From positions 21,367 to 85,366 of IMG/VR virus record IMGVR_UViG_3300021964_006878: 64,000 bases of DNA; one strand, given 5' to 3'. Shown here in pieces: positions 1 to 64,000 of the stretch. This DNA is from a virus. The translations under genes were made by a program, and so were the position numbers. The notes below the pieces were generated by a model. The model did no database searches. It was not told the DNA's origin and was given only the letters and a program-made list of their open reading frames with translations. Position 1 is the stretch's first letter, and each line of letters starts with the position of its first letter.

Positions 1-1903
1 TATCATTTAATGTAATTACATTCGTTGAAATATCAATATCGTTTATATTTAAAGTTCTAGTAACTGTGAATTCTTTTTTGCTTGATGGACCATCACCTGA
101 TGGAACCTGCATCAGAACTGGTGAATTGAAAGTTGAAGTGATACCAGCAATATTTGTGTCTAAGTACACAACTTCGTTCTCACGAGCACCTATTCTAAAA
201 CCTTCTGAGATATTAGATGGTGGATTACCCTCATCAGTTTCCCCAAGAATATAGAGTCTTGATGTTATACCAATACCGATAGTAGTACTTGGGTCTAATG
301 GTCTCCAAGTAACATTGTTTGTTTGTTCTTGAGAATCTTTTGGTGGTATAATATGAGTGATATATCCAGTATTATCTCTATCAAATGATTGATTTCTAAA
401 TCCCTTAGAGATTAAAGATTTTGCACCAAAGTTAGAGTTTGAGTTTGTAATTGATTGGTCTGCACCATCTTCTGTTAAGAAGTGATTTGCAAAACCAATA
501 GCAAACACAGACACTGCCTGAATGACAGAATCATTGGATGCCTTTACATGGAAACTTTCGTAGTTTGGATTATAAACTGCTTCTTGATTAATATAAAGTG
601 GTTTAGTAACAGTGTTTGGGGCAGTATCGTTAGTGTCATACTGACCGGTAGTTTCATTATAAATTAGGAATGCTTTGGGGTCCTTTTGAAGTCCAATTCC
701 AGTGAATTGGGCCACAACCATAGATTTAAATCCGGTTGCCTTTGAACCATCAGCGTGGAGTCCACACATACCAAAAGCAGATCTCAAAGAGAGATTAAAT
801 ATGTATGGTGAAGCACCTGTTACATTGTCTGCTTCAATAACAATCTTTTCATTTCCACCGATTGTAATTACATCATCAGTAGGATCTGCAAGCATAGAGT
901 ATGTAAACTTACGCTCACTTGTGATACCAGTAACTTTGAAACTTCCATTATAGGTATCAGAACCAACACCAATAACACGGAAGGAATCATCAACATTCAA
1001 ATTATGTTTGATTCCAGTTGTAACTGATGCAATTGTTCCAGATGAAGTTAATTCTGAGACATTAAAATCATTTGCACTTAAATCTCCAACAATTTTAAAC
1101 TCTGGACTGTTAGGTTGGAAGTCCGTAGACGTTGGGAAGTCGGTGATTTCCCTGTTACCAGTATCAGCACCATATGCATTCATCAACTTGAAGTAATACA
1201 TCTGAAGGTCACTTAGACCTGTCAGAGATTTTACATTAACACCATCAGCATACTCAAAGCAAGTCAGTTTGTGATGAGAGAAACTTGGATTTGCTTTCTG
1301 ACTATAATTTTTGTTGAAGAAAACTGCTTGATTTGCATCAAACATACTGAACTGCCAGAAATAGCAACCACCAGTTACACGGAACAGTGCAGACCTTTCT
1401 ATCGTTGTGTTTTCTGGGTCAGGGACATATAGCGGTCTAATCTTGGTCTTTCTTAAGTCAAGACCAACAATAGATGTTCCCTTTGGAACAATGAGACCAC
1501 CATCAACAGAATTGAATTTGTAAAGAACATTAGAAGCGTTATCTAAATCAAATATCGAACTATTCGTAAGTTCAATATTGGGAGACGCTACAATAGATTC
1601 ATTTTGGTCAAAGTATTGTGGAGACCCGCCATTGTTTTTAACAAAAAATCCTGGTCTATTGTCAATAGTATGAGTTCCAGGATATAATAGAACCGTAGTT
1701 CTATCAAATCGGTCATTGCTATCACCAATTTGATAAGAAAATCTTGCCGCTTCAATCAGTGCCCTTTGTAGAGTTTTAAACGGTCTAGTTAAAGAGTTAC
1801 CTTTATTATCAAAACTATCCGTAGCGTCCAGATCTGATGGATTTACGTAAAGAATATTACCATCGGTATTAATCAGAAAATTTTCTAATCTTGAAAGAGG
1901 CAT
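1..1903 (-). CDS. Large virion structural protein (C-terminus outside window)
   Basis: The reading frame is open from an ATG at 1903 to the window edge, so about 634 residues are visible and the C-terminus is missing. The N-terminus (MPLSRLENFLINTDG) and the following region rich in Asp, Asn and short beta-strands match what I know of a very large conserved structural protein of T4-like cyanophages. No enzymatic motif is visible. A GATAAATA late-type octamer lies about 30 nt upstream of the start, consistent with late expression. A fibre or baseplate-associated role is inferred only from the neighbouring structural genes. Confidence 0.8.
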   Translation of the reverse strand, partial: MPLSRLENFLINTDGNILYVNPSDLDATDSFDNKGNSLTRPFKTLQRALIEAARFSYQIGDSNDRFDRTTVLLYPGTHTIDNRPGFFVKNNGGSPQYFDQNESIVASPNIELTNSSIFDLDNASNVLYKFNSVDGGLIVPKGTSIVGLDLRKTKIRPLYVPDPENTTIERSALFRVTGGCYFWQFSMFDANQAVFFNKNYSQKANPSFSHHKLTCFEYADGVNVKSLTGLSDLQMYYFKLMNAYGADTGNREITDFPTSTDFQPNSPEFKIVGDLSANDFNVSELTSSGTIASVTTGIKHNLNVDDSFRVIGVGSDTYNGSFKVTGITSERKFTYSMLADPTDDVITIGGNEKIVIEADNVTGASPYIFNLSLRSAFGMCGLHADGSKATGFKSMVVAQFTGIGLQKDPKAFLIYNETTGQYDTNDTAPNTVTKPLYINQEAVYNPNYESFHVKASNDSVIQAVSVFAIGFANHFLTEDGADQSITNSNSNFGAKSLISKGFRNQSFDRDNTGYITHIIPPKDSQEQTNNVTWRPLDPSTTIGIGITSRLYILGETDEGNPPSNISEGFRIGARENEVVYLDTNIAGITSTFNSPVLMQVPSGDGPSSKKEFTVTRTLNINDIDISTNVITLND

Positions 1904-1933
1904 TTTATCAGCGCACTAATTTTTCTTCTGCTT

Positions 1934-1941
1934 TATTTATC
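1934..1941 (-). promoter_or_regulatory. T4-late-type promoter octamer GATAAATA
   Basis: The minus strand reads GATAAATA, one base from the T4 late consensus TATAAATA. It sits about 30 nt upstream of the ATG of the large structural gene at 1903, the expected distance for gp55/gp33-dependent late transcription. Confidence 0.6.
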
Positions 1942-1957
1942 ACAGACAGAACTGTCT

Positions 1958-2224
1958 CTAATCTACAGGTAGTAATTCAGGGTTCTCTAATTCTAAATCA
2001 AAAATAAGTGGATGGCATTCTTCCATTACCAAGTAGTTTGACCACCCATACAAGTCATCTAAATCGTATTGAGTATTTCCATTTGCCCACTCTATAATCT
2101 CTGAGTCCAAATAAAAACTATCGTCTACATCATCAAATGTATATGGAATACCATTTATAAAATACATCAAAACTAATTGCGTTTTCTTAAACCAGCAATA
2201 CTTGATGTCCAGATGATACTTCAT
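1958..2224 (-). CDS. Hypothetical protein (88 aa)
   Basis: Unrecognised acidic protein rich in Asp and aromatic residues (VDDSFYLDSE, LDDLYGWSNY). The start is uncertain: ATG at 2224 gives 88 aa and an internal ATG near residue 20 would also work; neither has a clear ribosome-binding site. It lies between a tRNA-Leu and a late structural gene. It could be a real small phage gene or a chance frame. Confidence 0.45.
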   Translation of the reverse strand: MKYHLDIKYCWFKKTQLVLMYFINGIPYTFDDVDDSFYLDSEIIEWANGNTQYDLDDLYGWSNYLVMEECHPLIFDLELENPELLPVD

Positions 2225-2301
2225 TCACGTATCCTATTCTGGGAATATTTAGTGGGGTGGGGGCGCTGCTTCTACTTGCAGATCTTTTGTACTCCCTCGA
2301 A

Positions 2302-2375
2302 TACGAGTGGTGGGAGTCGAACCCACACTGTCGAAATTTTAAGTTTCGTTTCTCTGCCTGTTGGAATACACTCGC
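2302..2375 (-). tRNA. tRNA-Leu (anticodon TAA), short variable loop
   Basis: The minus strand folds as a 74-nt cloverleaf. The acceptor arms GCGAGTG (2375-2369) and CACTCGT pair with one G-U. The anticodon stem CGAAA/TTTCG encloses loop CTTAAAA with anticodon TAA, and the T-arm GTGGG-TTCGACT-CCCAC is perfect. The D stem is 3 bp, as in class II tRNAs, but the variable region is only about 5 nt (ACAGT) instead of the long arm expected for tRNA-Leu. No CCA is encoded. The anticodon assignment is clear; charging as Leu is inferred. Confidence 0.85.
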
Positions 2376-2385
2376 ATAAAAATTC

Positions 2386-2436
2386 AAAAAAGGTCTGGGA
2401 TGAATTTTTACCCAGAATTTTTTTTCGACCTTTTTT
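2386..2436 (-). terminator. Nested hairpin terminator
   Basis: An outer 10-bp stem (AAAAAAGGTC with GACCTTTTTT) encloses an inner 5-bp stem (CTGGG/CCCAG). On the minus strand it ends in a U-run, just downstream of the gene ending at 2463 and just upstream of tRNA-Leu. It probably ends the 2.9-2.4 kb transcript. Confidence 0.6.
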
Positions 2437-2462
2437 GTAATCAAAAGTCAATTTTGGATTGA

Positions 2463-2756
2463 CTATAATGTTCTCTCTAATCTTTCAGTTGCTTGGTCTG
2501 GAAAGTCTCTTGGTCTACTATCTAGAGCATTATCAGTTTTAGGTGAACCTTCATTTGCTTTCATAGTATGCTGAAAATTGATTCTCTTATATCTGATACT
2601 AAATGGATCAGGCATCCAATATGTTACTTGCCAATTAATATCAGGACACATTTCAAGATGTTTCTCTACTGAGTGATTGAAGATACCCATTTGAACATGT
2701 CCATCATGAGTAATACATCTACTATTACCAATATCAACTAGAAATAATTGTTTCAT
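2463..2756 (-). CDS. Hypothetical protein (97 aa)
   Basis: Start chosen at ATG 2756 because GGAAGGGGGA directly precedes it and the ATG overlaps the stop of the upstream small gene (ATGA), indicating coupled translation. A longer frame to 2789 is possible but lacks this support. The sequence begins MKQLFLVDIGNS and has no recognised domain; its C-terminus is charged and hydrophilic. Confidence 0.6.
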   Translation of the reverse strand: MKQLFLVDIGNSRCITHDGHVQMGIFNHSVEKHLEMCPDINWQVTYWMPDPFSIRYKRINFQHTMKANEGSPKTDNALDSRPRDFPDQATERLERTL

Positions 2757-2908
2757 TCCCCCTTCCAAGTTGGTGGATGAAAAACACAATACTCATTGAA
2801 TGTGATTTTCATTTCTTTTTCTGTTAGGTTGCAATTTTTTGCTGCTTTGGGTAAATTCCACTTCGCCGCGAACAACATTTCCATAGATTGACGGGTTTCT
2901 GGTCTCAT
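2753..2908 (-). CDS. Small basic protein (51 aa)
   Basis: A 52-codon frame that starts MRPETRQSMEMLFAAKW and ends PPTWKGE. It is helical with conserved-looking Trp and Lys residues, resembling a short protein I associate with T4-like cyanophage genomes. It overlaps the next gene by ATGA. No function is known; a small DNA- or protein-binding helical protein is possible. Confidence 0.7.
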   Translation of the reverse strand: MRPETRQSMEMLFAAKWNLPKAAKNCNLTEKEMKITFNEYCVFHPPTWKGE

Positions 2909-2956
2909 AGTCGTAACACTTTAAGATTTCTTGATAGAGGGAATGTGAATACTGCA

Positions 2957-3127
2957 TCAGTCAGTAAGAGATACTTCTCCACGTAACTCCATAAGTTTAA
3001 TCTCTGCAAGAGTCCCAACACATTCCCAGTATGTTTCTCCACTGATACGAGTATCATCGCAGTAATGTTCTGCAATGTCTTCCTGTAGATGCTTGAGATT
3101 AACAAGGTCGTCTCGGTCGATTTGCAT
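2957..3127 (-). CDS. Conserved small hypothetical protein (56 aa)
   Basis: An acidic helical protein beginning MQIDRDDLVNLKHLQ. The frame extends upstream to 3214, but a perfect sigma70-type promoter (3152-3180) lies inside that extension. Its predicted transcript start is just upstream of ATG 3127, so I place the start there. No recognised domain. Confidence 0.7.
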   Translation of the reverse strand: MQIDRDDLVNLKHLQEDIAEHYCDDTRISGETYWECVGTLAEIKLMELRGEVSLTD

Positions 3128-3151
3128 TTGAGATTCGTTGGTTACCTGATT

Positions 3152-3180
3152 ATTATAGCAGGTCTGGAGTGGGTCGTCAA
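3152..3180 (-). promoter_or_regulatory. Sigma70-type promoter TTGACG-N17-TATAAT
   Basis: -35 TTGACG at 3175-3180, a 17-nt spacer and -10 TATAAT at 3152-3157 on the minus strand. It overlaps the 3' end of the preceding structural gene and fires into the small genes at 3127, 2908 and 2756. Probably an early host-RNA-polymerase promoter. Confidence 0.8.
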
Positions 3181-3182
3181 CC

Positions 3183-4745
3183 CTATGGTTCAAACTCACT
3201 AAGGTCAGACCCATCCAGTGTGCTAATCTGATTATTGATTCTATTCATCTCTGAAGTCTCAAATGCAGATCCAGTTAACAAACTATATGCTTCTAGTTCG
3301 TCTTCATCTCTTATCTCTCTCAATACGGAAGAAAGGTCATTGAGACGATTTATTTCATCAATATTAGAATTGATTGTATTTGTAAGCGTAGTCTCACTAG
3401 CAGCGATAGTGTTATCGATAACAAGACAAGAACCAACACCATCAACCACACCAGTTGGAGAAATACTAGTAACAGTGGCTGTTGATTGAGGACCAGCAAG
3501 TGTGCTACTAGTTGAAACTAAAACTTGCCCCTCAAAAGCATAAGTAGCAACACCAAAAGCAACACCAGCAGCAGGACCAGAAACAGTTGGCCAACTTGTA
3601 TTTCCTACGTAATATACAGCAGCACCAGCACCAACGGCAGGTTCAGGGTCATCTGATTGTTCTTTCCATTGTACTGGACCTGGAGGTGCTCCATTATTAA
3701 TAATTTCTGTCTTGTGTCCTATGCCCAATTGTGTTCCTAAAATACCAATAGTAACAGGGTCTATGGGACTCTTCAAATAATCAAAGTCAGAATCAATATC
3801 TTTTGTAGATCTAATAACAGTAAAACTCTGCCCAAAAGCATCTCCATTTCCAGTCTGATCTAATATTAATGTAGGTTTAACGCCAGATGTACCAAGATAA
3901 AGAGTACCATTTACAGTAGATGCTACAGCAACATTACTTAGAATAAGAGATGGACAAGTAACTGTTATATTAGTATTGGTCTGACTAGTGGCATCATAAA
4001 AAGGCACAACAGCATTTGCAGTTCCAAATCCAATGACAGTTGTTCCCTCAGGAAGGATACCAGTAAATGAAACTGCACTTCCTACTTCAGCAGCAAGAGT
4101 AGTTCCAATGCCGACATTAACAAAATGGTCTGAACCCACACCAATACTACCCCCAAGTGATGTGGTGAAACCAATAACATTTGCTGTTCCAAATCCAATT
4201 ACTTTTGGAATAAAACCTTGACTGAATACTGATGGAGAATCAAGGTTATCTGTGACAAGATCACCTAATTCAATACCATCAATTCCTTCATCACTAGTTA
4301 CAGCAATTGTAATTCCTCCGCCAACAATATTACCTGTCAGTTCAGAGATTATATTTGAACCAAAGTCTCTATTTAAAGGTTTTCTATAATACTTCTGACC
4401 ATAGTAGTTTTTTTGTTCCTTAAGAGCATCATTTTTGACGCAAGTATATATCGTATATGTTGAATCATCTGCTTGATTTATTCCAGTCTCAGTAATTTCC
4501 CACTTCAAATCACTTCTACATCCACTGGAAATTCTTGATAGGTATGCTGCTTGTGCTTCAGTAGACCTAGTATTAATTTCATCAATAAGACTTGGAATTT
4601 TTCTATCAATGTTGATAATCAATTCATCAATCTTATCAATCTTAGCATCTTTCAATGCAAGTTGTCCAAGAATACTCTCTCTAGAGTCTTTCTTGTACTT
4701 TATTGTCTGTTTTAGTTCTTTGATTATATTATCTTTGGTTGACAT
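3183..4745 (-). CDS. Virion structural protein (520 aa)
   Basis: The N-terminal 60 residues form a likely coiled coil rich in Lys, Asp and Ile. The middle is a long Gly/Thr/Val-rich beta region with repeated VIGFGTANV-type segments near residues 180-250. A second helical segment lies near the C-terminus. This coiled-coil/beta/helix layout is typical of cyanomyovirus fibre or baseplate-attached structural proteins. It lies 3 nt from the next structural gene. No enzymatic motif is seen. Confidence 0.75.
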   Translation of the reverse strand: MSTKDNIIKELKQTIKYKKDSRESILGQLALKDAKIDKIDELIINIDRKIPSLIDEINTRSTEAQAAYLSRISSGCRSDLKWEITETGINQADDSTYTIYTCVKNDALKEQKNYYGQKYYRKPLNRDFGSNIISELTGNIVGGGITIAVTSDEGIDGIELGDLVTDNLDSPSVFSQGFIPKVIGFGTANVIGFTTSLGGSIGVGSDHFVNVGIGTTLAAEVGSAVSFTGILPEGTTVIGFGTANAVVPFYDATSQTNTNITVTCPSLILSNVAVASTVNGTLYLGTSGVKPTLILDQTGNGDAFGQSFTVIRSTKDIDSDFDYLKSPIDPVTIGILGTQLGIGHKTEIINNGAPPGPVQWKEQSDDPEPAVGAGAAVYYVGNTSWPTVSGPAAGVAFGVATYAFEGQVLVSTSSTLAGPQSTATVTSISPTGVVDGVGSCLVIDNTIAASETTLTNTINSNIDEINRLNDLSSVLREIRDEDELEAYSLLTGSAFETSEMNRINNQISTLDGSDLSEFEP

Positions 4746-4748
4746 ATT

Positions 4749-5651
4749 TTATTTCCAGTTAGGTTTTCTTCTATCGTAATCCCATCCACCAACTAAGAAT
4801 TGCTCTGGGTTTCCTGGGTAATCATCAGGAGATTCACCATCATAAACGACATGAAGTTTTTCATCATGGTTTCTAGGATCAATCCATCGTGCTACCCATA
4901 CGTGGTAGAAACATTCAAATGGTTTATCGTCTGCTTCCTTTACAACTATCTTTTCTTTATCCATTTCAATTATATTTAAATGATAATGTCTTTCACCAAT
5001 AGGTTGTAGTTGAACAGTGATACTATCATAGTCAACCAGACCATCCCAATAATCAGGTAATTGTATCACATTACTATCTTTAAGTCTACCTCTGATATAA
5101 ATTCCTGCTTCAGGTCCCTCTGCACATAAGTGACGTATTCTTTTTCCTTCATCTTTCCAATGAGGAAGATCAAAAGCACTTAATGGTTTGTTTCCAGTAG
5201 CCTTTCCAATAAGTTTTGGAGCAACAACAATTGGTGCTACAATACCGGCATTTGCAAACAATTTACCATTGAAATTACTTACAGCATTCGCAACATTCAG
5301 ACCATTTTTAATGTCAATAGAGTTCTTAATAGAGAAACCATTTTTTATAGTTCCCCCAAACATCGTATTTAACCCAAACAGATTAGTAGTTCCAAAATTA
5401 TTCAAGACCCCAAAATACTGAGACACACCACTAACTTCTAATGAGAATGGTAATGTTGTTCCCGGAATAGTAAGAGGAGGACCGATGCTTACACCTGCTC
5501 TTACTACTCCTGTCTGAAGTGATGCACCAAATATACTAATGCCAGGATTTGTAAGAACTCCTGACGCAGTATATTGTGACACACTAAGTTTTGATAAATC
5601 TGGTGTTCCTATACTGACTTTACCAAATGAACCTTTTGCTGCCTTATACAT
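4749..5651 (-). CDS. Fibre-like virion structural protein (300 aa)
   Basis: The first 150 residues are Gly/Ser/Asn-rich with repeated short beta units (NNFGTTNLFGLN, NGFSIKN), as in fibrous trimers. The C-terminal domain starts near residue 165 (LPHWKDEGKRIRHLC, then EGPEAGIYIRGR). This EGPE...RGR type of C-terminal domain recurs at the ends of fibrous phage proteins, so I infer a fibre or spike tip. It sits in the baseplate/fibre block. Confidence 0.75.
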   Translation of the reverse strand: MYKAAKGSFGKVSIGTPDLSKLSVSQYTASGVLTNPGISIFGASLQTGVVRAGVSIGPPLTIPGTTLPFSLEVSGVSQYFGVLNNFGTTNLFGLNTMFGGTIKNGFSIKNSIDIKNGLNVANAVSNFNGKLFANAGIVAPIVVAPKLIGKATGNKPLSAFDLPHWKDEGKRIRHLCAEGPEAGIYIRGRLKDSNVIQLPDYWDGLVDYDSITVQLQPIGERHYHLNIIEMDKEKIVVKEADDKPFECFYHVWVARWIDPRNHDEKLHVVYDGESPDDYPGNPEQFLVGGWDYDRRKPNWK

Positions 5652-5656
5652 ATATC

Positions 5657-6271
5657 CTATCCACCGAATGTCCTACCCAATTTCTTTGCCTTGTCTAAGA
5701 CATTGAAAATTGTAGTGATTAAAGATGGACTGAGAACCGGATCTTGTCCACTTCCGGCAACAATAGACCCAGTTTCAGAATATAATGTTAAACTACCAGC
5801 AGTTAATAGCATATCTGAATAAGCAGTTATATTAGATTTAGTTGCAAAAACATTGAACTCTGGTGACTCTGTGGTAATAGTTTTGTTAGATTTAATAGAC
5901 ACATCACCATCAGCATCTGTTGCTTCAATCTTTACATTAGCACCCTGTAAAATCAAATCACCATTTCGTGCTGTGATTTTAATATTTCCTTTCGCAGCAT
6001 CAAGAACTATTGTCATACTCGTTTCATCTTCTGATAGTTCTCCTGAATATATTTCAAGAGAATCATTACTAAGGATTTTACAATTCCCCTTCTTATAGAA
6101 ATGAATTCCTTGATCGGTATCAGTGCTCATAGAAAATTCTGCTTTTCCATGTTCTTGAGAATTATATTCAGATTCAATATTAAATCCAGGACGACGCATT
6201 GCAAAATACTCTTCTGCATATCTTCCTATTTCTTCTTTTAATATTTGTACTTCTTTTTCTGTCATATACAA
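5657..6271 (-). CDS. Beta-helix-like spike protein (204 aa)
   Basis: From about residue 80 the protein consists of short repeated strands (GNIKITARNGDLILQG, GDVSIKSNKTI) like the triple-stranded beta-helix needle of VgrG/gp5 C-termini. The N-terminal 45 residues are helical. It overlaps the gp5-like gene by 10 nt. In T4 the needle belongs to gp5 itself; here it may be a separate polypeptide. A PAAR-like tip motif was not recognised. Confidence 0.65.
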   Translation of the reverse strand: MYMTEKEVQILKEEIGRYAEEYFAMRRPGFNIESEYNSQEHGKAEFSMSTDTDQGIHFYKKGNCKILSNDSLEIYSGELSEDETSMTIVLDAAKGNIKITARNGDLILQGANVKIEATDADGDVSIKSNKTITTESPEFNVFATKSNITAYSDMLLTAGSLTLYSETGSIVAGSGQDPVLSPSLITTIFNVLDKAKKLGRTFGG

Positions 6272-8664
6272 TCAATAACGCTAGTGATTCCAACAAGACC
6301 AGACCTATTGGGAGTTGTGTCTGTATTTCCCAACTGCTTGTAGGACAAGATTGGTATTAAGTCAGCACCCCTTCCTGTTCTAGTATTTATTGTAATTGAG
6401 GGAATGAAATTATACTCACTATCAATGTTGGGTATATTAACATCAATAATTGAACCATTACCCGGAGTAAGAATAGGTGTAACAATATATCCTGGTAAAT
6501 TTACCTCTCCAGATTCACCTGGTGTTCCTGGTACAGTGTCATCAATAATTCTCGGTAAAGGAATTAATATACTATCACCACTGGTGTATCCAATACCTGG
6601 TGAGACAATGTAAATCCCAGTAATAATTCCAACAGGGTTAGATGAAATTGGTCCATCATTACTCACATAATTATTACCACAGTTTAGGACAACAATATCA
6701 CTAATCTTACCATCATCAACGATAACTTTAAGTCTTGCACCAGAACCATAGTTACTATTATCAATCACAGATGCTGCAGTATCAGAATCATATCCAGAAC
6801 CTGGATTCGTAACCTGAACTGCAATGATGCAATTAGAACCACCTACAATAGGCACTGCAGTAGCGCCAGACCCTCCACCTGATATTTGAATTTCTGGTGG
6901 TATACCTTTTTCAAACTTGTATCCCATAGGCATAGGAATCAAATCTCTTTGGCGTGTTGGATTATTAATTTTTTCAGTACAAGCATCAAATATAGTATTA
7001 GTTCCAAACAATGATGTAGTAGAAATTGCACTTTCAATAGAACCTAGTCCTTTATCAAGTGCTCCAGATGCATTACCTCCAGTAAGACTATCAGTTACTT
7101 TTAATATACTTCCCAATTTCATTCCACTGTAGTCAGTGTCTTGGAATTGATCAGAACCAAAGAAATTACCAATATCAGATTCTGCTTCGCTACGAATTCT
7201 TGAAAGGTCAGAGGATACTCCCTTGAGAATATTGATATTACTAACTTGTTTTTCCCAATCGTCTGCTGCTGTAGAAATAGAACCACTTAATGTAGATACC
7301 CATTTAGATGGAGTAGTACATTTTCTACCATCACAACCAATGAAACTCAGGATTTGAGACGCAAGGTTAGATGCCTTTCCAATAAAATCTGAGATTACTC
7401 CAATACCACCAGTCAACCAATCAAGTCCATCTAAAACTGGTCCCAATAAATCTTCAAGTGATTCAAATAATTTAGCAAAGATACCTGAAACAAATTGCTC
7501 TGCCGCACAAAAAGGACCATTAACAATATTTTCAATTAGAGTTCTAAACATATTTCCCAAGAACCCAGTCAAATCTTCTATAACTTTTTCAAATATACAG
7601 AAGATAGTATCAAGAATTCCCTGAAGTGCTTTTCTTGATACTTCATCAGAAATAAAGTCTAATGGATTAACAAGATTTAGTTTACCTAAGAACTGAGAGA
7701 AGATAAGATTTAACTTTCCAATAATTCCATTTCTGATATTATTAATTATTCCTTTTACAATTCCCTTTACCTGCCTTACAATTCTCTTTATTTCTGCATC
7801 CATATCAATGATTGCATTCGTAATCGGATCAACAAACTTGTTTATAGAATTTTCTAAACTATTTGTGAATGCGATAAAGTCAGTAAGTATCTGAGTTATT
7901 CTTCCGATTGCATCATTACCACAGTTACTTGGATTTACTTGTACCTTAGTTGCTCTTTTTTCTATATTTTTTGCAGCATTACTACCAGTTCCACCTGATT
8001 GAATAACACCCTGTTCAACTGTTGATATTAGTCTTTTAGAAACAATGTCTGCTTGTATCTGATCAAATGTAAGATCAGCATCTGCTGCAGCAGCAGATGC
8101 TGCTCCAATAGCAACTGCATCGGGGACAAAAGGAATTACATCTAATTGTATGCTACCCTTTATTGCAGGAGATTTTGGTGTTTGTATAGGATTTGTATTA
8201 CGAGATTTCCCTTTAGTTGACCTTTCATTATTACCCCCAGTGAAATTTTTAAAAGATGAAGTGCCACTTGATAATAGTTCTTCTTTAGGAAGAGAATTTG
8301 GTATTGAATTGTGTCTGTTTAAGAGACCAATGATAACTGGTTGTTGTGCTTCTTCCCCATCGAGAAAAAACCCCATGCATGTTTCTCCACCAACCAAACA
8401 CAAAGAGTCTCCCATACCACCCTGACCACCGCCAGTGACAGCATCCATCATTACTTCTGCCCAAGGCAAATCCTTCTCTGGTAATTCATTAGTGAATGGG
8501 TGATACCCAATTATTCTCACCTTACATCGTTGCCCCAAACTATCCGATTGAGACATAACGACATTTTCTTTTTTCCATACAGAAGAATCGGCAACTCTAC
8601 CAATCCACCATACAAAACCATCTCTACCGAGAAAATTAGATTTTAGTAATGACTCGTCTATCAT
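6262..8664 (-). CDS. gp5: Baseplate central spike, gp5-like, without lysozyme domain (800 aa)
   Basis: Residues 1-125 form a gp5/VgrG-type OB-fold (GRDGFVWWIGRVAD, then RCKVRIIGYHPF and GMGDSLCLVGGET). A long helical region occupies about 150-480. The C-terminal third is Gly-rich beta sequence with repeated NPGSGY/SPGIGYTSGD motifs. The muramidase domain that follows the OB-fold in T4 gp5 is absent; lytic domains lie in two neighbouring genes instead. It forms the tail-tip spike with the gp27-like hub gene and the beta-helix protein beside it. Confidence 0.85.
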   Translation of the reverse strand: MIDESLLKSNFLGRDGFVWWIGRVADSSVWKKENVVMSQSDSLGQRCKVRIIGYHPFTNELPEKDLPWAEVMMDAVTGGGQGGMGDSLCLVGGETCMGFFLDGEEAQQPVIIGLLNRHNSIPNSLPKEELLSSGTSSFKNFTGGNNERSTKGKSRNTNPIQTPKSPAIKGSIQLDVIPFVPDAVAIGAASAAAADADLTFDQIQADIVSKRLISTVEQGVIQSGGTGSNAAKNIEKRATKVQVNPSNCGNDAIGRITQILTDFIAFTNSLENSINKFVDPITNAIIDMDAEIKRIVRQVKGIVKGIINNIRNGIIGKLNLIFSQFLGKLNLVNPLDFISDEVSRKALQGILDTIFCIFEKVIEDLTGFLGNMFRTLIENIVNGPFCAAEQFVSGIFAKLFESLEDLLGPVLDGLDWLTGGIGVISDFIGKASNLASQILSFIGCDGRKCTTPSKWVSTLSGSISTAADDWEKQVSNINILKGVSSDLSRIRSEAESDIGNFFGSDQFQDTDYSGMKLGSILKVTDSLTGGNASGALDKGLGSIESAISTTSLFGTNTIFDACTEKINNPTRQRDLIPMPMGYKFEKGIPPEIQISGGGSGATAVPIVGGSNCIIAVQVTNPGSGYDSDTAASVIDNSNYGSGARLKVIVDDGKISDIVVLNCGNNYVSNDGPISSNPVGIITGIYIVSPGIGYTSGDSILIPLPRIIDDTVPGTPGESGEVNLPGYIVTPILTPGNGSIIDVNIPNIDSEYNFIPSITINTRTGRGADLIPILSYKQLGNTDTTPNRSGLVGITSVIDCI

Positions 8665-8891
8665 TAGTCTTCATACACCAGACATTCTGGTTCTGATGGG
8701 TTAGCATCACAGTATAATTCTAGTGGCGTAGGATCATGATGATCACCTGCTTCAATCTCTGACTTATGATGTTCTACATACTCTTCCAATTCATGCAGTT
8801 CGCTCTCAATGTGACGACGTTGTTGTGGGGATATAGTTGAGTTGTCTAGAATTTCTTTATCAACTTTAATATGCTTTTCGATGCTTTCCAT
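8664..8891 (-). CDS. CP12-like protein (75 aa)
   Basis: The C-terminus has Leu-Tyr at 59-60, Cys61-Asp, Asn64-Pro, Glu69-Cys70, then Val-Tyr-Glu-Asp to residue 75. This is the Cx8C tail by which cyanobacterial CP12 binds GAPDH; CP12 also recruits phosphoribulokinase and switches off the Calvin cycle. The N-terminal cysteine pair of full CP12 is missing and the core helix (ESELHELEEYVEHH) replaces the usual AWDxVEEL motif, so this is a short form. It overlaps the gp5 gene by 1 nt and abuts the hub gene. GAPDH inhibition is inferred. Confidence 0.75.
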   Translation of the reverse strand: MESIEKHIKVDKEILDNSTISPQQRRHIESELHELEEYVEHHKSEIEAGDHHDPTPLELYCDANPSEPECLVYED

Positions 8892-10196
8892 TTAGTTTAC
8901 TCCGTATGAATCTCTCATTAGTTTAATACTTGTTGTGTTCTGAGTAGAGGAAAAATGATGTCGTAGTTCTCTAATCAAATATAATCCGCTGGATTCTGGA
9001 TCAATTTCTTTTGATCTTCCTGCAGACATTTCTGGGAACTCACAGTATATGATATCCCCTACCTTTAATTTAACATTAAGTGGTATAAGAATATTTAGTG
9101 CCTGTGAGAATAATAGATTATATCTAGCAGAAGACTTAGCAAAATCTGCTGGTGTCCTTCCTGAAGTTTCAGTTCCTCCATTCTTTGACATTATACCATT
9201 GTCTGTGGTCCTGACAAGTATTCTGCTAGAATATTGAGATATATCATCAGGCACTGACAATTTGTCTTGTTTGGTTAGTTTCTTATTTTTAATTTCATTT
9301 TTCATATCATAATTATAAACACTTACTTCATTGGTTGAAATATCAAACAGATATGTAAAATTATTATAGGTTCCTGTTCTTAATGCCTTTCTCATATCAA
9401 TATTTTTTTCATGAACAAATTCTATGATATCAAAATTATTTCTGATATCATTTGCCTTAATAATTTTACCACCATAAGAATACTTAAATATATCTTTCTC
9501 GTCTGCACTCCCAGATTCTTTTAAGTCAGATGTCAAACTATCAATACTTTTAAAATTAAACCCTTCACTATTTTCAAAAAAGAAAAATCCAGAAGTTCCT
9601 TTTGCCTTTTCTCTTACAGAACCTGATGGGTCAGGATCGGATTCTCCTGCATTAATTGATAATGATTTTGGACCCAACCACTGCAAAACATTAAATGGTT
9701 TTCGCATCGAACCAATAAAAGAATATGCATTCGCAGATTCCTCTATATTATTATCTAAAAATTTTGAAGTATTTAAATCATTTTGAAGAATGTTTTTCAC
9801 TGAGTCACTTATCTTTCCTTCATATCTTTTATATGACCTAGAAACTTCATTATTAAAATACTCTTGAGTTGTGAGATGTAGAGTAAAGTTCTCTGCCATT
9901 CTAGTCCCATCAAGACCACTTACTTTATAAACACGAAGATGATTATCTTCATCATTTATTGTAAAGTCACCAGATGCTGTCTCAATATCAATTTCTACTT
10001 TCTCTCCACCACGAATTGGTAGATTACTTACAATACTATATGAATTAGTCACTTGAACAGTCATAGTTACTGAGGGACTTAATATATCCTCAAAATAATC
10101 TATAGATAAAATTGAGTTTGTGATATCAATTTTATTTCCATCCATAGAAGTAATGAAAAATTGTTTTGGTTTATATCCTCTATATGCTTCTGACAT
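8892..10196 (-). CDS. Baseplate hub subunit, gp27-like (434 aa)
   Basis: Position beside gp5, length, and overall sequence (SILSIDYFEDILSPSVTMTV near residue 30, then KVSGLDGTRMAENFTLHL) fit the tail-tube-like hub protein of contractile tails (gp27/GpD family). The C-terminal domain has KVGDIIYCEFPEM and ends in short strands. It would form the trimer carrying the gp5 spike. It abuts the CP12-like gene and overlaps the next gene by 1 nt. Confidence 0.75.
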   Translation of the reverse strand: MSEAYRGYKPKQFFITSMDGNKIDITNSILSIDYFEDILSPSVTMTVQVTNSYSIVSNLPIRGGEKVEIDIETASGDFTINDEDNHLRVYKVSGLDGTRMAENFTLHLTTQEYFNNEVSRSYKRYEGKISDSVKNILQNDLNTSKFLDNNIEESANAYSFIGSMRKPFNVLQWLGPKSLSINAGESDPDPSGSVREKAKGTSGFFFFENSEGFNFKSIDSLTSDLKESGSADEKDIFKYSYGGKIIKANDIRNNFDIIEFVHEKNIDMRKALRTGTYNNFTYLFDISTNEVSVYNYDMKNEIKNKKLTKQDKLSVPDDISQYSSRILVRTTDNGIMSKNGGTETSGRTPADFAKSSARYNLLFSQALNILIPLNVKLKVGDIIYCEFPEMSAGRSKEIDPESSGLYLIRELRHHFSSTQNTTSIKLMRDSYGVN

Positions 10197-12382
10197 TATG
10201 CTCCATCTAGTTTAGTTAACATAAGTGTTTCTATCATACTATCTAGTGAAACGCCAGCAACTATTACGCTATTGTTTCCATTACTACCACCGCTACTTCC
10301 AATAGGAATTGGAATTACATCACCACCTTGTTGCTGCTGAGGTGGTGCTACCTCTCTGATAACAACGATATTATCAGAATTTGCTGCTTCTGCCTCAGGA
10401 GTAAGCATTGAAACGTTCATATCCTTTGGAGTGGTAGATGCTACTGGTGGTGCTTCACTGCTTGCAGTGCCTAACAATTCAGCACCATCGGCAGTAACAG
10501 AATTTATAATTTCTGTTGACCCTTTTGCTAAGACAGATTTTTTAGAATCGGGAGTTCCTAGAAGAACATTGAAGATGCTCATCAATCCATCTAATCTTTT
10601 AGCATATGATTCAAGCATTGCGACCTGAGGGTCAACTCTTTGTTCTGTATTTTGGGAACGAGCAGGTAAATTACTTGGATTTAATTGAGCTACCCGATTA
10701 TTTTGTGATGTTTTATCAGGGTCGAGTCTACCAATAACCAGAGCAGAGACATATGGTTCTGGGTCTATATCAGACCCACCTCCGCCTCCAGCAGGTCTCA
10801 CCTCAAAATGTAAGTGTTGACCGCCACCACCAAAACTTCTACCAGTATTTCCAATCTCACCAATGATTTCTCCATTATATGGTTGTCCTGGTTTTAAATT
10901 TGATTTTCTTGCCAAGTGGGCAAAGATGAAATCTAGATTACCAATTTGAATAATAACTGTATTACCATAACCACTTAGATACTGAACTAAACTTACTCTT
11001 CCACTTCTTCTATATGCAACATAGTATCCAGTCTGACTACCAGTGCCGATGTCTACACCGCCATGACCACTACTTCTACCTCTGGTTCTAACTGGACCAG
11101 TAGCAACACCATAAGTCTCCTTTATTGCTTTCTGAGATATCACATCCGTGAGTGGACCATTTCTAGAACCAGTCATCGAAACATTTCCAAAATCAGTAGA
11201 TGGACCTGTGTTATTCATTGGAGTCAATTGACCAGTATCAGTCGTTCCCATTAATTCTTCTTCAGACCTTTCATCTGCGGCTGCAGGAATATTTGGTGAT
11301 TGTCCCTTATTGAAAATCTTATCATATAACCACCCACCAAGCATATCACCAACATATCCTCCACCAATAAAACCAATAGCAGTTCCAATTCCAGGAACTA
11401 TACTAAGCATTGCACCAAGTATCCCAGCACCAAGAGCAGAACCGATTGCTTTGAATGCTGCTTTACCTGGATGCACTTTAAATATAAAAACATCCATAGC
11501 AAAACCTATTAAAGATCCAATAAATGGAATTCTTTTAACAAATTTTCCCAGCGTCTTTGCTAGTGCAGTACGACCAGCTTTAGATTTAAATATCCTTTCA
11601 ACTAATCCCTGTATGGGATTCTTACCACCAAGACCTCTAGTGATTGCTGGTCTAGATCTAAATGGATTTTGTGGTCGTTGTATCCCAAACCTTTGTGTTG
11701 ATGCACCCCTTCCATATCTTTGTTGATATCTACTCTGTGCTGCGTCTGGTCCACCCCTTCCTCGCGAGGGTCTTTCCCTTCTTCGCAATGGGTTCCTTAG
11801 TCCACCCCTATTTACATTTCCACCACCACTTTGGGTAATTGCAGTTCCTCTATTGAGACCCAAAGATTTTCTAAGACCTGGTGTGCTTCTGCTACTAGTT
11901 ACACCGCGACGACCAGTAGTAGAACGACTAGTACCCTTTACTGCTGACTTGAATCCTGCTTTACCTAAAAACTTTTTTATTCCAAATCCACCGAGACCAA
12001 GACCTAATGCTCCACCAAGTCCTGATGCTCCAGCAGCAACACCACCAGCAAGAGCAGTAACACCACCAGTAGCAATCGTAGCAAGACCACCAAATGCAGC
12101 ACCACCTATGCCCAAAGCAGACGCTGCTAGGGGTAATGCCGCAAGAACTCCTAGCAGTCCAATTTTGGAAGGTTTGGCTAAGTTTACATCCTTTTCTAAT
12201 TTTTTAAATTCTTCTTCTTTAGGAAGGTCAGACTTTTCTTTAGAAACAAACTCTAACCACTTTCTAAATTTTTCAAGTTCACCTTTACGGTCAAGATCAA
12301 CTGCAGCAATACGCCTAGTTGCTGCTACAGGTCTATACTTTTTTTCTTTTGGATTTTGTTGAAACAGAGAAAGTGTTTTCAT
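10196..12382 (-). CDS. Tail protein with M23 peptidase domain (728 aa)
   Basis: A helical N-terminus (about 1-70) is followed by a strongly hydrophobic Gly/Ala segment (75-145), an Arg/Gly-rich stretch (150-250) and further hydrophobic segments (290-350). An M23/LytM-type endopeptidase domain spans about 435-550, with Zn ligands in GHGGVD near 440 and HLHFEV near 522. Pro/Gln-rich sequence follows. It probably cuts peptidoglycan cross-links during DNA entry. The hydrophobic segments resemble tape-measure proteins, so a hub or tape-measure role is possible. Confidence 0.8.
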   Translation of the reverse strand: MKTLSLFQQNPKEKKYRPVAATRRIAAVDLDRKGELEKFRKWLEFVSKEKSDLPKEEEFKKLEKDVNLAKPSKIGLLGVLAALPLAASALGIGGAAFGGLATIATGGVTALAGGVAAGASGLGGALGLGLGGFGIKKFLGKAGFKSAVKGTSRSTTGRRGVTSSRSTPGLRKSLGLNRGTAITQSGGGNVNRGGLRNPLRRRERPSRGRGGPDAAQSRYQQRYGRGASTQRFGIQRPQNPFRSRPAITRGLGGKNPIQGLVERIFKSKAGRTALAKTLGKFVKRIPFIGSLIGFAMDVFIFKVHPGKAAFKAIGSALGAGILGAMLSIVPGIGTAIGFIGGGYVGDMLGGWLYDKIFNKGQSPNIPAAADERSEEELMGTTDTGQLTPMNNTGPSTDFGNVSMTGSRNGPLTDVISQKAIKETYGVATGPVRTRGRSSGHGGVDIGTGSQTGYYVAYRRSGRVSLVQYLSGYGNTVIIQIGNLDFIFAHLARKSNLKPGQPYNGEIIGEIGNTGRSFGGGGQHLHFEVRPAGGGGGSDIDPEPYVSALVIGRLDPDKTSQNNRVAQLNPSNLPARSQNTEQRVDPQVAMLESYAKRLDGLMSIFNVLLGTPDSKKSVLAKGSTEIINSVTADGAELLGTASSEAPPVASTTPKDMNVSMLTPEAEAANSDNIVVIREVAPPQQQQGGDVIPIPIGSSGGSNGNNSVIVAGVSLDSMIETLMLTKLDGA

Positions 12383-14049
12383 TATCCTATAACACCATTT
12401 GCGATTCTACCAGAAATAGATGACTGAACATTATCACTATTGGAAGTAGAATAAAATGCGACTGTAGGACTACCTCCTAATGATCTACCTGCGTCCGGTT
12501 GAATAATTCTTTGAGGTCTGCGTGATGCTACTTGTTGTACTCCTGGAACAGTAATAAAGGATACATTCGGTCCTTTTTTAGGAGGTATTAGTTTCTTTAA
12601 TCTTTCAAAATGTGCCTCCCATTCTGCTGGTGTTGCATCAGCATCTGGCATCTCACTTAAAGGAACAGTATATTGCTGTTGTGTAGTAGGTTGTGGTCTA
12701 TTGAATTTTTGTATCGCTTGTTTTGCTGCTCTAATTCTATTCTCATCATGTGCTTCATGTTCTCCAGGTCTTTCATAATATATTCTAACTGCCATAGATG
12801 CTTCTTCAACAGTTTTTGCCTTTTTAATTTGACTCATAGCTCTACTTTCAGAACCTTGCAATTCCGTCATAGAAAATTTTAATTGTGTTTTAATATCTAA
12901 AGGATTTAAATTATTACTTGCTGCATAATTATACAAATCATCCTTTCTAGATCCTAACCATTGTCCAATACCAGTAGCACCAATTTGATTTACTGCTTTT
13001 GGATCATATTTACTTTCTTGATAATAATTCCCAACAAATCCTGCTGCTTGTTCTGGAGTGAACCCTTGTGATTTGTAAAAATTAAAAATCTTTTCAGCAT
13101 TACTACCACCAGTAAAATCTGCTGCACCACTTGCTCTAGTAGAACTGCTACTACTGCGTTTTAAATTAAATGGATTAGTTACTGCTCGTTGAGGACCAAA
13201 CATATTCCCCAATCCAAGTAAACTGGATGCCTGATTTCCTTTCTCTGTAAGACCAAGCATGGAAAGGAAATTATTAAATATATCCCCCATGAAATCTCCT
13301 GTCCCGCCAAGAAAATCTCCAATACCTGAACCAATACTACCTACCATACCACCCAGAGTTTTACCTTCTAAAAAGTTAAATCCACCAGCACCAAATGCTT
13401 GTTCATATGAAGGCATCTTCTCTGGTTGACCAATTTTTGGAAGTGGTATTCCAATCTTATCCGCAATAGTTTGAACTGCATTATTATATGTTTCAATTAA
13501 ACCAACAAATTTATTATTATAGAGATCCATAACAAAGGTATAAATCCCTTTAATTTTTTCGTCTATATTTGATAAGAAACCTTTAACATTTTCAAATACA
13601 TTTTCTGCTTGTCCTACAATAAATTCATATGCTTTCTTTATCTGGGGACCAAATATTGCTGCGACTCCAACTACAACTGCCGCAACAATTCCAATAATAC
13701 CTAGTTTACCAATACCTCCCCCACTTGTACCTTTACCAAGTCCCTTAATCTGTCCAACAATATTTCCAATCGATGCTCTCAAACTTTTAGCAGCCATGAA
13801 ACCTTCTACCAGAAGGTTTTTAAGCGAAACAATTGCTGATCTAATTGCTTTAGTATTTTTCTTACCACTAAAGAAGTTTAGATAGTCGAGACCAGATGCT
13901 TTACCAAAACGACTCTTCGATTGAGGATTTGCTTCAACTAAACTTGGTTTGGAACTAGCAGGCGCAAGCACTCTACGCTTAGATGCAAAAACTGAACTAG
14001 CAGTTCCACCTCTAATAAAGTTTTTTGCTCTTACTCCCGATGGTCTCAT
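12382..14049 (-). CDS. Tail protein with phage-tail lysozyme domain (555 aa)
   Basis: The N-terminus is basic, with a hydrophobic segment near 120-145 (IGIVAAVVVGVAAIFG). A Phage_tail_lys-type muramidase domain spans about 310-440 (AAGFVGNYYQESKYDP, then ATGIGQWLGSR); the Glu in QESKYDP near 346 is the likely catalytic acid. It overlaps the M23 gene by 1 nt (TAATG), so two complementary wall-degrading domains are co-expressed. This separate lysozyme probably replaces the one missing from gp5. Confidence 0.8.
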   Translation of the reverse strand: MRPSGVRAKNFIRGGTASSVFASKRRVLAPASSKPSLVEANPQSKSRFGKASGLDYLNFFSGKKNTKAIRSAIVSLKNLLVEGFMAAKSLRASIGNIVGQIKGLGKGTSGGGIGKLGIIGIVAAVVVGVAAIFGPQIKKAYEFIVGQAENVFENVKGFLSNIDEKIKGIYTFVMDLYNNKFVGLIETYNNAVQTIADKIGIPLPKIGQPEKMPSYEQAFGAGGFNFLEGKTLGGMVGSIGSGIGDFLGGTGDFMGDIFNNFLSMLGLTEKGNQASSLLGLGNMFGPQRAVTNPFNLKRSSSSSTRASGAADFTGGSNAEKIFNFYKSQGFTPEQAAGFVGNYYQESKYDPKAVNQIGATGIGQWLGSRKDDLYNYAASNNLNPLDIKTQLKFSMTELQGSESRAMSQIKKAKTVEEASMAVRIYYERPGEHEAHDENRIRAAKQAIQKFNRPQPTTQQQYTVPLSEMPDADATPAEWEAHFERLKKLIPPKKGPNVSFITVPGVQQVASRRPQRIIQPDAGRSLGGSPTVAFYSTSNSDNVQSSISGRIANGVIG

Positions 14050-14226
14050 TTAGATGCCTTGCTGTTGAATTCGTGTATTCTCTTCTTCAACATATTGATT
14101 TAACAATCCAAGATATATATCTCTCTCCCATGGCATCATATTTTCAATCTCTGTTAAACTATATTTATGATGCTGCATGAGAGAAAAATTAACCTTATAG
14201 TATGACTCAAGATCAATATGTGCCAT
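14050..14226 (-). CDS. Small baseplate-hub assembly protein candidate (58 aa)
   Basis: A 59-codon frame starting MAHIDLESYYKVNF and containing NMMPWERDIYLGLL. The PWERxxY segment resembles the second product of tail or hub assembly chaperone pairs, where a gp26-type gene is followed by a gp51-type one. It lies 2 nt after gp26 and its stop directly abuts the next ATG. The gp51 equivalence is inferred from position. Confidence 0.75.
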   Translation of the reverse strand: MAHIDLESYYKVNFSLMQHHKYSLTEIENMMPWERDIYLGLLNQYVEEENTRIQQQGI

Positions 14227-14228
14227 GA

Positions 14229-14951
14229 TTAACCGAAAAAACTTTGTAACCCCTCCAATACAACTTCACTTTCAATCTTTGTATTTGGATTCTTCACCTT
14301 AATTGTATGAGTAAGTTTTGGCATAGTTGCAAAAAACTTTTCAATTTCTTTGAACTGATTAGAATTTAAATCATCCATCCAAGTAAGTAATTCTTTCTTG
14401 GTACAATCAGATGTAGACCAACAATCATCTTCATTAAAGATCATATCAATACATGAAGAAATAATCTCAAATGATTGAGTCAATGATTCACCTTCTTCAT
14501 CAAAGTTAAAATTAGTAGAAACAAATTGATCCAAAGACGGATACTTCATACGAAGTGTTAATGTATCATCTAATTTAATATCAGGTGTATGGTCACTATC
14601 CTTAATAACACCAATCTCATCAATATAAACTTTAACTGGAACCGTAGTCTCCCCATCATCTGGGCAAGTAATAATTAAATCTACTGCTTCACCTACAGAC
14701 TTACCTCTGATATTCAAAAACAAATATTCAATATCAAATGTAGGAAGAGATTCAACTTTGATTCCTCTAGTTTGAATGCAATCTTTCAGTGTTTTCTTAA
14801 TTGCATTTGCAATCTGAGTAGAATCTTCGCTTTCTAATGCAAGAATAAGAACTTTTTCTTCTCTAACTAAGAAAGGACGATACTTAATCTTCTTTCCTGT
14901 TGATGGTAATTCCAACTCATATGTCGGGGTAGAAATCTTTGGTAAAGGCAT
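14229..14951 (-). CDS. gp26: Baseplate hub assembly protein gp26
   Basis: Begins MPLPKISTPTYELELPSTGK and continues with YRPFLVREEKVLILALESED, the signature of T4-like gp26. It is 240 aa and acidic with alternating helices and strands, and contains a CPDDGE segment. T4 gp26 acts in hub assembly. A GATAAATA octamer lies about 30 nt upstream, and the 58-aa partner follows after 2 nt. Confidence 0.85.
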   Translation of the reverse strand: MPLPKISTPTYELELPSTGKKIKYRPFLVREEKVLILALESEDSTQIANAIKKTLKDCIQTRGIKVESLPTFDIEYLFLNIRGKSVGEAVDLIITCPDDGETTVPVKVYIDEIGVIKDSDHTPDIKLDDTLTLRMKYPSLDQFVSTNFNFDEEGESLTQSFEIISSCIDMIFNEDDCWSTSDCTKKELLTWMDDLNSNQFKEIEKFFATMPKLTHTIKVKNPNTKIESEVVLEGLQSFFG

Positions 14952-14978
14952 AATATCCTATAGATGTTTCAGTAAAAT

Positions 14979-14986
14979 TATTTATC
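14979..14986 (-). promoter_or_regulatory. T4-late-type promoter octamer GATAAATA
   Basis: GATAAATA on the minus strand, 28 nt upstream of the gp26 start at 14951 and downstream of the stop at 15002. It would start late transcription of gp26 and the hub genes beyond it. Confidence 0.6.
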
Positions 14987-15001
14987 AGGTATACTCAACA
15001 G

Positions 15002-15733
15002 TTACTTTTTCTTTGGGTTCTGTTTACATACAGTGTATCTAGAGTAACTAAAATTGACAGTGACTTTTGTTAGCGTGCTTCCATCATATGAAAATGGAAT
15101 AGCAGCAATGTTCATTGGGAAGGCATCAATGAAATCATATTTTAGAAGGGGTTGCTCAAGTAGTTTCTTTTCCTTGTTATCTTTATTTGGATTTCTCCAA
15201 AACCCTCTTTCAAATTTAAGAATAGAAATACGAGTTTTATATTGATTGGGATATCTAAACCTAAAGAAGCTATTACTTTCATTAAATCCTTCTTGCCCAT
15301 CTTCATCACCAAAATATTGATCTGACCCTCTACTCAATGGGTCAACCCAATTCAACCACTCCTCAAAGAGACGAATAGTATTATACTCTCTATCAACATA
15401 AAATGATAAATCAAAGTCAGCATAAATTCTACGAATTGGAAATCTTTCAATGATTCCTTGACGACTACCACTCTCTTCTGACATATCAAAAGATGAACCT
15501 GGTAAGGATGCTTCCGAACATAAGAAATCATATGTTTCTTCTGTGGATTTGGATTGTCTAAACAATCCACAATCAGTAAGATATCGATTCAACTCACCAA
15601 TACCACTTTGTCGAATAGCAGAACGTCCAAGATTCAATGATACCATAAATTGAGATGTCTGCGACAATGCACCGAATGTGTCCTGGACATCATTCATTCT
15701 CTTATACAACATCTCAGGCGAATATGTTGCCAT
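15002..15733 (-). CDS. Tail-tube-fold protein, gp54-like candidate (243 aa)
   Basis: The central part (FLCSEASLPGSSFD, then ERFPIRRIYADFDLSFYVDR and FEEWLNWVDPL) matches the layout of tail-tube proteins: a LPG turn, a strand pair and a FxxW helix. T4 gp19, gp48 and gp54 share this fold. Since gp48 lies just across the divergent promoter region, this may be the gp54 tube initiator. The ATG at 15733 overlaps the opposite-strand late octamer of gp4. Confidence 0.65.
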   Translation of the reverse strand: MATYSPEMLYKRMNDVQDTFGALSQTSQFMVSLNLGRSAIRQSGIGELNRYLTDCGLFRQSKSTEETYDFLCSEASLPGSSFDMSEESGSRQGIIERFPIRRIYADFDLSFYVDREYNTIRLFEEWLNWVDPLSRGSDQYFGDEDGQEGFNESNSFFRFRYPNQYKTRISILKFERGFWRNPNKDNKEKKLLEQPLLKYDFIDAFPMNIAAIPFSYDGSTLTKVTVNFSYSRYTVCKQNPKKK

Positions 15734-15740
15734 CTAAATA
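15733..15740 (+). promoter_or_regulatory. Late-type octamer TCTAAATA for gp4 operon
   Basis: TCTAAATA on the plus strand, 25 nt upstream of the gp4 ATG at 15766 and overlapping the divergent start codon at 15733. The same octamer precedes two other start codons in this window. Confidence 0.55.
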
Positions 15741-15765
15741 CTTTGAAACTACTTATATACTATGT

Positions 15766-16206
15766 ATGTCGTATAAGGGAAGGTATCTCCCGTCTTATCC
15801 GAAGAAATATAATGGGAATGCTAAGAATATAGTCTATCGTTCCTTGTGGGAGCGAGGTTTTATGAAGTATTGCGACCTTACCGAGTCAGTGAAGGAATGG
15901 CAGTCAGAAGAATTTTTCATTCCATATGTTTCGCCTGTAGATAAAAGAGTTCATCGTTACTTCCCAGACTTCTTTATCAAGTATGTGGATAAGACCGGTA
16001 AGTTAAGACAGATGGTTATTGAAATAAAACCAAAGAAGCAAGTAGCACAACCAAATATGAATCCCAAAAGGAGAACTAAGGCATGGCAGAACTCCATAGT
16101 AACTTGGGCAGTTAATCAAGCAAAGTGGAAAGCAGCACGAGAGTTCTGTGCTGACCGCAAGTTTGAATTCAAGATTATGACTGAAGACGATCTAGGAATC
16201 AAGTAA
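15766..16206 (+). CDS. gp4: Head completion protein gp4
   Basis: Start at ATG 15766 (MSYKGRYLPSYPKKY); the frame extends upstream but into the divergent gene. It carries the gp4 family motif IVYRSLWERGFMKYCD. It also shows a nuclease-like PDFF(I)...VIEIKPKK arrangement (PD-(D/E)XK/TnsA type) near residues 65-90. The family completes filled heads and may trim DNA ends. It overlaps the next gene by 1 nt (TAATG). Confidence 0.88.
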   Translation: MSYKGRYLPSYPKKYNGNAKNIVYRSLWERGFMKYCDLTESVKEWQSEEFFIPYVSPVDKRVHRYFPDFFIKYVDKTGKLRQMVIEIKPKKQVAQPNMNPKRRTKAWQNSIVTWAVNQAKWKAAREFCADRKFEFKIMTEDDLGIK

Positions 16207-16769
16207 TGGTAAGACGACGTGCTAAACGAAGACGCGCAGGCGGTCCTTCTTATGAAGAAGTAAAAGCACAGATAGATGCGAGAGAAGAGGCATCTAAAAC
16301 TATTGGTCGAAGAATCATGGACCGAGCAGGTCAAGGTGAAGATCCTGACTGGTATGCAAATGAACTGTTCACTGAACTCCAAGAGTATGGCACATCACCT
16401 ACAATAGGTGCTCTCTGTTTCTTCAGTTACAATGCAGCATATCCTGCTAAGTATCCTTTCTATGATAGAAGACCCCTTGCATATATTGTTGACATTAATG
16501 AAAATAGAATACTTGGCGCTAACTTGCATTACTTAAATCCTTCACTCAGAGGACAACTTGCTGCTTCCTTGATAAATAAGAAACAAGTAGACTTTTCAAT
16601 AGGTTACTCTAAACTTATACACAGTTACTTTCCTGGTAACATGGGTGATTTATATGCTATTCCAGTTGATGGAAATGAATGGAATGATGTTGCAAAACTA
16701 GTGACTGAAAGTTTTGTGAACAAGTCAGGAACATATGTCGAACCTCAAACCGCTTGGGATAGTATTTAA
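16206..16769 (+). CDS. Conserved virion-module protein of unknown function (187 aa)
   Basis: The N-terminus is very basic (MVRRRAKRRRAGG) and followed by a helical segment. The domain that follows has PLAYIVDINENRILGANLHY, NPSLRGQ and YSKLIHSYFPGNMGDLYAIP. I could not assign a T4 gene. The gp4-to-gp48 position and basic N-terminus suggest a DNA- or baseplate-associated structural or assembly role. It is directly followed by gp48. Confidence 0.7.
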   Translation: MVRRRAKRRRAGGPSYEEVKAQIDAREEASKTIGRRIMDRAGQGEDPDWYANELFTELQEYGTSPTIGALCFFSYNAAYPAKYPFYDRRPLAYIVDINENRILGANLHYLNPSLRGQLAASLINKKQVDFSIGYSKLIHSYFPGNMGDLYAIPVDGNEWNDVAKLVTESFVNKSGTYVEPQTAWDSI

Positions 16770-18632
16770 ATGGCAGTAAGAACGGATGCAAATGTATTAT
16801 CCTTTAATCCACTCGATCCTGGTGCAGGCAATACTTTAATCACTAAAGGAACCAGTAGTCTTAAGACTATGAAAGTCACTATCAATGGTGAGCAATATTT
16901 TGTACAGACTCGTTATGATCAAGGTGATGGAACTACAGCAGCAGTAGCTGTAGCACAAACTGAAACTGTGACTAAATCTGGGACGGGGAGAAAAAGTAGA
17001 ACCACAGTCAGAAAGACAGATACTCCATGGGTAATATTTACAGTAAATTCAAAGGGTGAAACTACATTTGGTGGAGAGGGTAGAACTGATAACCCCGACA
17101 CACTTGGTGATATTGGTCCTATGCATATTACATCTGAAGAGACTGCAAAAGCAATTGCAGCAACTTTTGAGATTGATGGTGCACCTGCTACTCTAGCAGA
17201 AGGAGTATCTGAACATAATACCAGAGCAAAAGTATTACAGAAAAAGTCTACCCGAATATTTCATACTAAAGATGAAAGCAGGGTAGTACAAGGTGTAGCA
17301 GTAAAAGAAGCAGTAATAGAAGAAACAACTCCTGTTCCTCCAGTGAATATTAACGAATCTCCCAATGTTGACACAGATAATGGTGAAGAACCATCGAATA
17401 ATGACGTGAATGCCGATTCGATTACTGATGCAGAAGGAAATACATTAGCAACAATTGGAGATAAAAGCAAAGATGTACTCCAATTAATTCAAGAAAAACT
17501 TGGACAAGCAAATGCCTTAATTAAAATATCACCAGAAGATCGTGCAGCATTTGAAAAATTATTTGAAGAAGGTGGTGGAGATACAATCGTTGGTGGTAAT
17601 TATCCAATCGATAATACCTATGGGGAATTTTTCGGGCAAGATTATGTCACCATTGACCAGTTCATATATCAACCACCGAGGAGAGATCAAATATTTGGGG
17701 AAAATGCACTACAAAATATAACAAGTGGGAATCAAAGAGTCACACCATTGAAAAAGTTTGTAGCAATGGTCAAGTTACCAATGCCCAATACTATTACAGA
17801 TGCAAATGCTGTTGCTTGGGGTGATGATGTAATGAATAATCTTTCTGCAGCAATTACTGCTGGTACTATGAATAACCCAGTAGCAGTTGGTGCTGGTGGT
17901 TTTCTTGGTAGTCTGATTGGTCAGGGTCAGTTAGGAGCACTAGCAGCACTAGCAATCGCAGAGAATAAGAGTAGTATAGAGGATATAAAAAACTTTAACT
18001 TTGCAGGTGCTTTTGGTAGTGGTGCTAGTGGTGCTTTGATGGGTAAAGCTAGTTTGGGTGCTGCAATCTTGGGGATAGCAGGTTCTAATGTCTCGGCAGA
18101 TGATATATTACAAAGAGGTGTTGGGGTTGTTCCAAATTCAAATATGGAACTTATGTTTAATGCTCCAGCACTGAGGGATTTTAATTTTAGTTGGAAGATG
18201 AGTCCAAGAGATGAAAAGGAAGCATTAGAAGTAAAGAAAATTATTCGTTTCTTTAAGCAGGGAATGGCTGCAAAAACAATGACGAACCAGGCAGGACAAA
18301 GAAGTCTATTCCTAGGAACACCAAATGTTTTTAGACTTCAATATCGAACTGCAAAAGGAGAAATTATTGAAGGTGTAAATAGAATTAAACCCTGTGCTGT
18401 TGTTGGAACATCGGTGAACTATACACCTGATGGGGCATGGGCATCGTATGATGGTGGTCAACCTGTCAGTACTATCCTATCAATCAATATGAAAGAACTT
18501 GAAGCAGTATATGCTTCTGATTATAGTGAGAAACAGATTCTTTCAGAAAGACGATCCAAAGATATTACTGATGGGACAATGGGAGAGGATGGTGATCTTT
18601 ATTCAATTAGTCCAAACGAGGTAGGTTACTAA
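16770..18632 (+). CDS. gp48: Baseplate tail-tube cap gp48
   Basis: The C-terminal third holds the gp48 signature: NSNMELMFNAPALRDFNFSW, MSPRDEKEALEVKKIIRFFK and a closing YTPDGAWASYDGGQPVSTIL segment. The N-terminal 250 residues are a low-complexity Thr/Ala/Glu-rich extension absent from T4 gp48, making this protein (620 aa) longer than the T4 one. The family caps the baseplate and starts tail-tube growth. It is overlapped by the gp53 start. Confidence 0.85.
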   Translation: MAVRTDANVLSFNPLDPGAGNTLITKGTSSLKTMKVTINGEQYFVQTRYDQGDGTTAAVAVAQTETVTKSGTGRKSRTTVRKTDTPWVIFTVNSKGETTFGGEGRTDNPDTLGDIGPMHITSEETAKAIAATFEIDGAPATLAEGVSEHNTRAKVLQKKSTRIFHTKDESRVVQGVAVKEAVIEETTPVPPVNINESPNVDTDNGEEPSNNDVNADSITDAEGNTLATIGDKSKDVLQLIQEKLGQANALIKISPEDRAAFEKLFEEGGGDTIVGGNYPIDNTYGEFFGQDYVTIDQFIYQPPRRDQIFGENALQNITSGNQRVTPLKKFVAMVKLPMPNTITDANAVAWGDDVMNNLSAAITAGTMNNPVAVGAGGFLGSLIGQGQLGALAALAIAENKSSIEDIKNFNFAGAFGSGASGALMGKASLGAAILGIAGSNVSADDILQRGVGVVPNSNMELMFNAPALRDFNFSWKMSPRDEKEALEVKKIIRFFKQGMAAKTMTNQAGQRSLFLGTPNVFRLQYRTAKGEIIEGVNRIKPCAVVGTSVNYTPDGAWASYDGGQPVSTILSINMKELEAVYASDYSEKQILSERRSKDITDGTMGEDGDLYSISPNEVGY

Positions 18633-19294
18633 TGTCTTATTTCAGAGAGTTACCAAATATATCTGCTCTATCTTTACTGCCAGGAAGAGCACGAGATGAT
18701 GAAAGAGTTTTAATCAAAAACTTTTTCAAGAGACCAAAACTTAGAAGCGATATTGATATTGCAATTACTGCCTTTGATTTTAAGGTTATTAAAGATGGGC
18801 AGAGACCTGATAACATTGCAGAAATTATGTATCAAGATCCAGAATTGGATTGGGTAGTTCTGATTACTAATAATATTACAAATATAAGGGACCAATGGCC
18901 ACTGTCTAACAATAATCTTCATAATTATATGCTAGATAAGTATGGTTCTGAACAGGCACTTCAGGAAGTCCACCATTATGAAACATTTGAAATTAAAGAT
19001 GAATATAATAGAACAGTTTTAGAATCTGGTCTTGAAGTAGATGAAGATTTTTCATTCACATTCACAACAGTTAATGGTAACCTTGTAACGAAATCAAATG
19101 CAGCAGGTCCAGTTACAAATTATACTTATGAAAGTACAAGAAATGATGCGAAAAGAATCATTCGTGTATTGAAACCAAAATTCGTTGGTAGTTTTATCAG
19201 TGATATGAAAAAGATGATGAAGTATGAAACATCTTCCCAATATATCAATAGAACTACTAAGGCAGCGTTTAACACCAGAAAATTTGGGTTATAA
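18632..19294 (+). CDS. gp53: Baseplate wedge gp53
   Basis: Matches T4 gp53 in the segment RPDNIAEIMYQDPELDWVVL followed by NNLHNYMLDKYG. It is 220 aa against 196 in T4. The C-terminus (RIIRVLKPKFVGSFISDMKK) also fits. The family joins baseplate wedges to the hub. Last gene of the plus-strand operon. Confidence 0.88.
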   Translation: MSYFRELPNISALSLLPGRARDDERVLIKNFFKRPKLRSDIDIAITAFDFKVIKDGQRPDNIAEIMYQDPELDWVVLITNNITNIRDQWPLSNNNLHNYMLDKYGSEQALQEVHHYETFEIKDEYNRTVLESGLEVDEDFSFTFTTVNGNLVTKSNAAGPVTNYTYESTRNDAKRIIRVLKPKFVGSFISDMKKMMKYETSSQYINRTTKAAFNTRKFGL

Positions 19295-19298
19295 AAAA

Positions 19299-19316
19299 AC
19301 CCTCCTTTCGGAGGGT
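19299..19316 (-). terminator. Hairpin terminator after gp32
   Basis: ACCCTCC-TTTC-GGAGGGT hairpin; on the minus strand it is followed by a run of U. It lies between convergent gp53 and gp32. The U-run side marks it mainly as the gp32 terminator. Confidence 0.85.
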
Positions 19317-19323
19317 GTAAAGG

Positions 19324-20283
19324 TCAGGAGTTGACCAGTTTAGCAAAGTAGTTGAGGGAGTCGTCTTCATCTTCCGTGTTGCTACTGAGAGTGGTGTCGG
19401 GGTCATTAAATGACTTACTGCGACCTTCACTCAAGTCCTCATAGGAAGCACCAGCGGCACTAGGTTCAGAGTAGTCACCACGACGCTCACGTTCCCATTG
19501 TGCTTCTTCTTCCTGAGTCTCAGGGTCTTGCATCTTAGGAGTACCCTTGTTACCAAGAGTATAATCAAGACGCTTCTGAAGTGCATCATATGCCTTGAAG
19601 TTCTTAGGGTCAAGGAACTCATTCAGGTCATAGAGATTGTTGTAGATTTTCTCTAGTTTATCATCGTCATCGAACAATGCGCTAGGGTTAGCAAACTCAC
19701 TGCTATCATAGTTCTGATAACCAGCAACACGGCGAATCTTCAGTTTGAAGTTTGCACCCTGCCAGAAATCAAAAGGATTGATAGGTTCTTCGTCAGCAAA
19801 CTCAGGCTTCATTGCTTCCATGATTTTATCATGGATCTTCTTACCATACTTGTAAAGGAAAACTTTACCGTCGTTATCGGGATTAGAAGGATCACTTACA
19901 ACAAGAATGTTGCTATAGTATGAGAGTTTACGCTTTTGCTTACGTGCTTGCTCTTTACCAGCATCAGTGCCGTTGTTCCAAAGGGTAGAATTATATTCAC
20001 ATACAGGACATTTCTGCTCTTTAGTGGTTAGACATTGGTCAATCAACCAACCACCAGGACCTTGGAATGCATGGGTATAGACTCGTGCCCAAGGAAGTTC
20101 ATTTCCATCTGCTTCAGGGAGGAAACGAATAACTGCAAAACCATTACCAGTCTTATCAACTGATGGTTTCCAGATACGCTCGTCAGCACCATTCCCCTTG
20201 TCGTTGAGTTTTTCGACAGACTTGATTAGTTTATCAGTAAGGGAACCAGAACGGGACTGCTTTTTGAGATTTTGAAAAGACAT
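19324..20283 (-). CDS. gp32: Single-stranded DNA-binding protein gp32
   Basis: The N-terminus MSFQNLKKQSRSGSL is the basic cooperativity region. The core has FLPEADGNELPWARVYTHAF and a Zn-type Cys cluster (CLTTKEQKCPVC). The C-terminus is strongly acidic (SSNTEDEDDSLNYFAKL), used by gp32 to contact gp59 and other replication proteins. It is 319 aa against 301 in T4. Its strong promoter and C/T-rich repetitive leader suggest high, possibly self-regulated expression. Confidence 0.92.
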   Translation of the reverse strand: MSFQNLKKQSRSGSLTDKLIKSVEKLNDKGNGADERIWKPSVDKTGNGFAVIRFLPEADGNELPWARVYTHAFQGPGGWLIDQCLTTKEQKCPVCEYNSTLWNNGTDAGKEQARKQKRKLSYYSNILVVSDPSNPDNDGKVFLYKYGKKIHDKIMEAMKPEFADEEPINPFDFWQGANFKLKIRRVAGYQNYDSSEFANPSALFDDDDKLEKIYNNLYDLNEFLDPKNFKAYDALQKRLDYTLGNKGTPKMQDPETQEEEAQWERERRGDYSEPSAAGASYEDLSEGRSKSFNDPDTTLSSNTEDEDDSLNYFAKLVNS

Positions 20284-20325
20284 AGGATTGATTAGGATAA
20301 ATTAGGATGTGTTGGATGTGGACAG
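20284..20325 (-). promoter_or_regulatory. Repetitive leader of gp32 mRNA (possible translational operator)
   Basis: The leader between the promoter and the gp32 ATG repeats ATCC about every 8-10 nt (CACATCC, ACACATCC, TTATCC, CAATCC) and contains no evident stem. T4 gp32 represses its own message by cooperative binding to an unstructured leader, so an analogous operator is plausible here. Confidence 0.4.
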
Positions 20326-20329
20326 GTCT

Positions 20330-20358
20330 ATTATAAGGCATGTGCCTTCAGATGTCAA
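20330..20358 (-). promoter_or_regulatory. Sigma70-type promoter TTGACA-N17-TATAAT for gp32
   Basis: -35 TTGACA at 20353-20358 overlaps the last codons of the upstream gene; -10 TATAAT at 20330-20335 is followed by AGACC. Consensus hexamers and 17-nt spacing. Confidence 0.88.
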
Positions 20359-20677
20359 GTGTGTGCTCTAGATTTGCGATAGTTTTGTCGAGTTGCTCAA
20401 AGAACTTTTCCATGCCGTCACTCTCGGTATATCCGAACATCTTTGCTGCTTCAATTACCTTCTCCTTAATCACTAAGGCGTCAGGGTCATCAGACAGTGA
20501 GACACGAAAGAAGAACAGTTTCTGTTTCTCAAGGAATGTCTTAAGTCGCGCCAAGTGATCTCTTCTTTCTTCAACACTATACTCTGCAAGATGCATTAGA
20601 TCAATAGTGAGTTCTTGTTGCAGTTGCTCAAGCTCCATGACTGTACCACGGACTTGATCTGAGTCAAAAAATCTCAT
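20348..20677 (-). CDS. DUF1825-family protein (109 aa)
   Basis: Begins MRFFDSDQVRGTVMEL and carries a helical core (HLARLKTFLEKQKLFFFRVS), matching cyanobacterial DUF1825 proteins that start with FFDSE. The family is common in cyanobacteria and cyanophages and has no known function. The start overlaps the gp59 stop by ATGA. Confidence 0.75.
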   Translation of the reverse strand: MRFFDSDQVRGTVMELEQLQQELTIDLMHLAEYSVEERRDHLARLKTFLEKQKLFFFRVSLSDDPDALVIKEKVIEAAKMFGYTESDGMEKFFEQLDKTIANLEHTLDI

Positions 20678-21267
20678 ACTACCTGCTCTTTAAGAATCGA
20701 CTTGAATTTGTTCACATCAATATTTAGGAATGGTTTATACTTTTTAATTTTGAGACTGACGGTATTCCACACCGGGTCTTCGAGTTTTTTATCAAAGTTC
20801 TTCACATATTCTAGGATAATATCTAATATTACCATGGTCTCAATAGACAAAGCACCCTGCAGATATTTCTTCAATACCTCAGGGTGTGACTGTCCCTTGA
20901 TAGAGAACAGTTGTTGAAAGTTTTCTTTGTTGACGAAGACTTCTACTTCTGTCTTGAACATATAGGTTAAAGTTTGTGACCTTTTCATCCAAGATTTATA
21001 ATTATCTTCTCCAGAGGAAATAATATCGCCAATCCATAGACGGTCTGGGTCATCACACTCAACAAAGTTTGCTAAAAAGTATTCTTTAATCTCACTATCA
21101 TCTTTTTTGCGAGACATTCTTTCAAAAAAGTAACGATCTTTACGATTGTTATATGCTTGAACAGATGCCCTAGACTTACCAGAGTATTTGAAGTAACTAT
21201 AACTCTGCTTTGTAAAATGATTTTTGAATGCTAGATATGTTTTGTATACATCAATCGGTGTCATCAT
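20674..21267 (-). CDS. gp59: Helicase loader gp59
   Basis: Aligns with T4 gp59 through KTYLAFKNHF, RKDRYFFERMS, LWIGDIIS and the C-terminal region TVSLKIKKYKPFLNIDVNKF. The family loads gp41 helicase on gp32-coated forks. I start at ATG 21267 (MMTPIDVYKT), overlapping the upstream stop; a frame to 21315 is also open. About 197 aa against 217 in T4. Confidence 0.85.
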   Translation of the reverse strand: MMTPIDVYKTYLAFKNHFTKQSYSYFKYSGKSRASVQAYNNRKDRYFFERMSRKKDDSEIKEYFLANFVECDDPDRLWIGDIISSGEDNYKSWMKRSQTLTYMFKTEVEVFVNKENFQQLFSIKGQSHPEVLKKYLQGALSIETMVILDIILEYVKNFDKKLEDPVWNTVSLKIKKYKPFLNIDVNKFKSILKEQVV

Positions 21268-21439
21268 CAATTCGTTCAAAATCTTCAATTTCGTCTGCAG
21301 TAACTTCGTGTTCATTATTGATTAGATACCAATGATGGCCAGAACGTTTACCAAGATACTGTAATTCTTCATCGATCCATGAGTTTTCACGCATTGCTGC
21401 TTGAATTTTATAATGAATCAATTCACCTCTAGAAATCAT
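21251..21439 (-). CDS. Hypothetical protein (62 aa)
   Basis: A small protein beginning MISRGELIHYKIQAAMRENS with an acidic tail (ADEIEDFERIDDDTD). Start and stop overlap gp33 and gp59 respectively, so it is co-translated with replication and late-transcription genes. Not recognised. Confidence 0.65.
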   Translation of the reverse strand: MISRGELIHYKIQAAMRENSWIDEELQYLGKRSGHHWYLINNEHEVTADEIEDFERIDDDTD

Positions 21440-21690
21440 AATGGAAGTTTTGCTCGTGTAGTTTTTTTCAAAAAGTTAAGTTGAGTAGCGTCACATTTAA
21501 GTTTTTCTTTCAATGGTTTTGAAATTAATTTACCAACAGATTCCATTTCGATCTTGTTCTCTTCACAAAACGTGAGGATAGCATCGATGTAATTGAACTT
21601 GTAAGTCTTGACTAGACTCTCAACCTCTTGTGCAAACTTTGCTGGACACAGAAACTTTTCCTTGATGAGTTCATCAACTTGATTCTCCAT
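21436..21690 (-). CDS. gp33: Late-transcription co-activator gp33
   Basis: Residues from ESLVKTYKFNYIDAILTFCE onward align with T4 gp33 (pattern MSYLEATTAFLEEN...). Start chosen at ATG 21690 because CAGGAG precedes it by 3 nt; the longer frame to 21798 runs inside the upstream gene. gp33 bridges RNA polymerase, sigma gp55 and the sliding clamp, consistent with the late octamers in this window. Confidence 0.8.
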   Translation of the reverse strand: MENQVDELIKEKFLCPAKFAQEVESLVKTYKFNYIDAILTFCEENKIEMESVGKLISKPLKEKLKCDATQLNFLKKTTRAKLPL

Positions 21691-22360
21691 ATTCTCCTGT
21701 TTTATATTCGACGAACTTTTTGATGTACTCTGTGAGAAGTTTAATATAGTGACCCTTGTTTGTTTTTTCGTAGACAAAGCTTTCTCCATTTTCTGCAACC
21801 ATAATAGTAATTAATTTTTTAACTGGGATACCAGTCATTTCAAAATACATGCAAGCATAAGCAGTCTCTTGCACGAAATAATTTTCAATCCATTTTTCGG
21901 GTTTGATCTTGGCCGAGGTCTTAAAGTCGATGACTGCAAGTTCTCCGTCGTACTCTGCTATGCAGTCTACTCTACCTGCAAGACCAAGATAATCACTATA
22001 CAGCGATTGTTCTATAACATGTATGTTATTTATACGGTCAAGATTCTTTTTCGCTGAGAGTAGAAGAAACTTTGTAGAAGGAAGCATATCAATGTCCTTG
22101 ATGGGAACATTCTTGATGTATTGTTCTACAGCGTCATGGAACTTTGTCCCACGAAATGTAGATTCCCTAAGGACTTTATTTGCTTCTTCTTCACCGACTC
22201 TCTTTCGCCATTTGACAAAAACTTCACGGTTATAGAAACTCGTTACAGAAGTGATGGATGGATACATCTTTCCTGATGGAACTTCGTAAAAACGAGTTCC
22301 ATCAATCATGGTTGCTTCTAAATCAGTTTCGCCTTTTAAATTATCTAGATGGACAAACAT
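21674..22360 (-). CDS. PD-(D/E)XK exonuclease, RecB/Cas4-MGME1-like (228 aa)
   Basis: The core is GLAGRVDCIAEYDGELAVID followed by FKTSAKIKP: the D...(D/E)xK pattern with a downstream Q/Y helix (VQETAYACMYFE). An upstream H (FRGTKFHDAVEQYI) is typical of RecB-like nucleases. It probably processes DNA ends in replication or recombination. It lies between phoH and gp33 with overlaps on both sides. Confidence 0.75.
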   Translation of the reverse strand: MFVHLDNLKGETDLEATMIDGTRFYEVPSGKMYPSITSVTSFYNREVFVKWRKRVGEEEANKVLRESTFRGTKFHDAVEQYIKNVPIKDIDMLPSTKFLLLSAKKNLDRINNIHVIEQSLYSDYLGLAGRVDCIAEYDGELAVIDFKTSAKIKPEKWIENYFVQETAYACMYFEMTGIPVKKLITIMVAENGESFVYEKTNKGHYIKLLTEYIKKFVEYKTGEYGESS

Positions 22361-23121
22361 TAAATACCGAGTGCAATTTTAGTCATGATGTAGTTACGAA
22401 CAAATCCAGATCTAACAATATCATTGACATCATACTCTACACAAGTAAAGTCATCAGTCATTGCTTGGATGATCTTCATGAAATCAAGAATTCCATTACG
22501 CTCGTTGGTCTTCACAAGGTCAGACTGTGCTGCGTCTCCACAGAAAACAATCTTACAATTTTCACCAACTCTTGTTATTATACTATCAAGTTCATGAAAA
22601 TTCAAGTTCTGCATTTCGTCAACGATGATAATACAATTATCCATTGTAGTTCCACGAATGAATGAGGTAGACCAGAAGCGAATAGTCTCCTGTGCTTTGA
22701 GTGCTCCATAAAGCATCTCAAATTCATTCTCATTCTGCATCTCAAACATATACTTCACCATATTCTTATATGGAATTTGGTATAGTGCTGCCTTATCTTC
22801 ATGGTCTCCAGGAAGAAATCCAATCTCACGAGTAGAAACAAGAGAACGAACCACATACACCTTTTCATAAGGTGTGAATTGATCTAATACGTCTTTAAGT
22901 GCAAGGTATAGTGCAACAAAAGTTTTGCCTGTACCTGCTGCACCATAAGCAAACATATTTTTGCCTGCATTATATGCCTCAAAGAACTTTTCTTGGTTAT
23001 CTGTTAATGGTTTGATGTCAACCATTAAATCAGAATTGATTGGATGCTTTCTCTTCAGTTGTCTTGAACTCATACTGCCGACTCCAACACTGGAACCGCC
23101 TTTTCTCTTTTTAGCTGGCAT
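22360..23121 (-). CDS. phoH: PhoH-like ATPase
   Basis: Walker A GAAGTGKT at residues 60-67, Walker B IIIVDEMQN and the motif FCGDAAQSD identify a PhoH-family P-loop ATPase of 253 aa. The basic N-terminus (MPAKKRKGG) is typical of phage forms. phoH is one of the most widespread cyanophage genes. Its role is unsettled, with phosphate-stress and RNA-related roles proposed. Confidence 0.92.
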   Translation of the reverse strand: MPAKKRKGGSSVGVGSMSSRQLKRKHPINSDLMVDIKPLTDNQEKFFEAYNAGKNMFAYGAAGTGKTFVALYLALKDVLDQFTPYEKVYVVRSLVSTREIGFLPGDHEDKAALYQIPYKNMVKYMFEMQNENEFEMLYGALKAQETIRFWSTSFIRGTTMDNCIIIVDEMQNLNFHELDSIITRVGENCKIVFCGDAAQSDLVKTNERNGILDFMKIIQAMTDDFTCVEYDVNDIVRSGFVRNYIMTKIALGI

Positions 23122-23123
23122 AC

Positions 23124-23372
23124 TTAGATTTTTTGAATGTTAGCACCTGGGACTGATTTTACCTTGGATAGAACATCGTTCCATCCAGGATTCTTCTTAC
23201 GAAGTTTATCCTTCCATTCACCGACTTCACCTGAAGCAGGACAAGTAGATGGATCACTCCAGTCCCTATGCCAGTCAGGATTATCGTTACACCACTGAGA
23301 CCATTCAGTGACACTCATTACGATTTCTTTTTGCTCACCAGTCTCTTTATGGACTATTGGATATGTTGCCAT
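23124..23372 (-). CDS. Conserved phoH-linked small protein (82 aa)
   Basis: Start placed at ATG 23372 (MATYPIVHKETGEQKEIVMS) because the TCTAAATA late octamer lies about 20 nt upstream and this N-terminus resembles FmdB-type phage proteins. Trp/Asp-rich centre, no cysteines. Lies 2 nt upstream of phoH. Confidence 0.75.
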   Translation of the reverse strand: MATYPIVHKETGEQKEIVMSVTEWSQWCNDNPDWHRDWSDPSTCPASGEVGEWKDKLRKKNPGWNDVLSKVKSVPGANIQKI

Positions 23373-23392
23373 GGTTACAAAACTCAATGAAT

Positions 23393-23400
23393 TATTTAGA
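23393..23400 (-). promoter_or_regulatory. Late-type octamer TCTAAATA
   Basis: Overlaps the stop codon of the HNH gene at 23396 and lies 21 nt upstream of the ATG at 23372. The inserted endonuclease gene ends exactly at this site, so the downstream genes keep their own late promoter. Confidence 0.5.
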
Positions 23401-23998
23401 CCCATTCAAGGGCTTCAGCAATGATAGAAAGGTTGTTGTGTATTTTTTTGATATGCTCTGCAAAATGTTTTACATCCATATCTAACTTCATACTATTACA
23501 TATTCTACAGCAAGGAACGCAGTTCTCTTTGGTATAACCAAGAGTATTATCTACTCTATCAACACCTGTATAGTAGAAATCGCCACTGGTTTTTCCTCCT
23601 CCCTTTACTCTATTCTGACCTTGACTTCCACAATAAAGACAAGGAGCAGTTGCTATACCACAAAACTCATCTTTTGTCAAGTCAAATGTGTGGTTTCTTT
23701 TCTCCGCACATTTAGAGTATTGATAGTATAAGTTATTTTTTGCAGCCTCACCAGGAGCAAGTTGCCAAGACCTGGTGTATGCTCCACCATTATGTTTCCA
23801 AGTAGAGGATATTTTTTGGTTACATCCACAGGAGTATCTCCTCTTTATGTTGAAACTATACATCTCCTTTACATTATCACATAAAGAACACCTCACAACT
23901 CCTCTGGTGTGTCGTCCTGATTTAGTTGCAGGTATTACTTCCAGTATAGTAAAGTTTCCTACAACATCTCCAACATTGATAGAAGATTTTCTTCCCAT
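23396..23998 (-). CDS. HNH homing endonuclease (200 aa)
   Basis: The N-terminal half has a Cys-rich Zn-binding region (RCSLCDNVKEM, SCGCNQ). The C-terminal HNH-type nuclease region has CLYCGSQ, TGVDRVDNTLGYTKENCVPC and CRICNSMKLDM. It is a free-standing gene between thyX and the phoH-linked gene, with its own TATAAATA promoter 25 nt upstream. Probably a mobile gene cutting homologous loci of related phages. Confidence 0.85.
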   Translation of the reverse strand: MGRKSSINVGDVVGNFTILEVIPATKSGRHTRGVVRCSLCDNVKEMYSFNIKRRYSCGCNQKISSTWKHNGGAYTRSWQLAPGEAAKNNLYYQYSKCAEKRNHTFDLTKDEFCGIATAPCLYCGSQGQNRVKGGGKTSGDFYYTGVDRVDNTLGYTKENCVPCCRICNSMKLDMDVKHFAEHIKKIHNNLSIIAEALEWV

Positions 23999-24022
23999 AG
24001 TAGTAATGTATCCAACTACTTA

Positions 24023-24030
24023 TATTTATA
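24023..24030 (-). promoter_or_regulatory. Late promoter octamer TATAAATA
   Basis: Exact T4 late consensus on the minus strand, 25 nt upstream of the HNH start at 23998 and just downstream of the thyX stop. Confidence 0.7.
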
Positions 24031-24035
24031 TTATA

Positions 24036-24689
24036 TCATATCAACCACTCATTATCAATACCTCCAAGTGCTTCTGCTGTTATGGGAAACTCTTTACAAA
24101 ATATCTCCTTACAAGATTTTGCAATTTCCATATGCTCTTTCTGTGTTCCATTCTTCTCTCTCAGAGCAATGTAAGTAATCCAACTCCGCAGACTGCCAGT
24201 CATGTAGATTCTGGTGGGAGTACAGAGGGGAAGCACATTTCTTGCACATTCCTTTGCCACACCACGCTCAAGCATCTGCTGATATAATGCCATAGAAGAA
24301 TCAAACAGAGTCTGCATTTGCAGTTCCATGTTCTGAATTATAAAAGGATCAAGGTCATCAATCGAGTTCTGACGATTCTTTGTATCCTGACGGCGAAGTT
24401 CAGGCAAAGGAATCTTATCACCAAGCAGAGATGAATCTGCATACCGTTGTGAAAATTCTTGATATGTGAAACTTCTATGACGCAATATCTGAGCCGCAAT
24501 AGCACGGGTAGTCTCAATCTCTAAGGTCATAGTGGATTGTTCAAACACAGACCAGTGGTTGTGCTTGATACAGTAACGTAAAAGACCAGCGTACTTATCG
24601 TTCTCCTGGTTACTGGGGTTGGAAACTCTAGCGATATACGCCATAGTCTTTTCTGCGTCAGGAGTAACGCTTACTAGTTGTGCTCTCAT
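24036..24689 (-). CDS. thyX: Flavin-dependent thymidylate synthase ThyX
   Basis: The ThyX signature occurs as RHRSFTYQEFSQRY from residue 70. The rest of the fold is present (SVFEQSTMTLEIETTRAIAAQ, then LPLCTPTRIYMTGSLRSW). It makes dTMP from dUMP using FAD, NADPH and methylene-THF. 217 aa, normal length. It overlaps the upstream HNH gene by 4 nt (ATGA). Confidence 0.93.
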   Translation of the reverse strand: MRAQLVSVTPDAEKTMAYIARVSNPSNQENDKYAGLLRYCIKHNHWSVFEQSTMTLEIETTRAIAAQILRHRSFTYQEFSQRYADSSLLGDKIPLPELRRQDTKNRQNSIDDLDPFIIQNMELQMQTLFDSSMALYQQMLERGVAKECARNVLPLCTPTRIYMTGSLRSWITYIALREKNGTQKEHMEIAKSCKEIFCKEFPITAEALGGIDNEWLI

Positions 24690-25195
24690 AACATTTGCAA
24701 TAATCTATGTTCTTTGTGATGATTTCTTGTGCCCTTATATGTTTTGTGTAGAGTTTGTTTGTTTAAATCATTCTCTAAACAAAATGTCGTAAGGTTTTTC
24801 ACCTCTATTATATCACCAGAAGGGATTTTAATCAACCACCTTTTAGAGTTGTCTGGCATTTTATAAACCCCATTCTTAATGGCGTCTTCAACATTTTCTT
24901 TTATTGTTCCCCATTTTAGATTAGATAAAGAGTTATTATCTTTATTGTCGTCAAGATGTCTAACTACTTCGTGGTTCTTTGGGTTTGGAATAAATGCCAT
25001 AGCAAGAAGTTGATGTAGTCCTTTCTGCCTTCTTTTTCCTTTTAAATCATACAAAGAAAAAGCATAGTATCCCCTTTTGTTTTTATGCCCGTTAATATAT
25101 CTTTTAAGTTTAATCGAATAAACTTTTCCATCTGGGTATATTTTATAATGAGGATACTCATCTAGTATTCTACAATCCATCTCCATCATCGTCAT
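24686..25195 (-). CDS. NUMOD4/HNH homing endonuclease (169 aa)
   Basis: A NUMOD4-like start (YPHYKIYPDGKVYSIKLKRY) leads into an HNH core (LHQLLAMAFIPNPKNHEVVRHLDD, then NSLSNLKWGT). A C-terminal helix-turn-helix-like tail ends RLLQML. Alternative ATGs at 25186 and 25180 are possible. It sits between thyX and a small early gene and overlaps both, suggesting insertion at their junction. Confidence 0.85.
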   Translation of the reverse strand: MTMMEMDCRILDEYPHYKIYPDGKVYSIKLKRYINGHKNKRGYYAFSLYDLKGKRRQKGLHQLLAMAFIPNPKNHEVVRHLDDNKDNNSLSNLKWGTIKENVEDAIKNGVYKMPDNSKRWLIKIPSGDIIEVKNLTTFCLENDLNKQTLHKTYKGTRNHHKEHRLLQML

Positions 25196-25391
25196 TGATT
25201 AGTAGGTATGGATTATTTATACTTTTAGTCACGCCATCATCATCGTCTTCAAAAATCTCATCGTAGTCGCCTACAATTGTAGTATTTCTCTCATATGTAT
25301 ATGCTTCTATATCCGAGTAAACCTCAGACTCCAAAGCATCGACAAGAGATTTTAAATTACGTACAATGAGTTTTAGTTTTTGTTTGTCCAT
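25170..25391 (-). CDS. Small acidic hypothetical protein (73 aa)
   Basis: Start chosen at ATG 25391 (MDKQKLKLIVRNLKS) because the composite promoter at 25415-25443 predicts a transcript start near 25408, downstream of the alternative ATG at 25412. The C-terminus is very acidic (DYDEIFEDDDDG). The last 26 nt overlap the HNH gene. Function unknown. Confidence 0.7.
   Translation of the reverse strand: MDKQKLKLIVRNLKSLVDALESEVYSDIEAYTYERNTTIVGDYDEIFEDDDDGVTKSINNPYLLINDDDGDGL
25214..25221 (-). promoter_or_regulatory. Late promoter octamer TATAAATA
   Basis: Exact late consensus lying inside the upstream coding region, 19-34 nt before the possible starts of the HNH gene. Confidence 0.6.
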
Positions 25392-25414
25392 AAACTCAAT
25401 TACAGTATCCATAC

Positions 25415-25450
25415 ATTCTACACAAAAAAAGCGTGTCTGTCAAGACACGC
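25415..25450 (-). promoter_or_regulatory. Composite terminator-promoter: TTGACA in hairpin loop
   Basis: On the minus strand GCGTGTC-TTGACA-GACACGC forms a hairpin followed by seven T, a standard intrinsic terminator for the gene ending at 25459. The loop is exactly a consensus -35 TTGACA (25438-25443). Seventeen nt later comes TAGAAT (25415-25420), a 5/6 match to TATAAT, so the same DNA also reads as a promoter for the next gene. Confidence 0.75.
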
Positions 25451-25458
25451 TTCGTATA

Positions 25459-25629
25459 TTAATTTAATAGTCTCCTACATATTCGTTTACATACAGATTG
25501 AGAATCATCGCACTCAATCAAACAATCAAAGTAGTCGTTTGTCAAATCCATTTCATCATTATATAAATTTAAACTTTGTCCAATATTCCTCCATTCAGCT
25601 AATTGGTTACTTGACATGACATTGTGCAT
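25459..25629 (-). CDS. Small hypothetical protein (56 aa)
   Basis: A 57-codon frame starting MHNVMSSNQLAEWRNIGQ with AAGGG upstream of the ATG; an internal Met at residue 5 is an alternative start. It has three closely spaced Cys near the C-terminus (CDDSQSVCKRIC). It ends just before the composite terminator. Not recognised. Confidence 0.65.
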   Translation of the reverse strand: MHNVMSSNQLAEWRNIGQSLNLYNDEMDLTNDYFDCLIECDDSQSVCKRICRRLLN

Positions 25630-25765
25630 AGTTTAACCCTTAAGAGTTTACATCATTGATATAGAAAGATTTTCAGATCATAGGAAGTTTTTTAATTCTG
25701 TATTATTTAGGTTAGTTTGTGTTAATTCACTAACATTTGTTAATTCGTTACTTAAAGACAAAAAA

Positions 25766-25788
25766 AGAGAGGATAGTCAATCCTCTCT
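25766..25788 (-). terminator. Intrinsic terminator (TTGACT at loop)
   Basis: The stem AGAGAGGAT/ATCCTCTCT is followed by a seven-T run on the minus strand, downstream of the gene ending at 25807. The loop and last stem base spell TTGACT, like a -35 box, but no good -10 box lies 16-18 nt further on (best TTTAAG). Confidence 0.8.
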
Positions 25789-25806
25789 GCAATGTAAGTT
25801 AATGAA

Positions 25807-25974
25807 TCACTTAGTATAAGTACGACCACGATAGCAGAATGTACCGTGCGACTCTTTGTTTTCTACACAACGAGTAGAATACTCAACACCACGATATGAA
25901 GTGTGAAGAATTTGTGCGTTATGCAGTGCAGATGCTTTGTTGATCTGCTGCTTTACCATTTGAAGGGTGTTCAT
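25807..25974 (-). CDS. DUF4278-like small protein (55 aa)
   Basis: A 56-codon frame starting MNTLQMVKQQINKAS with AGGAG 7 nt before the ATG. The C-terminal half has two YRG elements (SYRGVEYSTRCVE and FCYRGRTYTK), as in DUF4278-like short proteins of cyanobacteria and their phages. Function unknown. It has its own downstream terminator. Confidence 0.75.
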   Translation of the reverse strand: MNTLQMVKQQINKASALHNAQILHTSYRGVEYSTRCVENKESHGTFCYRGRTYTK

Positions 25975-26015
25975 GTTGTTACTCCTAAAGTAGTTGGATT
26001 TTTAGGTCCGTTCCT

Positions 26016-26183
26016 TTAGTCGTTTGCGTCCCAATACCACTCACATTCTGGTGCTGAGTCCTTAAGAGTCTCAATCAATTCAATCTTAACTATATTACTA
26101 AGATTAGAATTTTTCTCAATCTTCAGCATAATAGCATCAGTTTGAGTACAGCTGAGTGTTGTATAGAATAATAGTTCTAACAT
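26016..26183 (-). CDS. Small conserved protein (55 aa)
   Basis: A 56-codon frame starting MLELLFYTTLSCTQTDAIML and ending APECEWYWDAND. The N-terminus is hydrophobic, perhaps a short signal or membrane anchor, and the tail is acidic and Trp-rich. It lies downstream of the sigma70 promoter at 26365-26393. I associate similar sequences with other T4-like cyanophages. Function unknown. Confidence 0.7.
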   Translation of the reverse strand: MLELLFYTTLSCTQTDAIMLKIEKNSNLSNIVKIELIETLKDSAPECEWYWDAND

Positions 26184-26194
26184 GGGATGAACGA

Positions 26195-26278
26195 TTAGAG
26201 TGATTTTTTCCAGCGACGAATAGAAGTATGAGATGTTTGATAATCTTCTGCAAGTTTTCTAATAGGCAGTGTAGCAAA
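26195..26278 (-). pseudogene. Helix-turn-helix fragment, possible endonuclease remnant
   Basis: A frame without its own start reads FATLPIRKLAEDYQTSHTSI then RRWKKSL and a stop; an in-frame TGA precedes it at 26279-26281. The pattern LAxxYxxSHTSIRRWKK resembles the C-terminal DNA-binding helix-turn-helix of phage HNH endonucleases. It lies in the leader between the promoter at 26365 and the gene at 26183. A functional leader peptide is less likely. Confidence 0.4.
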
Positions 26279-26364
26279 TCATTCTAATTCTCCGTTCCGC
26301 GACTTACTTGCGTCTCCTAATCAAGTCCAAATTTGTTCCAAATTAGGAGATGAACGATAGGTCT

Positions 26365-26393
26365 ATTATAGACCTCATACATTATTTAGTCAA
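26365..26393 (-). promoter_or_regulatory. Sigma70-type promoter TTGACT-N17-TATAAT
   Basis: -35 TTGACT at 26388-26393 overlaps the stop region of the gene ending at 26386; -10 TATAAT at 26365-26370 is followed by AGACC, as in the gp32 promoter. Confidence 0.85.
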
Positions 26394-26568
26394 GTAGTTC
26401 TGCATTATCGTTTTCTTTCATAAGATTAGATACTACTTTTTCTGTACCGTCAATAACTTTAATCTGATACAGGTTAGACTTCATATACTTTTTAATTTTC
26501 TTGTACTTCTTCTTGACTTGCTCAATACCATCAAAGTTGATATCAACATTCAGATTATTGTCAGTCAT
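26386..26568 (-). CDS. Small hypothetical protein (60 aa)
   Basis: Starts MTDNNLNVDINFDGIEQVKK and has a lysine-rich helix. Start overlaps the upstream stop by ATGA; the stop overlaps a -35 box. Not recognised. Confidence 0.65.
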   Translation of the reverse strand: MTDNNLNVDINFDGIEQVKKKYKKIKKYMKSNLYQIKVIDGTEKVVSNLMKENDNAELLD

Positions 26569-26855
26569 TTCTTTTTCTTTTCTTCTTTCTTGGGTTCACT
26601 ACCAGGAGCATTCCACATTTTGGGATTCATTGTTCCACTAGATTGTTTCATATCAATAAAGTTATCACGATACTTGTCCCAATAATGATCAAAGATATCT
26701 ACTTTCTTAGTTGCAATAACTAAATCAAAATGTTTTCCACCATCTACCTTATACTCAATAAGATAGCAGGTATAAGGTAGAGACTTATCCTTTGATAATT
26801 CTGGATCACAATCTTCATGCAATATTTTAAGTTTACTCAACTTCTCCCTCCCCAA
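26565..26855 (-). CDS. Hypothetical protein (96 aa)
   Basis: Begins MGREKLSKLKILHEDCDPEL and has a compact alpha/beta middle (YTCYLIEYKVDGGKHFDLVI). The C-terminal tail is a lysine/glutamate run (EPKKEEKKKK). Overlaps both neighbours. Function unknown. Confidence 0.7.
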   Translation of the reverse strand: MGREKLSKLKILHEDCDPELSKDKSLPYTCYLIEYKVDGGKHFDLVIATKKVDIFDHYWDKYRDNFIDMKQSSGTMNPKMWNAPGSEPKKEEKKKK

Positions 26856-27463
26856 GTGATATCAGGATATGCTTGAGAAACAATATCCTTAGTAATATTA
26901 TACTTATTTTCTAGGTTCTTATCCTTTACAAGGCACAAGATCTCTGCGTCAAGTGGATGCAGACCTTCAAGCATCTGAATAAACATGGTCTCTCTACGAA
27001 GACTCTTAAGTTGGTCGTTACCACCTTTACAGAAGTTGTAAAATCTCCGATACTCTTTACGAATAGTGGTCTTGCCTTTCTTCAGGTCACTAATTCCCAT
27101 GGAATCATTCTGATTATATTCCATGGTACCAACTGCCTGAGCAATCTTAGTGCTCAGAGTACCAGTAGTAATTTGCTCATCCTTCATACTAGAGTATGGC
27201 ACTTCACCAGGAGGGAGCAGAGAAATCACACTCTCATCAAAATTCCAAATGAATAATGCTTTGATAGAATCATGTTCATGCTTCTTAAGCACCTCTATCT
27301 TCTTTGCTTTTGTTTTCTGCTTATTCACCAGAGCAAAAACTTCAAAGGTAAAAGGATTAGGTGGCAGTTCCAGTGTTGCTGGTGCTGCCTTCGGTCTAGG
27401 AGTAGACGCTTTCTTAATCGTCGTCTTCCTCGTCGTGGTCTTGGGTTTCGTAGTCATTTTCAA
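26837..27463 (-). CDS. Conserved phage protein (208 aa)
   Basis: The N-terminal 35 residues are a low-complexity Thr/Lys/Pro tail. The folded part begins PPNPFTFEVFALVNKQKTKA and ends with PLDAEILCLVKDKNLENKYN and a Trp-Gly-Gly terminus. The long, helical domain belongs, I think, to a widespread uncharacterised T4-like family (DUF6433-type). Overlaps its neighbours. Confidence 0.7.
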   Translation of the reverse strand: MKMTTKPKTTTRKTTIKKASTPRPKAAPATLELPPNPFTFEVFALVNKQKTKAKKIEVLKKHEHDSIKALFIWNFDESVISLLPPGEVPYSSMKDEQITTGTLSTKIAQAVGTMEYNQNDSMGISDLKKGKTTIRKEYRRFYNFCKGGNDQLKSLRRETMFIQMLEGLHPLDAEILCLVKDKNLENKYNITKDIVSQAYPDITWGGRS

Positions 27464-27641
27464 ATCTTACAGCTAAAATTTCATCTGGTAATACATTACC
27501 ATATTCATCCAACATTTCAGGATGAATGTACGGGAGTGCCTGTCTTTGGAATATTTCTCTTGCAATGAGTCCAATCAAACCACCAATAAGCAGAAATTGA
27601 ACAGATACAAGGGAAAAAAGAGTTATAGTTGCAGCATTCAT
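27414..27641 (-). CDS. Small membrane protein (75 aa)
   Basis: One N-terminal transmembrane segment (ITLFSLVSVQFLLIGGLIGL) is followed by an acidic cytoplasmic-type tail (ENDYETQDHDEEDDD). The overlap of about 50 nt with the next gene is unusually long. Found at a similar place in other cyanophages as far as I recall. Function unknown. Confidence 0.7.
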   Translation of the reverse strand: MNAATITLFSLVSVQFLLIGGLIGLIAREIFQRQALPYIHPEMLDEYGNVLPDEILAVRFENDYETQDHDEEDDD

Positions 27642-27859
27642 AAACCTTCTCCAAGAGATTTTTTTCTAATAAGTAAATTTATCTCAAAGTTAAAATGAAT
27701 CTCTCTTCCAAAGAAAGAGACCATTTTGGCAAACTTCACATAGTTGCCTTTTTGGGGTGCTGGTCTCCCTCCCAATAGTAATTCTACACCTTTATTTATT
27801 GCAATATCAGAGGAGTTTTTCTTCCCTGAGGTATTTGATGGTTTCACTACATCCTCCAA
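27638..27859 (-). CDS. Small hypothetical protein (73 aa)
   Basis: Begins MEDVVKPSNTSGKKNSSDIA, contains KGVELLLGGRPAPQKGNYVK, then a basic strand-rich end. It overlaps the glutaredoxin gene by 53 nt in another frame, so a shorter form from an internal start is possible. Not recognised. Confidence 0.55.
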   Translation of the reverse strand: MEDVVKPSNTSGKKNSSDIAINKGVELLLGGRPAPQKGNYVKFAKMVSFFGREIHFNFEINLLIRKKSLGEGL

Positions 27860-28043
27860 GTTTCTTTTGGTCCGCTAGAATTTGGGGAAATGATGTACCA
27901 TGTCCGAATTCATTATAGAATTCATCAGGGGTGAAGTCTCTTCCAAGTTTATATTCTACAAACTTTTGTTCGGTTAGTGTGAGGACCTGAACGATCTTAT
28001 CACAATATGGGCATCCTGGTTTTGAATATACAATTAAATTCAT
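27807..28043 (-). CDS. Glutaredoxin
   Basis: Start at ATG 28043 (MNLIVYSKPG), coupled to the talC stop by ATGA. The active site CPYC is at residues 11-14, followed by the conserved GTSFPQI cis-Pro loop and a GGC motif. About 78 aa, normal for class I glutaredoxins. Probable role: thiol reduction, for example supporting ribonucleotide reductase. Confidence 0.9.
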   Translation of the reverse strand: MNLIVYSKPGCPYCDKIVQVLTLTEQKFVEYKLGRDFTPDEFYNEFGHGTSFPQILADQKKLGGCSETIKYLREEKLL

Positions 28044-28684
28044 TGTTGTACTCCTTTCCAATCATTTTCAAAGATTGCCATTCCCATATCGGTAAGGATA
28101 TGATCATGCATCTGTTCAAATATAGAAGGTGGCATAGTTACTACACTAGCACCATTATACCATGAACGGACAGCACGTTGCACACTACGAATAGATGCCG
28201 AGAGTACTTGAGTAGGAGCACCCTGTATACGATACAGTTCAGAAATAGAACGTACAACTTCTAGACCTGCTACTGATTGGTCATCCAATCGTCCTACGAA
28301 AGGAGAAACATAATATGCACCTGCTCGTGCTGCAAGAACTGCCTGGGCAGCAGAGAAGATAAGAGTCACATTGACACGGATGTTATTGTATGATAATTCG
28401 CTGCAAGCTTTAAGACCTTCACGAGTCATAGGAACCTTAACAGTGCAAGGAAACCCAAATGTTTCAAACAAACGACGACCTTCTGCAATCATATCATCAG
28501 CATTCCCCATGACTTCCATGCTGATATCTCGGATACCCATGTCCTTGATCTCTTGATAGACATCATCAGGTTTCCGACCACTCTTCATAATCAGAGTAGG
28601 ATTTGTAGTGATGCCATCAATCAATCCAGTATCATTATATTTACGAATCAATTCTGTGTCTGCTGTATCCAGAAAAATTTTCAT
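28040..28684 (-). CDS. talC: Transaldolase-like protein TalC
   Basis: A 214-aa TalC/fructose-6-phosphate-aldolase-type protein. MKIFLDTADTELIRKY leads to TTNPTL, and the Schiff-base lysine is K83 (CTVKVPMT). SPFVGRLDD and LSASIRS motifs follow. Cyanophage TalC is known to redirect host carbon into the pentose phosphate pathway, producing NADPH and ribose. It lies with purine genes and glutaredoxin, i.e. a nucleotide-supply block. Confidence 0.92.
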   Translation of the reverse strand: MKIFLDTADTELIRKYNDTGLIDGITTNPTLIMKSGRKPDDVYQEIKDMGIRDISMEVMGNADDMIAEGRRLFETFGFPCTVKVPMTREGLKACSELSYNNIRVNVTLIFSAAQAVLAARAGAYYVSPFVGRLDDQSVAGLEVVRSISELYRIQGAPTQVLSASIRSVQRAVRSWYNGASVVTMPPSIFEQMHDHILTDMGMAIFENDWKGVQQ

Positions 28685-28881
28685 TTGAGTTTATTTAAAA
28701 ATTCTCTCTCGTCATTATATAGAAACTTCATATCTTTGTCAAGGAAATATTCAATTCCTATCACGACTTCTGGTAGCAACCATTCATGCACTGGTAGACA
28801 TGCTTCCCAGTTCACAGGTTGAATACAATTCATAACCACCACCGACCAAAAGGCAGCAGCATAATTGATGATGCTAGTCAT
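28681..28881 (-). CDS. Small hypothetical protein (66 aa)
   Basis: Start at ATG 28881 (MTSIINYAAAFWSVVVMNCI), which overlaps the purM stop by ATGA. A hydrophobic N-terminus and an acidic/aromatic C-terminus are visible. Overlaps talC by 4 nt. Unknown function. Confidence 0.65.
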   Translation of the reverse strand: MTSIINYAAAFWSVVVMNCIQPVNWEACLPVHEWLLPEVVIGIEYFLDKDMKFLYNDEREFLNKLK

Positions 28882-29807
28882 GTTACTTTCCCGATAACCC
28901 ATGACCTCATACCGAATGGAGTATCAGCAATCAGAGTTTGAGTTAGTGTTGCTACCTCTTGTGGCACCACCAAACAGAATCCAATACCAAGATTGAATAC
29001 ATTACGCATCTCATCTTCAGCAATGTCTCCTGCCTCCTGGATCTTGTTAAAGAGTTCTGGTCTCTCCCAAGCATCATAGTCAACATCAACTTTAAGACCT
29101 GCTGGAAGGCATCGTGGAAGGTTCTCAGGCAGTCCTCCACCTGTGATGTGTGCCATGCCTAGGATAGGAACCTCATCCAACAGGTGCTGGATCAGACGAG
29201 AATAGATGGTGGTTGGAACCAGCAGCTCAGGCATCTCTTTATAATAGATGTAATTTCTCCACAGCATATCATTGACGAGTGTGTATCCATTACTATGAAG
29301 TCCACTGCTCTCAATACCAATGACTACATCACCAGGTCTGATGTTACTACCATCAACAATATCATTCTTCTCTACAATACCAGTACAGAAACCAGCAAGG
29401 TCATATTCAGTTGCTCTATAATGTTCTGCCGTTTCTCCACCTAGGAGTTCCATACCAGCCATTACACAACCAACATTAACTCCATACACAATGTCACTGA
29501 CGTTAGCATCAAGTGATTTAGTAGAGATATAATCTAGAAAATATAATGGTTTAGCACCAGAACATATAACGTCATTGACGCACATAGCAACAAGGTCCTG
29601 ACCAATAGTGGTGTAATCAAAAGCAATCCTACAGATATTAATTTTAGTTCCGACACCATCAGCACCAGATACCAGCACAGGTTTCTCATATCCTGATGGA
29701 ATCTCCATCATTCCATTGAACCCACCAATGTTAGGTGCCAGTGCTTTGATATACTCTACAAAGGAACGTCCCTTAATAATATCAACACCAGAAGTTTTAT
29801 AATCCAT
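28878..29807 (-). CDS. purM: AIR synthetase PurM
   Basis: A 309-aa PurM with VLVSGADGVGTKI, MCVNDVICSGAKPLYFLDYI, the GGETAEHY loop and a C-terminal ITGGGLPENLPR. It converts FGAM plus ATP to AIR in purine synthesis. Slightly shorter than the bacterial form (about 345 aa). With purC and purS it forms a dispersed phage purine set. Confidence 0.92.
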   Translation of the reverse strand: MDYKTSGVDIIKGRSFVEYIKALAPNIGGFNGMMEIPSGYEKPVLVSGADGVGTKINICRIAFDYTTIGQDLVAMCVNDVICSGAKPLYFLDYISTKSLDANVSDIVYGVNVGCVMAGMELLGGETAEHYRATEYDLAGFCTGIVEKNDIVDGSNIRPGDVVIGIESSGLHSNGYTLVNDMLWRNYIYYKEMPELLVPTTIYSRLIQHLLDEVPILGMAHITGGGLPENLPRCLPAGLKVDVDYDAWERPELFNKIQEAGDIAEDEMRNVFNLGIGFCLVVPQEVATLTQTLIADTPFGMRSWVIGKVT

Positions 29808-30004
29808 CAGTCTCTTCCCAAACGAATGTACAAAGTAATCAATGATTGTGAGATTAGATCACAAGAATATGTGAATCCAATCTTATCTTCCTTGTCCCAG
29901 TGTTCTCTTTGACTTTTAAGAAGTGTGGAAAACTCCTTAATTTTAGACCTCATTTCCTCTTTAGATAATTTATCCAATGATTTCACCTTTGGCAATTTGT
30001 TCAC
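29807..30004 (-). CDS. Small hypothetical protein (65 aa)
   Basis: Helical, basic N-terminus (MNKLPKVKSLDKLSKEEMRS), then KSQREHWDKEDKIGFTYSCD. Stop overlaps the purM start by 1 nt (TAATG). Unknown. Confidence 0.65.
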   Translation of the reverse strand: MNKLPKVKSLDKLSKEEMRSKIKEFSTLLKSQREHWDKEDKIGFTYSCDLISQSLITLYIRLGRD

Positions 30005-30242
30005 GACGTTTTAGTTTCCATACGATGTAATCCATTGTAGGGATACACATAGGATTCCAACCAACAAAGGATGTTGATTCTCCACTTGGTATCTTCCAAC
30101 AGGGAGCATCATCATTCTCAAGGTCTAATGACTTACGATACTCTTCCTCACCAAACATAACAACAGCACGTTCTGCTTCATTCAAACTCTTGAAGCAATC
30201 AAAAGAATTCTTTCTAATGATGTCAGGGATGTGATGTTTCAT
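29970..30242 (-). CDS. Conserved hypothetical protein (90 aa)
   Basis: Start at ATG 30242 (MKHHIPDIIRKNSFDCFKSL) rather than the longer frame to 30347, which lies in the upstream gene. Contains AERAVVMFGEEEYRKS and PSGESTSFVGWNPMCIPTMD. No recognised family. Confidence 0.65.
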   Translation of the reverse strand: MKHHIPDIIRKNSFDCFKSLNEAERAVVMFGEEEYRKSLDLENDDAPCWKIPSGESTSFVGWNPMCIPTMDYIVWKLKRREQIAKGEIIG

Positions 30243-30459
30243 TTTGAATCTCAAGTTTAAGTTTACGAATACCAGTGATGAAATAACCAAAGTCCCTGGT
30301 TTCTGTGATGGGTTTTGTCTCACCACATACACCACACTTTGATTCATACACAGATGAACATCCTACAGAATAAACTCCATACTTATGTCCACAATCAAAA
30401 CAAGTGTTGTAGGCAGTTTCAAGTTTCTTAAGTAGGGTCTTTTTTTCTTTGATGGTCAT
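30223..30459 (-). CDS. Small zinc-ribbon protein (78 aa)
   Basis: Start at ATG 30459 (MTIKEKKTLLKKLETAYN). Two Cys pairs, CFDCG and CGVCGE, with a third Cys between them, suggest a zinc ribbon; the ends are charged and helical. Nucleic-acid or protein binding is likely but unproven. Confidence 0.65.
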   Translation of the reverse strand: MTIKEKKTLLKKLETAYNTCFDCGHKYGVYSVGCSSVYESKCGVCGETKPITETRDFGYFITGIRKLKLEIQNETSHP

Positions 30460-30461
30460 TA

Positions 30462-30692
30462 TTAAAATCTCCAAGTGCGTTCCAGTAATCCAATATTCAA
30501 TCCAAACTTATAAACACTAAACAAAATAGAAATTAGATTGCCCATACCAGATTGGATTTGAAGAAAAGGCCAAACAGGATACTCATACCAATGTGCTGAT
30601 GCTTGAAAAAGTGCCCATCGTTTGGTGAATAATACTTGGACATACCAATCTTGTCCAAAATCACAATCACGGGTGAACTTAATTAGTTTCAT
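30462..30692 (-). CDS. Conserved hypothetical protein (76 aa)
   Basis: Rich in aromatic residues: FTRDCDFGQDWYVQVLFTKR then SAHWYEYPVWPFLQIQSG. Ends ERTWRF. Overlaps the upstream gene by ATGA. Unknown function. Confidence 0.65.
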   Translation of the reverse strand: MKLIKFTRDCDFGQDWYVQVLFTKRWALFQASAHWYEYPVWPFLQIQSGMGNLISILFSVYKFGLNIGLLERTWRF

Positions 30693-30952
30693 GTTTCATA
30701 TCCGTAATACTTCTCGTTGTAGTATGGGTTGCTGTTTATAAAGAACGACTTAATAAACTCTTCTTTACTTTCTTTCTTTGGTGGCACATAGTACATCTCC
30801 AACCATCCTTTATTGATGAGCTCAAAGAAACTTGGTTCCCACGATGCTAATGAGTTTAATGGATCAAACCTTTCACTGATTGCTAACCACCAAGTATCAT
30901 ACCAGTCTCCACCAAATCTAAAACGGATCTTGTCAAGTTGTTCTTCGGTCAT
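30689..30952 (-). CDS. Hypothetical protein (87 aa)
   Basis: Begins MTEEQLDKIRFRFGGDWYDT, Trp/Tyr-rich throughout, ends NEKYYGYET. Co-translated with purC (ATGA overlap). Unknown. Confidence 0.65.
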   Translation of the reverse strand: MTEEQLDKIRFRFGGDWYDTWWLAISERFDPLNSLASWEPSFFELINKGWLEMYYVPPKKESKEEFIKSFFINSNPYYNEKYYGYET

Positions 30953-31647
30953 TGGATTGCAAGTGGTTGTAGTCTATCTAGAATCTCACGATAGGCAGGT
31001 ACAATATCTCCTTCATCCTTTCGGAATAGGTCTTTATCAAATCTTTCATCACTACCAATCTTCCATAGTCTCATACTATCAGGACTAATTTCATCGGCAA
31101 GATACAAATCACCATGAGCATCATAACCATACTCAACTTTAAAATCTACAAGGTCAACGCCCATGATGTAAAACATCTGACGTAAGAAATCATTGATACG
31201 CAATGTCATCTCAATGAAAGGTTCAGGATCATATCCCATCAGACGCACACGGTCAGGGGTGAGTAGAGGATCATGCTTGCTATCATCCTTCAGGAAGAAT
31301 TCTACAATAGGATGTGGTAGTGGAGAACCTTCTACTAAAGTTGTTTCTCTTACAATAGATCCAGCAGCACGATTCCTACAAATAACTTCTAGAGGAACAA
31401 TTTCTACCTTCTTACAGATCATCTTGTTAGCACCAACCATATTAATATAATGAGTTGGAATAAGTTCTTTGGAAAGTTTCTCAAAAATGATAGATGAAAT
31501 ACTGCAGCAAAGAGATCCTTTTCCTAAAGGATGATCAACCATCTCACCATTGCCAGCAGTTACCTTATCATGATACTCAATGATGACTTGCTGTGCATCG
31601 TCACCTGCGTATACCGTCTTTACCTTTCCTTCTGTAATTACTTCCAT
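30949..31647 (-). CDS. purC: SAICAR synthetase PurC
   Basis: 232 aa with EGKVKTVYAGDD, the KMICKKVEIVPLEVICRNRA segment, a GSIVRE loop and LYLADEISPDSMRLW. It condenses CAIR with aspartate, using ATP. Near-complete length (about 237 aa in bacteria). Overlaps neighbours on both sides. Confidence 0.93.
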   Translation of the reverse strand: MEVITEGKVKTVYAGDDAQQVIIEYHDKVTAGNGEMVDHPLGKGSLCCSISSIIFEKLSKELIPTHYINMVGANKMICKKVEIVPLEVICRNRAAGSIVRETTLVEGSPLPHPIVEFFLKDDSKHDPLLTPDRVRLMGYDPEPFIEMTLRINDFLRQMFYIMGVDLVDFKVEYGYDAHGDLYLADEISPDSMRLWKIGSDERFDKDLFRKDEGDIVPAYREILDRLQPLAIQ

Positions 31648-31841
31648 TAATTAACCTCAGATTTGTATGTAATAGTAATTTGATTATATACTTCATCTCT
31701 ATTGTCGCTGTTGTAAACATGACAACTTTCCATCTTAGCATCTAATAATCTCACCACATTATCTAGTTGCCATTTAGCAGCATACTCTTTAAATTCAGGA
31801 GTGATACCTATCTTATTAGATCCTGGTGTGTTAAATTCCAT
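31647..31841 (-). CDS. Small hypothetical protein between purS and purC (64 aa)
   Basis: Begins MEFNTPGSNKIGITPEFKEY; a helix/strand protein ending TITYKSEVN. One-nt overlaps at both ends tie it to the purine genes. Unknown. Confidence 0.65.
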   Translation of the reverse strand: MEFNTPGSNKIGITPEFKEYAAKWQLDNVVRLLDAKMESCHVYNSDNRDEVYNQITITYKSEVN

Positions 31842-32116
31842 TACTCAATACCTTTAGGAAATTCTTCAATCTCAGTCAGTTCGTAGTCCCAGTCTTCCAT
31901 GACTGTATTGGCAAGAAATCTATCAGATAGCATTTCAAGTTCCTTCTCAGCATACTCTCTGCTCTCTGCTTCTAACCAAATATCAATCACCTTACCTAGT
32001 CTAAGTTTCTTGATATTTAACTCAGACAATCTCTTACAGGCATCTCTCACGGCATTACCAGGAGAGTCATCAACCTGTGATCTCAGACGGACAAATACAA
32101 GTGCTTTAAACTTCAT
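31841..32116 (-). CDS. purS: FGAM synthase subunit PurS
   Basis: 91 aa. MKFKALVFVRLRSQVDDSPG followed by VRDACKRLSELNIKKLRLGK is the PurS pattern (strand, then G-N helix, then KLRxGK). PurS bridges PurL and PurQ to channel ammonia. PurL and PurQ are not in this window. Confidence 0.88.
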   Translation of the reverse strand: MKFKALVFVRLRSQVDDSPGNAVRDACKRLSELNIKKLRLGKVIDIWLEAESREYAEKELEMLSDRFLANTVMEDWDYELTEIEEFPKGIE

Positions 32117-32277
32117 GCTTGTTCCCTCTCATCAAGTGCTTCATTGATAATCTGCTTCAACTCTTCACGTTCTTCTGGTGTGAAGATTGTACGGATTTTC
32201 ACTGGCATCGGTTCATAGCTACTTGGTTTCTTTGATTTACCAGGAAGACTCATGCCTTGAGTATCAATTTTGTCCAT
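32113..32277 (-). CDS. Small hypothetical protein (54 aa)
   Basis: A 55-codon frame: MDKIDTQGMSLPGKSKKPSS then VKIRTIFTPEEREELKQIIN. Proline/serine-rich start, charged helix at the end. ATGA overlap with purS; overlaps the upstream zinc protein. Confidence 0.65.
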   Translation of the reverse strand: MDKIDTQGMSLPGKSKKPSSYEPMPVKIRTIFTPEEREELKQIINEALDEREQA

Positions 32278-32413
32278 TGTTCTTTTTCACCCAGCAAGGT
32301 TTACATAACGAATTTGTCCAACTACCACCAGGTGCTTGGTGTCCTACTTGAGGTGTTTGATTCGCTGGCACCATTTTACCACACCCAACGCATTTTGTCT
32401 CCCACATTTCCAT
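32264..32413 (-). CDS. Small zinc-finger-like protein (49 aa)
   Basis: A 50-codon frame with two CxxC pairs: KCVGCGK near residue 8 and CKPCW near residue 37, spaced as in a treble-clef or zinc ribbon. A Gly/Pro/Gln-rich linker lies between. Unknown role. Confidence 0.65.
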   Translation of the reverse strand: MEMWETKCVGCGKMVPANQTPQVGHQAPGGSWTNSLCKPCWVKKNNGQN

Positions 32414-32415
32414 AA

Positions 32416-32646
32416 TTACTTTTTGCGGGTTTTTATTTCATTGCAAATTTCTGTGATTTCAGATTCAAAATAATTCCTATCTCTTTTTATTAGATCCCGA
32501 ATATTGATACTAGTTACATAATTATAATTATGAATATCATTTTTGATATCATATTCCAATTTATGAATACGATATCCAAGTTTACGCATTTTAAAATATA
32601 AAATACAAATTATAACAACAAGAAATCCTATTGCGTAGTTGATCAT
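32416..32646 (-). CDS. Small membrane-anchored coiled-coil protein (76 aa)
   Basis: The N-terminal transmembrane helix (MINYAIGFLVVIICILYF) is followed by a charged helical region (RKLGYRIHKLEYDIKNDIHN). Ends EIKTRKK. Unknown. Confidence 0.65.
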   Translation of the reverse strand: MINYAIGFLVVIICILYFKMRKLGYRIHKLEYDIKNDIHNYNYVTSINIRDLIKRDRNYFESEITEICNEIKTRKK

Positions 32647-32653
32647 TAAAAAA

Positions 32654-32671
32654 GAGGGTCCTTAACCCCCT
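32654..32671 (-). terminator. Intrinsic terminator
   Basis: GGGGGT-TAAGG-ACCCTC stem followed by six T on the minus strand, just downstream of the gene ending at 32679. The promoter at 32673-32701 would start transcription inside the first arm of this hairpin. Confidence 0.8.
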
Positions 32672-32672
32672 T

Positions 32673-32701
32673 ATTATATCACTGATTGTTCTGCTTGTAA
32701 A
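32673..32701 (-). promoter_or_regulatory. Promoter TTTACA-N17-TATAAT overlapping gene end and terminator
   Basis: -35 TTTACA at 32696-32701 (5/6), 17-nt spacer, -10 TATAAT at 32673-32678. The start point would be near 32666, in the upstream arm of the terminator, so new transcripts should lack a complete hairpin. Confidence 0.55.
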
Positions 32702-32897
32702 GGTCTTCAAGTCTTTCTCTACTGAGATCAACATACATCAACTCTTCACCTGCTTGTGGTGCCTCGGGATGCTTTGGTTTGGGAGGATTCCTCATCTCTA
32801 CGTTAATAGATTGAATGTTACTCCACATCATAGCAAACGCAGCACCAGCAATGAGAGCAAAGCATACACCGTAAACAAAAACAAGATAGTGATTCAT
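32679..32897 (-). CDS. Small membrane protein (72 aa)
   Basis: N-terminal TM helix (YLVFVYGVCFALIAGAAFAM), then a Pro-rich linker (NPPKPKHPEAPQAGEE) and an acidic helical tail. Unknown. Confidence 0.7.
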   Translation of the reverse strand: MNHYLVFVYGVCFALIAGAAFAMMWSNIQSINVEMRNPPKPKHPEAPQAGEELMYVDLSRERLEDLYKQNNQ

Positions 32898-32902
32898 AGT
32901 AG

Positions 32903-33094
32903 TTATTTGTTGTTTTTACATGATAGTCCATAATAATAAATCTTATTGTGATTGTTCTGCCCCATTCGATAAGGAAACATTTCTTCTGCTCTTTCCTTTA
33001 TCTGAAGTTCAGTTAAGTTTGGTGCCTCATAACAAATCGTAGACATGTAATAAGACATTCCTGCTGCTAATAAGAAAGACATAAAACTTATCAT
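32903..33094 (-). CDS. Small membrane protein (63 aa)
   Basis: N-terminal hydrophobic helix (MISFMSFLLAAGMSYYMSTI); the remainder is polar with LTELQIKERAEEMFPYR. The start could be Met1 or Met5: the composite promoter at 33101-33129 would place transcription start at about the first ATG, giving a leaderless or very short-leader message. Confidence 0.6.
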   Translation of the reverse strand: MISFMSFLLAAGMSYYMSTICYEAPNLTELQIKERAEEMFPYRMGQNNHNKIYYYGLSCKNNK

Positions 33095-33100
33095 AATTTA

Positions 33101-33137
33101 ATTATCTATAATAAAAGCACCCCTGTAAAGGAGTGCT
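33101..33137 (-). promoter_or_regulatory. Composite terminator-promoter: TTTACA in hairpin loop
   Basis: The stem AGCACTCCT/AGGGGTGCT (one mismatch) plus TTTT ends the endonuclease gene at 33158. Its loop contains TTTACA (33124-33129, 5/6 to -35), and 17 nt on lies GATAAT (33101-33106, 5/6 to -10). Same layout as at 25415-25450 and 60203-60238. Confidence 0.55.
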
Positions 33138-33157
33138 GTGACGGTTTGGGAAGTGGT

Positions 33158-33721
33158 TTAGAGTGCTTCCAGATTTTCTACCAGTGTTTTGAGTTCTGTA
33201 AGTGTGGCATCATTCTTGAGAGTATTAGCCCTATAACTTATTACCCAGATATTATCAGGAGTATATCCTTTTCCAGGAACTTTTTGATCTAAACTTGGAT
33301 TTCTTGGGTCTGTCTTATCACTTGTAGATACTAATGGTATTCCAAGTAAAGGACAAACTTCTGGTATTACAATATCATCCATAGAGATTGTAAAGGGTAT
33401 ACCTTTTTTCTTTGCTCTGTGTTGAGCATTATGATACATCTTATATCTACGGTCGTCTCGTTTGAGAGTTCCTTCAGGTTTCTTTTTAGTTTTATTGAAG
33501 GTAATTGTAGTTTCTCTTCTAACACACCCACAACTTGTAGTTCTTCCAGTCGTTAATCCACTTCTGTCACAAGTTTTTTCTCCACCACATTCACATTTAC
33601 AAGTTGCATATACTCTGGTTTTTCCACTCTTTAAAATAACTTCTTCTTTTAAAACAGTAAGTTTTCCAAACTTCTCATCAACTAAAGCACCACAAGGTTT
33701 TGATTTATTATTTAATCCCAT
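33158..33721 (-). CDS. Free-standing homing endonuclease candidate next to psbD (187 aa)
   Basis: The N-terminal half has Cys-rich Zn-like motifs (CKCECGGEKTC, TSCGCVRR). The C-terminal domain has CPLLGIPL, PSLDQKVPGKGYTPDNIWVI and SYRANTLKNDAT. The pattern (CPxLGxxL, PSxDxxxxxxGYxxxNxWxIS, ANxxKxxAT) is shared with the gene at 38572-39105, so both belong to one HNH/EndoVII-like family. Its position after psbD recalls psbA-targeting endonucleases of cyanophages; its target is unknown. Exact late promoter 26 nt upstream. Confidence 0.75.
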   Translation of the reverse strand: MGLNNKSKPCGALVDEKFGKLTVLKEEVILKSGKTRVYATCKCECGGEKTCDRSGLTTGRTTSCGCVRRETTITFNKTKKKPEGTLKRDDRRYKMYHNAQHRAKKKGIPFTISMDDIVIPEVCPLLGIPLVSTSDKTDPRNPSLDQKVPGKGYTPDNIWVISYRANTLKNDATLTELKTLVENLEAL

Positions 33722-33746
33722 GACACGAACTATGAATAACTATTAT

Positions 33747-33754
33747 TATTTATA
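33747..33754 (-). promoter_or_regulatory. Late promoter octamer TATAAATA
   Basis: Exact T4 late consensus, 26 nt upstream of the endonuclease start at 33721 and downstream of the psbD terminator. Confidence 0.7.
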
Positions 33755-33787
33755 TAATATCATACTCTGGGTCTTATGTAAATAAAA

Positions 33788-33805
33788 AAGACCCCGAAGG
33801 GTCTT
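33788..33805 (-). terminator. psbD terminator
   Basis: AAGACCC-TTCG-GGGTCTT on the minus strand, then six T. UUCG tetraloop hairpin directly after the psbD stop. Confidence 0.9.
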
Positions 33806-33810
33806 GAGTA

Positions 33811-34869
33811 TCAAAGAGCATTTCCTCTTGGAAGGATCTCCTCAATTACAGGAAAGTTTTCGTGTGGTTGGTCAATAGTCATCATCCATTCACGGAGGCC
33901 ATTGTTCAACAAAATATTTTTCGTGTAGAAAGTTTCGTATGAAGCGTCCTCTGCTGCTCTAATCTCTTGACTCACAAAATCATAGGCACGAAGATTAAAA
34001 GCAAGCCCAATGATCCCAATAGAGGAGACCCAAAGACCCATGACAGGAACAAAAAGCATAAGGAAATGAAGAAACCGCTTATTGCTAAACGCAATCCCGA
34101 AGATTTGCGACCAGAAACGGTTCGCAGTAACCATCGAATAGGTCTCCTCCTCCTGAGTGGAATCGAACGCTTTAAATGTGTTTGCCTGTTCTCCATCTTC
34201 ATACAATGTATTTTCTACTGTGACACCATGGATAGCACTGAGTAGTGCTCCTCCTAGTATACCAGCAACTCCCATCATATGGAAGGGGTTGAGGGTCCAG
34301 TTGTGGAAACCCTGAAGGAACAATAGGAATCTAAAGATTGCTGCTACCCCGAAACTAGGTGCAAAGAACCATGAAGACTGACCCAGTGGATAGATAAGGA
34401 ATACACTGACAAAAACAGCAATAGGACCAGAGAACGCAATAGCATTGTAAGGACGGATACCAATCAGGCGAGCAAGTTCAAACTGTCGAAGCATGAAACC
34501 AATGAGAGCAAAGGCTCCGTGGAGTGCCACAAAATTCCAGAGTCCCCCAAGTTGGCACCAGCGTTGAAAGTCCCCTTGAGACTCAGGACCCCAAAGTAGC
34601 AAAAGAGAATGACCCATAGCGTCAGCAGGCGTCGAGACAGCTGCCGTAAGAAAGTTAGCACCCTCAAGATAGGAAGAAGCAAGACCATGGGTGTACCAAC
34701 TCGTAACAAAAGATGTGCCAGTAAGCCAACCGCCAATGGCAAGATAAGCAGTGGGAAGAAGTAAGAGTCCAGACCAACCCACAAAGACAAAGCGATCCCG
34801 TTTAAGCCAGTCATCCAGGACATCAAACCATCCCCTCCCTTGTTGCTGTGATAATGTTGATGTTGTCAC
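33811..34869 (-). CDS. psbD: Photosystem II D2 protein PsbD
   Basis: A complete 352-aa D2: [40 protein letters not shown], and the C-terminus [13 protein letters not shown]. Chlorophyll/iron-ligand histidines lie in the conserved helices. It overlaps the upstream 87-aa gene by 1 nt and is followed by a UUCG terminator. It would replace damaged host D2 during infection. Confidence 0.97.
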
Positions 34870-35132
34870 TATTTAAACCCTCCTTTTAGATTTTTTTGTT
34901 TTTTGTTTTTAATATCCAAAACTTCTATATGAGATTTGAATACTGTTGGAAGATTAAACCATTCTTCTTGTGCTCGTTCATAACCCTCAAAGATTTTACT
35001 TTGACCGTCTGAATACACAAATCGGTAGTGATGTCTATCATATGGTGTGTCAGAAGTTTGAGCAAACCATTTCGGTAGTTCTGGTAAGACATCATCCAAG
35101 ATTCTTTCTTCTGGATCTAATTTTCCATTCAT
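34869..35132 (-). CDS. Hypothetical protein between psbA and psbD (87 aa)
   Basis: Begins [20 protein letters not shown], middle [20 protein letters not shown], ends with a lysine-rich tail. Soluble, no TM. Co-translated with psbD (1-nt overlap), so a photosystem-related role is possible but unsupported by sequence. Confidence 0.7.
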
Positions 35133-35173
35133 GAGAATAAGTAATTAAACTTAACATTTGTAAGTAAAAAAAG

Positions 35174-35193
35174 AGGGGATCCGAAGACCCCCT
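35174..35193 (-). terminator. psbA terminator
   Basis: AGGGGGTC-TTCG-GATCCCCT on the minus strand followed by seven T; UUCG loop. It lies 28 nt after the psbA stop. Confidence 0.9.
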
Positions 35194-35220
35194 TGCTTCC
35201 TATTAATTATAGCAGATATA

Positions 35221-36300
35221 TCAACCAACTGTGGGTGCAATTAAGGCCACAGGTGTGGACTCTACTGCTGCCAAATCAAGTGGGAAGTTGTGTGCGTTTC
35301 TCTCGTGCATCACCTCCATACCAAGTCCTGCTCGGTTAAGAACGTCTGCCCAAGTGTTAAGAACTCTACCCTGTCCGTCGATAACAGACTGGTTGAAGTT
35401 AAATCCATTCAAATTGAATGCCATGGTGCTTACGCCCAGTGCGGTGAACCAGATACCAACAACAGGCCATGCAGCAAGGAAGAAGTGCAATGAGCGTGAG
35501 TTGTTGAATGAAGCGTATTGGAAGATCAAACGACCAAAGTAACCGTGAGCGGCAACAATGTTGTATGTCTCTTCTTCTTGTCCGAACTTGTAACCATAGT
35601 TCTGTGACTCAGTTTCAGTCGTCTCACGGACGAGTGAAGATGTAACCAAAGAACCGTGCATCGCTGAGAACAATGAACCACCGAAGACACCAGCCACTCC
35701 AAGCATGTGGAAGGGGTGCATCAGGATGTTGTGCTCTGCTTGGAAGACAAGCATGTAGTTGAATGTACCACTGATACCCAAAGGCATCGCATCAGAGAAT
35801 GAACCTTGACCGAAAGGATAGACGAGGAATACAGCAGATGCTGCTGCTACTGGAGCAGAGTATGCTACACAGATCCATGGACGCATACCTAAGCGGTAAG
35901 AAAGTTCCCACTCACGTCCCATATAAGCATAGATGCCGATAAGGAAGTGGAAGACTACGAGTTGGAAAGGACCACCGTTATACAGCCACTCATCAAGAGA
36001 TGCTGCTTCCCAGATGGGATAGAAGTGAAGACCAATTGCGTTGGAGGATGGGACAACAGCACCAGAGATGATGTTGTTACCGTACATGAGTGAACCAGCA
36101 ACTGGTTCGCGGATACCGTCAATATCGACGGGGGGTGCTGCTACAAAAGCAACGATGAAACAGATGGTTGCCGCCAACAGAGTTGGGATCATCAGCACAC
36201 CAAACCAACCGACATAGAGACGATTGTTGGTAGATGTAACCCACTCGCAGAATTGTTCCCACGAAGAGGTTGATTGTTGTCTAGAAAGAGTTGAAGCCAT
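35221..36300 (-). CDS. psbA: Photosystem II D1 protein PsbA
   Basis: Start at ATG 36300 ([17 protein letters not shown]); the frame extends 4 codons to a TTG. 359 aa, intact and without an intron. Residue 130 is Glu ([11 protein letters not shown]), the high-light (D1:2-type) form. The C-terminus ends [20 protein letters not shown] plus Val-Gly, including the processing site after Ala344. It replaces photodamaged host D1. Driven by a consensus sigma70 promoter overlapping a late octamer, with a 150-nt structured leader. Confidence 0.98.
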
Positions 36301-36350
36301 TGTTTTGAACAAAAAAGTAAGACCATCAGGGAATGGTGGAGTTACTATTT

Positions 36351-36371
36351 CCCAGACACCCTAAGTCTGGG
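36351..36371 (-). promoter_or_regulatory. Hairpin in psbA leader
   Basis: A perfect 7-bp stem CCCAGAC/GTCTGGG with loop TTAGGGT in the psbA 5' leader. A second possible stem pairs 36393-36398 with 36416-36421 (ACACGC/GCGTGT). No U-run follows, so a role in mRNA stability or translation is more likely than termination. Confidence 0.5.
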
Positions 36372-36464
36372 ATATGAAAGACTGTTGTTTAGACACGCTG
36401 TTTAGTCTTGGTAAGGCGTGTTACAAATGGTTAAGAAATGTGTTGGTTCCGTAACCTCTCGACT

Positions 36465-36498
36465 TATTTATAATACCACTGTTTTGGGTCTCTGTCAA
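36465..36498 (-). promoter_or_regulatory. Dual psbA promoter: TTGACA-N17-TATTAT overlapping TATAAATA
   Basis: -35 TTGACA at 36493-36498 and -10 TATTAT at 36470-36475 with a 17-nt spacer. The exact late octamer TATAAATA occupies 36465-36472, overlapping the -10. The same site could serve early and late RNA polymerase forms. It directly follows the stop of the 53-aa gene. Confidence 0.8.
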
Positions 36499-36502
36499 CC
36501 CC

Positions 36503-36664
36503 CTAGTACCGATATTCTTGAATTCTATCCAAGACTCGATTGAGATACTTGTGTGCTAGATCCTTTTCTTTCTGCCAAACCGATTTCGATTCTCCGTCAA
36601 CCTCATGCTTGAGTTTGAGAACATGGCATATCAGTTCATCTTTGTTCAATTGATTCTTTGGCAT
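36503..36664 (-). CDS. Small conserved protein upstream of psbA (53 aa)
   Basis: A 54-codon frame: MPKNQLNKDELICHVLKLKH then charged helical sequence ending RIQEYRY. It resembles a short protein I associate with the psbA region of other cyanophages. Unknown function. Confidence 0.7.
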   Translation of the reverse strand: MPKNQLNKDELICHVLKLKHEVDGESKSVWQKEKDLAHKYLNRVLDRIQEYRY

Positions 36665-36669
36665 ATTAC

Positions 36670-36708
36670 AAAAAAAGACCTTACTCAGTATATAGAGTAA
36701 AGTCTTTT
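36670..36708 (-). terminator. Terminator after hli cassette
   Basis: AAAAAAGACTTTACTC and GAGTAAGGTCTTTTTTT pair around loop TATATACT with one mismatch. T-runs on both strands make it potentially bidirectional. It lies just after the stop at 36716. Confidence 0.85.
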
Positions 36709-36715
36709 TTGTCTG

Positions 36716-36841
36716 TTATTGGATTGGGTTTTGTGCTGGTATCAACATACCACCATCAAAATGGTCATCGTCATCAACATCTTCTGTAAGCACTGAATGA
36801 ATTATAAAAGCACCCAACATAAAGGTTGCTAATAACATCAT
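36716..36841 (-). CDS. Small membrane protein (41 aa)
   Basis: Start at ATG 36841, which overlaps the hli stop (TGATG). One TM helix (MMLLATFMLGAFIIHSVL) and an acidic tail (TEDVDDDDHFDGG). Last member of the coupled hli cassette. Unknown. Confidence 0.7.
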   Translation of the reverse strand: MMLLATFMLGAFIIHSVLTEDVDDDDHFDGGMLIPAQNPIQ

Positions 36842-36948
36842 CAAAATATGCCCGGAATCAATTGACCTGTGGTTGCATATGCTCCGATTGCTGCAATGAC
36901 TCCAATCATTGCTGCCCAACCGTTAATACGTTCTGCTCTTTCGTTCAT
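36841..36948 (-). CDS. hli: High-light-inducible protein, 35 aa
   Basis: A 36-codon frame: MNERAERINGWAAMIGVIAA then GAYATTGQLIPGIF. It carries the HLIP chlorophyll-binding signature (ExxNGxxAMxG). This is the minimal one-helix form. ATGA overlap upstream and TGATG downstream. HLIPs bind chlorophyll/carotenoid and protect photosystems. Confidence 0.93.
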   Translation of the reverse strand: MNERAERINGWAAMIGVIAAIGAYATTGQLIPGIF

Positions 36949-37181
36949 GAGTTTTCTCCTAGTTTAAGATAAAATTGAGTTTGGTCTTTTGGTAACTTTG
37001 GTGAAGGATCATAGATCGAACTATCACCATATGTTTTGTGGTCTTTATATCCAACCATACGTCCTTTCGTATTTTGGATTGCTCCCATCATAGCAATAAT
37101 CAGGAAGATTGCAGGCGGTCCTATAATAAGGGCACCACCAATTACATAATAAGTAAGGAGTTCAGCAATAGAAGTTTCCAT
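36945..37181 (-). CDS. Membrane protein in hli cassette (78 aa)
   Basis: Start at ATG 37181 (METSIAELLTYYVIGGALII), overlapping the upstream stop (TGATG). A TM region (VIGGALIIGPPAIFLIIAMM) is followed by a basic loop and a polar tail (PSPKLPKDQTQFYLKLG). Not an HLIP. Unknown; thylakoid location inferred from context. Confidence 0.75.
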   Translation of the reverse strand: METSIAELLTYYVIGGALIIGPPAIFLIIAMMGAIQNTKGRMVGYKDHKTYGDSSIYDPSPKLPKDQTQFYLKLGENS

Positions 37182-37267
37182 CAATAAGTTTCAGATAAGT
37201 TTTCAATAGAGAAGCAAAGTAAGACAAGAAATGCAATGCTTGTCATGGTAAAAACAAATTCAATCAT
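37181..37267 (-). CDS. Coupled single-TM micro-protein (28 aa)
   Basis: A 29-codon frame: MIEFVFTMTSIAFLVLLCFS then IENLSETY. Its ATG overlaps the upstream hli stop and its stop overlaps the next ATG, both as TGATG, a strong sign of real coupled translation. One TM helix, like small photosystem or cytochrome subunits, though I do not recognise it as one. Confidence 0.65.
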   Translation of the reverse strand: MIEFVFTMTSIAFLVLLCFSIENLSETY

Positions 37268-37485
37268 CAGAATCCGAAGACACCAAAGAAAAATACGCTA
37301 CCACTGAAAGTATAAGAGACAACAGCAGCAACAAATCCAAGCATAGCAGTACGTCCATTCAACTTCTCAGCTCTCTCTGCATATGTCTCAAGACCATAAC
37401 GTTCTGCATCAGTCTCAGAGATATACATTCTAGGTTCTGTGGCATACATGTTTGTGCGCCCACCGTCTTCAGTTGTTACAGTCAT
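37267..37485 (-). CDS. hli: High-light-inducible protein, 72 aa
   Basis: HLIP signature AEKLNGRTAMLGFVAAVV at about residues 38-55, with a soluble N-terminal extension (MYISETDAERYGLETY). SD GGAG lies before the ATG, and a fully consensus promoter sits 30-55 nt upstream. First gene of the cassette. Confidence 0.95.
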   Translation of the reverse strand: MTVTTEDGGRTNMYATEPRMYISETDAERYGLETYAERAEKLNGRTAMLGFVAAVVSYTFSGSVFFFGVFGF

Positions 37486-37512
37486 GTTACACTCCGTAAT
37501 GTTTCTTTACAT

Positions 37513-37541
37513 ATTATATAGGAAACATAAAAATTTGTCAA
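37513..37541 (-). promoter_or_regulatory. Sigma70 consensus promoter TTGACA-N17-TATAAT for hli cassette
   Basis: -35 TTGACA at 37536-37541 and -10 TATAAT at 37513-37518: both consensus hexamers with 17-nt spacing, 28 nt before the hli ATG. Confidence 0.92.
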
Positions 37542-37609
37542 GCAGTCTGAGTGACGGTATCTTGCGGAACATATATTTCTCATAAAACTCTAATAAAAAT
37601 CACATCTTT

Positions 37610-37617
37610 CTAAATAC
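37610..37617 (+). promoter_or_regulatory. Late-type octamer TCTAAATA
   Basis: TCTAAATA on the plus strand (position accurate to about 1 nt), about 30 nt before the ATG at 37646. Same octamer as at the gp4 operon. Confidence 0.5.
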
Positions 37618-37645
37618 ATATACATACCTCCTTCGGAAAAAAAAT

Positions 37646-38140
37646 ATGAAAAGGTTATTGCCTTTCATAATGTTATTGATGACCGCACCAGCAGCAAATG
37701 CAGGCGGACTTGTATCAAAAATGTCTTCTAGTGTTCAACTAACTGTTGAATCTGCTAGATCAACTGCTGTAAGAGTTGGTAATTCTTATAGTATTTCAGG
37801 TAGTGGTATTAATACTACTGATGGCACCACAGCAGGAACTGTTTCTGCTGGCACTATTACTAGTGGCATCTATTCTCCTGGAACTATCTCAGCAACTCAG
37901 GCAACTGATGGTAATGCTTTCACATATAGCACCTCGTTTACTCAAGGTGATGATATCCCAAGTGCTGCTCCTACTGTAGGAGATGTCCCTAACTTCAGTA
38001 ATGTAACTTCTTACACTGCTGGTGTTGCTGGATCTTTGGCTGGTACTGTAGCGACTACAGGTGCTCTAACGGTGACGGCTGGTGGTGCTGGTACTACTGC
38101 AACTGGACAATTCGTTTCTGAGATTACTGTTATCGACTGA
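37646..38140 (+). CDS. Exported Gly/Ser/Thr-rich protein (164 aa)
   Basis: Signal peptide MKRLLPFIMLLMTAPAANAG with an AxA cleavage site near residue 19. The mature part is low-complexity Ser/Thr/Gly with repeated TITSGIYSPGTIS-type strands, predicted to be beta-structured. Exported or surface-associated; function unknown. First of three plus-strand exported proteins. Confidence 0.75.
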   Translation: MKRLLPFIMLLMTAPAANAGGLVSKMSSSVQLTVESARSTAVRVGNSYSISGSGINTTDGTTAGTVSAGTITSGIYSPGTISATQATDGNAFTYSTSFTQGDDIPSAAPTVGDVPNFSNVTSYTAGVAGSLAGTVATTGALTVTAGGAGTTATGQFVSEITVID

Positions 38141-38151
38141 GGAGGAACGCA

Positions 38152-38589
38152 ATGAATACTATGATTCGTTGGTCTGTCCTAAGTGCGGTGGGTGTAAGTG
38201 TCACACTTGCTCCTGCCCTGTCGGTCCCCGTGGTCCCAAACTTCACACAGGGATCAATGACGAGCAGAACGGAAACAACTCAGAAGATAACTGAGACAAT
38301 AAATAGCATGGATTATAACACTGGGTATCAGTATTCTGCTACTGGTTCTGGTGTCACAGCATCTGGAAACCTTTCACCAGGAACAGGTGCTACAAATGTA
38401 ACTATTAATGGAGTGACTTCATCATGGACTGGAGTAACAAGCAAACCGCAATTCACACAAACAGTACCAGGAGCAGCGTTTCAGTTCACAGAAACTTATC
38501 GAGGACCTGGTTTAAGCAACCAAACGATTATCCAAAGAGAAACCGAGGTTACAAGCATAACTGAAACAACCTCAATTTTTAGTCAGTGA
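38152..38589 (+). CDS. Exported Thr-rich protein (145 aa)
   Basis: SD GGAGGAA before ATG 38152. Signal-like start (MIRWSVLSAVGVSVTLAPAL), then Thr/Ser-rich beta sequence (NYNTGYQYSAT-like strands and a VTSITETTSIF end). It resembles its upstream neighbour in style. Its last 18 nt overlap the antisense endonuclease-like gene. Confidence 0.75.
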   Translation: MNTMIRWSVLSAVGVSVTLAPALSVPVVPNFTQGSMTSRTETTQKITETINSMDYNTGYQYSATGSGVTASGNLSPGTGATNVTINGVTSSWTGVTSKPQFTQTVPGAAFQFTETYRGPGLSNQTIIQRETEVTSITETTSIFSQ

Positions 38590-39105
38590 TTTCAGTGCCT
38601 CATAGAGCATTCCAATTTCCTCTATGGTGGCATTATTCTTTATACGATTAGCACGAGCAGAAATGATCCAAACATTATCTTTTGTATAACCTTTGGTGCT
38701 ATCAATCCTATCAACAGAAGGAGAACAATCTTGATGAGTGTCTGATCCTGGTTGTAATTTAATACCAAGCACAGGACAAAACTCTGGGATTACAATATCA
38801 TCCAGAACCAAACTACATTCTTCACCTCTTCTTCTGGCATTACGACGAGCATAGTTTAGCAGTCGTGTTTCATTCTTTTTAGTAGGATTAGCTCTGGGAT
38901 GTGTGTAACCTGCTGACTTTCTACACCCACAACTTACTACTGGTTTCCTACCTCTAAATATATCAGAACTAATAAGTTTTTCATTATTACACTCGGAACA
39001 CTTACACCAGTAAGTTCCTCTCTTATTTTTCTTGGTTGCCTCTTCATCCTTACGAATAACAAGAAGAGCACCAAATGTTTGTCCCGACAAATCTACTACT
39101 TTCAT
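38572..39105 (-). CDS. Homing endonuclease candidate between exported-protein genes (177 aa)
   Basis: Same family as 33158-33721: Cys-rich N-terminus (CKCSECNNEKL, SCGCRKS), then CPVLGIKL, PSVDRIDSTKGYTKDNVWII and ARANRIKNNAT. An HNH/EndoVII-like metal site is inferred. It lies antisense between two plus-strand genes and carries an exact TATAAATA 32 nt upstream, inside the neighbouring coding sequence. Probably a mobile insertion. Confidence 0.75.
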   Translation of the reverse strand: MKVVDLSGQTFGALLVIRKDEEATKKNKRGTYWCKCSECNNEKLISSDIFRGRKPVVSCGCRKSAGYTHPRANPTKKNETRLLNYARRNARRRGEECSLVLDDIVIPEFCPVLGIKLQPGSDTHQDCSPSVDRIDSTKGYTKDNVWIISARANRIKNNATIEEIGMLYEALKSLTKN

Positions 39106-39120
39106 TATTGTGATAACATT

Positions 39121-39924
39121 ATGTCTTTACTAAAACTATTTATACACAATAGATATTCTAAATCACTTCTCGCAGTAACTTTATTATTTGCTAATCCTTC
39201 TTATGCTGAAACCGTTGGTGGTGTGTCTGCTACTGCTAATCCTGTTGCTAATTCCTCAGGTAGTGTTACAAACCAAGCTATTCAGGTCCTTCAGGGACCT
39301 TACATTACGAACACCTACGGTGGAGGTATACAATGCCAAGGTCCCACTCGCAATTTCACTCCGTATGTAACAGGAAGTGTTTCTGCTGCTAAACCTTTTC
39401 AAGGTTATTATAATGACCCAGTATATGATGTCACCGATAATTTTGGTGCCTTCGATTCTGACGGGAATCCAACTGGAGATGGTATCTTAGATAATCCTGG
39501 TGATGTAAGTTTCTTTAAAAGAACTAGAACAGGACAGAAAGATAACTATAGTTTAGGTGTAGGGTTCTCTATGACATGGAGCACACCTACGGATAAAAAC
39601 TTACAAGACCTGTGTAAGAAAGCAGCAACTACACAGATTGAATTGAACAGTCAAATTGTTGCCAATAAAAGATTGGACTTTGAGATAGCCAGACTTAAAA
39701 ATTGTGGGGAGTTGAAGTTAAAAGGAATTCAATTCCATCCTAAGAGTCCTTACTATTCTGTGTGTGCTGATGTATTGGTAAACAATCCACCAGGACATAA
39801 TCATCCACACTACCATGAGATTCCTAGCGTTTCTTCTTCTTCCTCGGGAAGACAGAACGTAATGCCTTCACTGCATGATTCATCTGACGCTGCTCTGCTC
39901 GGCGCTCCCCTGACGACAAGATAG
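39121..39924 (+). CDS. Exported protein with Cys-containing C-terminal helix (267 aa)
   Basis: Start at ATG 39121. Signal peptide MSLLKLFIHNRYSKSLLAVT...NPSYA. The mature part has a Gly/Ser/Asn-rich beta half, then a charged helical region (TTQIELNSQIVANKRLDFEI) and a HNHPHYHE histidine cluster. The last 101 nt are antisense to the next minus-strand gene, so the final ~33 residues (SSSSSGRQN...) may be dispensable. Unknown role. Confidence 0.7.
   Translation: MSLLKLFIHNRYSKSLLAVTLLFANPSYAETVGGVSATANPVANSSGSVTNQAIQVLQGPYITNTYGGGIQCQGPTRNFTPYVTGSVSAAKPFQGYYNDPVYDVTDNFGAFDSDGNPTGDGILDNPGDVSFFKRTRTGQKDNYSLGVGFSMTWSTPTDKNLQDLCKKAATTQIELNSQIVANKRLDFEIARLKNCGELKLKGIQFHPKSPYYSVCADVLVNNPPGHNHPHYHEIPSVSSSSSGRQNVMPSLHDSSDAALLGAPLTTR
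39137..39144 (-). promoter_or_regulatory. Late promoter octamer TATAAATA
   Basis: Exact late consensus on the minus strand, embedded in the first codons of the plus-strand gene at 39121 and 32 nt upstream of the endonuclease ATG at 39105. Confidence 0.65.
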
Positions 39925-40624
39925 GAGGTTTCTTACCACGTAAGGTAGCAATCTTCTTCATAACTTTCTTAACCGTTGGTTTGACTGACTTTAGTAAGAT
40001 GTCTGCCAACGGTTTTGCTAATAGTGCTGATGATGTAGCGATGACAGCAATACCACCCACCTGCATCACTTGTCCACCACTAGGTAGACCAGCAAGTATT
40101 TGTGTAGGTAGAGGAACTGGTTCTGTTATCTGAACACATGTCTTATCAATGAGTTTATAACCAGTAACTTTCTTTCTAAATCCTTCTACTAATGTCCCTA
40201 CAGGTTCTTGTGCCTGTTGTACTTTAGTAGGACATTCTACTACAGCACTAACAACAGGTTGTTTTGTTTGTGGTGGTTTAACTTCAGGTGGTGTTGGTTT
40301 GTCAGGAGATCTAGTATCCACTTTTGGTGGACCAGTCAGTATCATCTGGTTTGGTTCATAAGAAATAGGATTAAAACTGGGATAACCAGAATCGCAATAC
40401 GTAACCACACCATTGGGATCGTCCTCTCTTAGTTGATTATTTTTAGCACTATTAGTTTCAGTCGCCTCAACACATCCTGGAATGTTAACCACAGGCACAC
40501 CAATATTTACAACTACTGGTGGTGCTGTAGGAACTACTGGTGTTGTATATTGATATGTTTGAATATCATTGATACCAATATTATTAATATCGATATCCAT
40601 TCCAGTAATCAAAGGTATATCCAT
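39824..40624 (-). CDS. Conserved phage protein with hydrophobic segment (266 aa)
   Basis: The Pro/Val-rich N-terminal 120 residues (TPPEVKPPQTKQPVV) are followed by a TM-like stretch (GGIAVIATSSALLAKPLADI) and a very basic C-terminus (KKVMKKIATLRGKKP, ending RKKKKR). The layout suggests a membrane-associated protein with a nucleic-acid-like tail. Conserved in cyanophages to my knowledge. Overlaps the convergent gene by 101 nt. Confidence 0.7.
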   Translation of the reverse strand: MDIPLITGMDIDINNIGINDIQTYQYTTPVVPTAPPVVVNIGVPVVNIPGCVEATETNSAKNNQLREDDPNGVVTYCDSGYPSFNPISYEPNQMILTGPPKVDTRSPDKPTPPEVKPPQTKQPVVSAVVECPTKVQQAQEPVGTLVEGFRKKVTGYKLIDKTCVQITEPVPLPTQILAGLPSGGQVMQVGGIAVIATSSALLAKPLADILLKSVKPTVKKVMKKIATLRGKKPPILSSGERRAEQRQMNHAVKALRSVFPRKKKKR

Positions 40625-40634
40625 CAGTCGATAA

Positions 40635-40808
40635 TCATAATATATTACTGCCTCTAGAAGGAATTAATTGATATGCCATCTTATCTCTCAACTTATTTAC
40701 ACGTTCTTCATTATATTGTTTAAAGTTACCTCTCTTCTCCACTTTCTTATAGTAGTGTAGTGCATTGAGAATAATTGCATAATCCTCCATTGTTAATTCA
40801 AAATTCAT
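40635..40808 (-). CDS. Small conserved protein (57 aa)
   Basis: A 58-codon frame: MNFELTMEDYAIILNALHYY then basic helical sequence (EERVNKLRDKMAYQLIPSRG). ATGA overlap with the upstream gene. I associate similar proteins with other cyanophages. Unknown. Confidence 0.7.
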   Translation of the reverse strand: MNFELTMEDYAIILNALHYYKKVEKRGNFKQYNEERVNKLRDKMAYQLIPSRGSNIL

Positions 40809-41065
40809 AGTCCAGGAATAACACTGTTAGTTGTAGTTGGCATGGTAGGAATAACACCACCAGTAGCATCAGGTAATTCTGGCATTGCTGCATCCATCAT
40901 TCCGGGAAGAGCACCAGTAATTGCTTCTGCAGCTGCAGCAGCAACTTGAGATTTGATATTCTCAACAATGGAATCTTTATTGAGATAAACAAAAGTGCCT
41001 GCGCCAACGATGGCAGCAGACACAGAAAAAGACGTGATAGCTAATACATTAATTACTTTTTGCAT
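40805..41065 (-). CDS. Small membrane protein (86 aa)
   Basis: N-terminal TM (VLAITSFSVSAAIVGAGTFV), then an Ala-rich helix (VAAAAAEAITGALPGMM) and a Pro/Thr tail. Unknown function. Confidence 0.7.
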   Translation of the reverse strand: MQKVINVLAITSFSVSAAIVGAGTFVYLNKDSIVENIKSQVAAAAAEAITGALPGMMDAAMPELPDATGGVIPTMPTTTNSVIPGL

Positions 41066-41096
41066 GACTAGTTCTTAACTAGAAGTATATATCACT

Positions 41097-41393
41097 TTAA
41101 TAGAGTTCTTCCTCCACTTCTGCCTGAATAACGCAATCACTAGTAGGATATGACACACAAAGAAGTGCGAATCCTGCTTCAAGTTGATCATCGTCAAGGA
41201 AAGATTGATCTTCCTGATTTACCGTTCCTTCCAACACTTTACCAGCACAAGTAGAACATGCGCCAGCACGACAGGAGTATGGAAGTTCTAAACCTGCTTC
41301 ATCTGCTGCATCTAGGATATAAACATCGTCGTCACAAGAGACTACATTCTCAGTTCCATCAGAGGAACGAACTGTTACGTTATAAGTTGCCAT
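41097..41393 (-). CDS. petF: Plant-type [2Fe-2S] ferredoxin PetF
   Basis: 98 aa with ligands C41, C46, C49 and C79 (CRAGACSTC...LLC), the exact plant-type pattern. It accepts electrons from photosystem I and can feed NADP reduction, ribonucleotide reductase or bilin enzymes. 7 nt from plastocyanin. Confidence 0.96.
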
Positions 41394-41400
41394 TGTTCTT

Positions 41401-41724
41401 TTAATTTACGTGAATTGTACCGGTCATACCAGCACCTTGGTGTGGACCACAGAAAAACTCATAGTCTCCTGCATCCGCAAAAGTGATGTCTTGTGATTCT
41501 CCTGGAGAAAACATAAGTGATTCTCGTGAGAGATCAGCACGACCCTCAACAATAATATTGTGAGGAGGCAACATACCATTTATAAAATGTATAGTTTCGC
41601 CTGCGTCAATTGTAACATCAGATGGATCAAAAATCAAGTTTCCACCTGAACCCATTGTGATATCTACTGCCCATGCTGGAGCAGCAAGAAATAGTGTAGC
41701 AAAAAATGCAAATAATACTTTCAT
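41401..41724 (-). CDS. petE: Plastocyanin PetE
   Basis: Signal peptide to about residue 19 (AAPAWA). Type 1 copper ligands H55, C92, H95 and M100 ([13 protein letters not shown]). The mature form of about 88 aa is shorter than host plastocyanins. It carries electrons from cytochrome b6f to photosystem I in the thylakoid lumen. Confidence 0.95.
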
Positions 41725-41725
41725 T

Positions 41726-41929
41726 TTAATCCTCCAAATACTTTTCGATTACTTCGATACGTTCTTCTTCTTTTGCAATTGCATCAATCTGATCTTGAAT
41801 TGCACCAAGAACGTCAGGATGCTCACCAATACCTACAGGATTTGTAAGGTATATCTCAATATTCATTTTTGCTTTTTTAATACTCCCAACAGACAGTGCC
41901 TTGAGAGCGTCTAACATTTCTCTTCTCAT
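41726..41929 (-). CDS. Conserved small helical protein (67 aa)
   Basis: Helical: MLDALKALSVGSIKKAKMNI, then NPVGIGEHPDVLGAIQDQID and an acidic end. Widely seen in T4-like cyanophages to my knowledge; function unknown. One nt from plastocyanin. Confidence 0.75.
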   Translation of the reverse strand: MRREMLDALKALSVGSIKKAKMNIEIYLTNPVGIGEHPDVLGAIQDQIDAIAKEEERIEVIEKYLED

Positions 41930-41984
41930 AATTAGTCTACCAATGTTCCGTGTGCTCTACGAATCTCTCACAATGCTTCGAGAT

Positions 41985-42155
41985 TCATATCTTTTGTTCC
42001 CCCATCGTATTGGACCCATCATCCAATTCGCTAAATGCAATTTTCATTATATAGAAGATATATCCCCCAACTCCGCCAAGTAATATAAGTAATGAAATAA
42101 TAACACTCCAAACAGGATCACTAACATTCTCCAGAGGTCTCAGTAATAAATTCAT
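41985..42155 (-). CDS. Small single-TM protein (56 aa)
   Basis: A 57-codon frame: MNLLLRPLENVSDPVWSVII then SLLILLGGVGGYIFYIMK, a clear TM helix at about 16-38, and a short acidic tail. Unknown; membrane location inferred. Confidence 0.7.
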   Translation of the reverse strand: MNLLLRPLENVSDPVWSVIISLLILLGGVGGYIFYIMKIAFSELDDGSNTMGEQKI

Positions 42156-42187
42156 ATATTATATAATTGGGTTCAAATATATCTATA

Positions 42188-42742
42188 TTATTCTCCTTCA
42201 CAATCTAGTTGCATTGTGGCGATTTCCGCACCTACATCTGCGCCAGTATCTTGACCTAACATTACTGCCCAACCAGATATCAACCAACCAACATATGGGA
42301 TACCCGTGAAGATAGGAGCAATGCCTGATGCAACACTAGCACCTACCATTCTTCCGGTTGATTCTCCAGCGCCCTCCGCTTTGATGCATGCCAGGTTTTG
42401 AGCAGTCAACTTTCCCTCAGCACCTCCTAGATGCCTTACCCCATCCATTGTATATTCTTCTTCAGTTACAATTACTGAGTTACCACCAATACCAAACAAC
42501 CCATTGTTCTTATTAATATTTCTCCTAACTCCCATGACCTTGGGATCATTGGAACTATATTCTATACTGTATCCGTCTTTACCTGCTTCTACACTATATG
42601 AGGTATAGTCACCCACAGGTAAATTTATGATAGGAAGTTTATCCCTACCAATAAGATGTCCCAATAAACCAATATGAGCGACACCGAACAGTGTTCCTAC
42701 TGTCAGTGCCGCCCACTTAAATGGAGATCGTTTGTTAATCAT
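42188..42742 (-). CDS. Conserved hypothetical membrane protein (184 aa)
   Basis: N-terminal TM (WAALTVGTLFGVAHIGLLGH), a soluble beta-rich middle (YTSYSVEAGKDGYSIEYSSN), and a hydrophobic C-terminal segment (IAPIFTGIPYVGWLISGWAV). Two-membrane-pass layout. Lies 3 nt from the two-TM protein. Unknown. Confidence 0.7.
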   Translation of the reverse strand: MINKRSPFKWAALTVGTLFGVAHIGLLGHLIGRDKLPIINLPVGDYTSYSVEAGKDGYSIEYSSNDPKVMGVRRNINKNNGLFGIGGNSVIVTEEEYTMDGVRHLGGAEGKLTAQNLACIKAEGAGESTGRMVGASVASGIAPIFTGIPYVGWLISGWAVMLGQDTGADVGAEIATMQLDCEGE

Positions 42743-42745
42743 AAC

Positions 42746-43189
42746 TTACATTTTGTAAGGTTCTTCTGCCTTGTCAACTTTAAGAACTACAGGTGCTTGC
42801 TCGATACGGAGAGTCTGATGTGGTGCAGTTTGTGCTGCTTTCTCAATCAGTTTCTCCATCTGGTCCTTAGTGATAGCAGATCCGCCACCACTTTCACCTG
42901 CCTTCTTTGCTGCCTGAACACCAAAAGTCGCAAGCACCCCAGTAAAGACACTTGCGATAAAAGTTGGATCTAGTTTTTGTTCAGGTATACCGAGTGCAGG
43001 TGGAAGTTTGATGTACGCCAACGTGAGTATTCCCCCAGACCAGACAAGAATGCCAAGTCGAACAAAAGTAGACAGAATAGCAAGCTGTTCTTCTTTGTCA
43101 TCTGCTGCCTCTTTAATTTTACCTAATAGACCTTTCTTCTTCTCGTCAGGTTTTTTGACTTCTTCTGGCATATTTAATTGGTAAGGCAA
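42746..43189 (-). CDS. Two-TM membrane protein, holin-like layout (147 aa)
   Basis: A charged N-terminus (KKPDEKKKGLLGKIKEAADD) and two TM helices (STFVRLGILVWSGGILTLAY; ASVFTGVLATFGVQAAK) precede a polar C-terminal tail. Size and layout resemble holins, and the nearby exported HEGWH and SleB-like proteins support a lysis role, but no holin family is recognised. Confidence 0.6.
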   Translation of the reverse strand: MPYQLNMPEEVKKPDEKKKGLLGKIKEAADDKEEQLAILSTFVRLGILVWSGGILTLAYIKLPPALGIPEQKLDPTFIASVFTGVLATFGVQAAKKAGESGGGSAITKDQMEKLIEKAAQTAPHQTLRIEQAPVVLKVDKAEEPYKM

Positions 43190-43191
43190 CT

Positions 43192-43866
43192 CTATTTAGA
43201 GAGATAACCTTTTTCAACCAAGTATTTACGTGTCAATGGTGTTGGTTCATAGTCAGTCCACATAGTTCCACGAGCACAAGACTCAAGTGCCTTGGCAGTC
43301 ATACCTTCAGTTTTACCTGCCCAGTATGCTTCTTTCTCCCAGGGAATTGCTCCAGGTTGATCTCTGTATGTTGATTTTACAATTTCTTGATACAGTGGAG
43401 GAACAGAATCTTCAGGCAGAATGATAGCAATCAAAGAGTTATTGATAGTACCTGCCATACAATCCTGTGCTGCATGCCATCCTTCATGACGCATAACACT
43501 CATCAACATTCCAGGTCGATTCATGTATGCTTTATTCAAGAAGAAATTATTACTGACAGTATGATATACCCCACGGTGTCCCACAGGGAAATACTTCTGG
43601 TCTGCTAGAAAAACCTTAGCTCCGACCTTATTAAGTGATCTGACAAGAGAATTAAACTCAACAGCAATAATGTCGTAATTAGTAGCAGGTATCTCAGAAT
43701 TGATATCTGAGATGGACTTAACTTCATTGATATCTTCTATACATTCTTGAAGCAACATACATCCCATAGAATGCATTGTAAAATACTCACTATCTTTGAG
43801 GGGGGCGGAATGGACAGGTAGGGCAAACGCCGCCGCAACAACCGCCGCTGTAAATAATCTTTTCAT
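43192..43866 (-). CDS. Exported putative zincin metallopeptidase (224 aa)
   Basis: Signal peptide MKRLFTAAVVAAAFALPVHS. A zincin-type HExxH is present as HEGWH at 127-131, with a downstream EKEAYW that could supply the third ligand. Six or more Cys suggest disulphides in the periplasm. Target could be wall-linked or outer-membrane proteins. Neighbours are the two-TM protein (2 nt away) and, 0.7 kb upstream, the SleB-like hydrolase. Confidence 0.65.
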   Translation of the reverse strand: MKRLFTAAVVAAAFALPVHSAPLKDSEYFTMHSMGCMLLQECIEDINEVKSISDINSEIPATNYDIIAVEFNSLVRSLNKVGAKVFLADQKYFPVGHRGVYHTVSNNFFLNKAYMNRPGMLMSVMRHEGWHAAQDCMAGTINNSLIAIILPEDSVPPLYQEIVKSTYRDQPGAIPWEKEAYWAGKTEGMTAKALESCARGTMWTDYEPTPLTRKYLVEKGYLSK

Positions 43867-44153
43867 TTGTAGTATGCCTCATAGTATTTGACAATTCCAT
43901 TACTATTTACATGCCCTTGAGAAACCCAATCGTGACAGCAATTTTGGATACTCTCCATACTACAGATTGGTTCACCATTTTCTTTAGTTAAACCGCCAAA
44001 CTTGTTCAGAAGAATAGTATAGACGTGTTGCCTCAGTTCCAGTTTTTCTTCAGAGTATCGCCAATCGTCAACCATACCTTCTGCTTTCAACTTATTATAG
44101 TTGTAACATCCGTCAAATGTAATTTGAATTTTTGGTGCTTTAGATTCCGTCAT
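43863..44153 (-). CDS. Conserved hypothetical protein (96 aa)
   Basis: Start at ATG 44153 (MTESKAPKIQITFDGCYNYN). Soluble, helical, with CSMESIQNCCHDWVS. Overlaps the metallopeptidase gene by ATGA. Unknown. Confidence 0.65.
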   Translation of the reverse strand: MTESKAPKIQITFDGCYNYNKLKAEGMVDDWRYSEEKLELRQHVYTILLNKFGGLTKENGEPICSMESIQNCCHDWVSQGHVNSNGIVKYYEAYYK

Positions 44154-44176
44154 GATAAGTAAAGAATTCAAATTTT

Positions 44177-44524
44177 TTATTCTTGGAATATTTCTGATCC
44201 ACCTTGACTTAAGGTATTACTATTCTTAGTAGATAGTTCATACATTACTTGATGAATATTTTCTGGTTCATTATTTACTTTCCAAGAACCACCAACTCCT
44301 CCATCCATATTCACACTGATATCATCAGCAATTTCTTTTTGTTGTTCACTCATAATCGGTTCTCCAAACCAAGCATCATTTTTAAGAATTGATGGTGCAG
44401 GAACACCAACATAAGGTTGAGTGAATGTTTTACAATCAACTGGTTTCTCATCAATTGAACATTCTACTTTAGTTGTTGAGATACCAACAACGTTTTTGAT
44501 AAGAGACTTGAAGTGACTGATCAT
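44177..44524 (-). CDS. Hypothetical protein (115 aa)
   Basis: Begins MISHFKSLIKNVVGISTTKV with a weakly hydrophobic N-terminus; mostly polar and disordered-looking afterwards. Overlaps the SleB-like gene by ATGA. Unknown. Confidence 0.6.
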   Translation of the reverse strand: MISHFKSLIKNVVGISTTKVECSIDEKPVDCKTFTQPYVGVPAPSILKNDAWFGEPIMSEQQKEIADDISVNMDGGVGGSWKVNNEPENIHQVMYELSTKNSNTLSQGGSEIFQE

Positions 44525-44910
44525 GATTGCCAGTGATAATGATAAAAGTTTCCTTTACGATCACACATAGGATCTTCTGCAACTACACGATAAGGCAACA
44601 TACGTTGTCCTTTGAAACTGGTTCTATCACCAATAATCGAGTATGCTTCCATAAGTTTTTCTGTGTTCTTTAACCTAGCAACAACACTAGGTTTAGCAGC
44701 TGGACGACGATAGATAAAACCTTCGTATTGTCCAGGAGCATAAACTACATCAGCAACAGTGTTAGGGAATGCCGGAGAGTTAACTCTATTAAGAATGGAA
44801 ACTGCAACGCAGTATTCATCATCAGTTCCAGTTGCTGCCTCAACTTGCACTGTTCGTGCAAGATGGTCATAATCAACGGCACTCAGTGCCAAAATAGTTT
44901 CTAAAATCAT
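44521..44910 (-). CDS. SleB-like cell-wall hydrolase (129 aa)
   Basis: Start at ATG 44910 (MILETILALSAVDYDHLART). The SleB/Hydrolase_2 pattern is present: ARTVQVEAATGTDDEY, VAVSILNRVNSP, FPNTVADVVYAPGQYEGF. The Glu in VEA is the expected catalytic residue. The family cuts peptidoglycan glycan strands. It could be the endolysin of this phage. The upstream extension to 44949 overlaps the terminator and is not used. Confidence 0.8.
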   Translation of the reverse strand: MILETILALSAVDYDHLARTVQVEAATGTDDEYCVAVSILNRVNSPAFPNTVADVVYAPGQYEGFIYRRPAAKPSVVARLKNTEKLMEAYSIIGDRTSFKGQRMLPYRVVAEDPMCDRKGNFYHYHWQS

Positions 44911-44921
44911 AAGTCTAAAAA

Positions 44922-44938
44922 GGGGGGCGATGCCCCCC
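44922..44938 (-). terminator. Terminator of barrel-protein gene
   Basis: GGGGGGC-ATC-GCCCCCC stem (7 bp, all G-C) followed by five T on the minus strand, 20 nt after the stop at 44958. Confidence 0.92.
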
Positions 44939-44957
44939 ACACGATACAATTAATATA

Positions 44958-45329
44958 TCAGAAGTTGTACTTCAGACCCGCTTTGGTTCCGTAACCACGA
45001 TCGATATTGTCGTCACCTGAACCGACGAAGGAAACTTCGCCATAAGCACCAAGTGCATCGGTCAGTGCAAGACCGAGACCTGCCTTACCAGAAGGAACAG
45101 TGTCACTTTCAGCACCGTCAGGGGAGACTACAGTAGCTCCTCCTTGGACGTAGTATGATGCACTCTCACCAAGTTCACCTTCATAACCTACGTGCAGGTC
45201 AGTGGCAGTTCCAGAGTAGTCAGAACCAGTCCAACCTGAGTTTGCTTCGACGTTAACGTAAGGACCAGCGAAAGCAGCGCCAGCAGATACGGACAGGGCA
45301 GCGGTTGCTGCGAATACAGATTTGATCAT
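44958..45329 (-). CDS. Exported beta-barrel-like protein (123 aa)
   Basis: Signal peptide MIKSVFAATAALSVSAGAAF, then alternating short strands (YVNVEANSGWTGSDYSGTAT) and a C-terminal KAGLKYNF ending in Phe, as in outer-membrane barrels. At about 100 mature residues it is small for a barrel. Monocistronic, with its own strong terminator and up to three stacked promoters. Unknown role, possibly outer-membrane modification. Confidence 0.7.
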   Translation of the reverse strand: MIKSVFAATAALSVSAGAAFAGPYVNVEANSGWTGSDYSGTATDLHVGYEGELGESASYYVQGGATVVSPDGAESDTVPSGKAGLGLALTDALGAYGEVSFVGSGDDNIDRGYGTKAGLKYNF

Positions 45330-45407
45330 TTTGTTTAATTACCTTTAGTTACTTGCGGAATGGTTACCCGCAGATGAATAGAGACATCGACTTGTCTCGT
45401 TATGGAT

Positions 45408-45413
45408 ATTATA
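45408..45413 (-). promoter_or_regulatory. Extended -10 element TGGTATAAT
   Basis: TATAAT at 45408-45413 preceded by TGG gives an extended -10, 80 nt before the barrel-protein ATG. No good -35 box. Confidence 0.5.
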
Positions 45414-45481
45414 CCACAGAATCTTGGCGATTAGTTGAGGCGTTGAAACTGTAACAATTCGTAATGCGCGTCACGAATAGG

Positions 45482-45489
45482 TATTTATA
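45482..45489 (-). promoter_or_regulatory. Late promoter octamer TATAAATA
   Basis: Exact late consensus on the minus strand, between the sigma70 promoter at 45503-45531 and the barrel-protein gene. Confidence 0.6.
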
Positions 45490-45502
45490 CACCCGAAATA
45501 CT

Positions 45503-45531
45503 AGTATAACCGAACTTGCCTGGTGTGTCAA
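45503..45531 (-). promoter_or_regulatory. Sigma70-type promoter TTGACA-N17-TATACT
   Basis: -35 TTGACA at 45526-45531 overlaps the stop codon of the GT25-like gene; -10 TATACT at 45503-45508; 17-nt spacer. It drives the barrel-protein gene at 45329 with a leader of about 170 nt. Confidence 0.82.
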
Positions 45532-46334
45532 CTCTCTTTATTTTGTTCTACAGGGGGCAGTCTTCCCATATATGGGTCATACTCAAACAATTGTTCCCAG
45601 TCTTGTAGTAGTGGTGCCTGTTTAGTCCACCATTCACGCAATCCATCTCGACTTGGAACATGGAAAGTATCAATATGCTCCTTATTCCAGATCATTGACT
45701 CAAGATGAGGAGGAGAGAATAGTAGAACAGGCATAGCAAAACTGTTACCAGACTCATAAATCAAGTGCTCTGAATTGCATCTTGGTTTTGCCTTGTAGTC
45801 AAGTTTGTACTTACCATCCCTATAACAGAGATCCATTAGTTTCTTGGCATGATGCCTCGTAATCATATAGCAGGCAGTAGAGAAGTCATTGACAAATCTC
45901 TTATGCAATGCTACATGCAAGGCACCAGGATTGATCACAGCAAGTTGAACCAAGTCATAATCAAATGGCATTCTTGTATAGAACTCTTTCCAAGTAAATG
46001 GCCAATTAGAAACAACTGATAGATCACAATCATCTTCCATCATAATAGCACAAGGAGTATCAGATGTAGTATACCATTGGTGGATTGCTTTCAAGTGTGA
46101 TGTACAGCATCCAACGTCAGTAGGACCCATTTGGTCAGGGTAGCGACCCTTCAGGATACCGCTCAAGTCGTCTTCACCAGTACCATCGTATCCAGAGATA
46201 CGGGTGTAGTCTTCAATCTCCCAGTATTTGAACTGGTCCTCCATATACTTCTGACGTTCTGGACTACGATCCAGGTTCGTGTAGTAGATAGGTGGAAGAC
46301 CTTTGAGTTTATATGCTGCCTTATTCTTATCCAT
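45528..46334 (-). CDS. GT25-family glycosyltransferase (268 aa)
   Basis: Starts the GT25 pattern at YYTNLDRSPERQKYME near residue 17, with TSHLKAIHQW and an MMEDDCD acidic metal motif near 98-104. The family adds galactose or related sugars to lipooligosaccharide. Last gene of the polysaccharide operon. Confidence 0.88.
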   Translation of the reverse strand: MDKNKAAYKLKGLPPIYYTNLDRSPERQKYMEDQFKYWEIEDYTRISGYDGTGEDDLSGILKGRYPDQMGPTDVGCCTSHLKAIHQWYTTSDTPCAIMMEDDCDLSVVSNWPFTWKEFYTRMPFDYDLVQLAVINPGALHVALHKRFVNDFSTACYMITRHHAKKLMDLCYRDGKYKLDYKAKPRCNSEHLIYESGNSFAMPVLLFSPPHLESMIWNKEHIDTFHVPSRDGLREWWTKQAPLLQDWEQLFEYDPYMGRLPPVEQNKES

Positions 46335-47220
46335 TAGTTTTGATCCATTCCATCACATCAATTTCAGGTTTCCATCCAATGATTTCACCAATTCTATCTA
46401 TATTTGCAAGAGTAGTCGATGCTTCACCAGAACGTTCAGGCAAGTATATTTGAGCATCAGAGATAGCGTTAGCAATCTCTTGAATAGAATAGTTCTTACC
46501 ACTACCTACATTAAATACATGACCCAACATATGGTAGATGGGTGATATGGCTGCAAGATAGTTTGCTCTTGCTACATCATGGACATGAACAAAGTCACGT
46601 CTCTGTGAACCATCACCAATAATAGTAAGTGCATCTCCACTTTCTGCTTGTCTCTGGAAGATACCAATCACTGGTGCATACTGACCAACAGTAGGAGACC
46701 TCTCACCAAATACATTAAAGTATCTCAAGGATATTGTCTCTAAACCATAAAGATCGGTATACATCTTACATAGTTTCTCACCTGCAATCTTGGACACAGA
46801 GTATGGGTTTAGACAATCATCAGGTTGTGTCTCTACATTAGGCCAACGATTACCACCATAACCAGATGAAGTAGAAGAGTATACTACTCTCTTCACACCT
46901 GCTTCCCTTGCACATTGTAGAACTACAGTAGTTCCAACACAGTTTTTAGTGACTGCATTGATAGGGTTCTCAATAGCAGGTTGTAGGCGACTCTCTGCCG
47001 CTAGATGAAACACATAATCAATACCATCAAAGTGTTCTCTCATATCTCCATAACTGGAGATGTCTGCCTTCACATTATATGCTTTACTATTCCAGTAAAA
47101 GTCATTGTTGTTTGCACTTTCATTATCAATACAAACAACATAATGTCCTTGTTCAATAAGATAATCAACCAGGTTAGATCCAATAAAACCTGCAGCACCT
47201 GTGACTAAACTTTTAGTCAT
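46327..47220 (-). CDS. NAD-dependent nucleotide-sugar epimerase/dehydratase (297 aa)
   Basis: Extended SDR: GAAGFIGSN at 8-16, catalytic Y/K in PYSVSKIAGEK, then LRYFNVFGERSP. Nearest in style to UDP-glucose 4-epimerases. The exact substrate cannot be read. It lies directly downstream of the HAD-nucleotidyltransferase gene, so it may epimerise the NDP-sugar made there. Confidence 0.88.
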   Translation of the reverse strand: MTKSLVTGAAGFIGSNLVDYLIEQGHYVVCIDNESANNNDFYWNSKAYNVKADISSYGDMREHFDGIDYVFHLAAESRLQPAIENPINAVTKNCVGTTVVLQCAREAGVKRVVYSSTSSGYGGNRWPNVETQPDDCLNPYSVSKIAGEKLCKMYTDLYGLETISLRYFNVFGERSPTVGQYAPVIGIFQRQAESGDALTIIGDGSQRRDFVHVHDVARANYLAAISPIYHMLGHVFNVGSGKNYSIQEIANAISDAQIYLPERSGEASTTLANIDRIGEIIGWKPEIDVMEWIKTNG

Positions 47221-47962
47221 ATTTCTCGTTTCTCCTAGGCATAATAGAATTGTGAATCAATGTTTTTAATCGAGTACTAGAGTACTCATGGTCTCTAGGT
47301 AACCAAGTAATTGGAATGCCCAGACCAACACCACTATAACTTCCATCAGAATAATCGTCTCCTAGGAACCTTACATTATACTCGCCACTTTCTAGGAGTG
47401 CAAGGTATTCATCTTCAATGTTATAAAACACAACATCATCAATGTTTCGCATACCCAGAAGAATTTCTTTGCGTTCCTCTGCTGTCTGCACTGGTTTCAG
47501 TTTATGTGCCCTCTCGGTTGAAGGGTCAACGTGAAGTGCAACAGTTAGATGGTTACAATACTTCTTTGCATCAGCAAACATACGAACATACCCTGGATGG
47601 ATTACATCAAAGGCACCTGCAATGATTCCTTTTCTTTGTGGTTGACCAAGAATCCAATCGAATACGTTAGCACCCTTATCGTCAATGAAAATATCAGCAT
47701 TGGGTTTGTGGAACATAGGTTCCAGTTCGTGATACTTCACACCCCAGTCATTCAGACTCTTCTCGGTTTGTGATGTCCAATCCTTACCTGATCCTCTACC
47801 ACGAGCAGTCATGATAATAATATAATGCCCCTCATCATAAAGACGATTGACTGTCTGTACCATAATGGGGATAGGAAGTGCATCCCAGTATCTTTGATTG
47901 TGACCATCAGGGTCGCAGGGAGTATCACAGATAGTCCCGTCCAAATCAAAACAAAATCTCAT
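47213..47962 (-). CDS. HAD phosphatase - nucleotidyltransferase fusion (249 aa)
   Basis: Start at ATG 47962 (MRFCFDLDGT; SD GGAG 4 nt upstream). Residues 1-105 form an HAD phosphatase domain: DLDGT nucleophile motif, TARGRG and IFIDDKG. Residues 110-245 form a cytidylyltransferase-type domain: GAFDVIHPGY at 116-125 (the variant of HxGH), the TAEERKEILLGMRNIDDVV helix and SSTRLK. In heptose pathways these activities remove the 7-phosphate and attach the nucleotide. The HAD part lacks the GmhB Zn loop, so the exact substrate is inferred from neighbours. Confidence 0.82.
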   Translation of the reverse strand: MRFCFDLDGTICDTPCDPDGHNQRYWDALPIPIMVQTVNRLYDEGHYIIIMTARGRGSGKDWTSQTEKSLNDWGVKYHELEPMFHKPNADIFIDDKGANVFDWILGQPQRKGIIAGAFDVIHPGYVRMFADAKKYCNHLTVALHVDPSTERAHKLKPVQTAEERKEILLGMRNIDDVVFYNIEDEYLALLESGEYNVRFLGDDYSDGSYSGVGLGIPITWLPRDHEYSSTRLKTLIHNSIMPRRNEKYD

Positions 47963-48474
47963 ACTACTCCGTGCAGGAAGATTTGATGAACACATTCTAC
48001 CACGCCATAAGACCTACTATTAATCCAATAGTTCCATAGAGCATTAACTGCAATGGTTCGTATTCTATTATTACATTCAAACCCAGTCAGCACTCCGTAT
48101 GATACTTTATTATCCTCACACCAATTCACACAGTTAAGCATGTTCTTGGATTCACCACCAGAACTCATGATAACTACAAGAGTATCATTCTCGACATAAT
48201 ACTCTAAGAATTTTTGATATGCTTTCTTATATCCAAAGTCATTGGAAAGCATAGTAAGCATAGAAGGGTCAGAGAGGATAGATACCTTCTTACCCCTGAA
48301 CTTCATATAGTCCTGAGAGATATGGGATGCTACGCTGCTACTACCGCCATTACCTAGGATAATAATTCTATTGTGGCAGTTAAATGCTGCCTGAAATCTT
48401 AAAAACTGTTCTTGTGCATGGGCGCATTTAAGTGCCTCTACATATTCTTCAAATGGATTTACCATAGACACCAT
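47959..48474 (-). CDS. SIS-domain phosphoheptose isomerase-like protein (171 aa)
   Basis: The SIS sugar-phosphate pocket is seen in RIIILGNGGSSSVASHIS and VVIMSSGGESKNML. Length and motifs fit GmhA, which converts sedoheptulose-7-phosphate to heptose-7-phosphate. An alternative ATG lies at 48465. The stop overlaps the fusion gene (ATGA), and the start lies inside the GHMP kinase gene: a three-gene cassette. Confidence 0.8.
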   Translation of the reverse strand: MVSMVNPFEEYVEALKCAHAQEQFLRFQAAFNCHNRIIILGNGGSSSVASHISQDYMKFRGKKVSILSDPSMLTMLSNDFGYKKAYQKFLEYYVENDTLVVIMSSGGESKNMLNCVNWCEDNKVSYGVLTGFECNNRIRTIAVNALWNYWINSRSYGVVECVHQIFLHGVV

Positions 48475-49396
48475 CAGTTCCGACTCGTATTCTAACAGAG
48501 TCGTATGGTATTGTCAATGTGCCAGGTTTAGAGAATGTCAGGAAGAACCCACCATTACCAGCACCACACAGTCGGTGTGCTAGAACAGTATCGTTGAGTT
48601 CTAATGCAGAGTCCATCATTTGAATGGTCTCGTTCTCTGCGATAGTTGATGATGTCTGTTTCTTTTGTCTCCAACTCTTGCTCATGAGATTTAAAAAACA
48701 CTTATAACTCTTATTGGAAAGTAGGTAGTATGCTTCATCACATGTTTCCAAAAGAGGTTTGACCTTATCCAGGTTCTCCGTCACATTCTTCAGAATCTTC
48801 TTGGAGTTTCTTGTGACACCTGTAAAGACAAGGTGCGTATCGTAGTGATCAAATAGATCGGTAGATAGGAACTCATAGGTGATACAATCATCTCCCATGA
48901 AATTGATACGCTTGAATCCACCAACACCACATCCGTATGGATCTTGATATCCACAGTATGGGTTATAAGTTCTTTCTAACTTATATGCGAGTTTACATGC
49001 ATCACTGTCGGTAATCGGAATACCCAGGAACATTGTGCATGCTTTGATAAGACTAATTGTATAAGAAGAAGAGGATGCAAGACCACTGCCCTGTGAATAT
49101 GCATCACTGGTCAGAGTTACCTGAACTGGTGGCATATCATAGTGCTGCAATACAGTCCTTACAACCTCGTTCTGAATGTCTCCAATACTAGAGACTTCTT
49201 CTCTTCTAGAATAGTTGATGATATATTTGTGCTGCTCTCTATTGAAACCAAACTTGTCCTGTGTGATAGTCACATAGGTCTTCAGACTGGATGTAAAACT
49301 AATTACAGAACCACGTCCATACTGCTCTACGAAGTATGGGTTATCTGTGGAACCACCGAAGAGTGATACACGAAGAGGACAAGATGCAATAATCAT
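48449..49396 (-). CDS. GHMP kinase, heptose-7-phosphate kinase (HddA)-like (315 aa)
   Basis: Start at ATG 49396 (MIIASCPLRVSLFGGSTDNP), overlapping the upstream stop (ATGA). GHMP motifs: SQGSGLASSSSYTISLIKAC (ATP loop) and LCGAGNGGFFLTFSK (motif 3). The opening CPLRVSLFGGSTDNP is typical of sugar-1-kinases of the HddA type. It would make heptose-1,7-bisphosphate for the next enzyme. Confidence 0.82.
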   Translation of the reverse strand: MIIASCPLRVSLFGGSTDNPYFVEQYGRGSVISFTSSLKTYVTITQDKFGFNREQHKYIINYSRREEVSSIGDIQNEVVRTVLQHYDMPPVQVTLTSDAYSQGSGLASSSSYTISLIKACTMFLGIPITDSDACKLAYKLERTYNPYCGYQDPYGCGVGGFKRINFMGDDCITYEFLSTDLFDHYDTHLVFTGVTRNSKKILKNVTENLDKVKPLLETCDEAYYLLSNKSYKCFLNLMSKSWRQKKQTSSTIAENETIQMMDSALELNDTVLAHRLCGAGNGGFFLTFSKPGTLTIPYDSVRIRVGTDGVYGKSI

Positions 49397-50226
49397 TTCC
49401 AACACCTATACTTGTGTAGATATTTTTGATTTGAATAGTATTCAATTAATTGGTCTTTATCGTACTTTTGGAGTTGTTCCCAAAGACTCCAATTATGTTG
49501 CCAATATGGATGCTGTGACATTGACTGGGGATAAGAATTCATACCCCGTGAATGTTCTAGGTGACAGATATGATTCTCAAGTCTATGCACTCGATAACCC
49601 AATGTCCTAAATCTATATCCTCTCTCATAATCGTCTGGTGCAGAACCCATAAAGTTTTCGTTCTCCATACCCCCCTCAAAGTATACATCACGACTTAAAA
49701 ACTGTACCCATCCCTCACCAGCATTATCAATCCAAGAAGCATTCTGCAATACGGTAAAATCAAAGTCTTCATTCAAGAAGTCAGAGACAACTTGATCTGT
49801 TGCCCTTACTCGATACTGCCATGGACCTTCACCATAAGGATAGACCATATCGCATTCATCTTCCATGATTCTACGATATGCTTCCACATATACTTCTGGT
49901 TCAAATAATACATCACAATCATAGTTAACAACTACCTTTGTAGTAGTCTCAACTAACATCTCATTAAGAATCTTTTCCCTAAGAAATAAGGGGTCATCAG
50001 ACTTCTCAAAAATATGTTTGATACAAGTTGCGTCATCACAGAACTCTTGAATCTGTGGAAGTGCTCGATCGGCAAATACAGATTCGGTATCTACTTCCTT
50101 AACAATAACATTAGTATCAAAGTTAGAAGCAATAAAACACAGTACTGTAATTACATTCCGAAGTCTATCTTCAGACTCAATACGAACTGGAACAATAAAG
50201 GTACAGTCTGTTAGGTCTCTCTTCAT
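49393..50226 (-). CDS. GT2-like glycosyltransferase (277 aa)
   Basis: GT-A type start (DCTFIVPVRIESEDRLRNVI) and metal motif NYDCDVLF near residue 100. A galactosyltransferase-like C-terminal block (GSAPDDYERGYRFRTLGYRV, then HLEHSRG) follows. Paralogous to the gene at 51077-51883 (same PVxxESEDRxRN and HLEHSR motifs). Confidence 0.85.
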   Translation of the reverse strand: MKRDLTDCTFIVPVRIESEDRLRNVITVLCFIASNFDTNVIVKEVDTESVFADRALPQIQEFCDDATCIKHIFEKSDDPLFLREKILNEMLVETTTKVVVNYDCDVLFEPEVYVEAYRRIMEDECDMVYPYGEGPWQYRVRATDQVVSDFLNEDFDFTVLQNASWIDNAGEGWVQFLSRDVYFEGGMENENFMGSAPDDYERGYRFRTLGYRVHRLENHICHLEHSRGMNSYPQSMSQHPYWQHNWSLWEQLQKYDKDQLIEYYSNQKYLHKYRCWK

Positions 50227-51080
50227 AATACAATCCAGTTTTCACAATACAGGTCTTTGGTATTATTGTTTGGGTATGCAGGACCGAACCACATCTTGGG
50301 AGCAACAACCTTACCCCTACCATTCTGCAACCAGGCACCCCACCAACTCATAGAACTATTAGCAATTATAGCACCAGAACACAAAGACATCAAGCACATA
50401 TCAATATAAGGTTCATAAGAACCATCACTATACTTATCCTCTGGAACAGAGATAGCAAAGCGATCATCACTAAAGAAGTCTTGTGTCTGAACCCACTCAG
50501 GAGAATCAGAGCATACGATGACGGGAACATCATCAGGGAATTGTTTCAGTGCCTTTTCATAATAAGAAATTGGTTGTGGTGGATGCTGGTCGGAGCATTC
50601 TGTATATGACCACTTGAATCCACGAGGGTCCATTAAGTTGGGGTCACCCCTGCGAACATGCAGAAAGATGGGAGGTGTATCAAATCCTTCAATTACTTCT
50701 TTACAAGGTCCAAGAATATGATCCTGGAAAGTATATTCACTACGGATATCATCTCTGATATTTTCAAAATACTTTTCAGTCTGAAAAAATCCTTGTAATG
50801 TAATATGATCAGGACAAAGATCAAATAACTCTTTATCAAAATGAAAGTAACGTTCTGCTACTACAGGAGCATATCCGTTATCTAAAAACTTTCTATTACC
50901 TGGTCCAACAGAAGGCATCGTGAATGCATTATGCAGACTATAGTTTTCAATACTCTTTGCATTTGTAGGGGGAATACACCACTCGTATCCTTTATTAGCA
51001 GCAATACCCCTAAGTGTAGCGTACTCAAACATCTGGTTACCTAGTCTTCCTAAGTTTCCAATTTGATTAAATCCAATCAT
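50223..51080 (-). CDS. GT11 fucosyltransferase-like protein (285 aa)
   Basis: GT11 motifs in order: GRLGNQMFEYATLRGIAA near the N-terminus, FLHVRRGD, and ANSSMSWWGAWLQNG. The family transfers L-fucose (or a close GDP-L-sugar) in alpha-1,2 linkage. First of three GT11 paralogs here. Confidence 0.9.
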   Translation of the reverse strand: MIGFNQIGNLGRLGNQMFEYATLRGIAANKGYEWCIPPTNAKSIENYSLHNAFTMPSVGPGNRKFLDNGYAPVVAERYFHFDKELFDLCPDHITLQGFFQTEKYFENIRDDIRSEYTFQDHILGPCKEVIEGFDTPPIFLHVRRGDPNLMDPRGFKWSYTECSDQHPPQPISYYEKALKQFPDDVPVIVCSDSPEWVQTQDFFSDDRFAISVPEDKYSDGSYEPYIDMCLMSLCSGAIIANSSMSWWGAWLQNGRGKVVAPKMWFGPAYPNNNTKDLYCENWIVL

Positions 51081-51883
51081 TTATTCAACCTCTTTTGTAC
51101 ATAGTCTTGCTGTTTGCAGTAATTTAAAATGGTATCTCCGGTTTGTTCTCGGACCCAATTCCATAACATAAAGTTATCTTTCCATAGAGGATTAGAGAAC
51201 CATGAATCATTAGTTCGTGAATGCTCCAGGTGATAGACATAATCATTCACTCTACCAACTTTATTACCTAAGACATTAAGTCTATAGTAAAACTCTGAAT
51301 CTTCAGGACCCCATGCATGAAAATTTTCATTCATCATAAAAGAATTTATATAGTTTTCTCTACGGACGAATTGACACCAACCAATAGTTGAATTACTTAA
51401 TGTCACATATGGGTGTAGAGAAGTTATGTCCATATCACTTTTAATAAATTCATCAAAAGTTTCACTAGAATATGTGACTGCTCTTTGATATGCACCACAT
51501 CCGTATGGATAAACTGCATCACAATCACCTCTCATGATAGCATTATATGCAGCATGATAACTATTCTCTGGAAGTAATACATCTGTATCGTAATTACATA
51601 CTACTTCTGTATCAGAACGCAGTAGTAGATCATTCAATACCTTTGTTTTATGAAAGTATGGTTCTGTCTGATTATCAAAAGTGTAACCAAATCTATCTGA
51701 AATATTTCCAAACTTTTTATTCAGATGAGGCATAACAAGTTCAGAGAACTTACTCTCTGTATCATGCTCTTGTACTAAAATTTTAGAATTGAACTTTGAC
51801 AAAAGATAAGTAAGAACTGTCTTAAGATTTCTTACTCTATCTTCTGATTCAAGTTTTACGGGAATTAAAAATGTTAAATTCAT
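51077..51883 (-). CDS. GT2-like glycosyltransferase, second paralog (268 aa)
   Basis: Same domain order as 49393-50226: FLIPVKLESEDRVRNLKTVL, NYDTDVLLPEN, and AWGPEDSEFYYRLNVLGNKV then HLEHSRTN. Alternates with GT11 genes, pointing to duplication of a two-gene unit. Confidence 0.85.
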   Translation of the reverse strand: MNLTFLIPVKLESEDRVRNLKTVLTYLLSKFNSKILVQEHDTESKFSELVMPHLNKKFGNISDRFGYTFDNQTEPYFHKTKVLNDLLLRSDTEVVCNYDTDVLLPENSYHAAYNAIMRGDCDAVYPYGCGAYQRAVTYSSETFDEFIKSDMDITSLHPYVTLSNSTIGWCQFVRRENYINSFMMNENFHAWGPEDSEFYYRLNVLGNKVGRVNDYVYHLEHSRTNDSWFSNPLWKDNFMLWNWVREQTGDTILNYCKQQDYVQKRLNK

Positions 51884-52767
51884 GAAACTGGTTCAATTGG
51901 TGTTGGGTCATTATACATTTTGATCCATCTATCTGGAATTAAATCTTTAGTATCAAGATGTGAATTTGCTGAACCATACCAAGGAGTAGGTGCTACAACT
52001 TTACCAGCATCACCCTGCAACCAAGCACCCCACCAAGACAGGGAGGAGTTTGCAATAATTGCACCACTACATAAACTCATCAAACACAGGTCAATATAAG
52101 GAACACTAGCACCATCTGCAAACATCTCCAAAGATGAATCTGAAAAGTGAAAGCGGTCTCCTTCCAACCAATCTTGAGTCTTACACCATTCAATCAAATC
52201 AGATACAACGATCACATTAATATCATCAGGAAAAATCTTTAGTGCCTCTGTATAATATTCTGGTTTACACAGAGGGTGAAATTCCTGCAGCATTTGATAA
52301 GACCACTTCTCACCTCTACGACCGGTAATGTTAGGACTGCCACGACGAACATGGAGGAATATACATTTCTCTCTTCCACCGATACTATCAATATACTCCT
52401 TACAGGGGTTAAGATAGTTCTCATTAAAAGTAAGATCTACTCGCAATTCATCTCTAATGTGCTCAAAATATTTTTCTGTCTGGTAAACTCCAGAATAATT
52501 AATATTATCCCTACAGTTATCAAAAAGTTCTTGCCGAAATAAAGTATCTCTACACTCAAGAGTAGGATAATTACCTTCTCCAGTTTGCGTACACCCAGTC
52601 ATTTCAAAACAATCAAACAAACCATAGTTATCAAACCTAGGTTCTTCTGGTCCAGGAATCATCCAATCAAGATTACATTTTGCAGCCATACCACGAATGA
52701 AAGCATACTGAAATAATTGATTACCCAGTCTACCCTCATTACCAAGTCCATCAAAAGATATAGACAT
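51880..52767 (-). CDS. GT11 fucosyltransferase-like protein, second paralog (295 aa)
   Basis: GRLGNQLFQYAFIRGMAA, FLHVRRGSPN and ANSSLSWWGAWLQGD mark GT11. ATGA overlap with its downstream GT2-like partner. Has GSP where the others have GDP/TDA after the HVRR motif. Confidence 0.9.
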   Translation of the reverse strand: MSISFDGLGNEGRLGNQLFQYAFIRGMAAKCNLDWMIPGPEEPRFDNYGLFDCFEMTGCTQTGEGNYPTLECRDTLFRQELFDNCRDNINYSGVYQTEKYFEHIRDELRVDLTFNENYLNPCKEYIDSIGGREKCIFLHVRRGSPNITGRRGEKWSYQMLQEFHPLCKPEYYTEALKIFPDDINVIVVSDLIEWCKTQDWLEGDRFHFSDSSLEMFADGASVPYIDLCLMSLCSGAIIANSSLSWWGAWLQGDAGKVVAPTPWYGSANSHLDTKDLIPDRWIKMYNDPTPIEPVS

Positions 52768-53627
52768 TACTTACTCCAATCTAAAATTTTCCAATGGTCA
52801 GGAACCATATCTGATGTATCCAAGTGTGAGTTTGCAGGTCCAAACCACTTCACAGGATTTGGTGCAACAACCTTACCCCTACCATTCTGCAACCAAGCAC
52901 CCCACCAAGAGAAAGAACTATTAGCTATTATAGCACCAGAACACATAGACATCAAGCATAGGTCAGTCTGAGGTAACAGAGTGTTCTGCCTCTTACCGGT
53001 GCCGTCAATAGTCTGATATGAATATTTCTCGTTGCTCTCATTGAATAGGAATCTATCTGCCTTGAAGAACTCTTGCTTCTTACACCAGGCAATATCATCA
53101 GTGAATACAAAGCAGGGAGTATCTTCTGGAAATTGTTTCAATGCTTCTTCATAGTAAGTCAATGGTAAGATGGGATGATACTCCTCCCTACCTATAGCAT
53201 CTGTTCTTCTGATATGCAAGAAGATCGGAGGGGTATCAAGACTCTTAATATATTGATTACAAGGAATAGAATATCCTTCGTTAAATTGGAAGTCTTGTAG
53301 AATCTGATCCTTGATATGAGAGAAATACTTTTCCGATTGGAAGTACCCTTCAAGGTTCACACCATCTGGTAGTTCAGTAAAGAACTCTTCAATGAACTGG
53401 TGACCATTCTCCTGAACTGAGTTACCTTCTACAAATCCAATATTACTGGTCTTTACATTCTTAAGTTTGAATGACTCAAATAATCCATAGTTATCTCTGT
53501 GTGGGTAATCCTCTGGTGGAATAGTAAAGTCATATCCATTCTTCGCAGCAATACCTCTCAGTGCTGCATACTGGAACATCTGATTACCCAGACGACCATT
53601 AGAACCTAATCTGTTGTATCCAATCAT
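52767..53627 (-). CDS. GT11 fucosyltransferase-like protein, third paralog (286 aa)
   Basis: GRLGNQMFQYAALRGIAAK, FLHIRRTDA and ANSSFSWWGAWLQNGRGK mark GT11. One-nt overlap with the preceding paralog. Uses IRRTDA in place of VRRGD at the donor-binding site. Confidence 0.9.
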   Translation of the reverse strand: MIGYNRLGSNGRLGNQMFQYAALRGIAAKNGYDFTIPPEDYPHRDNYGLFESFKLKNVKTSNIGFVEGNSVQENGHQFIEEFFTELPDGVNLEGYFQSEKYFSHIKDQILQDFQFNEGYSIPCNQYIKSLDTPPIFLHIRRTDAIGREEYHPILPLTYYEEALKQFPEDTPCFVFTDDIAWCKKQEFFKADRFLFNESNEKYSYQTIDGTGKRQNTLLPQTDLCLMSMCSGAIIANSSFSWWGAWLQNGRGKVVAPNPVKWFGPANSHLDTSDMVPDHWKILDWSK

Positions 53628-54730
53628 AAATCAATCCAAATAACTTTTTCTTCTGGTACGCTCCAATTAATTCTACTATCGCATTGATGTTCTACAACAT
53701 TATCTACAACATAGACCTTGCAACCTAAGTCTAGAAGACCCAGACATAGTTTGTATTGCTGACTCTCGGTAAGAATATCAGTTCCCCTCTTATATGCAAC
53801 ACTATCAAATGCATATGGCAATCCCATTGGATTATTATTTACGTAATAATCTATTAAGAACTTACTGTGCTCTTCGTTAAATGAATCAGTGACTTGTCCC
53901 AGATTATACTCCAGTCCTAGTTTTTTAGCACAAGCAGCAAATGCTCTGTTATCTCTAGGAAGACAAGGACCACCGAATCCAAAACCAAATCCCAAATACT
54001 TGTGTCCTACTCTACTGTCTGAACCAATGGCATCCAATACGTTATCAATCTCATCACCCATACCACTCTTATGCATCACCTGACCAATCATATTGGCGTA
54101 TGTAATTTTAGTGGTGAGGTAACAGTTGACTGCTAACTTAACAAGTTCTGCTGCCTTGCGACTCATCACATAGACATTCGGAGTTTCAATCTGAATATCA
54201 TCGTAGATTTTTTCAATGTCTTGGATGTGCTTACCAGTACCGCCAACCAAAACCATATCAGCATGCTCCAAGTCCCTGACAATAGACCCCTGTGCAATAA
54301 ATTCTGGGTTGTAATATACATCTACACCATATGATCTCAGGTGATTCTGGAAATCATCACAGTCACCTGGATTGGTAGTACAACCAATGACTAGACTCTT
54401 ACATTCTACATCACATTCCTTAAAGTCTTTGATAATTTGACGAATACAACTAATATCATAACTACCATCAGGGAGTGATGGAGTAGCAACGAAAGTGTAA
54501 ATCAAATCACATTCATGAATTACATCTATATTATCAGTAACAAAGGTAATATTCTTAGACTTGGAAAGAAGATTACTAACTTGTGGTTCTGTTGTTTTGA
54601 TTAACCCAGCACGTAAATTAGCAACGTAGTCTTCACGGATATCAGAAGCAATAACTTCATATCCTGCTTTTTCTAATAGTAGAGCAAAACAGATACCAAG
54701 TCTGCCTGCTCCCAGTATACCGATTTTCAT
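53624..54730 (-). CDS. Nucleotide-sugar 6-dehydrogenase (368 aa)
   Basis: UDP-glucose/GDP-mannose dehydrogenase family: GILGAGRLGICFA Rossmann loop, FVATPSL, YYNPEFIAQGS, and the catalytic-cysteine segment FGGPCLPRDNRA near residue 254. It oxidises an NDP-hexose to the uronate with 2 NAD. Slightly short for the family but with all core motifs. Confidence 0.88.
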   Translation of the reverse strand: MKIGILGAGRLGICFALLLEKAGYEVIASDIREDYVANLRAGLIKTTEPQVSNLLSKSKNITFVTDNIDVIHECDLIYTFVATPSLPDGSYDISCIRQIIKDFKECDVECKSLVIGCTTNPGDCDDFQNHLRSYGVDVYYNPEFIAQGSIVRDLEHADMVLVGGTGKHIQDIEKIYDDIQIETPNVYVMSRKAAELVKLAVNCYLTTKITYANMIGQVMHKSGMGDEIDNVLDAIGSDSRVGHKYLGFGFGFGGPCLPRDNRAFAACAKKLGLEYNLGQVTDSFNEEHSKFLIDYYVNNNPMGLPYAFDSVAYKRGTDILTESQQYKLCLGLLDLGCKVYVVDNVVEHQCDSRINWSVPEEKVIWIDL

Positions 54731-55500
54731 TTTAATTTAGCAGTAATTAATAGATGCCACCCAAGTTTTTTCTCAAGGATACCAAACATTTCATCTGGCA
54801 TTTCAGCAAACCATGGTTGCTTCAAATATTCACCTTTTTTATAAGGTTCAATTTGATATGGAAAGATGTGGTCTTGTTCAATAGATAGAACTTCATATCC
54901 ATCAAGTAGATCTACCACCTCTTTCTTAGTATATGTATTCGCAATCGGACAACCATACTGTGCTTCTGGTTGGTCTAAACCAGCATCAATCATATAATTT
55001 TTCCAAGAGTCCTTTGCATAAAGCATAATCTTAAGAACACTATTCTCATTCATATAGTTTTTAATCTCAGAAATAATCTTTTCTGGATGTGGACTATGAT
55101 GAATCACACCAAATGAATAAACTAAATCATAAGTTTCCACAGGAACAAATGATGAAAGTTCTTCTGCGTTACCACAATAGAAGTTACCTGATTGATCAGA
55201 GACATCAAATCTCTTCTGTGCAAGTTTCATACTCTCTTCAGAGAGTTCAACCCCAGTATAATCAGCACCAGAAATTGCAAAGTTGATACCTACTGTTCCA
55301 AGTCCACAACCAATCTCAAGAACTTTCTTATCACTATAATCAGTGAACTGACTGAATGAAATAATATGTGGTTCAACAATAAACTTTTTATATGTTACTT
55401 CTTTAAAGTATTCTTTGGTTCCGATATCTTTTTCAGAGTGTCTTACATTACAAGGACGGTCATTCCAAAATTGTTTTACGTCTTCAATAGTTGCTTTCAT
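54727..55500 (-). CDS. Class I SAM methyltransferase (257 aa)
   Basis: Motif I VLEIGCGLGTVG at about 60-71, the acidic D/E after the second strand (YTGVELS) and a post-motif IHHSPHPEK. Small-molecule or sugar O-methyltransferase by context. Overlaps its neighbours by ATGA. Confidence 0.85.
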   Translation of the reverse strand: MKATIEDVKQFWNDRPCNVRHSEKDIGTKEYFKEVTYKKFIVEPHIISFSQFTDYSDKKVLEIGCGLGTVGINFAISGADYTGVELSEESMKLAQKRFDVSDQSGNFYCGNAEELSSFVPVETYDLVYSFGVIHHSPHPEKIISEIKNYMNENSVLKIMLYAKDSWKNYMIDAGLDQPEAQYGCPIANTYTKKEVVDLLDGYEVLSIEQDHIFPYQIEPYKKGEYLKQPWFAEMPDEMFGILEKKLGWHLLITAKLK

Positions 55501-56240
55501 AGTTTGAATGTAGGAATGGGTATCATCTTATGCTTATTCTTTGCATTTAGATCATGCAAAATTCTAACAGCAGGTCCATTACCATTCTCCATTGCATATT
55601 CTAAATCTTCGTATGAAGCACCAATCTGTGCCTCATCGGTTCTCGAATCGTCCCACAATCCATCTGTAGGTGATGCATCAATTATACGTTGACCTACGCC
55701 AAGATGCTTTCCAAGTTCCCATACTTCAGTTTTATAGAGATCAGCAATAGGAGCGATGTCAACACCGCCATCACCATATTTAGTATAGAATCCAATACCA
55801 TAATCTTCTACCTTATTACCAGTTCCAACAACAATACCTCCAATAGATCCAGCAATCTGGTATAGAGTCACCATACGAATACGAGATCTTGTATTTGCAA
55901 GGGCAAGATTATCATCATTATATCCATCCATAGTGGATGCAAATGTATCAAAGGTATTCGTCAAATCAAACTTAAGTTTAGTTACATTGGTATATTTGTA
56001 GGACAACCACTCAAGATGTGCGTCTGACAGATTCTCTTGTTCCTCATTCTGATGGATAGGCATTCCCAACACATAAGTGGGCATACCAGTTTCTGCACAG
56101 AGAGTAGAAACTACAGCAGAATCAATACCGCCAGATACACCAACAACTAGTGAATTGATATTATTCTTATCTGTATATTCTTTAACCCAAGTAATAATAC
56201 TTGACGTTAGTTGACTATAACTTTTAATTCGATTCATCAT
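55497..56240 (-). CDS. nadE: NAD synthetase NadE-like (247 aa)
   Basis: PP-loop SGGIDS at 36-41. GTGNKVEDYGIGFYTKYGDG and DIAPIADLYKTEVWELGKHL, then PTDGLWDDSRTDEAQIG, match the ammonia-dependent NadE substrate and ATP sites. It converts nicotinate adenine dinucleotide to NAD. An N-acetyl-sugar amidotransferase would have a similar PP-loop but not the TDE..G segment. In this operon it could supply NAD for dehydrogenases and epimerases or restore NAD lost to host defence. Confidence 0.85.
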   Translation of the reverse strand: MMNRIKSYSQLTSSIITWVKEYTDKNNINSLVVGVSGGIDSAVVSTLCAETGMPTYVLGMPIHQNEEQENLSDAHLEWLSYKYTNVTKLKFDLTNTFDTFASTMDGYNDDNLALANTRSRIRMVTLYQIAGSIGGIVVGTGNKVEDYGIGFYTKYGDGGVDIAPIADLYKTEVWELGKHLGVGQRIIDASPTDGLWDDSRTDEAQIGASYEDLEYAMENGNGPAVRILHDLNAKNKHKMIPIPTFKL

Positions 56241-56890
56241 TCCCCTTTGACAAAAAGTGCATCACCCCAGTTTTCAGCGTGACGATAGATTTCAGTTTCA
56301 ATAAAACCTTTGGATTCCAATAATGATTTTAACTCATTATAGTCAGTATTGTCAATATAATCAGGATTATCCCATGTTGCCTCTGTCGCAATGTACTTAA
56401 CAGTATCTAAGAATTTGATTGCTCCTTGTAATACCATAAGTTCTGCACCTTGCACGTCCATGTTCAGATATTGAAAGTCAGAAGAATTAAAGTCATTCTC
56501 ATCAAGGAGAGTGTCTATCTTAATTGTTTCAACTTGAACTGTTCCCTTTGACCAGGATTCAAATCTACCACTTGTTTTAAGTAAAGAAGAACATCCCTTA
56601 TTTCCACGCATATATGCTGCATCAGGACCATAGTACAGATTAAACTCAACCATCTCATGATCAGTATTACTTGCAGCATACTCATATGCATGAGAAGTAA
56701 CTGCACATTGAGCAGTAGTCAAAAAGGTTTCCATTTCATCAAAGAGTTCAGGAACTGGTTCAACCCAGATTACCTGTTTTACCCCCATAGTCTCATAGTC
56801 ATAAATCTCTTCTCCTCTGTGAGCACCAACATGAAGTACACCAGTTACATCAACTTTATTCTGTTTGAAATAATTAAACTGACTGCTCAT
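56237..56890 (-). CDS. FkbM-family methyltransferase (217 aa)
   Basis: FkbM pattern: GVLHVGAHRGEEIYDYETMG, IWVEPVP, KIDTLL and NMDVQGAELMVLQGA. Likely O-methylates a polysaccharide sugar. Overlaps both neighbours by ATGA. Confidence 0.88.
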   Translation of the reverse strand: MSSQFNYFKQNKVDVTGVLHVGAHRGEEIYDYETMGVKQVIWVEPVPELFDEMETFLTTAQCAVTSHAYEYAASNTDHEMVEFNLYYGPDAAYMRGNKGCSSLLKTSGRFESWSKGTVQVETIKIDTLLDENDFNSSDFQYLNMDVQGAELMVLQGAIKFLDTVKYIATEATWDNPDYIDNTDYNELKSLLESKGFIETEIYRHAENWGDALFVKGE

Positions 56891-57687
56891 GAGAAATAAG
56901 TTTGATAAAGATAATCTTCTGCAATAGGAAATTCAATAGCACGTTCAAGATTTTCTTTGACTGCATCCATTTTAGAATAGTATAAGTCTTCGCTTAACAT
57001 AGAAAGGTCAAAATCATCATCCAAGAAGATAATGCCGTCTGCATTAAAGTATTTGGTGACGCCTCGGCAACCATAAAAGATAGGAATGGTTCCACAGGCA
57101 AAACAGTCGGTCAGTTTCTCGGTGAAGTAAGTATCATAAACTGCGTTCTCAATACCAACAGAGAACATGTAATCTCTCAGTCCATCTTCTTTACAATCAA
57201 TCTCATTGAATCCACGACCATAGAAGTCTAGTTTATCTTTAAACTTCTCCACAAATTGTAAGCGTCTCATATGACCTTCACACATCTGCTTGTTAGATGC
57301 AATCATAGAAACCAGTTTGCTCTTCTCGTGAACCTTACGGTCCTGCACCCAAGGTGCTGCATTGGTTACGGCATACTGAATCTTAGGATACTTTTCGCAT
57401 AATTCTTTATCGCAACTAAAAATACCATCAACTCGTGATGCAACAAAGTCATAGTTGTCTATCACCCATTGATAGTATTGTGGAATAATCTGCTTAGATT
57501 CTAACAACCAGATATAATTTGGTTTACCAGAAGTATCATTGATAGCGCCAAGTGCCTGCTGACTCACGTAAATGTTTGCTTCACCAGAACCATCATAGGT
57601 CCACTGAACATATTTTGTTTCATTCAGAGCAGAACTAGATGGTTCAAGATTATCACCACAAAATAAATTAAGTTTATACTTACTCAT
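56887..57687 (-). CDS. GT10-like fucosyltransferase (266 aa)
   Basis: The C-terminal donor-binding block of alpha-1,3-fucosyltransferases is visible: VSMIASNKQMCEGHMRRLQF, LDFYGRG, FSVGIENAVYDTYFTEKLTD and CFACGTIPIFYG. The N-terminal half is short and soluble. With three GT11 genes it points to L-fucose-like decoration. Confidence 0.85.
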   Translation of the reverse strand: MSKYKLNLFCGDNLEPSSSALNETKYVQWTYDGSGEANIYVSQQALGAINDTSGKPNYIWLLESKQIIPQYYQWVIDNYDFVASRVDGIFSCDKELCEKYPKIQYAVTNAAPWVQDRKVHEKSKLVSMIASNKQMCEGHMRRLQFVEKFKDKLDFYGRGFNEIDCKEDGLRDYMFSVGIENAVYDTYFTEKLTDCFACGTIPIFYGCRGVTKYFNADGIIFLDDDFDLSMLSEDLYYSKMDAVKENLERAIEFPIAEDYLYQTYFS

Positions 57688-58528
57688 AATTCTTCTTCAT
57701 CGCATCAAAAACTTTTGCAATCCCTACATCAATACCAGTCTTTGGTATCCACCAACCAGTAATATAAGTATCTGCCTCATTTCTCTTATCCATCTGGACA
57801 CTATCTTTGGCAAGACCTGGTTTGATATTAACTGATTTATCAATTAAATTAAATTGTCCCTGAATAATTTGAGCAACATCTTTAATAGAAGTCGAGTGGA
57901 ATGAGGTGATGTGTAGAGGGTCTTCAACTTTAAAGTCAGTAAAGTTCTCCATAACTGTTTCTAGTGCCTCACAGCAGTCCTCAGCATACAAGAACTGTCG
58001 TTCTTCTGTGCCGTCAGTCATCATCTCAAATTCACCCTCCTCAAATCCTTTACGGATGAAGTCAGTGATGACGTGTGCTTTCTCCATATCATTCTCAATA
58101 CCATACACGTTCCAGAACTTAACAGTCAGTCCTTTAAGTGCAGTGGTATGGAGTTCACCAACACGCTTCATCACACCGTAGGGTGAGTAAGACATGTTAC
58201 TCATCTGTGAAGATGCAAAGACAAATCGCTTGTTATACTTTTCAAGTAAGGCAAAGGTATTTGCCATCATCTTGGTATTATTATTAATAAATTGAAAAGT
58301 ATGCTGATACTTCTTCAGGTAGTGTGAACCACCAACATCAAATGAAAGGAAGAATACAAAGTCTGCATTCTTAATAATACTCTCAACATAGGTATTGGGT
58401 GTGACTCTTAGGTCATTCTGAATACCATTAACGATATCAACACCAATAACATTATGTCCTTTTTCTTTTAGATACTCTTCCAAGTATGCACCGATCTGTC
58501 CAGCAGATCCTAAAATAGCAATGTTCAT
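57680..58528 (-). CDS. NAD-dependent epimerase/dehydratase (282 aa)
   Basis: ILGSAGQIGAYLEEYL Rossmann loop, FVFASSQMSNMSYSPYGVMK (Ser and YxxxK active site), WNVYGIEND. Extended SDR of unclear substrate. Overlaps GT10 by 8 nt. Confidence 0.82.
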   Translation of the reverse strand: MNIAILGSAGQIGAYLEEYLKEKGHNVIGVDIVNGIQNDLRVTPNTYVESIIKNADFVFFLSFDVGGSHYLKKYQHTFQFINNNTKMMANTFALLEKYNKRFVFASSQMSNMSYSPYGVMKRVGELHTTALKGLTVKFWNVYGIENDMEKAHVITDFIRKGFEEGEFEMMTDGTEERQFLYAEDCCEALETVMENFTDFKVEDPLHITSFHSTSIKDVAQIIQGQFNLIDKSVNIKPGLAKDSVQMDKRNEADTYITGWWIPKTGIDVGIAKVFDAMKKNYE

Positions 58529-58530
58529 AA

Positions 58531-59100
58531 TTACTTCCAGCTAAGTTTATGCTTAGAGTCAAAACTTACAGCACCAGTACCACTCATATGTCCGACATCT
58601 GATACATCAAGTTTAGGGAATGTGATCCGGTTCCAAAAGTCTTCAATCTCTGGCCACATTGGACCAATGTCATCAAGGAGTACTAGACCCTTCCATCCTT
58701 TCTCTTCTAAGAATTCAAACATTTCTTCTTCTTGAACACCATCATGAGGATCAACATCAATCATAATAATTGAAATATTATCCCAATCAAGAGTATCATC
58801 GTCTCGGAAATCTTGAATCTTCCAAGTGATATTATCTTTCTTGATGTTGGATGCACCTTGCTCCTGCAAATCATAACTGATAACTTGATTATCCTCGTTA
58901 TATGAAAGTGCTAAGGCAGAACCGCCAGTGCGACTACCTACATCCAGGATAGTTGTCCCTTTAAAGAATGTAGACAAATGTGCATACAATCTATACTCAC
59001 AAGTTCCAGACTCATGCCAATCACACTGATTGAGTGCAAGTTCCTTAAGGTGATCAATATTTAACCCTTTAACTACTTCCTTATCAATTGCAATCTTCAT
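58531..59100 (-). CDS. Methyltransferase-like protein (189 aa)
   Basis: ILDVGSRTGGSALAL (motif I), VISYDLQEQG and MIDVDPHDGVQEEEMFEFL suggest a class I methyltransferase of the cephalosporin-hydroxylase/CmcI-like type. Short. Lies between two epimerase genes with 2-nt gaps. Confidence 0.75.
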   Translation of the reverse strand: MKIAIDKEVVKGLNIDHLKELALNQCDWHESGTCEYRLYAHLSTFFKGTTILDVGSRTGGSALALSYNEDNQVISYDLQEQGASNIKKDNITWKIQDFRDDDTLDWDNISIIMIDVDPHDGVQEEEMFEFLEEKGWKGLVLLDDIGPMWPEIEDFWNRITFPKLDVSDVGHMSGTGAVSFDSKHKLSWK

Positions 59101-59101
59101 A

Positions 59102-60178
59102 TCAAACTCCTACTTTAATCTTTTTAATTATTTGCTTCACTGCAATCTGTGAATCAATCCAATGATAGGTCTTAAAGATACCTTCTTCAAGAGTCTGTGA
59201 GTAATCCCATCCAAGTTCCCTACGGACAACATCGTTGTTAGAGTTGCGACCACGGACACCAAGAGGACCATCAATGTGTTTGATTGTTACCTTCTTACCA
59301 GATACTTTTGCAGCAGTATCTACCAGTTCATCGATAGTAACCATCTCCTCAGAACCAATATTGACTGGTCCAATGAAATCAGACTGCATCAATCGGTATG
59401 ACGCTTCGATGCACTCATCAATATACAGGAAAGAACGAGTCTGCTTACCATCACCCCAGACCTCAATCTCTCCACCCTCTTCAGGAAGGTATGCTACCTT
59501 ACGACAGATTGCTGCTGGTGCCTTTTCACGTCCACCTTCCCAGGTTCCTTCCGGTCCAAAAATATTATGATAACGGGTAACCCTAACAGGAATACCGTAA
59601 TTGCGGTGGTAAGCAAAATACAGACGCTCCGAGAAAAGTTTCTCCCATCCATATTCAGAGTCTGGGTTTGCGGGATACGCTGATTCTTCACGGCAGTCGG
59701 GGTTGTCTGGATCTAATTGGTTATGCTCTGGATACATGCAGGCAGAACCAGAATAGAAAATCCTAGTGGCATTCTTACCTTTCTCTTCGTTCATCTTGCG
59801 CTGACATTCCAGCACATTCAGATTGATAGTAACAGAGTTGTGCATGATGTCTGCATCGTTCTCACCAGTGAATACAAAACCTGCTCCACCCATGTCAGCA
59901 GCAAACTGATAGATCTCATCAAAAGGTTGGATATAACGATGAGGAACTGAATTATAAAAGTTGCCTCGGTCACCCTTATACTCTAGGACACGACGGACAA
60001 AATCTACATCACATAGATTACCCTGAATAAATTCGTTTGCTTCAGTTTCAGAAAACTCAGGACGCTTAAGGTCTACACCACGAACCCAGTATCCTTCTGC
60101 TCTGAGTCGCTTGACCATATGACTTCCAATGAAACCACCAGCACCCAACACGAGTGCTTTTTTGACATACTGTGCCAT
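59102..60178 (-). CDS. GDP-mannose 3,5-epimerase-like (358 aa)
   Basis: All hallmark segments of GME are present: AADMGGAGFV, NSVTINLNVLE, FYSGSACMYPEHNQ, YGWEKLFSERL, YHNIFGPEGTWEGGREKAPA, EVWGDGKQTRSFLYIDE and GPLGVRGRNSNND. It converts GDP-D-mannose to GDP-L-galactose or GDP-L-gulose. First gene of the operon, 18 nt downstream of the likely transcription start. Confidence 0.9.
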   Translation of the reverse strand: MAQYVKKALVLGAGGFIGSHMVKRLRAEGYWVRGVDLKRPEFSETEANEFIQGNLCDVDFVRRVLEYKGDRGNFYNSVPHRYIQPFDEIYQFAADMGGAGFVFTGENDADIMHNSVTINLNVLECQRKMNEEKGKNATRIFYSGSACMYPEHNQLDPDNPDCREESAYPANPDSEYGWEKLFSERLYFAYHRNYGIPVRVTRYHNIFGPEGTWEGGREKAPAAICRKVAYLPEEGGEIEVWGDGKQTRSFLYIDECIEASYRLMQSDFIGPVNIGSEEMVTIDELVDTAAKVSGKKVTIKHIDGPLGVRGRNSNNDVVRRELGWDYSQTLEEGIFKTYHWIDSQIAVKQIIKKIKVGV

Positions 60179-60202
60179 AATATTTTTTATACTATCCTAT
60201 CT

Positions 60203-60238
60203 ATTATACAAAAAAAGAGGGGTTTTGGCAACCCCCCT
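60203..60238 (-). promoter_or_regulatory. Composite terminator-promoter: TTGCCA in hairpin loop
   Basis: The GGGGTT/AACCCC-type stem plus seven T ends the gene at 60245. Its loop holds TTGCCA (60226-60231, 5/6 to the -35 consensus). After a 17-nt spacer containing the stem arm and T-run comes TATAAT (60203-60208). Likely start of the 15-kb polysaccharide operon. Confidence 0.7.
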
Positions 60239-60244
60239 GTAGTA

Positions 60245-60496
60245 TTATTGATATTGTTTTACAGTGTCTCTAACATAACAAGGGACACCATCTGGATCTA
60301 ACCAAAGAGTATACTGGTAGTCTTCAATAGCAGTCATCAACTGCATCTCATTATCACACAAGTAAATGTCTTTGTATTTTCCACTGTATGAATCCACTTT
60401 CTGAATACGGCAGTCTGGTTTACCATTGGTCTCCAGAACACCTGCTTGGACATAACGATATGGGAATCGTTCAAGAAGAACAATTTGCTTGTTCAT
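60245..60496 (-). CDS. Hypothetical protein (83 aa)
   Basis: Begins MNKQIVLLERFPYRYVQAGV; strand-rich, ends VPCYVRDTVKQYQ. ATGA overlap with the upstream gene. Unknown. Confidence 0.65.
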   Translation of the reverse strand: MNKQIVLLERFPYRYVQAGVLETNGKPDCRIQKVDSYSGKYKDIYLCDNEMQLMTAIEDYQYTLWLDPDGVPCYVRDTVKQYQ

Positions 60497-60714
60497 TGTG
60501 TAACCTCAACAGTTTCAAGATCAATAGCGATCTGTTCCATCATCATATCATAATCATCAAGCACATCTCCAGTAAACACTATGCCGTCATTCTCATAAAA
60601 CTTACGAACTTTCTTATAGAGTTTTGGGTTCTTTACATCAAGAAAGTATTCACCTTGTGCTGCTAGACGAAGAATACTAATATCCTTATTCTTGAACTTT
60701 TCGTTGAGTGCCAT
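60493..60714 (-). CDS. Hypothetical protein (73 aa)
   Basis: Start at ATG 60714 (MALNEKFKNKDISILRLAAQ) because the promoter -10 at 60736-60741 lies within the longer frame to 60765. Acidic C-terminus. Unknown. Confidence 0.7.
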   Translation of the reverse strand: MALNEKFKNKDISILRLAAQGEYFLDVKNPKLYKKVRKFYENDGIVFTGDVLDDYDMMMEQIAIDLETVEVTQ

Positions 60715-60735
60715 TGTTCTGTGTGTTGACCTGTC

Positions 60736-60764
60736 TATTATAGAGGAATGACGGATATCCGTCA
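60736..60764 (-). promoter_or_regulatory. Sigma70-type promoter TTGACG-N17-TATAAT
   Basis: -35 TTGACG at 60759-60764, starting 2 nt after the tRNA-Met 3' end; -10 TATAAT at 60736-60741 followed by AGACAGG. Confidence 0.85.
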
Positions 60765-60765
60765 A

Positions 60766-60839
60766 GTGCTTGTTACAGGAGTCGAACCTGTTTTAATCCT
60801 GTTATGAGCAGGGCGCAGTTACCGAAGTGCTAAACAAGC
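60766..60839 (-). tRNA. tRNA-Met (anticodon CAT)
   Basis: Acceptor GCTTGTT/AACAAGC perfect, loop CTCATAA with anticodon CAT, T-arm ACAGG-TTCGACT-CCTGT. D stem and top of the anticodon stem each have one mismatch. Loop sequence fits elongator Met; an Ile2 (lysidine) identity cannot be excluded. Confidence 0.85.
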
Positions 60840-60842
60840 AAG

Positions 60843-60914
60843 TGGGTCTGCCGAGAATCGAACCCGGTTCATACACTTATAAGGTGTAGGCATTAACCAA
60901 TATGCGACAGTCCC
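60843..60914 (-). tRNA. tRNA-Ile (anticodon TAT)
   Basis: D-arm GCAT/ATGC, anticodon stem TACAC/GTGTA with loop CTTATAA (anticodon TAT), T-arm CCGGG-TTCGATT-CTCGG. The acceptor GGGACTG/CAGACCC has one A-A mismatch. Only 3 nt separate it from tRNA-Met. It would read AUA directly. Confidence 0.82.
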
Positions 60915-61085
60915 TCAAGAACCTTCGTTGTTCTGTTCCGTGTATATGCGTATGAGTTCATCATCCGCCGGAACCATTATAGCAGTATTCTTCCCGTTTG
61001 TCACACCTATACTTTCCCCGTCTTCCACTCTGGAAATCAACTCTTCCCAGTTCTCTTGCCAGTGTTCCACAGTGTAAATGTCCAT
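60915..61085 (-). CDS. Phd/YefM-like antitoxin-type protein (56 aa)
   Basis: Start at ATG 61085 (MDIYTVEHWQENWEELISRV). The pattern (ExxxNxxELISRVEDGESIGVT, NGKNTAIMVPADDE) is that of Phd/YefM DNA-binding antitoxins. No toxin gene is adjacent. The stop directly abuts the first base of tRNA-Ile. Confidence 0.75.
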   Translation of the reverse strand: MDIYTVEHWQENWEELISRVEDGESIGVTNGKNTAIMVPADDELIRIYTEQNNEGS

Positions 61086-61192
61086 CTTACATTTATATAT
61101 GTGTATGATAATTATCAGGGTTCCTATCGCCGCTAATGCTGAACCCTGAAGGACATTACCGCAGTCAATCTCTTGACTCAATTAGTATACTA

Positions 61193-61351
61193 TTAGTTAT
61201 GCCTCTTGTCAAATGGTTCCCAGTGTTGCCAATCATATTTGTGAACTGCCCACATTCCTATTATAGGAACAAATATTAAAATGGTTGAAAGAAATCCTAA
61301 TCCATATGGGTTGTTTAATACAACACCACAAAACCTAGCAAATTGTAACAT
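61193..61351 (-). CDS. Small membrane protein (52 aa)
   Basis: Start at ATG 61351 (MLQFARFCGVVLNNPYGLGF); TM helix FLSTILIFVPIIGMWAV; C-terminus DWQHWEPFDKRHN. A longer frame to 61399 is open. Unknown. Confidence 0.6.
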   Translation of the reverse strand: MLQFARFCGVVLNNPYGLGFLSTILIFVPIIGMWAVHKYDWQHWEPFDKRHN

Positions 61352-61403
61352 TACTCTTGTAAAAGTGAAAGGACAAAAAGAAATAATCCAACTGAACAAT
61401 AAA

Positions 61404-61616
61404 CTATTGCAAAGGAGATGACCATGTTTTCCATAGTTCTAAAAAATATCGATCAACTTTATACAAATCACCTGTAGGTGGTTGGTCATCAATTTCAGAC
61501 CATTCTTTACAGAGTGATCTCATCTCGCATGTCATTCTATTTGGTGTAAACATTCTAGCAAATGATGACATAGCAAACGCATATCTCATCTTAATGCGCT
61601 GTTCCATTTCCGTCAT
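61404..61616 (-). CDS. Small hypothetical protein (70 aa)
   Basis: Start at ATG 61616 (MTEMEQRIKMRYAFAMSSFA), placed here because the 43-aa gene occupies the upstream stretch in another frame. Ends with YFLELWKTWSSPLQ. Unknown. Confidence 0.55.
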   Translation of the reverse strand: MTEMEQRIKMRYAFAMSSFARMFTPNRMTCEMRSLCKEWSEIDDQPPTGDLYKVDRYFLELWKTWSSPLQ

Positions 61617-61722
61617 ATTTGTCACTCTCATAGTAGACATTTTCACCTTTTCTGTACCCGAAATATGCGGTGGCACATATAAAGGGTAGTGATCCGAAAA
61701 GTAGGACATGTGCCAAAGTCAT
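61591..61722 (-). CDS. Single-TM micro-protein (43 aa)
   Basis: A 44-codon frame: MTLAHVLLFGSLPFICATAY then FGYRKGENVYYESDKYDGNG and a short end. Its ATG overlaps the upstream stop (TAATG). The N-terminal TM and acidic tail resemble other micro-proteins here. Unknown. Confidence 0.6.
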   Translation of the reverse strand: MTLAHVLLFGSLPFICATAYFGYRKGENVYYESDKYDGNGTAH

Positions 61723-61904
61723 TAAATTTTTTCCTCGTAGATTTTAATTAAGTTCATTACTTGTTTTTTGTCAGATCCACAAGGAGCATTCTTTAAACAT
61801 CGAAGAATTAATTCATCATCACTGATAGTAGGTTTGATAGTAAAACCCCACTTATCAACTTCACCTTCGACAGGTGCTTCACAAGGGTCGAATTCATGTG
61901 GCAT
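61722..61904 (-). CDS. Small hypothetical protein (60 aa)
   Basis: Begins MPHEFDPCEAPVEGEVDKWG, ends with a basic helix. Start overlaps the truncated gnd stop (TGATG). Unknown. Confidence 0.65.
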   Translation of the reverse strand: MPHEFDPCEAPVEGEVDKWGFTIKPTISDDELILRCLKNAPCGSDKKQVMNLIKIYEEKI

Positions 61905-62374
61905 CAGATCACATTACCAGGAGATAGAGATTGAAAAATGCTAGAGCAAATATCAATAGCGTAAGGTGCTCCATATACTCCAGAGTGGATATAAGATATA
62001 CCTAACTTAGAACAATACTTTTCTAGTTCCTGACATTTTGAAACATCATTACTACTATAGTCAATAATGATATCACCTGCTTCAAGTAAAGGTAGTAACT
62101 CATCAAGTGTATCTTCTACCTTTTTTTCTGGAAGTGTGATTTGAAATATACCAGGAACTTTACCTGCACTAGTGTATCTAAGACCATCAGATTTAACTGC
62201 CTGAACAAGATACTCTAGTGAGGTCACACACCCACTAATGTATCCTGCTTCATATTGTCCACAGGCACTCTCATAGTTAGTACTACTGTAACCCCAGACT
62301 TCAATTCCCTTTTCAATCATACGGCGAGACATACCTTCACCAGTGCGACCTAAACCAATCATTCCAACTTTCAT
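61904..62374 (-). CDS. gnd: Truncated 6-phosphogluconate dehydrogenase (156 aa, N-terminal domain only)
   Basis: Rossmann start MKVGMIGLGRTGEGMSRRMI and the segment DIIIDYSSNDVSKCQELEKY match the NADP-binding domain of 6PGDH. The frame stops at residue 156, before the catalytic lysine helix domain (full enzymes are 300-480 aa). SD AGGAGGAA precedes the ATG, and the stop is coupled to the next gene (TGATG). Either a decayed gnd or a stand-alone NADP-binding domain. Confidence 0.8.
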   Translation of the reverse strand: MKVGMIGLGRTGEGMSRRMIEKGIEVWGYSSTNYESACGQYEAGYISGCVTSLEYLVQAVKSDGLRYTSAGKVPGIFQITLPEKKVEDTLDELLPLLEAGDIIIDYSSNDVSKCQELEKYCSKLGISYIHSGVYGAPYAIDICSSIFQSLSPGNVI

Positions 62375-62463
62375 TTTGTTCCTCCTCTATACGGTACTGG
62401 CCATGTTAAATGCATTCCCAAAGTTAGTAATATAATAAATCCAAAAACAAATAATGCGCTCAT
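62371..62463 (-). CDS. Coupled single-TM micro-protein (30 aa)
   Basis: A 31-codon frame: MSALFVFGFIILLTLGMHLT then WPVPYRGGTK. Overlaps its upstream and downstream neighbours by ATGA at both ends, and contains the SD of gnd. One TM helix and a short basic tail. Unknown. Confidence 0.6.
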   Translation of the reverse strand: MSALFVFGFIILLTLGMHLTWPVPYRGGTK

Positions 62464-62651
62464 AATTGTATATGTAACCAAGGTAACAATGGTGGAATTA
62501 CTCCGATAAGTCGAAGTAAACCCTCAGCAAAAAGTGCGAGAACAACCCAACCAACACACATACTGATAATTCCAGCATTACGATTATGTTTTCGTATGGC
62601 ATCATCTATCATCTCCTGTGCTTCTGTTTTTGTTATATAATGTTCAATCAT
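62460..62651 (-). CDS. Small membrane protein (63 aa)
   Basis: Start at ATG 62651 (MIEHYITKTEAQEMIDDAIR), overlapping the end of the 50-aa gene; TM helix IISMCVGWVVLALFAEGLLR. Unknown. Confidence 0.65.
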   Translation of the reverse strand: MIEHYITKTEAQEMIDDAIRKHNRNAGIISMCVGWVVLALFAEGLLRLIGVIPPLLPWLHIQL

Positions 62652-62796
62652 CCTGAGTGTCATCTATATTATCAATTGGGTCTGGTTTACCTGATACAAT
62701 TGCACATGCTCGTTGATAATAAAAATTATCAGTAGATCCAGTTTTTTCAAAAGTTTCCTTAATCTTCATCCAATTTTCGTAGGATGTATTATCCAT
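62644..62796 (-). CDS. Small acidic protein (50 aa)
   Basis: A 51-codon frame: MDNTSYENWMKIKETFEKTG then NFYYQRACAIVSGKPDPID. Overlaps the next ATG. I associate similar sequences with other cyanophages. Unknown. Confidence 0.65.
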   Translation of the reverse strand: MDNTSYENWMKIKETFEKTGSTDNFYYQRACAIVSGKPDPIDNIDDTQDD

Positions 62797-62912
62797 TTTG
62801 GTTTTTGTTTTAAATTTACATCATTATATTATTGGATATTTATTAAAAGTCAACCAAATATGTTTTTACCATCACAATTTATGTGAGATTAAACATAAAG
62901 ATTAAAAAAGTA

Positions 62913-63164
62913 TTAACGAATATCAAAGTCTAACTTTCTAATCTTTCTTTTTTTCCTAGATTCTTGCCATTCCATATCAGATGACGTTAGTTTTAGTTTT
63001 AGTTTTTTTTCTTGACCATTATCAATCATAAGAACTTTAGATAAATCGTTTGCTGAAATCTTATCTCCATTGATTGTAGTCATATTAGGACAACCACAAC
63101 ACACTGTCCTAGAACCCCGTGCAACCAATTCCTCACCACACTCTTTACATCTTACCTTTAACAT
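62913..63164 (-). CDS. Small zinc-ribbon protein (83 aa)
   Basis: CKECGEE at residues 6-12 and CCGC near 22-25 give a Cys4 zinc site at the N-terminus (MLKVRCKECGEELVAR). The C-terminus is basic (QESRKKRKIRKLDFDIR). Possible nucleic-acid binding. Confidence 0.7.
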   Translation of the reverse strand: MLKVRCKECGEELVARGSRTVCCGCPNMTTINGDKISANDLSKVLMIDNGQEKKLKLKLTSSDMEWQESRKKRKIRKLDFDIR

Positions 63165-63208
63165 TGTACTGTACCAATCTATATCCTCAAAATCAAATTA
63201 TATATGAA

Positions 63209-63280
63209 TGCTCGAAGAGGGGATCGAACCCCCGACACCCAGAATGTAACTCTGGTGTTCTACCGCTGAACTATTCGAGC
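63209..63280 (-). tRNA. tRNA-Val (anticodon TAC)
   Basis: Complete cloverleaf: acceptor GCTCGAA/TTCGAGC, D-arm GTTC-AGCGGTA-GAAC, anticodon stem CCAGA/TCTGG with loop GTTACAT (anticodon TAC), T-arm GGGGG-TTCGATC-CCCTC. 72 nt, no encoded CCA. Confidence 0.92.
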
Positions 63281-63284
63281 GTGA

Positions 63285-63306
63285 GCATTATGGGTATCCA
63301 TAATGC
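63285..63306 (-). terminator. Perfect 9-bp hairpin after pstS
   Basis: GCATTATGG-(ATAC)-CCATAATGC on the minus strand, between the pstS stop and tRNA-Val. No U-run follows, so it may be a weak terminator or an RNA-processing site. Confidence 0.5.
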
Positions 63307-63317
63307 CATATCAATTA

Positions 63318-64000
63318 TTAATTTATAGTTTCAACAGCAGCAAGTGCTTTCTGTCTCAAGTCTTCAGGCAGTGGAACATAACCAAGACCATCAGACATTG
63401 CCTGTGCCTTCTCACTCAACATATAACGAAGAGTTTCCTTCACACCAGTCTTAGACTCAGGATACGCTAGGATCCAAGTAAGGGAGACAATAGGATATGC
63501 GTTGGCACCAGCAGGATTAGCGTCAGCACCACGAAGTTGATCATCAAGAATGATCTTACTCAAACCTGCTGCAGATGTTTCAGCATTTGCTTTGACATAG
63601 TTACCTGCCTTGTTTTGTAGTGATACTTGTTGAAACTTATCACCATTCACATAACCATAGTTCAGGTAACCAATGGCACCAGGAACTTGCTTCACTTGTG
63701 CGGCAACACCAGAGTTACCTTTACCACCAACACCAGCAGTCCACTTTACTGCCTTACCTGTGCCGACATTCTCTTTCCATTCAGGAGAGAATGCTGATAG
63801 TGAGTTAGTGAAACCTTTTGTGGTGCCACTACCATCAGAACGATATACAGGAAGAATATTTTTATCTTCACAACCAAAGGTAGACCAGTTAGTAATCTTA
63901 CCAAGATATACATCAGCAAGTTGTGTCTGTGTCATCTTGACATCACAACCAGGCATGTTGTAAGCAGGAACAATAGCACCACCAGTCATAGGAATGTGGA
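63318..64000 (-). CDS. pstS: Phosphate-binding protein PstS (N-terminus outside window)
   Basis: The visible 227 residues match PstS: MTGGAIVPAYNMPGCDVKMT, YLGKITNWSTFGCEDKNILP, RSDGSGTTKGFTN and AIGYLNYGYV. The N-terminal signal peptide and first strands lie beyond the window edge. Periplasmic high-affinity phosphate binding for the host Pst transporter; in cyanophages usually induced by the host PhoBR system. Confidence 0.93.
   Translation of the reverse strand, partial: HIPMTGGAIVPAYNMPGCDVKMTQTQLADVYLGKITNWSTFGCEDKNILPVYRSDGSGTTKGFTNSLSAFSPEWKENVGTGKAVKWTAGVGGKGNSGVAAQVKQVPGAIGYLNYGYVNGDKFQQVSLQNKAGNYVKANAETSAAGLSKIILDDQLRGADANPAGANAYPIVSLTWILAYPESKTGVKETLRYMLSEKAQAMSDGLGYVPLPEDLRQKALAAVETIN

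Follow-up and report, generated by a model that had tools for sequence, protein, structure and literature searches.

In C. jejuni, GDP-heptose is synthesized by a known logic that combines an isomerase with a kinase acting at the anomeric position, a bisphosphatase and a nucleotidyltransferase (PMC10680097). A logic resembling this series of isomerase, kinase, phosphatase and nucleotidyltransferase has also been put forward for the arabinose cluster found in RB69-type phages (PMC13390438), and ORF051c of RB69 sits in the DNA-arabinosylation region of that phage (PMC6024577). In the case of cyanophages, genes of the Synechococcus phage SynMITS9220M01 have already been published as genes for heptose-related lipopolysaccharide (LPS) synthesis (Belisle et al. 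2020, PMC7378029), and cyanobacterial LPS has been reported to be without heptose in its core (review, PMC4390846). Our literature search returned no paper bringing together phage, gmhA, heptose and auxiliary metabolic.

The products of cyanomyovirus sugar genes have rarely been identified. Here we analyse a viral gene cassette that offers a testable route from an intermediate of central carbon metabolism to a surface sugar, and that is complete, overlapping and shared with hosts whose LPS reportedly lacks heptose.

Results

A four-gene cassette within a glycosyltransferase cluster

The window, meaning the whole stretch of DNA analysed here, comprises 64,000 nucleotides (positions 21,367 to 85,366) of IMG/VR record IMGVR_UViG_3300021964_006878, which has 85,366 bases. 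Since psbA, psbD, talC, thyX and gp59-like genes were all found in it, and since its DNA matches T4-like cyanophages, we identify it as a cyanomyovirus fragment.

A first-pass annotation of this DNA had described three overlapping genes at 47213-49396. These are present on the minus strand and were assigned by domain matches to a GHMP-family sugar-1-kinase of HddA/WcbL type (48449..49396; 315 amino acids, with an alternative GTG start at 49405), a SIS-domain sugar-phosphate isomerase of GmhA fold (47959..48465; 168 amino acids, with an alternative ATG at 48474) and a bifunctional fusion, HAD-NT (47213..47962), in which a small N-terminal HAD phosphatase of AfhF/PNKP type precedes a C-terminal cytidylyltransferase-like nucleotidyltransferase (NT) with an HPGY motif. 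The unit extends further than had been described, however, as a fourth overlapping gene, encoding an NAD-dependent, GalE-like SDR nucleotide-sugar epimerase (46327..47220, minus strand; Pfam Epimerase, 6e-57), had been missed. Start codons were set by conservation within each family, in which M4 of the kinase and M12 of HAD-NT are conserved. The ‘reverse pathway order’ ascribed to the genes proved to reflect a reading of the plus strand; the genes are transcribed towards lower coordinates, in the order kinase, isomerase, HAD-NT and epimerase, which approximates the forward order of the pathway with the first two genes swapped.

From the kinase onwards, the run of overlapping minus-strand genes continues without a break to a GT25-family glycosyltransferase that overlaps the epimerase gene (45528..46334; Glyco_transf_25, 2e-8; PHROG 2835, 2e-105), with neighbours overlapping by 4 to 17 bases. 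Upstream, a glycosyltransferase-like gene (49393..50226, minus strand; PHROG 15655, 1e-106, with a weak galactosyltransferase match) overlaps the start of the kinase gene by 4 bases. The remainder of the glycan cluster (50223..54730, minus strand; Pfam) includes three GT11 genes, one GT7C gene and a UDP-glucose/GDP-mannose dehydrogenase, and a GT10-type glycosyltransferase is likewise found in the cluster beside GT25, GT11 and GT7C. This surrounding cluster supports the surface-glycosylation setting suggested earlier. The accompanying remark on innate-immune signalling is irrelevant to a marine cyanophage. TalC had been offered as further support. A TalC transaldolase is encoded in the window (28040..28684, minus strand; TAL_FSA, E 3e-52) and acts on the sedoheptulose-7-phosphate pool, but its gene lies about 19 kb away and has no physical link to the cassette. 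Since TalC is a reversible enzyme, and common in cyanophages generally, its presence is weak support.

The arrangement recurs in viruses and in picocyanobacteria

When IMG/VR was scanned with the HAD-NT protein, 56 loci were recovered, while a scan with the kinase gave 152 loci, of which 80 were kept. Kinase, isomerase, HAD-NT and epimerase was the dominant arrangement among the scanned loci, and 59 distinct viral cassettes with the same gene order were counted after identical HAD-NT proteins had been removed. The cultured relative SynMITS9220M01 has the same four genes, order and overlaps, at 68-73% identity. As this order recurs in the 59 viral cassettes, in the isolate and in hosts, the four-gene arrangement is far beyond chance. 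Moreover, a set of divergent viruses (L053, L055-L060), whose kinases are only about 26% identical, keep the same four functions in a different order, which argues strongly that all four proteins act in one pathway. A link between the kinase and the NT follows also from the huge phage LR756511, where these two form one protein, the NT of the window being joined to the HAD domain instead; the search for a SIS relative in this phage came back empty, which shows little.

To look for host copies, we scanned a single genome for each species and found the HAD-NT fusion in a single-cell genome of Prochlorococcus (L140); among 400 genomes of its family, five, all picocyanobacterial, had the full fusion. 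In four of them (L140, L171, L172 and L173), the cassette adjoins a single gene run of clpP, clpP, ilvC, cobD and a sugar transferase, as recognised from sequence, or, if the stretch ends within the run, a part of it. One of these four ilvC-linked cassettes lies in a 1.94-Mb contig, and the fifth host cassette occupies a different polysaccharide locus; the host cassettes are chromosomal islands, not phage contigs. In an unrooted concatenated tree, the five cyanobacterial rows form a single clade (SH-aLRT 99) among phage rows, suggesting that sharing between host and phage has been old or rare. Other genomes of the host family encode a SIS protein together with a PfkB-NT protein and a GmhB-like HAD, often with an epimerase. 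An Acidimicrobiaceae MAG (L139) was considered as a sign of a wider bacterial range and rejected, since its cassette groups with those of phages in the tree; a phage contig placed in the wrong bin is the probable explanation.

Kinase and isomerase

The kinase matches GHMP_kinases_N (E 6e-10), and its best NCBIfam model is HddA (6e-29), for which its score of 101.6 bits is below the equivalog cut-off of 600 bits, yet the best of all families. When a profile of the kinase was compared with the PDB, the best relatives were all heptokinases (7e-58). The activity of the heptokinase WcbL is abolished by mutating R13, D22, S118-120, Q162 or D163 (PMC4691232). The equivalent residues of the viral kinase, numbered from the GTG at 49405, are R12, D21, S111-113, Q154 and D155, and these are conserved in the family. 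At the level of sequence, the case for a predicted heptokinase is convincing.

For the isomerase, the best NCBIfam match to its SIS domain is a GmhA-type model (1e-13). A Foldseek search with its AlphaFold 2 model (pLDDT 93.6) returned only GmhA or DiaA among the top 34 matches, with a best TM score of about 0.8, and strong matches in a sequence search of the PDB were to GmhA/DiaA only. The metal-binding set, however, is H51/D55/E160/H168 (counted from the ATG at 48474), in place of the H/E/Q/H of GmhA. In GmhA, the zinc ligands H64, E68, Q175 and H183 have been stated to be ‘completely conserved’, and the Q175E mutation inactivates the B. pseudomallei enzyme (PMC5705639). Two of the four ligands are therefore changed, aspartate standing in for E68 and glutamate for Q175. 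In the aligned family D55 is present in 83 of 83 members and E160 in 75 of 83, and since H/D/E/H occurs also in the SIS protein of Caulobacter phage Cr30 and, by spacing, in the isomerases of divergent viruses, it is a fixed trait of a subfamily. The E-to-D change alone fits a heptose context, as some host GmhA-like proteins that carry it adjoin PfkB-NT and GmhB-like genes.

The HAD-NT fusion, the epimerase and the neighbouring glycosyltransferases

HAD-NT combines a HAD domain of PNKP/AfhF type with a CTP_transf_like domain (PF01467, 2e-7); its AlphaFold 2 model has a pLDDT of 87.6, and DxD, R175, R234 and S239 are invariant across 82 members. The nearest solved protein to the HAD domain is AfhF of phage HY126 (PDB 9iqw), a D-arabinose 1,5-diphosphate phosphatase according to its PDB title. 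Over the part matched, the AfhF sequence is identical to RB69 ORF051c, which the HAD domain matches at E 1e-24. HAD enzymes of the GmhB type have a Cys/His zinc loop, which is missing from the HAD domain when aligned with E. coli GmhB; on this ground, and with AfhF as its closest solved relative, assignment to GmhB was ruled out. By the same PDB title, AfhF dephosphorylates an aldose-1,n-bisphosphate, which is the type of reaction needed in the cassette. On several phage records, the label ‘phosphoheptose isomerase’ in fact belongs to a HAD phosphatase.

The folds nearest to the NT domain are those of glycerol-3-phosphate cytidylyltransferase (GCT; 1coz, TM 0.86 by target length) and HldC (5xf2, TM 0.68-0.71). 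Its motif is HPGY instead of HxGH, the fourth position being Y in 77 of 82 members and H in 5. HddC is defined by an RfbA-like NTP_transferase domain, and the NT was ruled out as HddC since its domain is CTP_transf_like. The invariant R234 aligns with the arginine of the RTxGISTT motif of GCT, an alignment that hints at CTP as the NT substrate.

In the case of the epimerase, the galE model scores higher (154.6 bits) than heptose_epim (TIGR02197, 108.7 bits), and both scores are below the cut-offs (274.6 bits for TIGR02197). Its YxxxK and glycine motifs are invariant in the family and its gene comes after HAD-NT in nearly all loci; by these scores, the predicted enzyme is GalE-like and no clear HldD. 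Homologues of GT25 are found in 47 of the 59 viral cassette loci, of GT11 in 39 and of the upstream glycosyltransferase-like gene in 30, whereas GT25 and GT11 homologues were found in none of the host cassette loci. The GT25 enzyme is the likely user of the cassette product.

Discussion

The gene content, the overlaps, the conservation, the folds and catalytic residues, and the sharing between hosts and phages are direct observations. We favour, with a probability of roughly 0.6, the view that the cassette is a heptose-type route from sedoheptulose-7-phosphate to an epimer of an NDP-heptose that feeds the neighbouring glycosyltransferases. The SIS enzyme would convert sedoheptulose-7-phosphate to D-glycero-D-manno-heptose-7-phosphate, the HddA-type kinase would place a phosphate onto C1, the HAD domain would strip off the terminal phosphate, and CMP or AMP would be added by the NT domain of that polypeptide. 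The resulting CDP- or ADP-heptose would then be epimerised by the SDR enzyme and transferred by the GT25/GT11 glycosyltransferases of the cluster. Since the same cassette occupies host surface-polysaccharide islands, the likeliest target would be a host O-chain-type glycan, changed in infection so as, for example, to alter the receptor for competing phages. The most likely use of the product is the decoration of cell-surface glycans during infection. As the cyanobacterial LPS core is reported to lack heptose, a heptose product would be expected in O-chain or capsule-like glycans rather than in an inner core. The substrate, the nucleotide, the carbon epimerised, the acceptor and the benefit are what we infer in this model.

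The four heptose activities claimed by the first-pass annotation stand only in part. The set of isomerase, anomeric kinase, phosphatase and NT is there, and comparison with GmhA, HddA, GmhB, HldE and HddC yielded a GmhA fold, the HddA/WcbL residues and an NT fold like that of HldE/HldC, but not the GmhA zinc set, an HddA score above the cut-off, the GmhB loop, HxGH or the HddC domain. Counted against heptose are the two changed zinc ligands, HPGY, the non-GmhB HAD, scores below every equivalog cut-off and an LPS reported to be without heptose. Each of the GmhA, GmhB, HldE and HldD assignments departs from the family in at least one tested defining feature; the reading that the cassette functions in the manner of a heptose pathway holds.

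It is also possible, if we put it tentatively, that the pathway is one not yet described, in which the H/D/E/H isomerase would form an aldose phosphate other than the usual heptose one, or work by a changed chemistry, the bisphosphatase would be of AfhF type and joined to a cytidylyltransferase-like domain, and the product would mark Prochlorococcus surface polysaccharides as well as phage-altered glycans. If true, one mobile four-gene unit would be rewriting cyanobacterial surfaces.

The kinase and the GmhA fold of the isomerase favour heptose; the HAD domain, the metal site of the isomerase and the motif of the NT leave room for other sugars. The same logic might act on another sugar, with the altered isomerase yielding a pentose or hexose aldose phosphate, such as D-arabinose-5-phosphate, and the route an NDP-pentose or NDP-hexose for glycans. 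That the closest homologues might use other sugars had been named in advance as grounds for refuting heptose, and one of the four domains does have such a relative, the HAD domain falling in the family of AfhF, named in its PDB title for a pentose bisphosphate. The NT, moreover, resembles cytidylyltransferases, and since H/D/E/H is fixed in the families of the cyanophages, of Cr30 and, judged by spacing, of the divergent viruses, the metal set looks like selected specificity rather than decay. Nevertheless, the kinase retains Q162 and D163 (WcbL numbering) and is closest to heptokinases, the SIS protein is unlike the KdsD-type isomerase of RB69, and the E-to-D change recurs in the host GmhA-like proteins described above, so that we consider another sugar rather unlikely.

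Whichever sugar is made, it could be placed on the phage particle itself, on fibre or capsid proteins, rather than on the host surface; for the destination of the product, this is the chief rival reading. Phage glycosyltransferases are able to glycosylate virions in other phages, and the glycosyltransferases here belong to the phage cluster and are absent from host cassette loci. As the cassette also resides in host islands without any phage, we regard this destination as improbable.

That the product serves to modify phage DNA, in the manner of RB69-type phages with their arabinosylated cytosines, is very improbable. The idea was raised by the AfhF structure match and by the parallel in pathway logic (PMC13390438), and is set low because only the HAD domain is common to the cassette and the RB69 DNA-arabinosylation cluster: the RB69 KdsD-type isomerase, ORF052c-type kinase and guanylyltransferase-like NT gave no significant match to cassette proteins. 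In addition, the neighbours are of glycan-type glycosyltransferase families, the cassette lies in host chromosomal polysaccharide islands as well, and no dCMP-modifying gene of the thymidylate-synthase family was found in the 85-kb record, which is perhaps incomplete. Through one phosphatase family, the making of surface glycans by phages is tied to the glycosylation of phage DNA. Finally, that the genes are degraded or non-catalytic remnants, as two non-canonical catalytic motifs might suggest, is the least likely reading of all: the overlapping frames are intact, the gene order is conserved, and about 80 diverse members share invariant residues.

Comparison with known systems

The cassette shares its pathway logic, GmhA fold and HddA-type kinase with the C. 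jejuni GDP-heptose pathway (PMC10680097), from which it differs in its non-GmhB HAD, its CTP_transf-like instead of HddC-type NT, its altered metal set and the HAD-NT fusion. With the ADP-heptose pathway (HldE or HldC, then HldD) it has in common the NT fold of the HldE C-terminal domain and HldC, followed by an SDR epimerase, but its kinase is GHMP and not PfkB, its motif is HPGY and its SDR is closer to GalE than to HldD. The DNA-arabinosylation cluster of RB69/HY126 has the same HAD bisphosphatase family (AfhF) and the same logic of isomerase, kinase, phosphatase and NT; its KdsD-type isomerase, its ORF052c kinase of a different fold family, its NT resembling mannose-1-phosphate guanylyltransferase and its action on DNA are its own. 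The heptose genes of Caulobacter phage Cr30 likewise encode an HddA-type kinase and a GmhA-like SIS protein with H/D/E/H, but there the genes are unfused and in a different order, with a separate TagD-like NT and no HAD seen in the locus. For SynMITS9220M01, the kinase, isomerase and epimerase were named by the authors and the HAD-NT gene, required for the full route, was annotated as hypothetical.

Within the glycan cluster, GT11 genes were found to alternate with GT7C/PHROG-15655 genes across positions 49393-53627 of the window, a pattern that looks like the outcome of tandem duplication of a two-gene unit. The cluster also carries an NAD synthetase gene (55497-56240), a homologue of which is present in 7 of the 59 cassette loci. 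Immediately downstream of the cluster lies a gene (44958-45329) whose small product apparently begins with a signal peptide and looks porin-like; the matching position in the cultured Synechococcus phage SynMITS9220M01 is occupied by DUF680 proteins. Close to talC, we identified genes for an AIR synthase (purM-like) and a SAICAR synthetase (purC) (28878-31647).

The annotation 'phosphoheptose isomerase' is carried by several short phage proteins whose match is to the HAD phosphatase domain and not to a SIS isomerase. This was true of the family PHROG 1238 and of the proteins from RB69 (NC_004928 27708-28094), cyanophage S-CAM3 (NC_031906 113596-113916) and P-TIM68 (KM359505 171192-171530). Judged by these domain matches, the label on these short HAD-type proteins is a propagated misannotation.

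In picocyanobacterial genomes (L175-L180), SIS, PfkB-NT and GmhB-like genes are clustered, often with an epimerase alongside; these are hosts whose lipopolysaccharide reportedly lacks heptose (PMC4390846). A phage-type cassette was also present on a contig of an Acidimicrobiaceae MAG (L139, PBYV01000054.1), where it clusters with IMG/VR phages, and this contig is probably mis-binned cyanophage DNA.

Finally, the huge phage LR756511 (L004, 5986-7362) encodes an HddA-type GHMP kinase and a cassette-type nucleotidyltransferase as one protein, a fusion that resembles HldE in arrangement but differs from it in its component parts.
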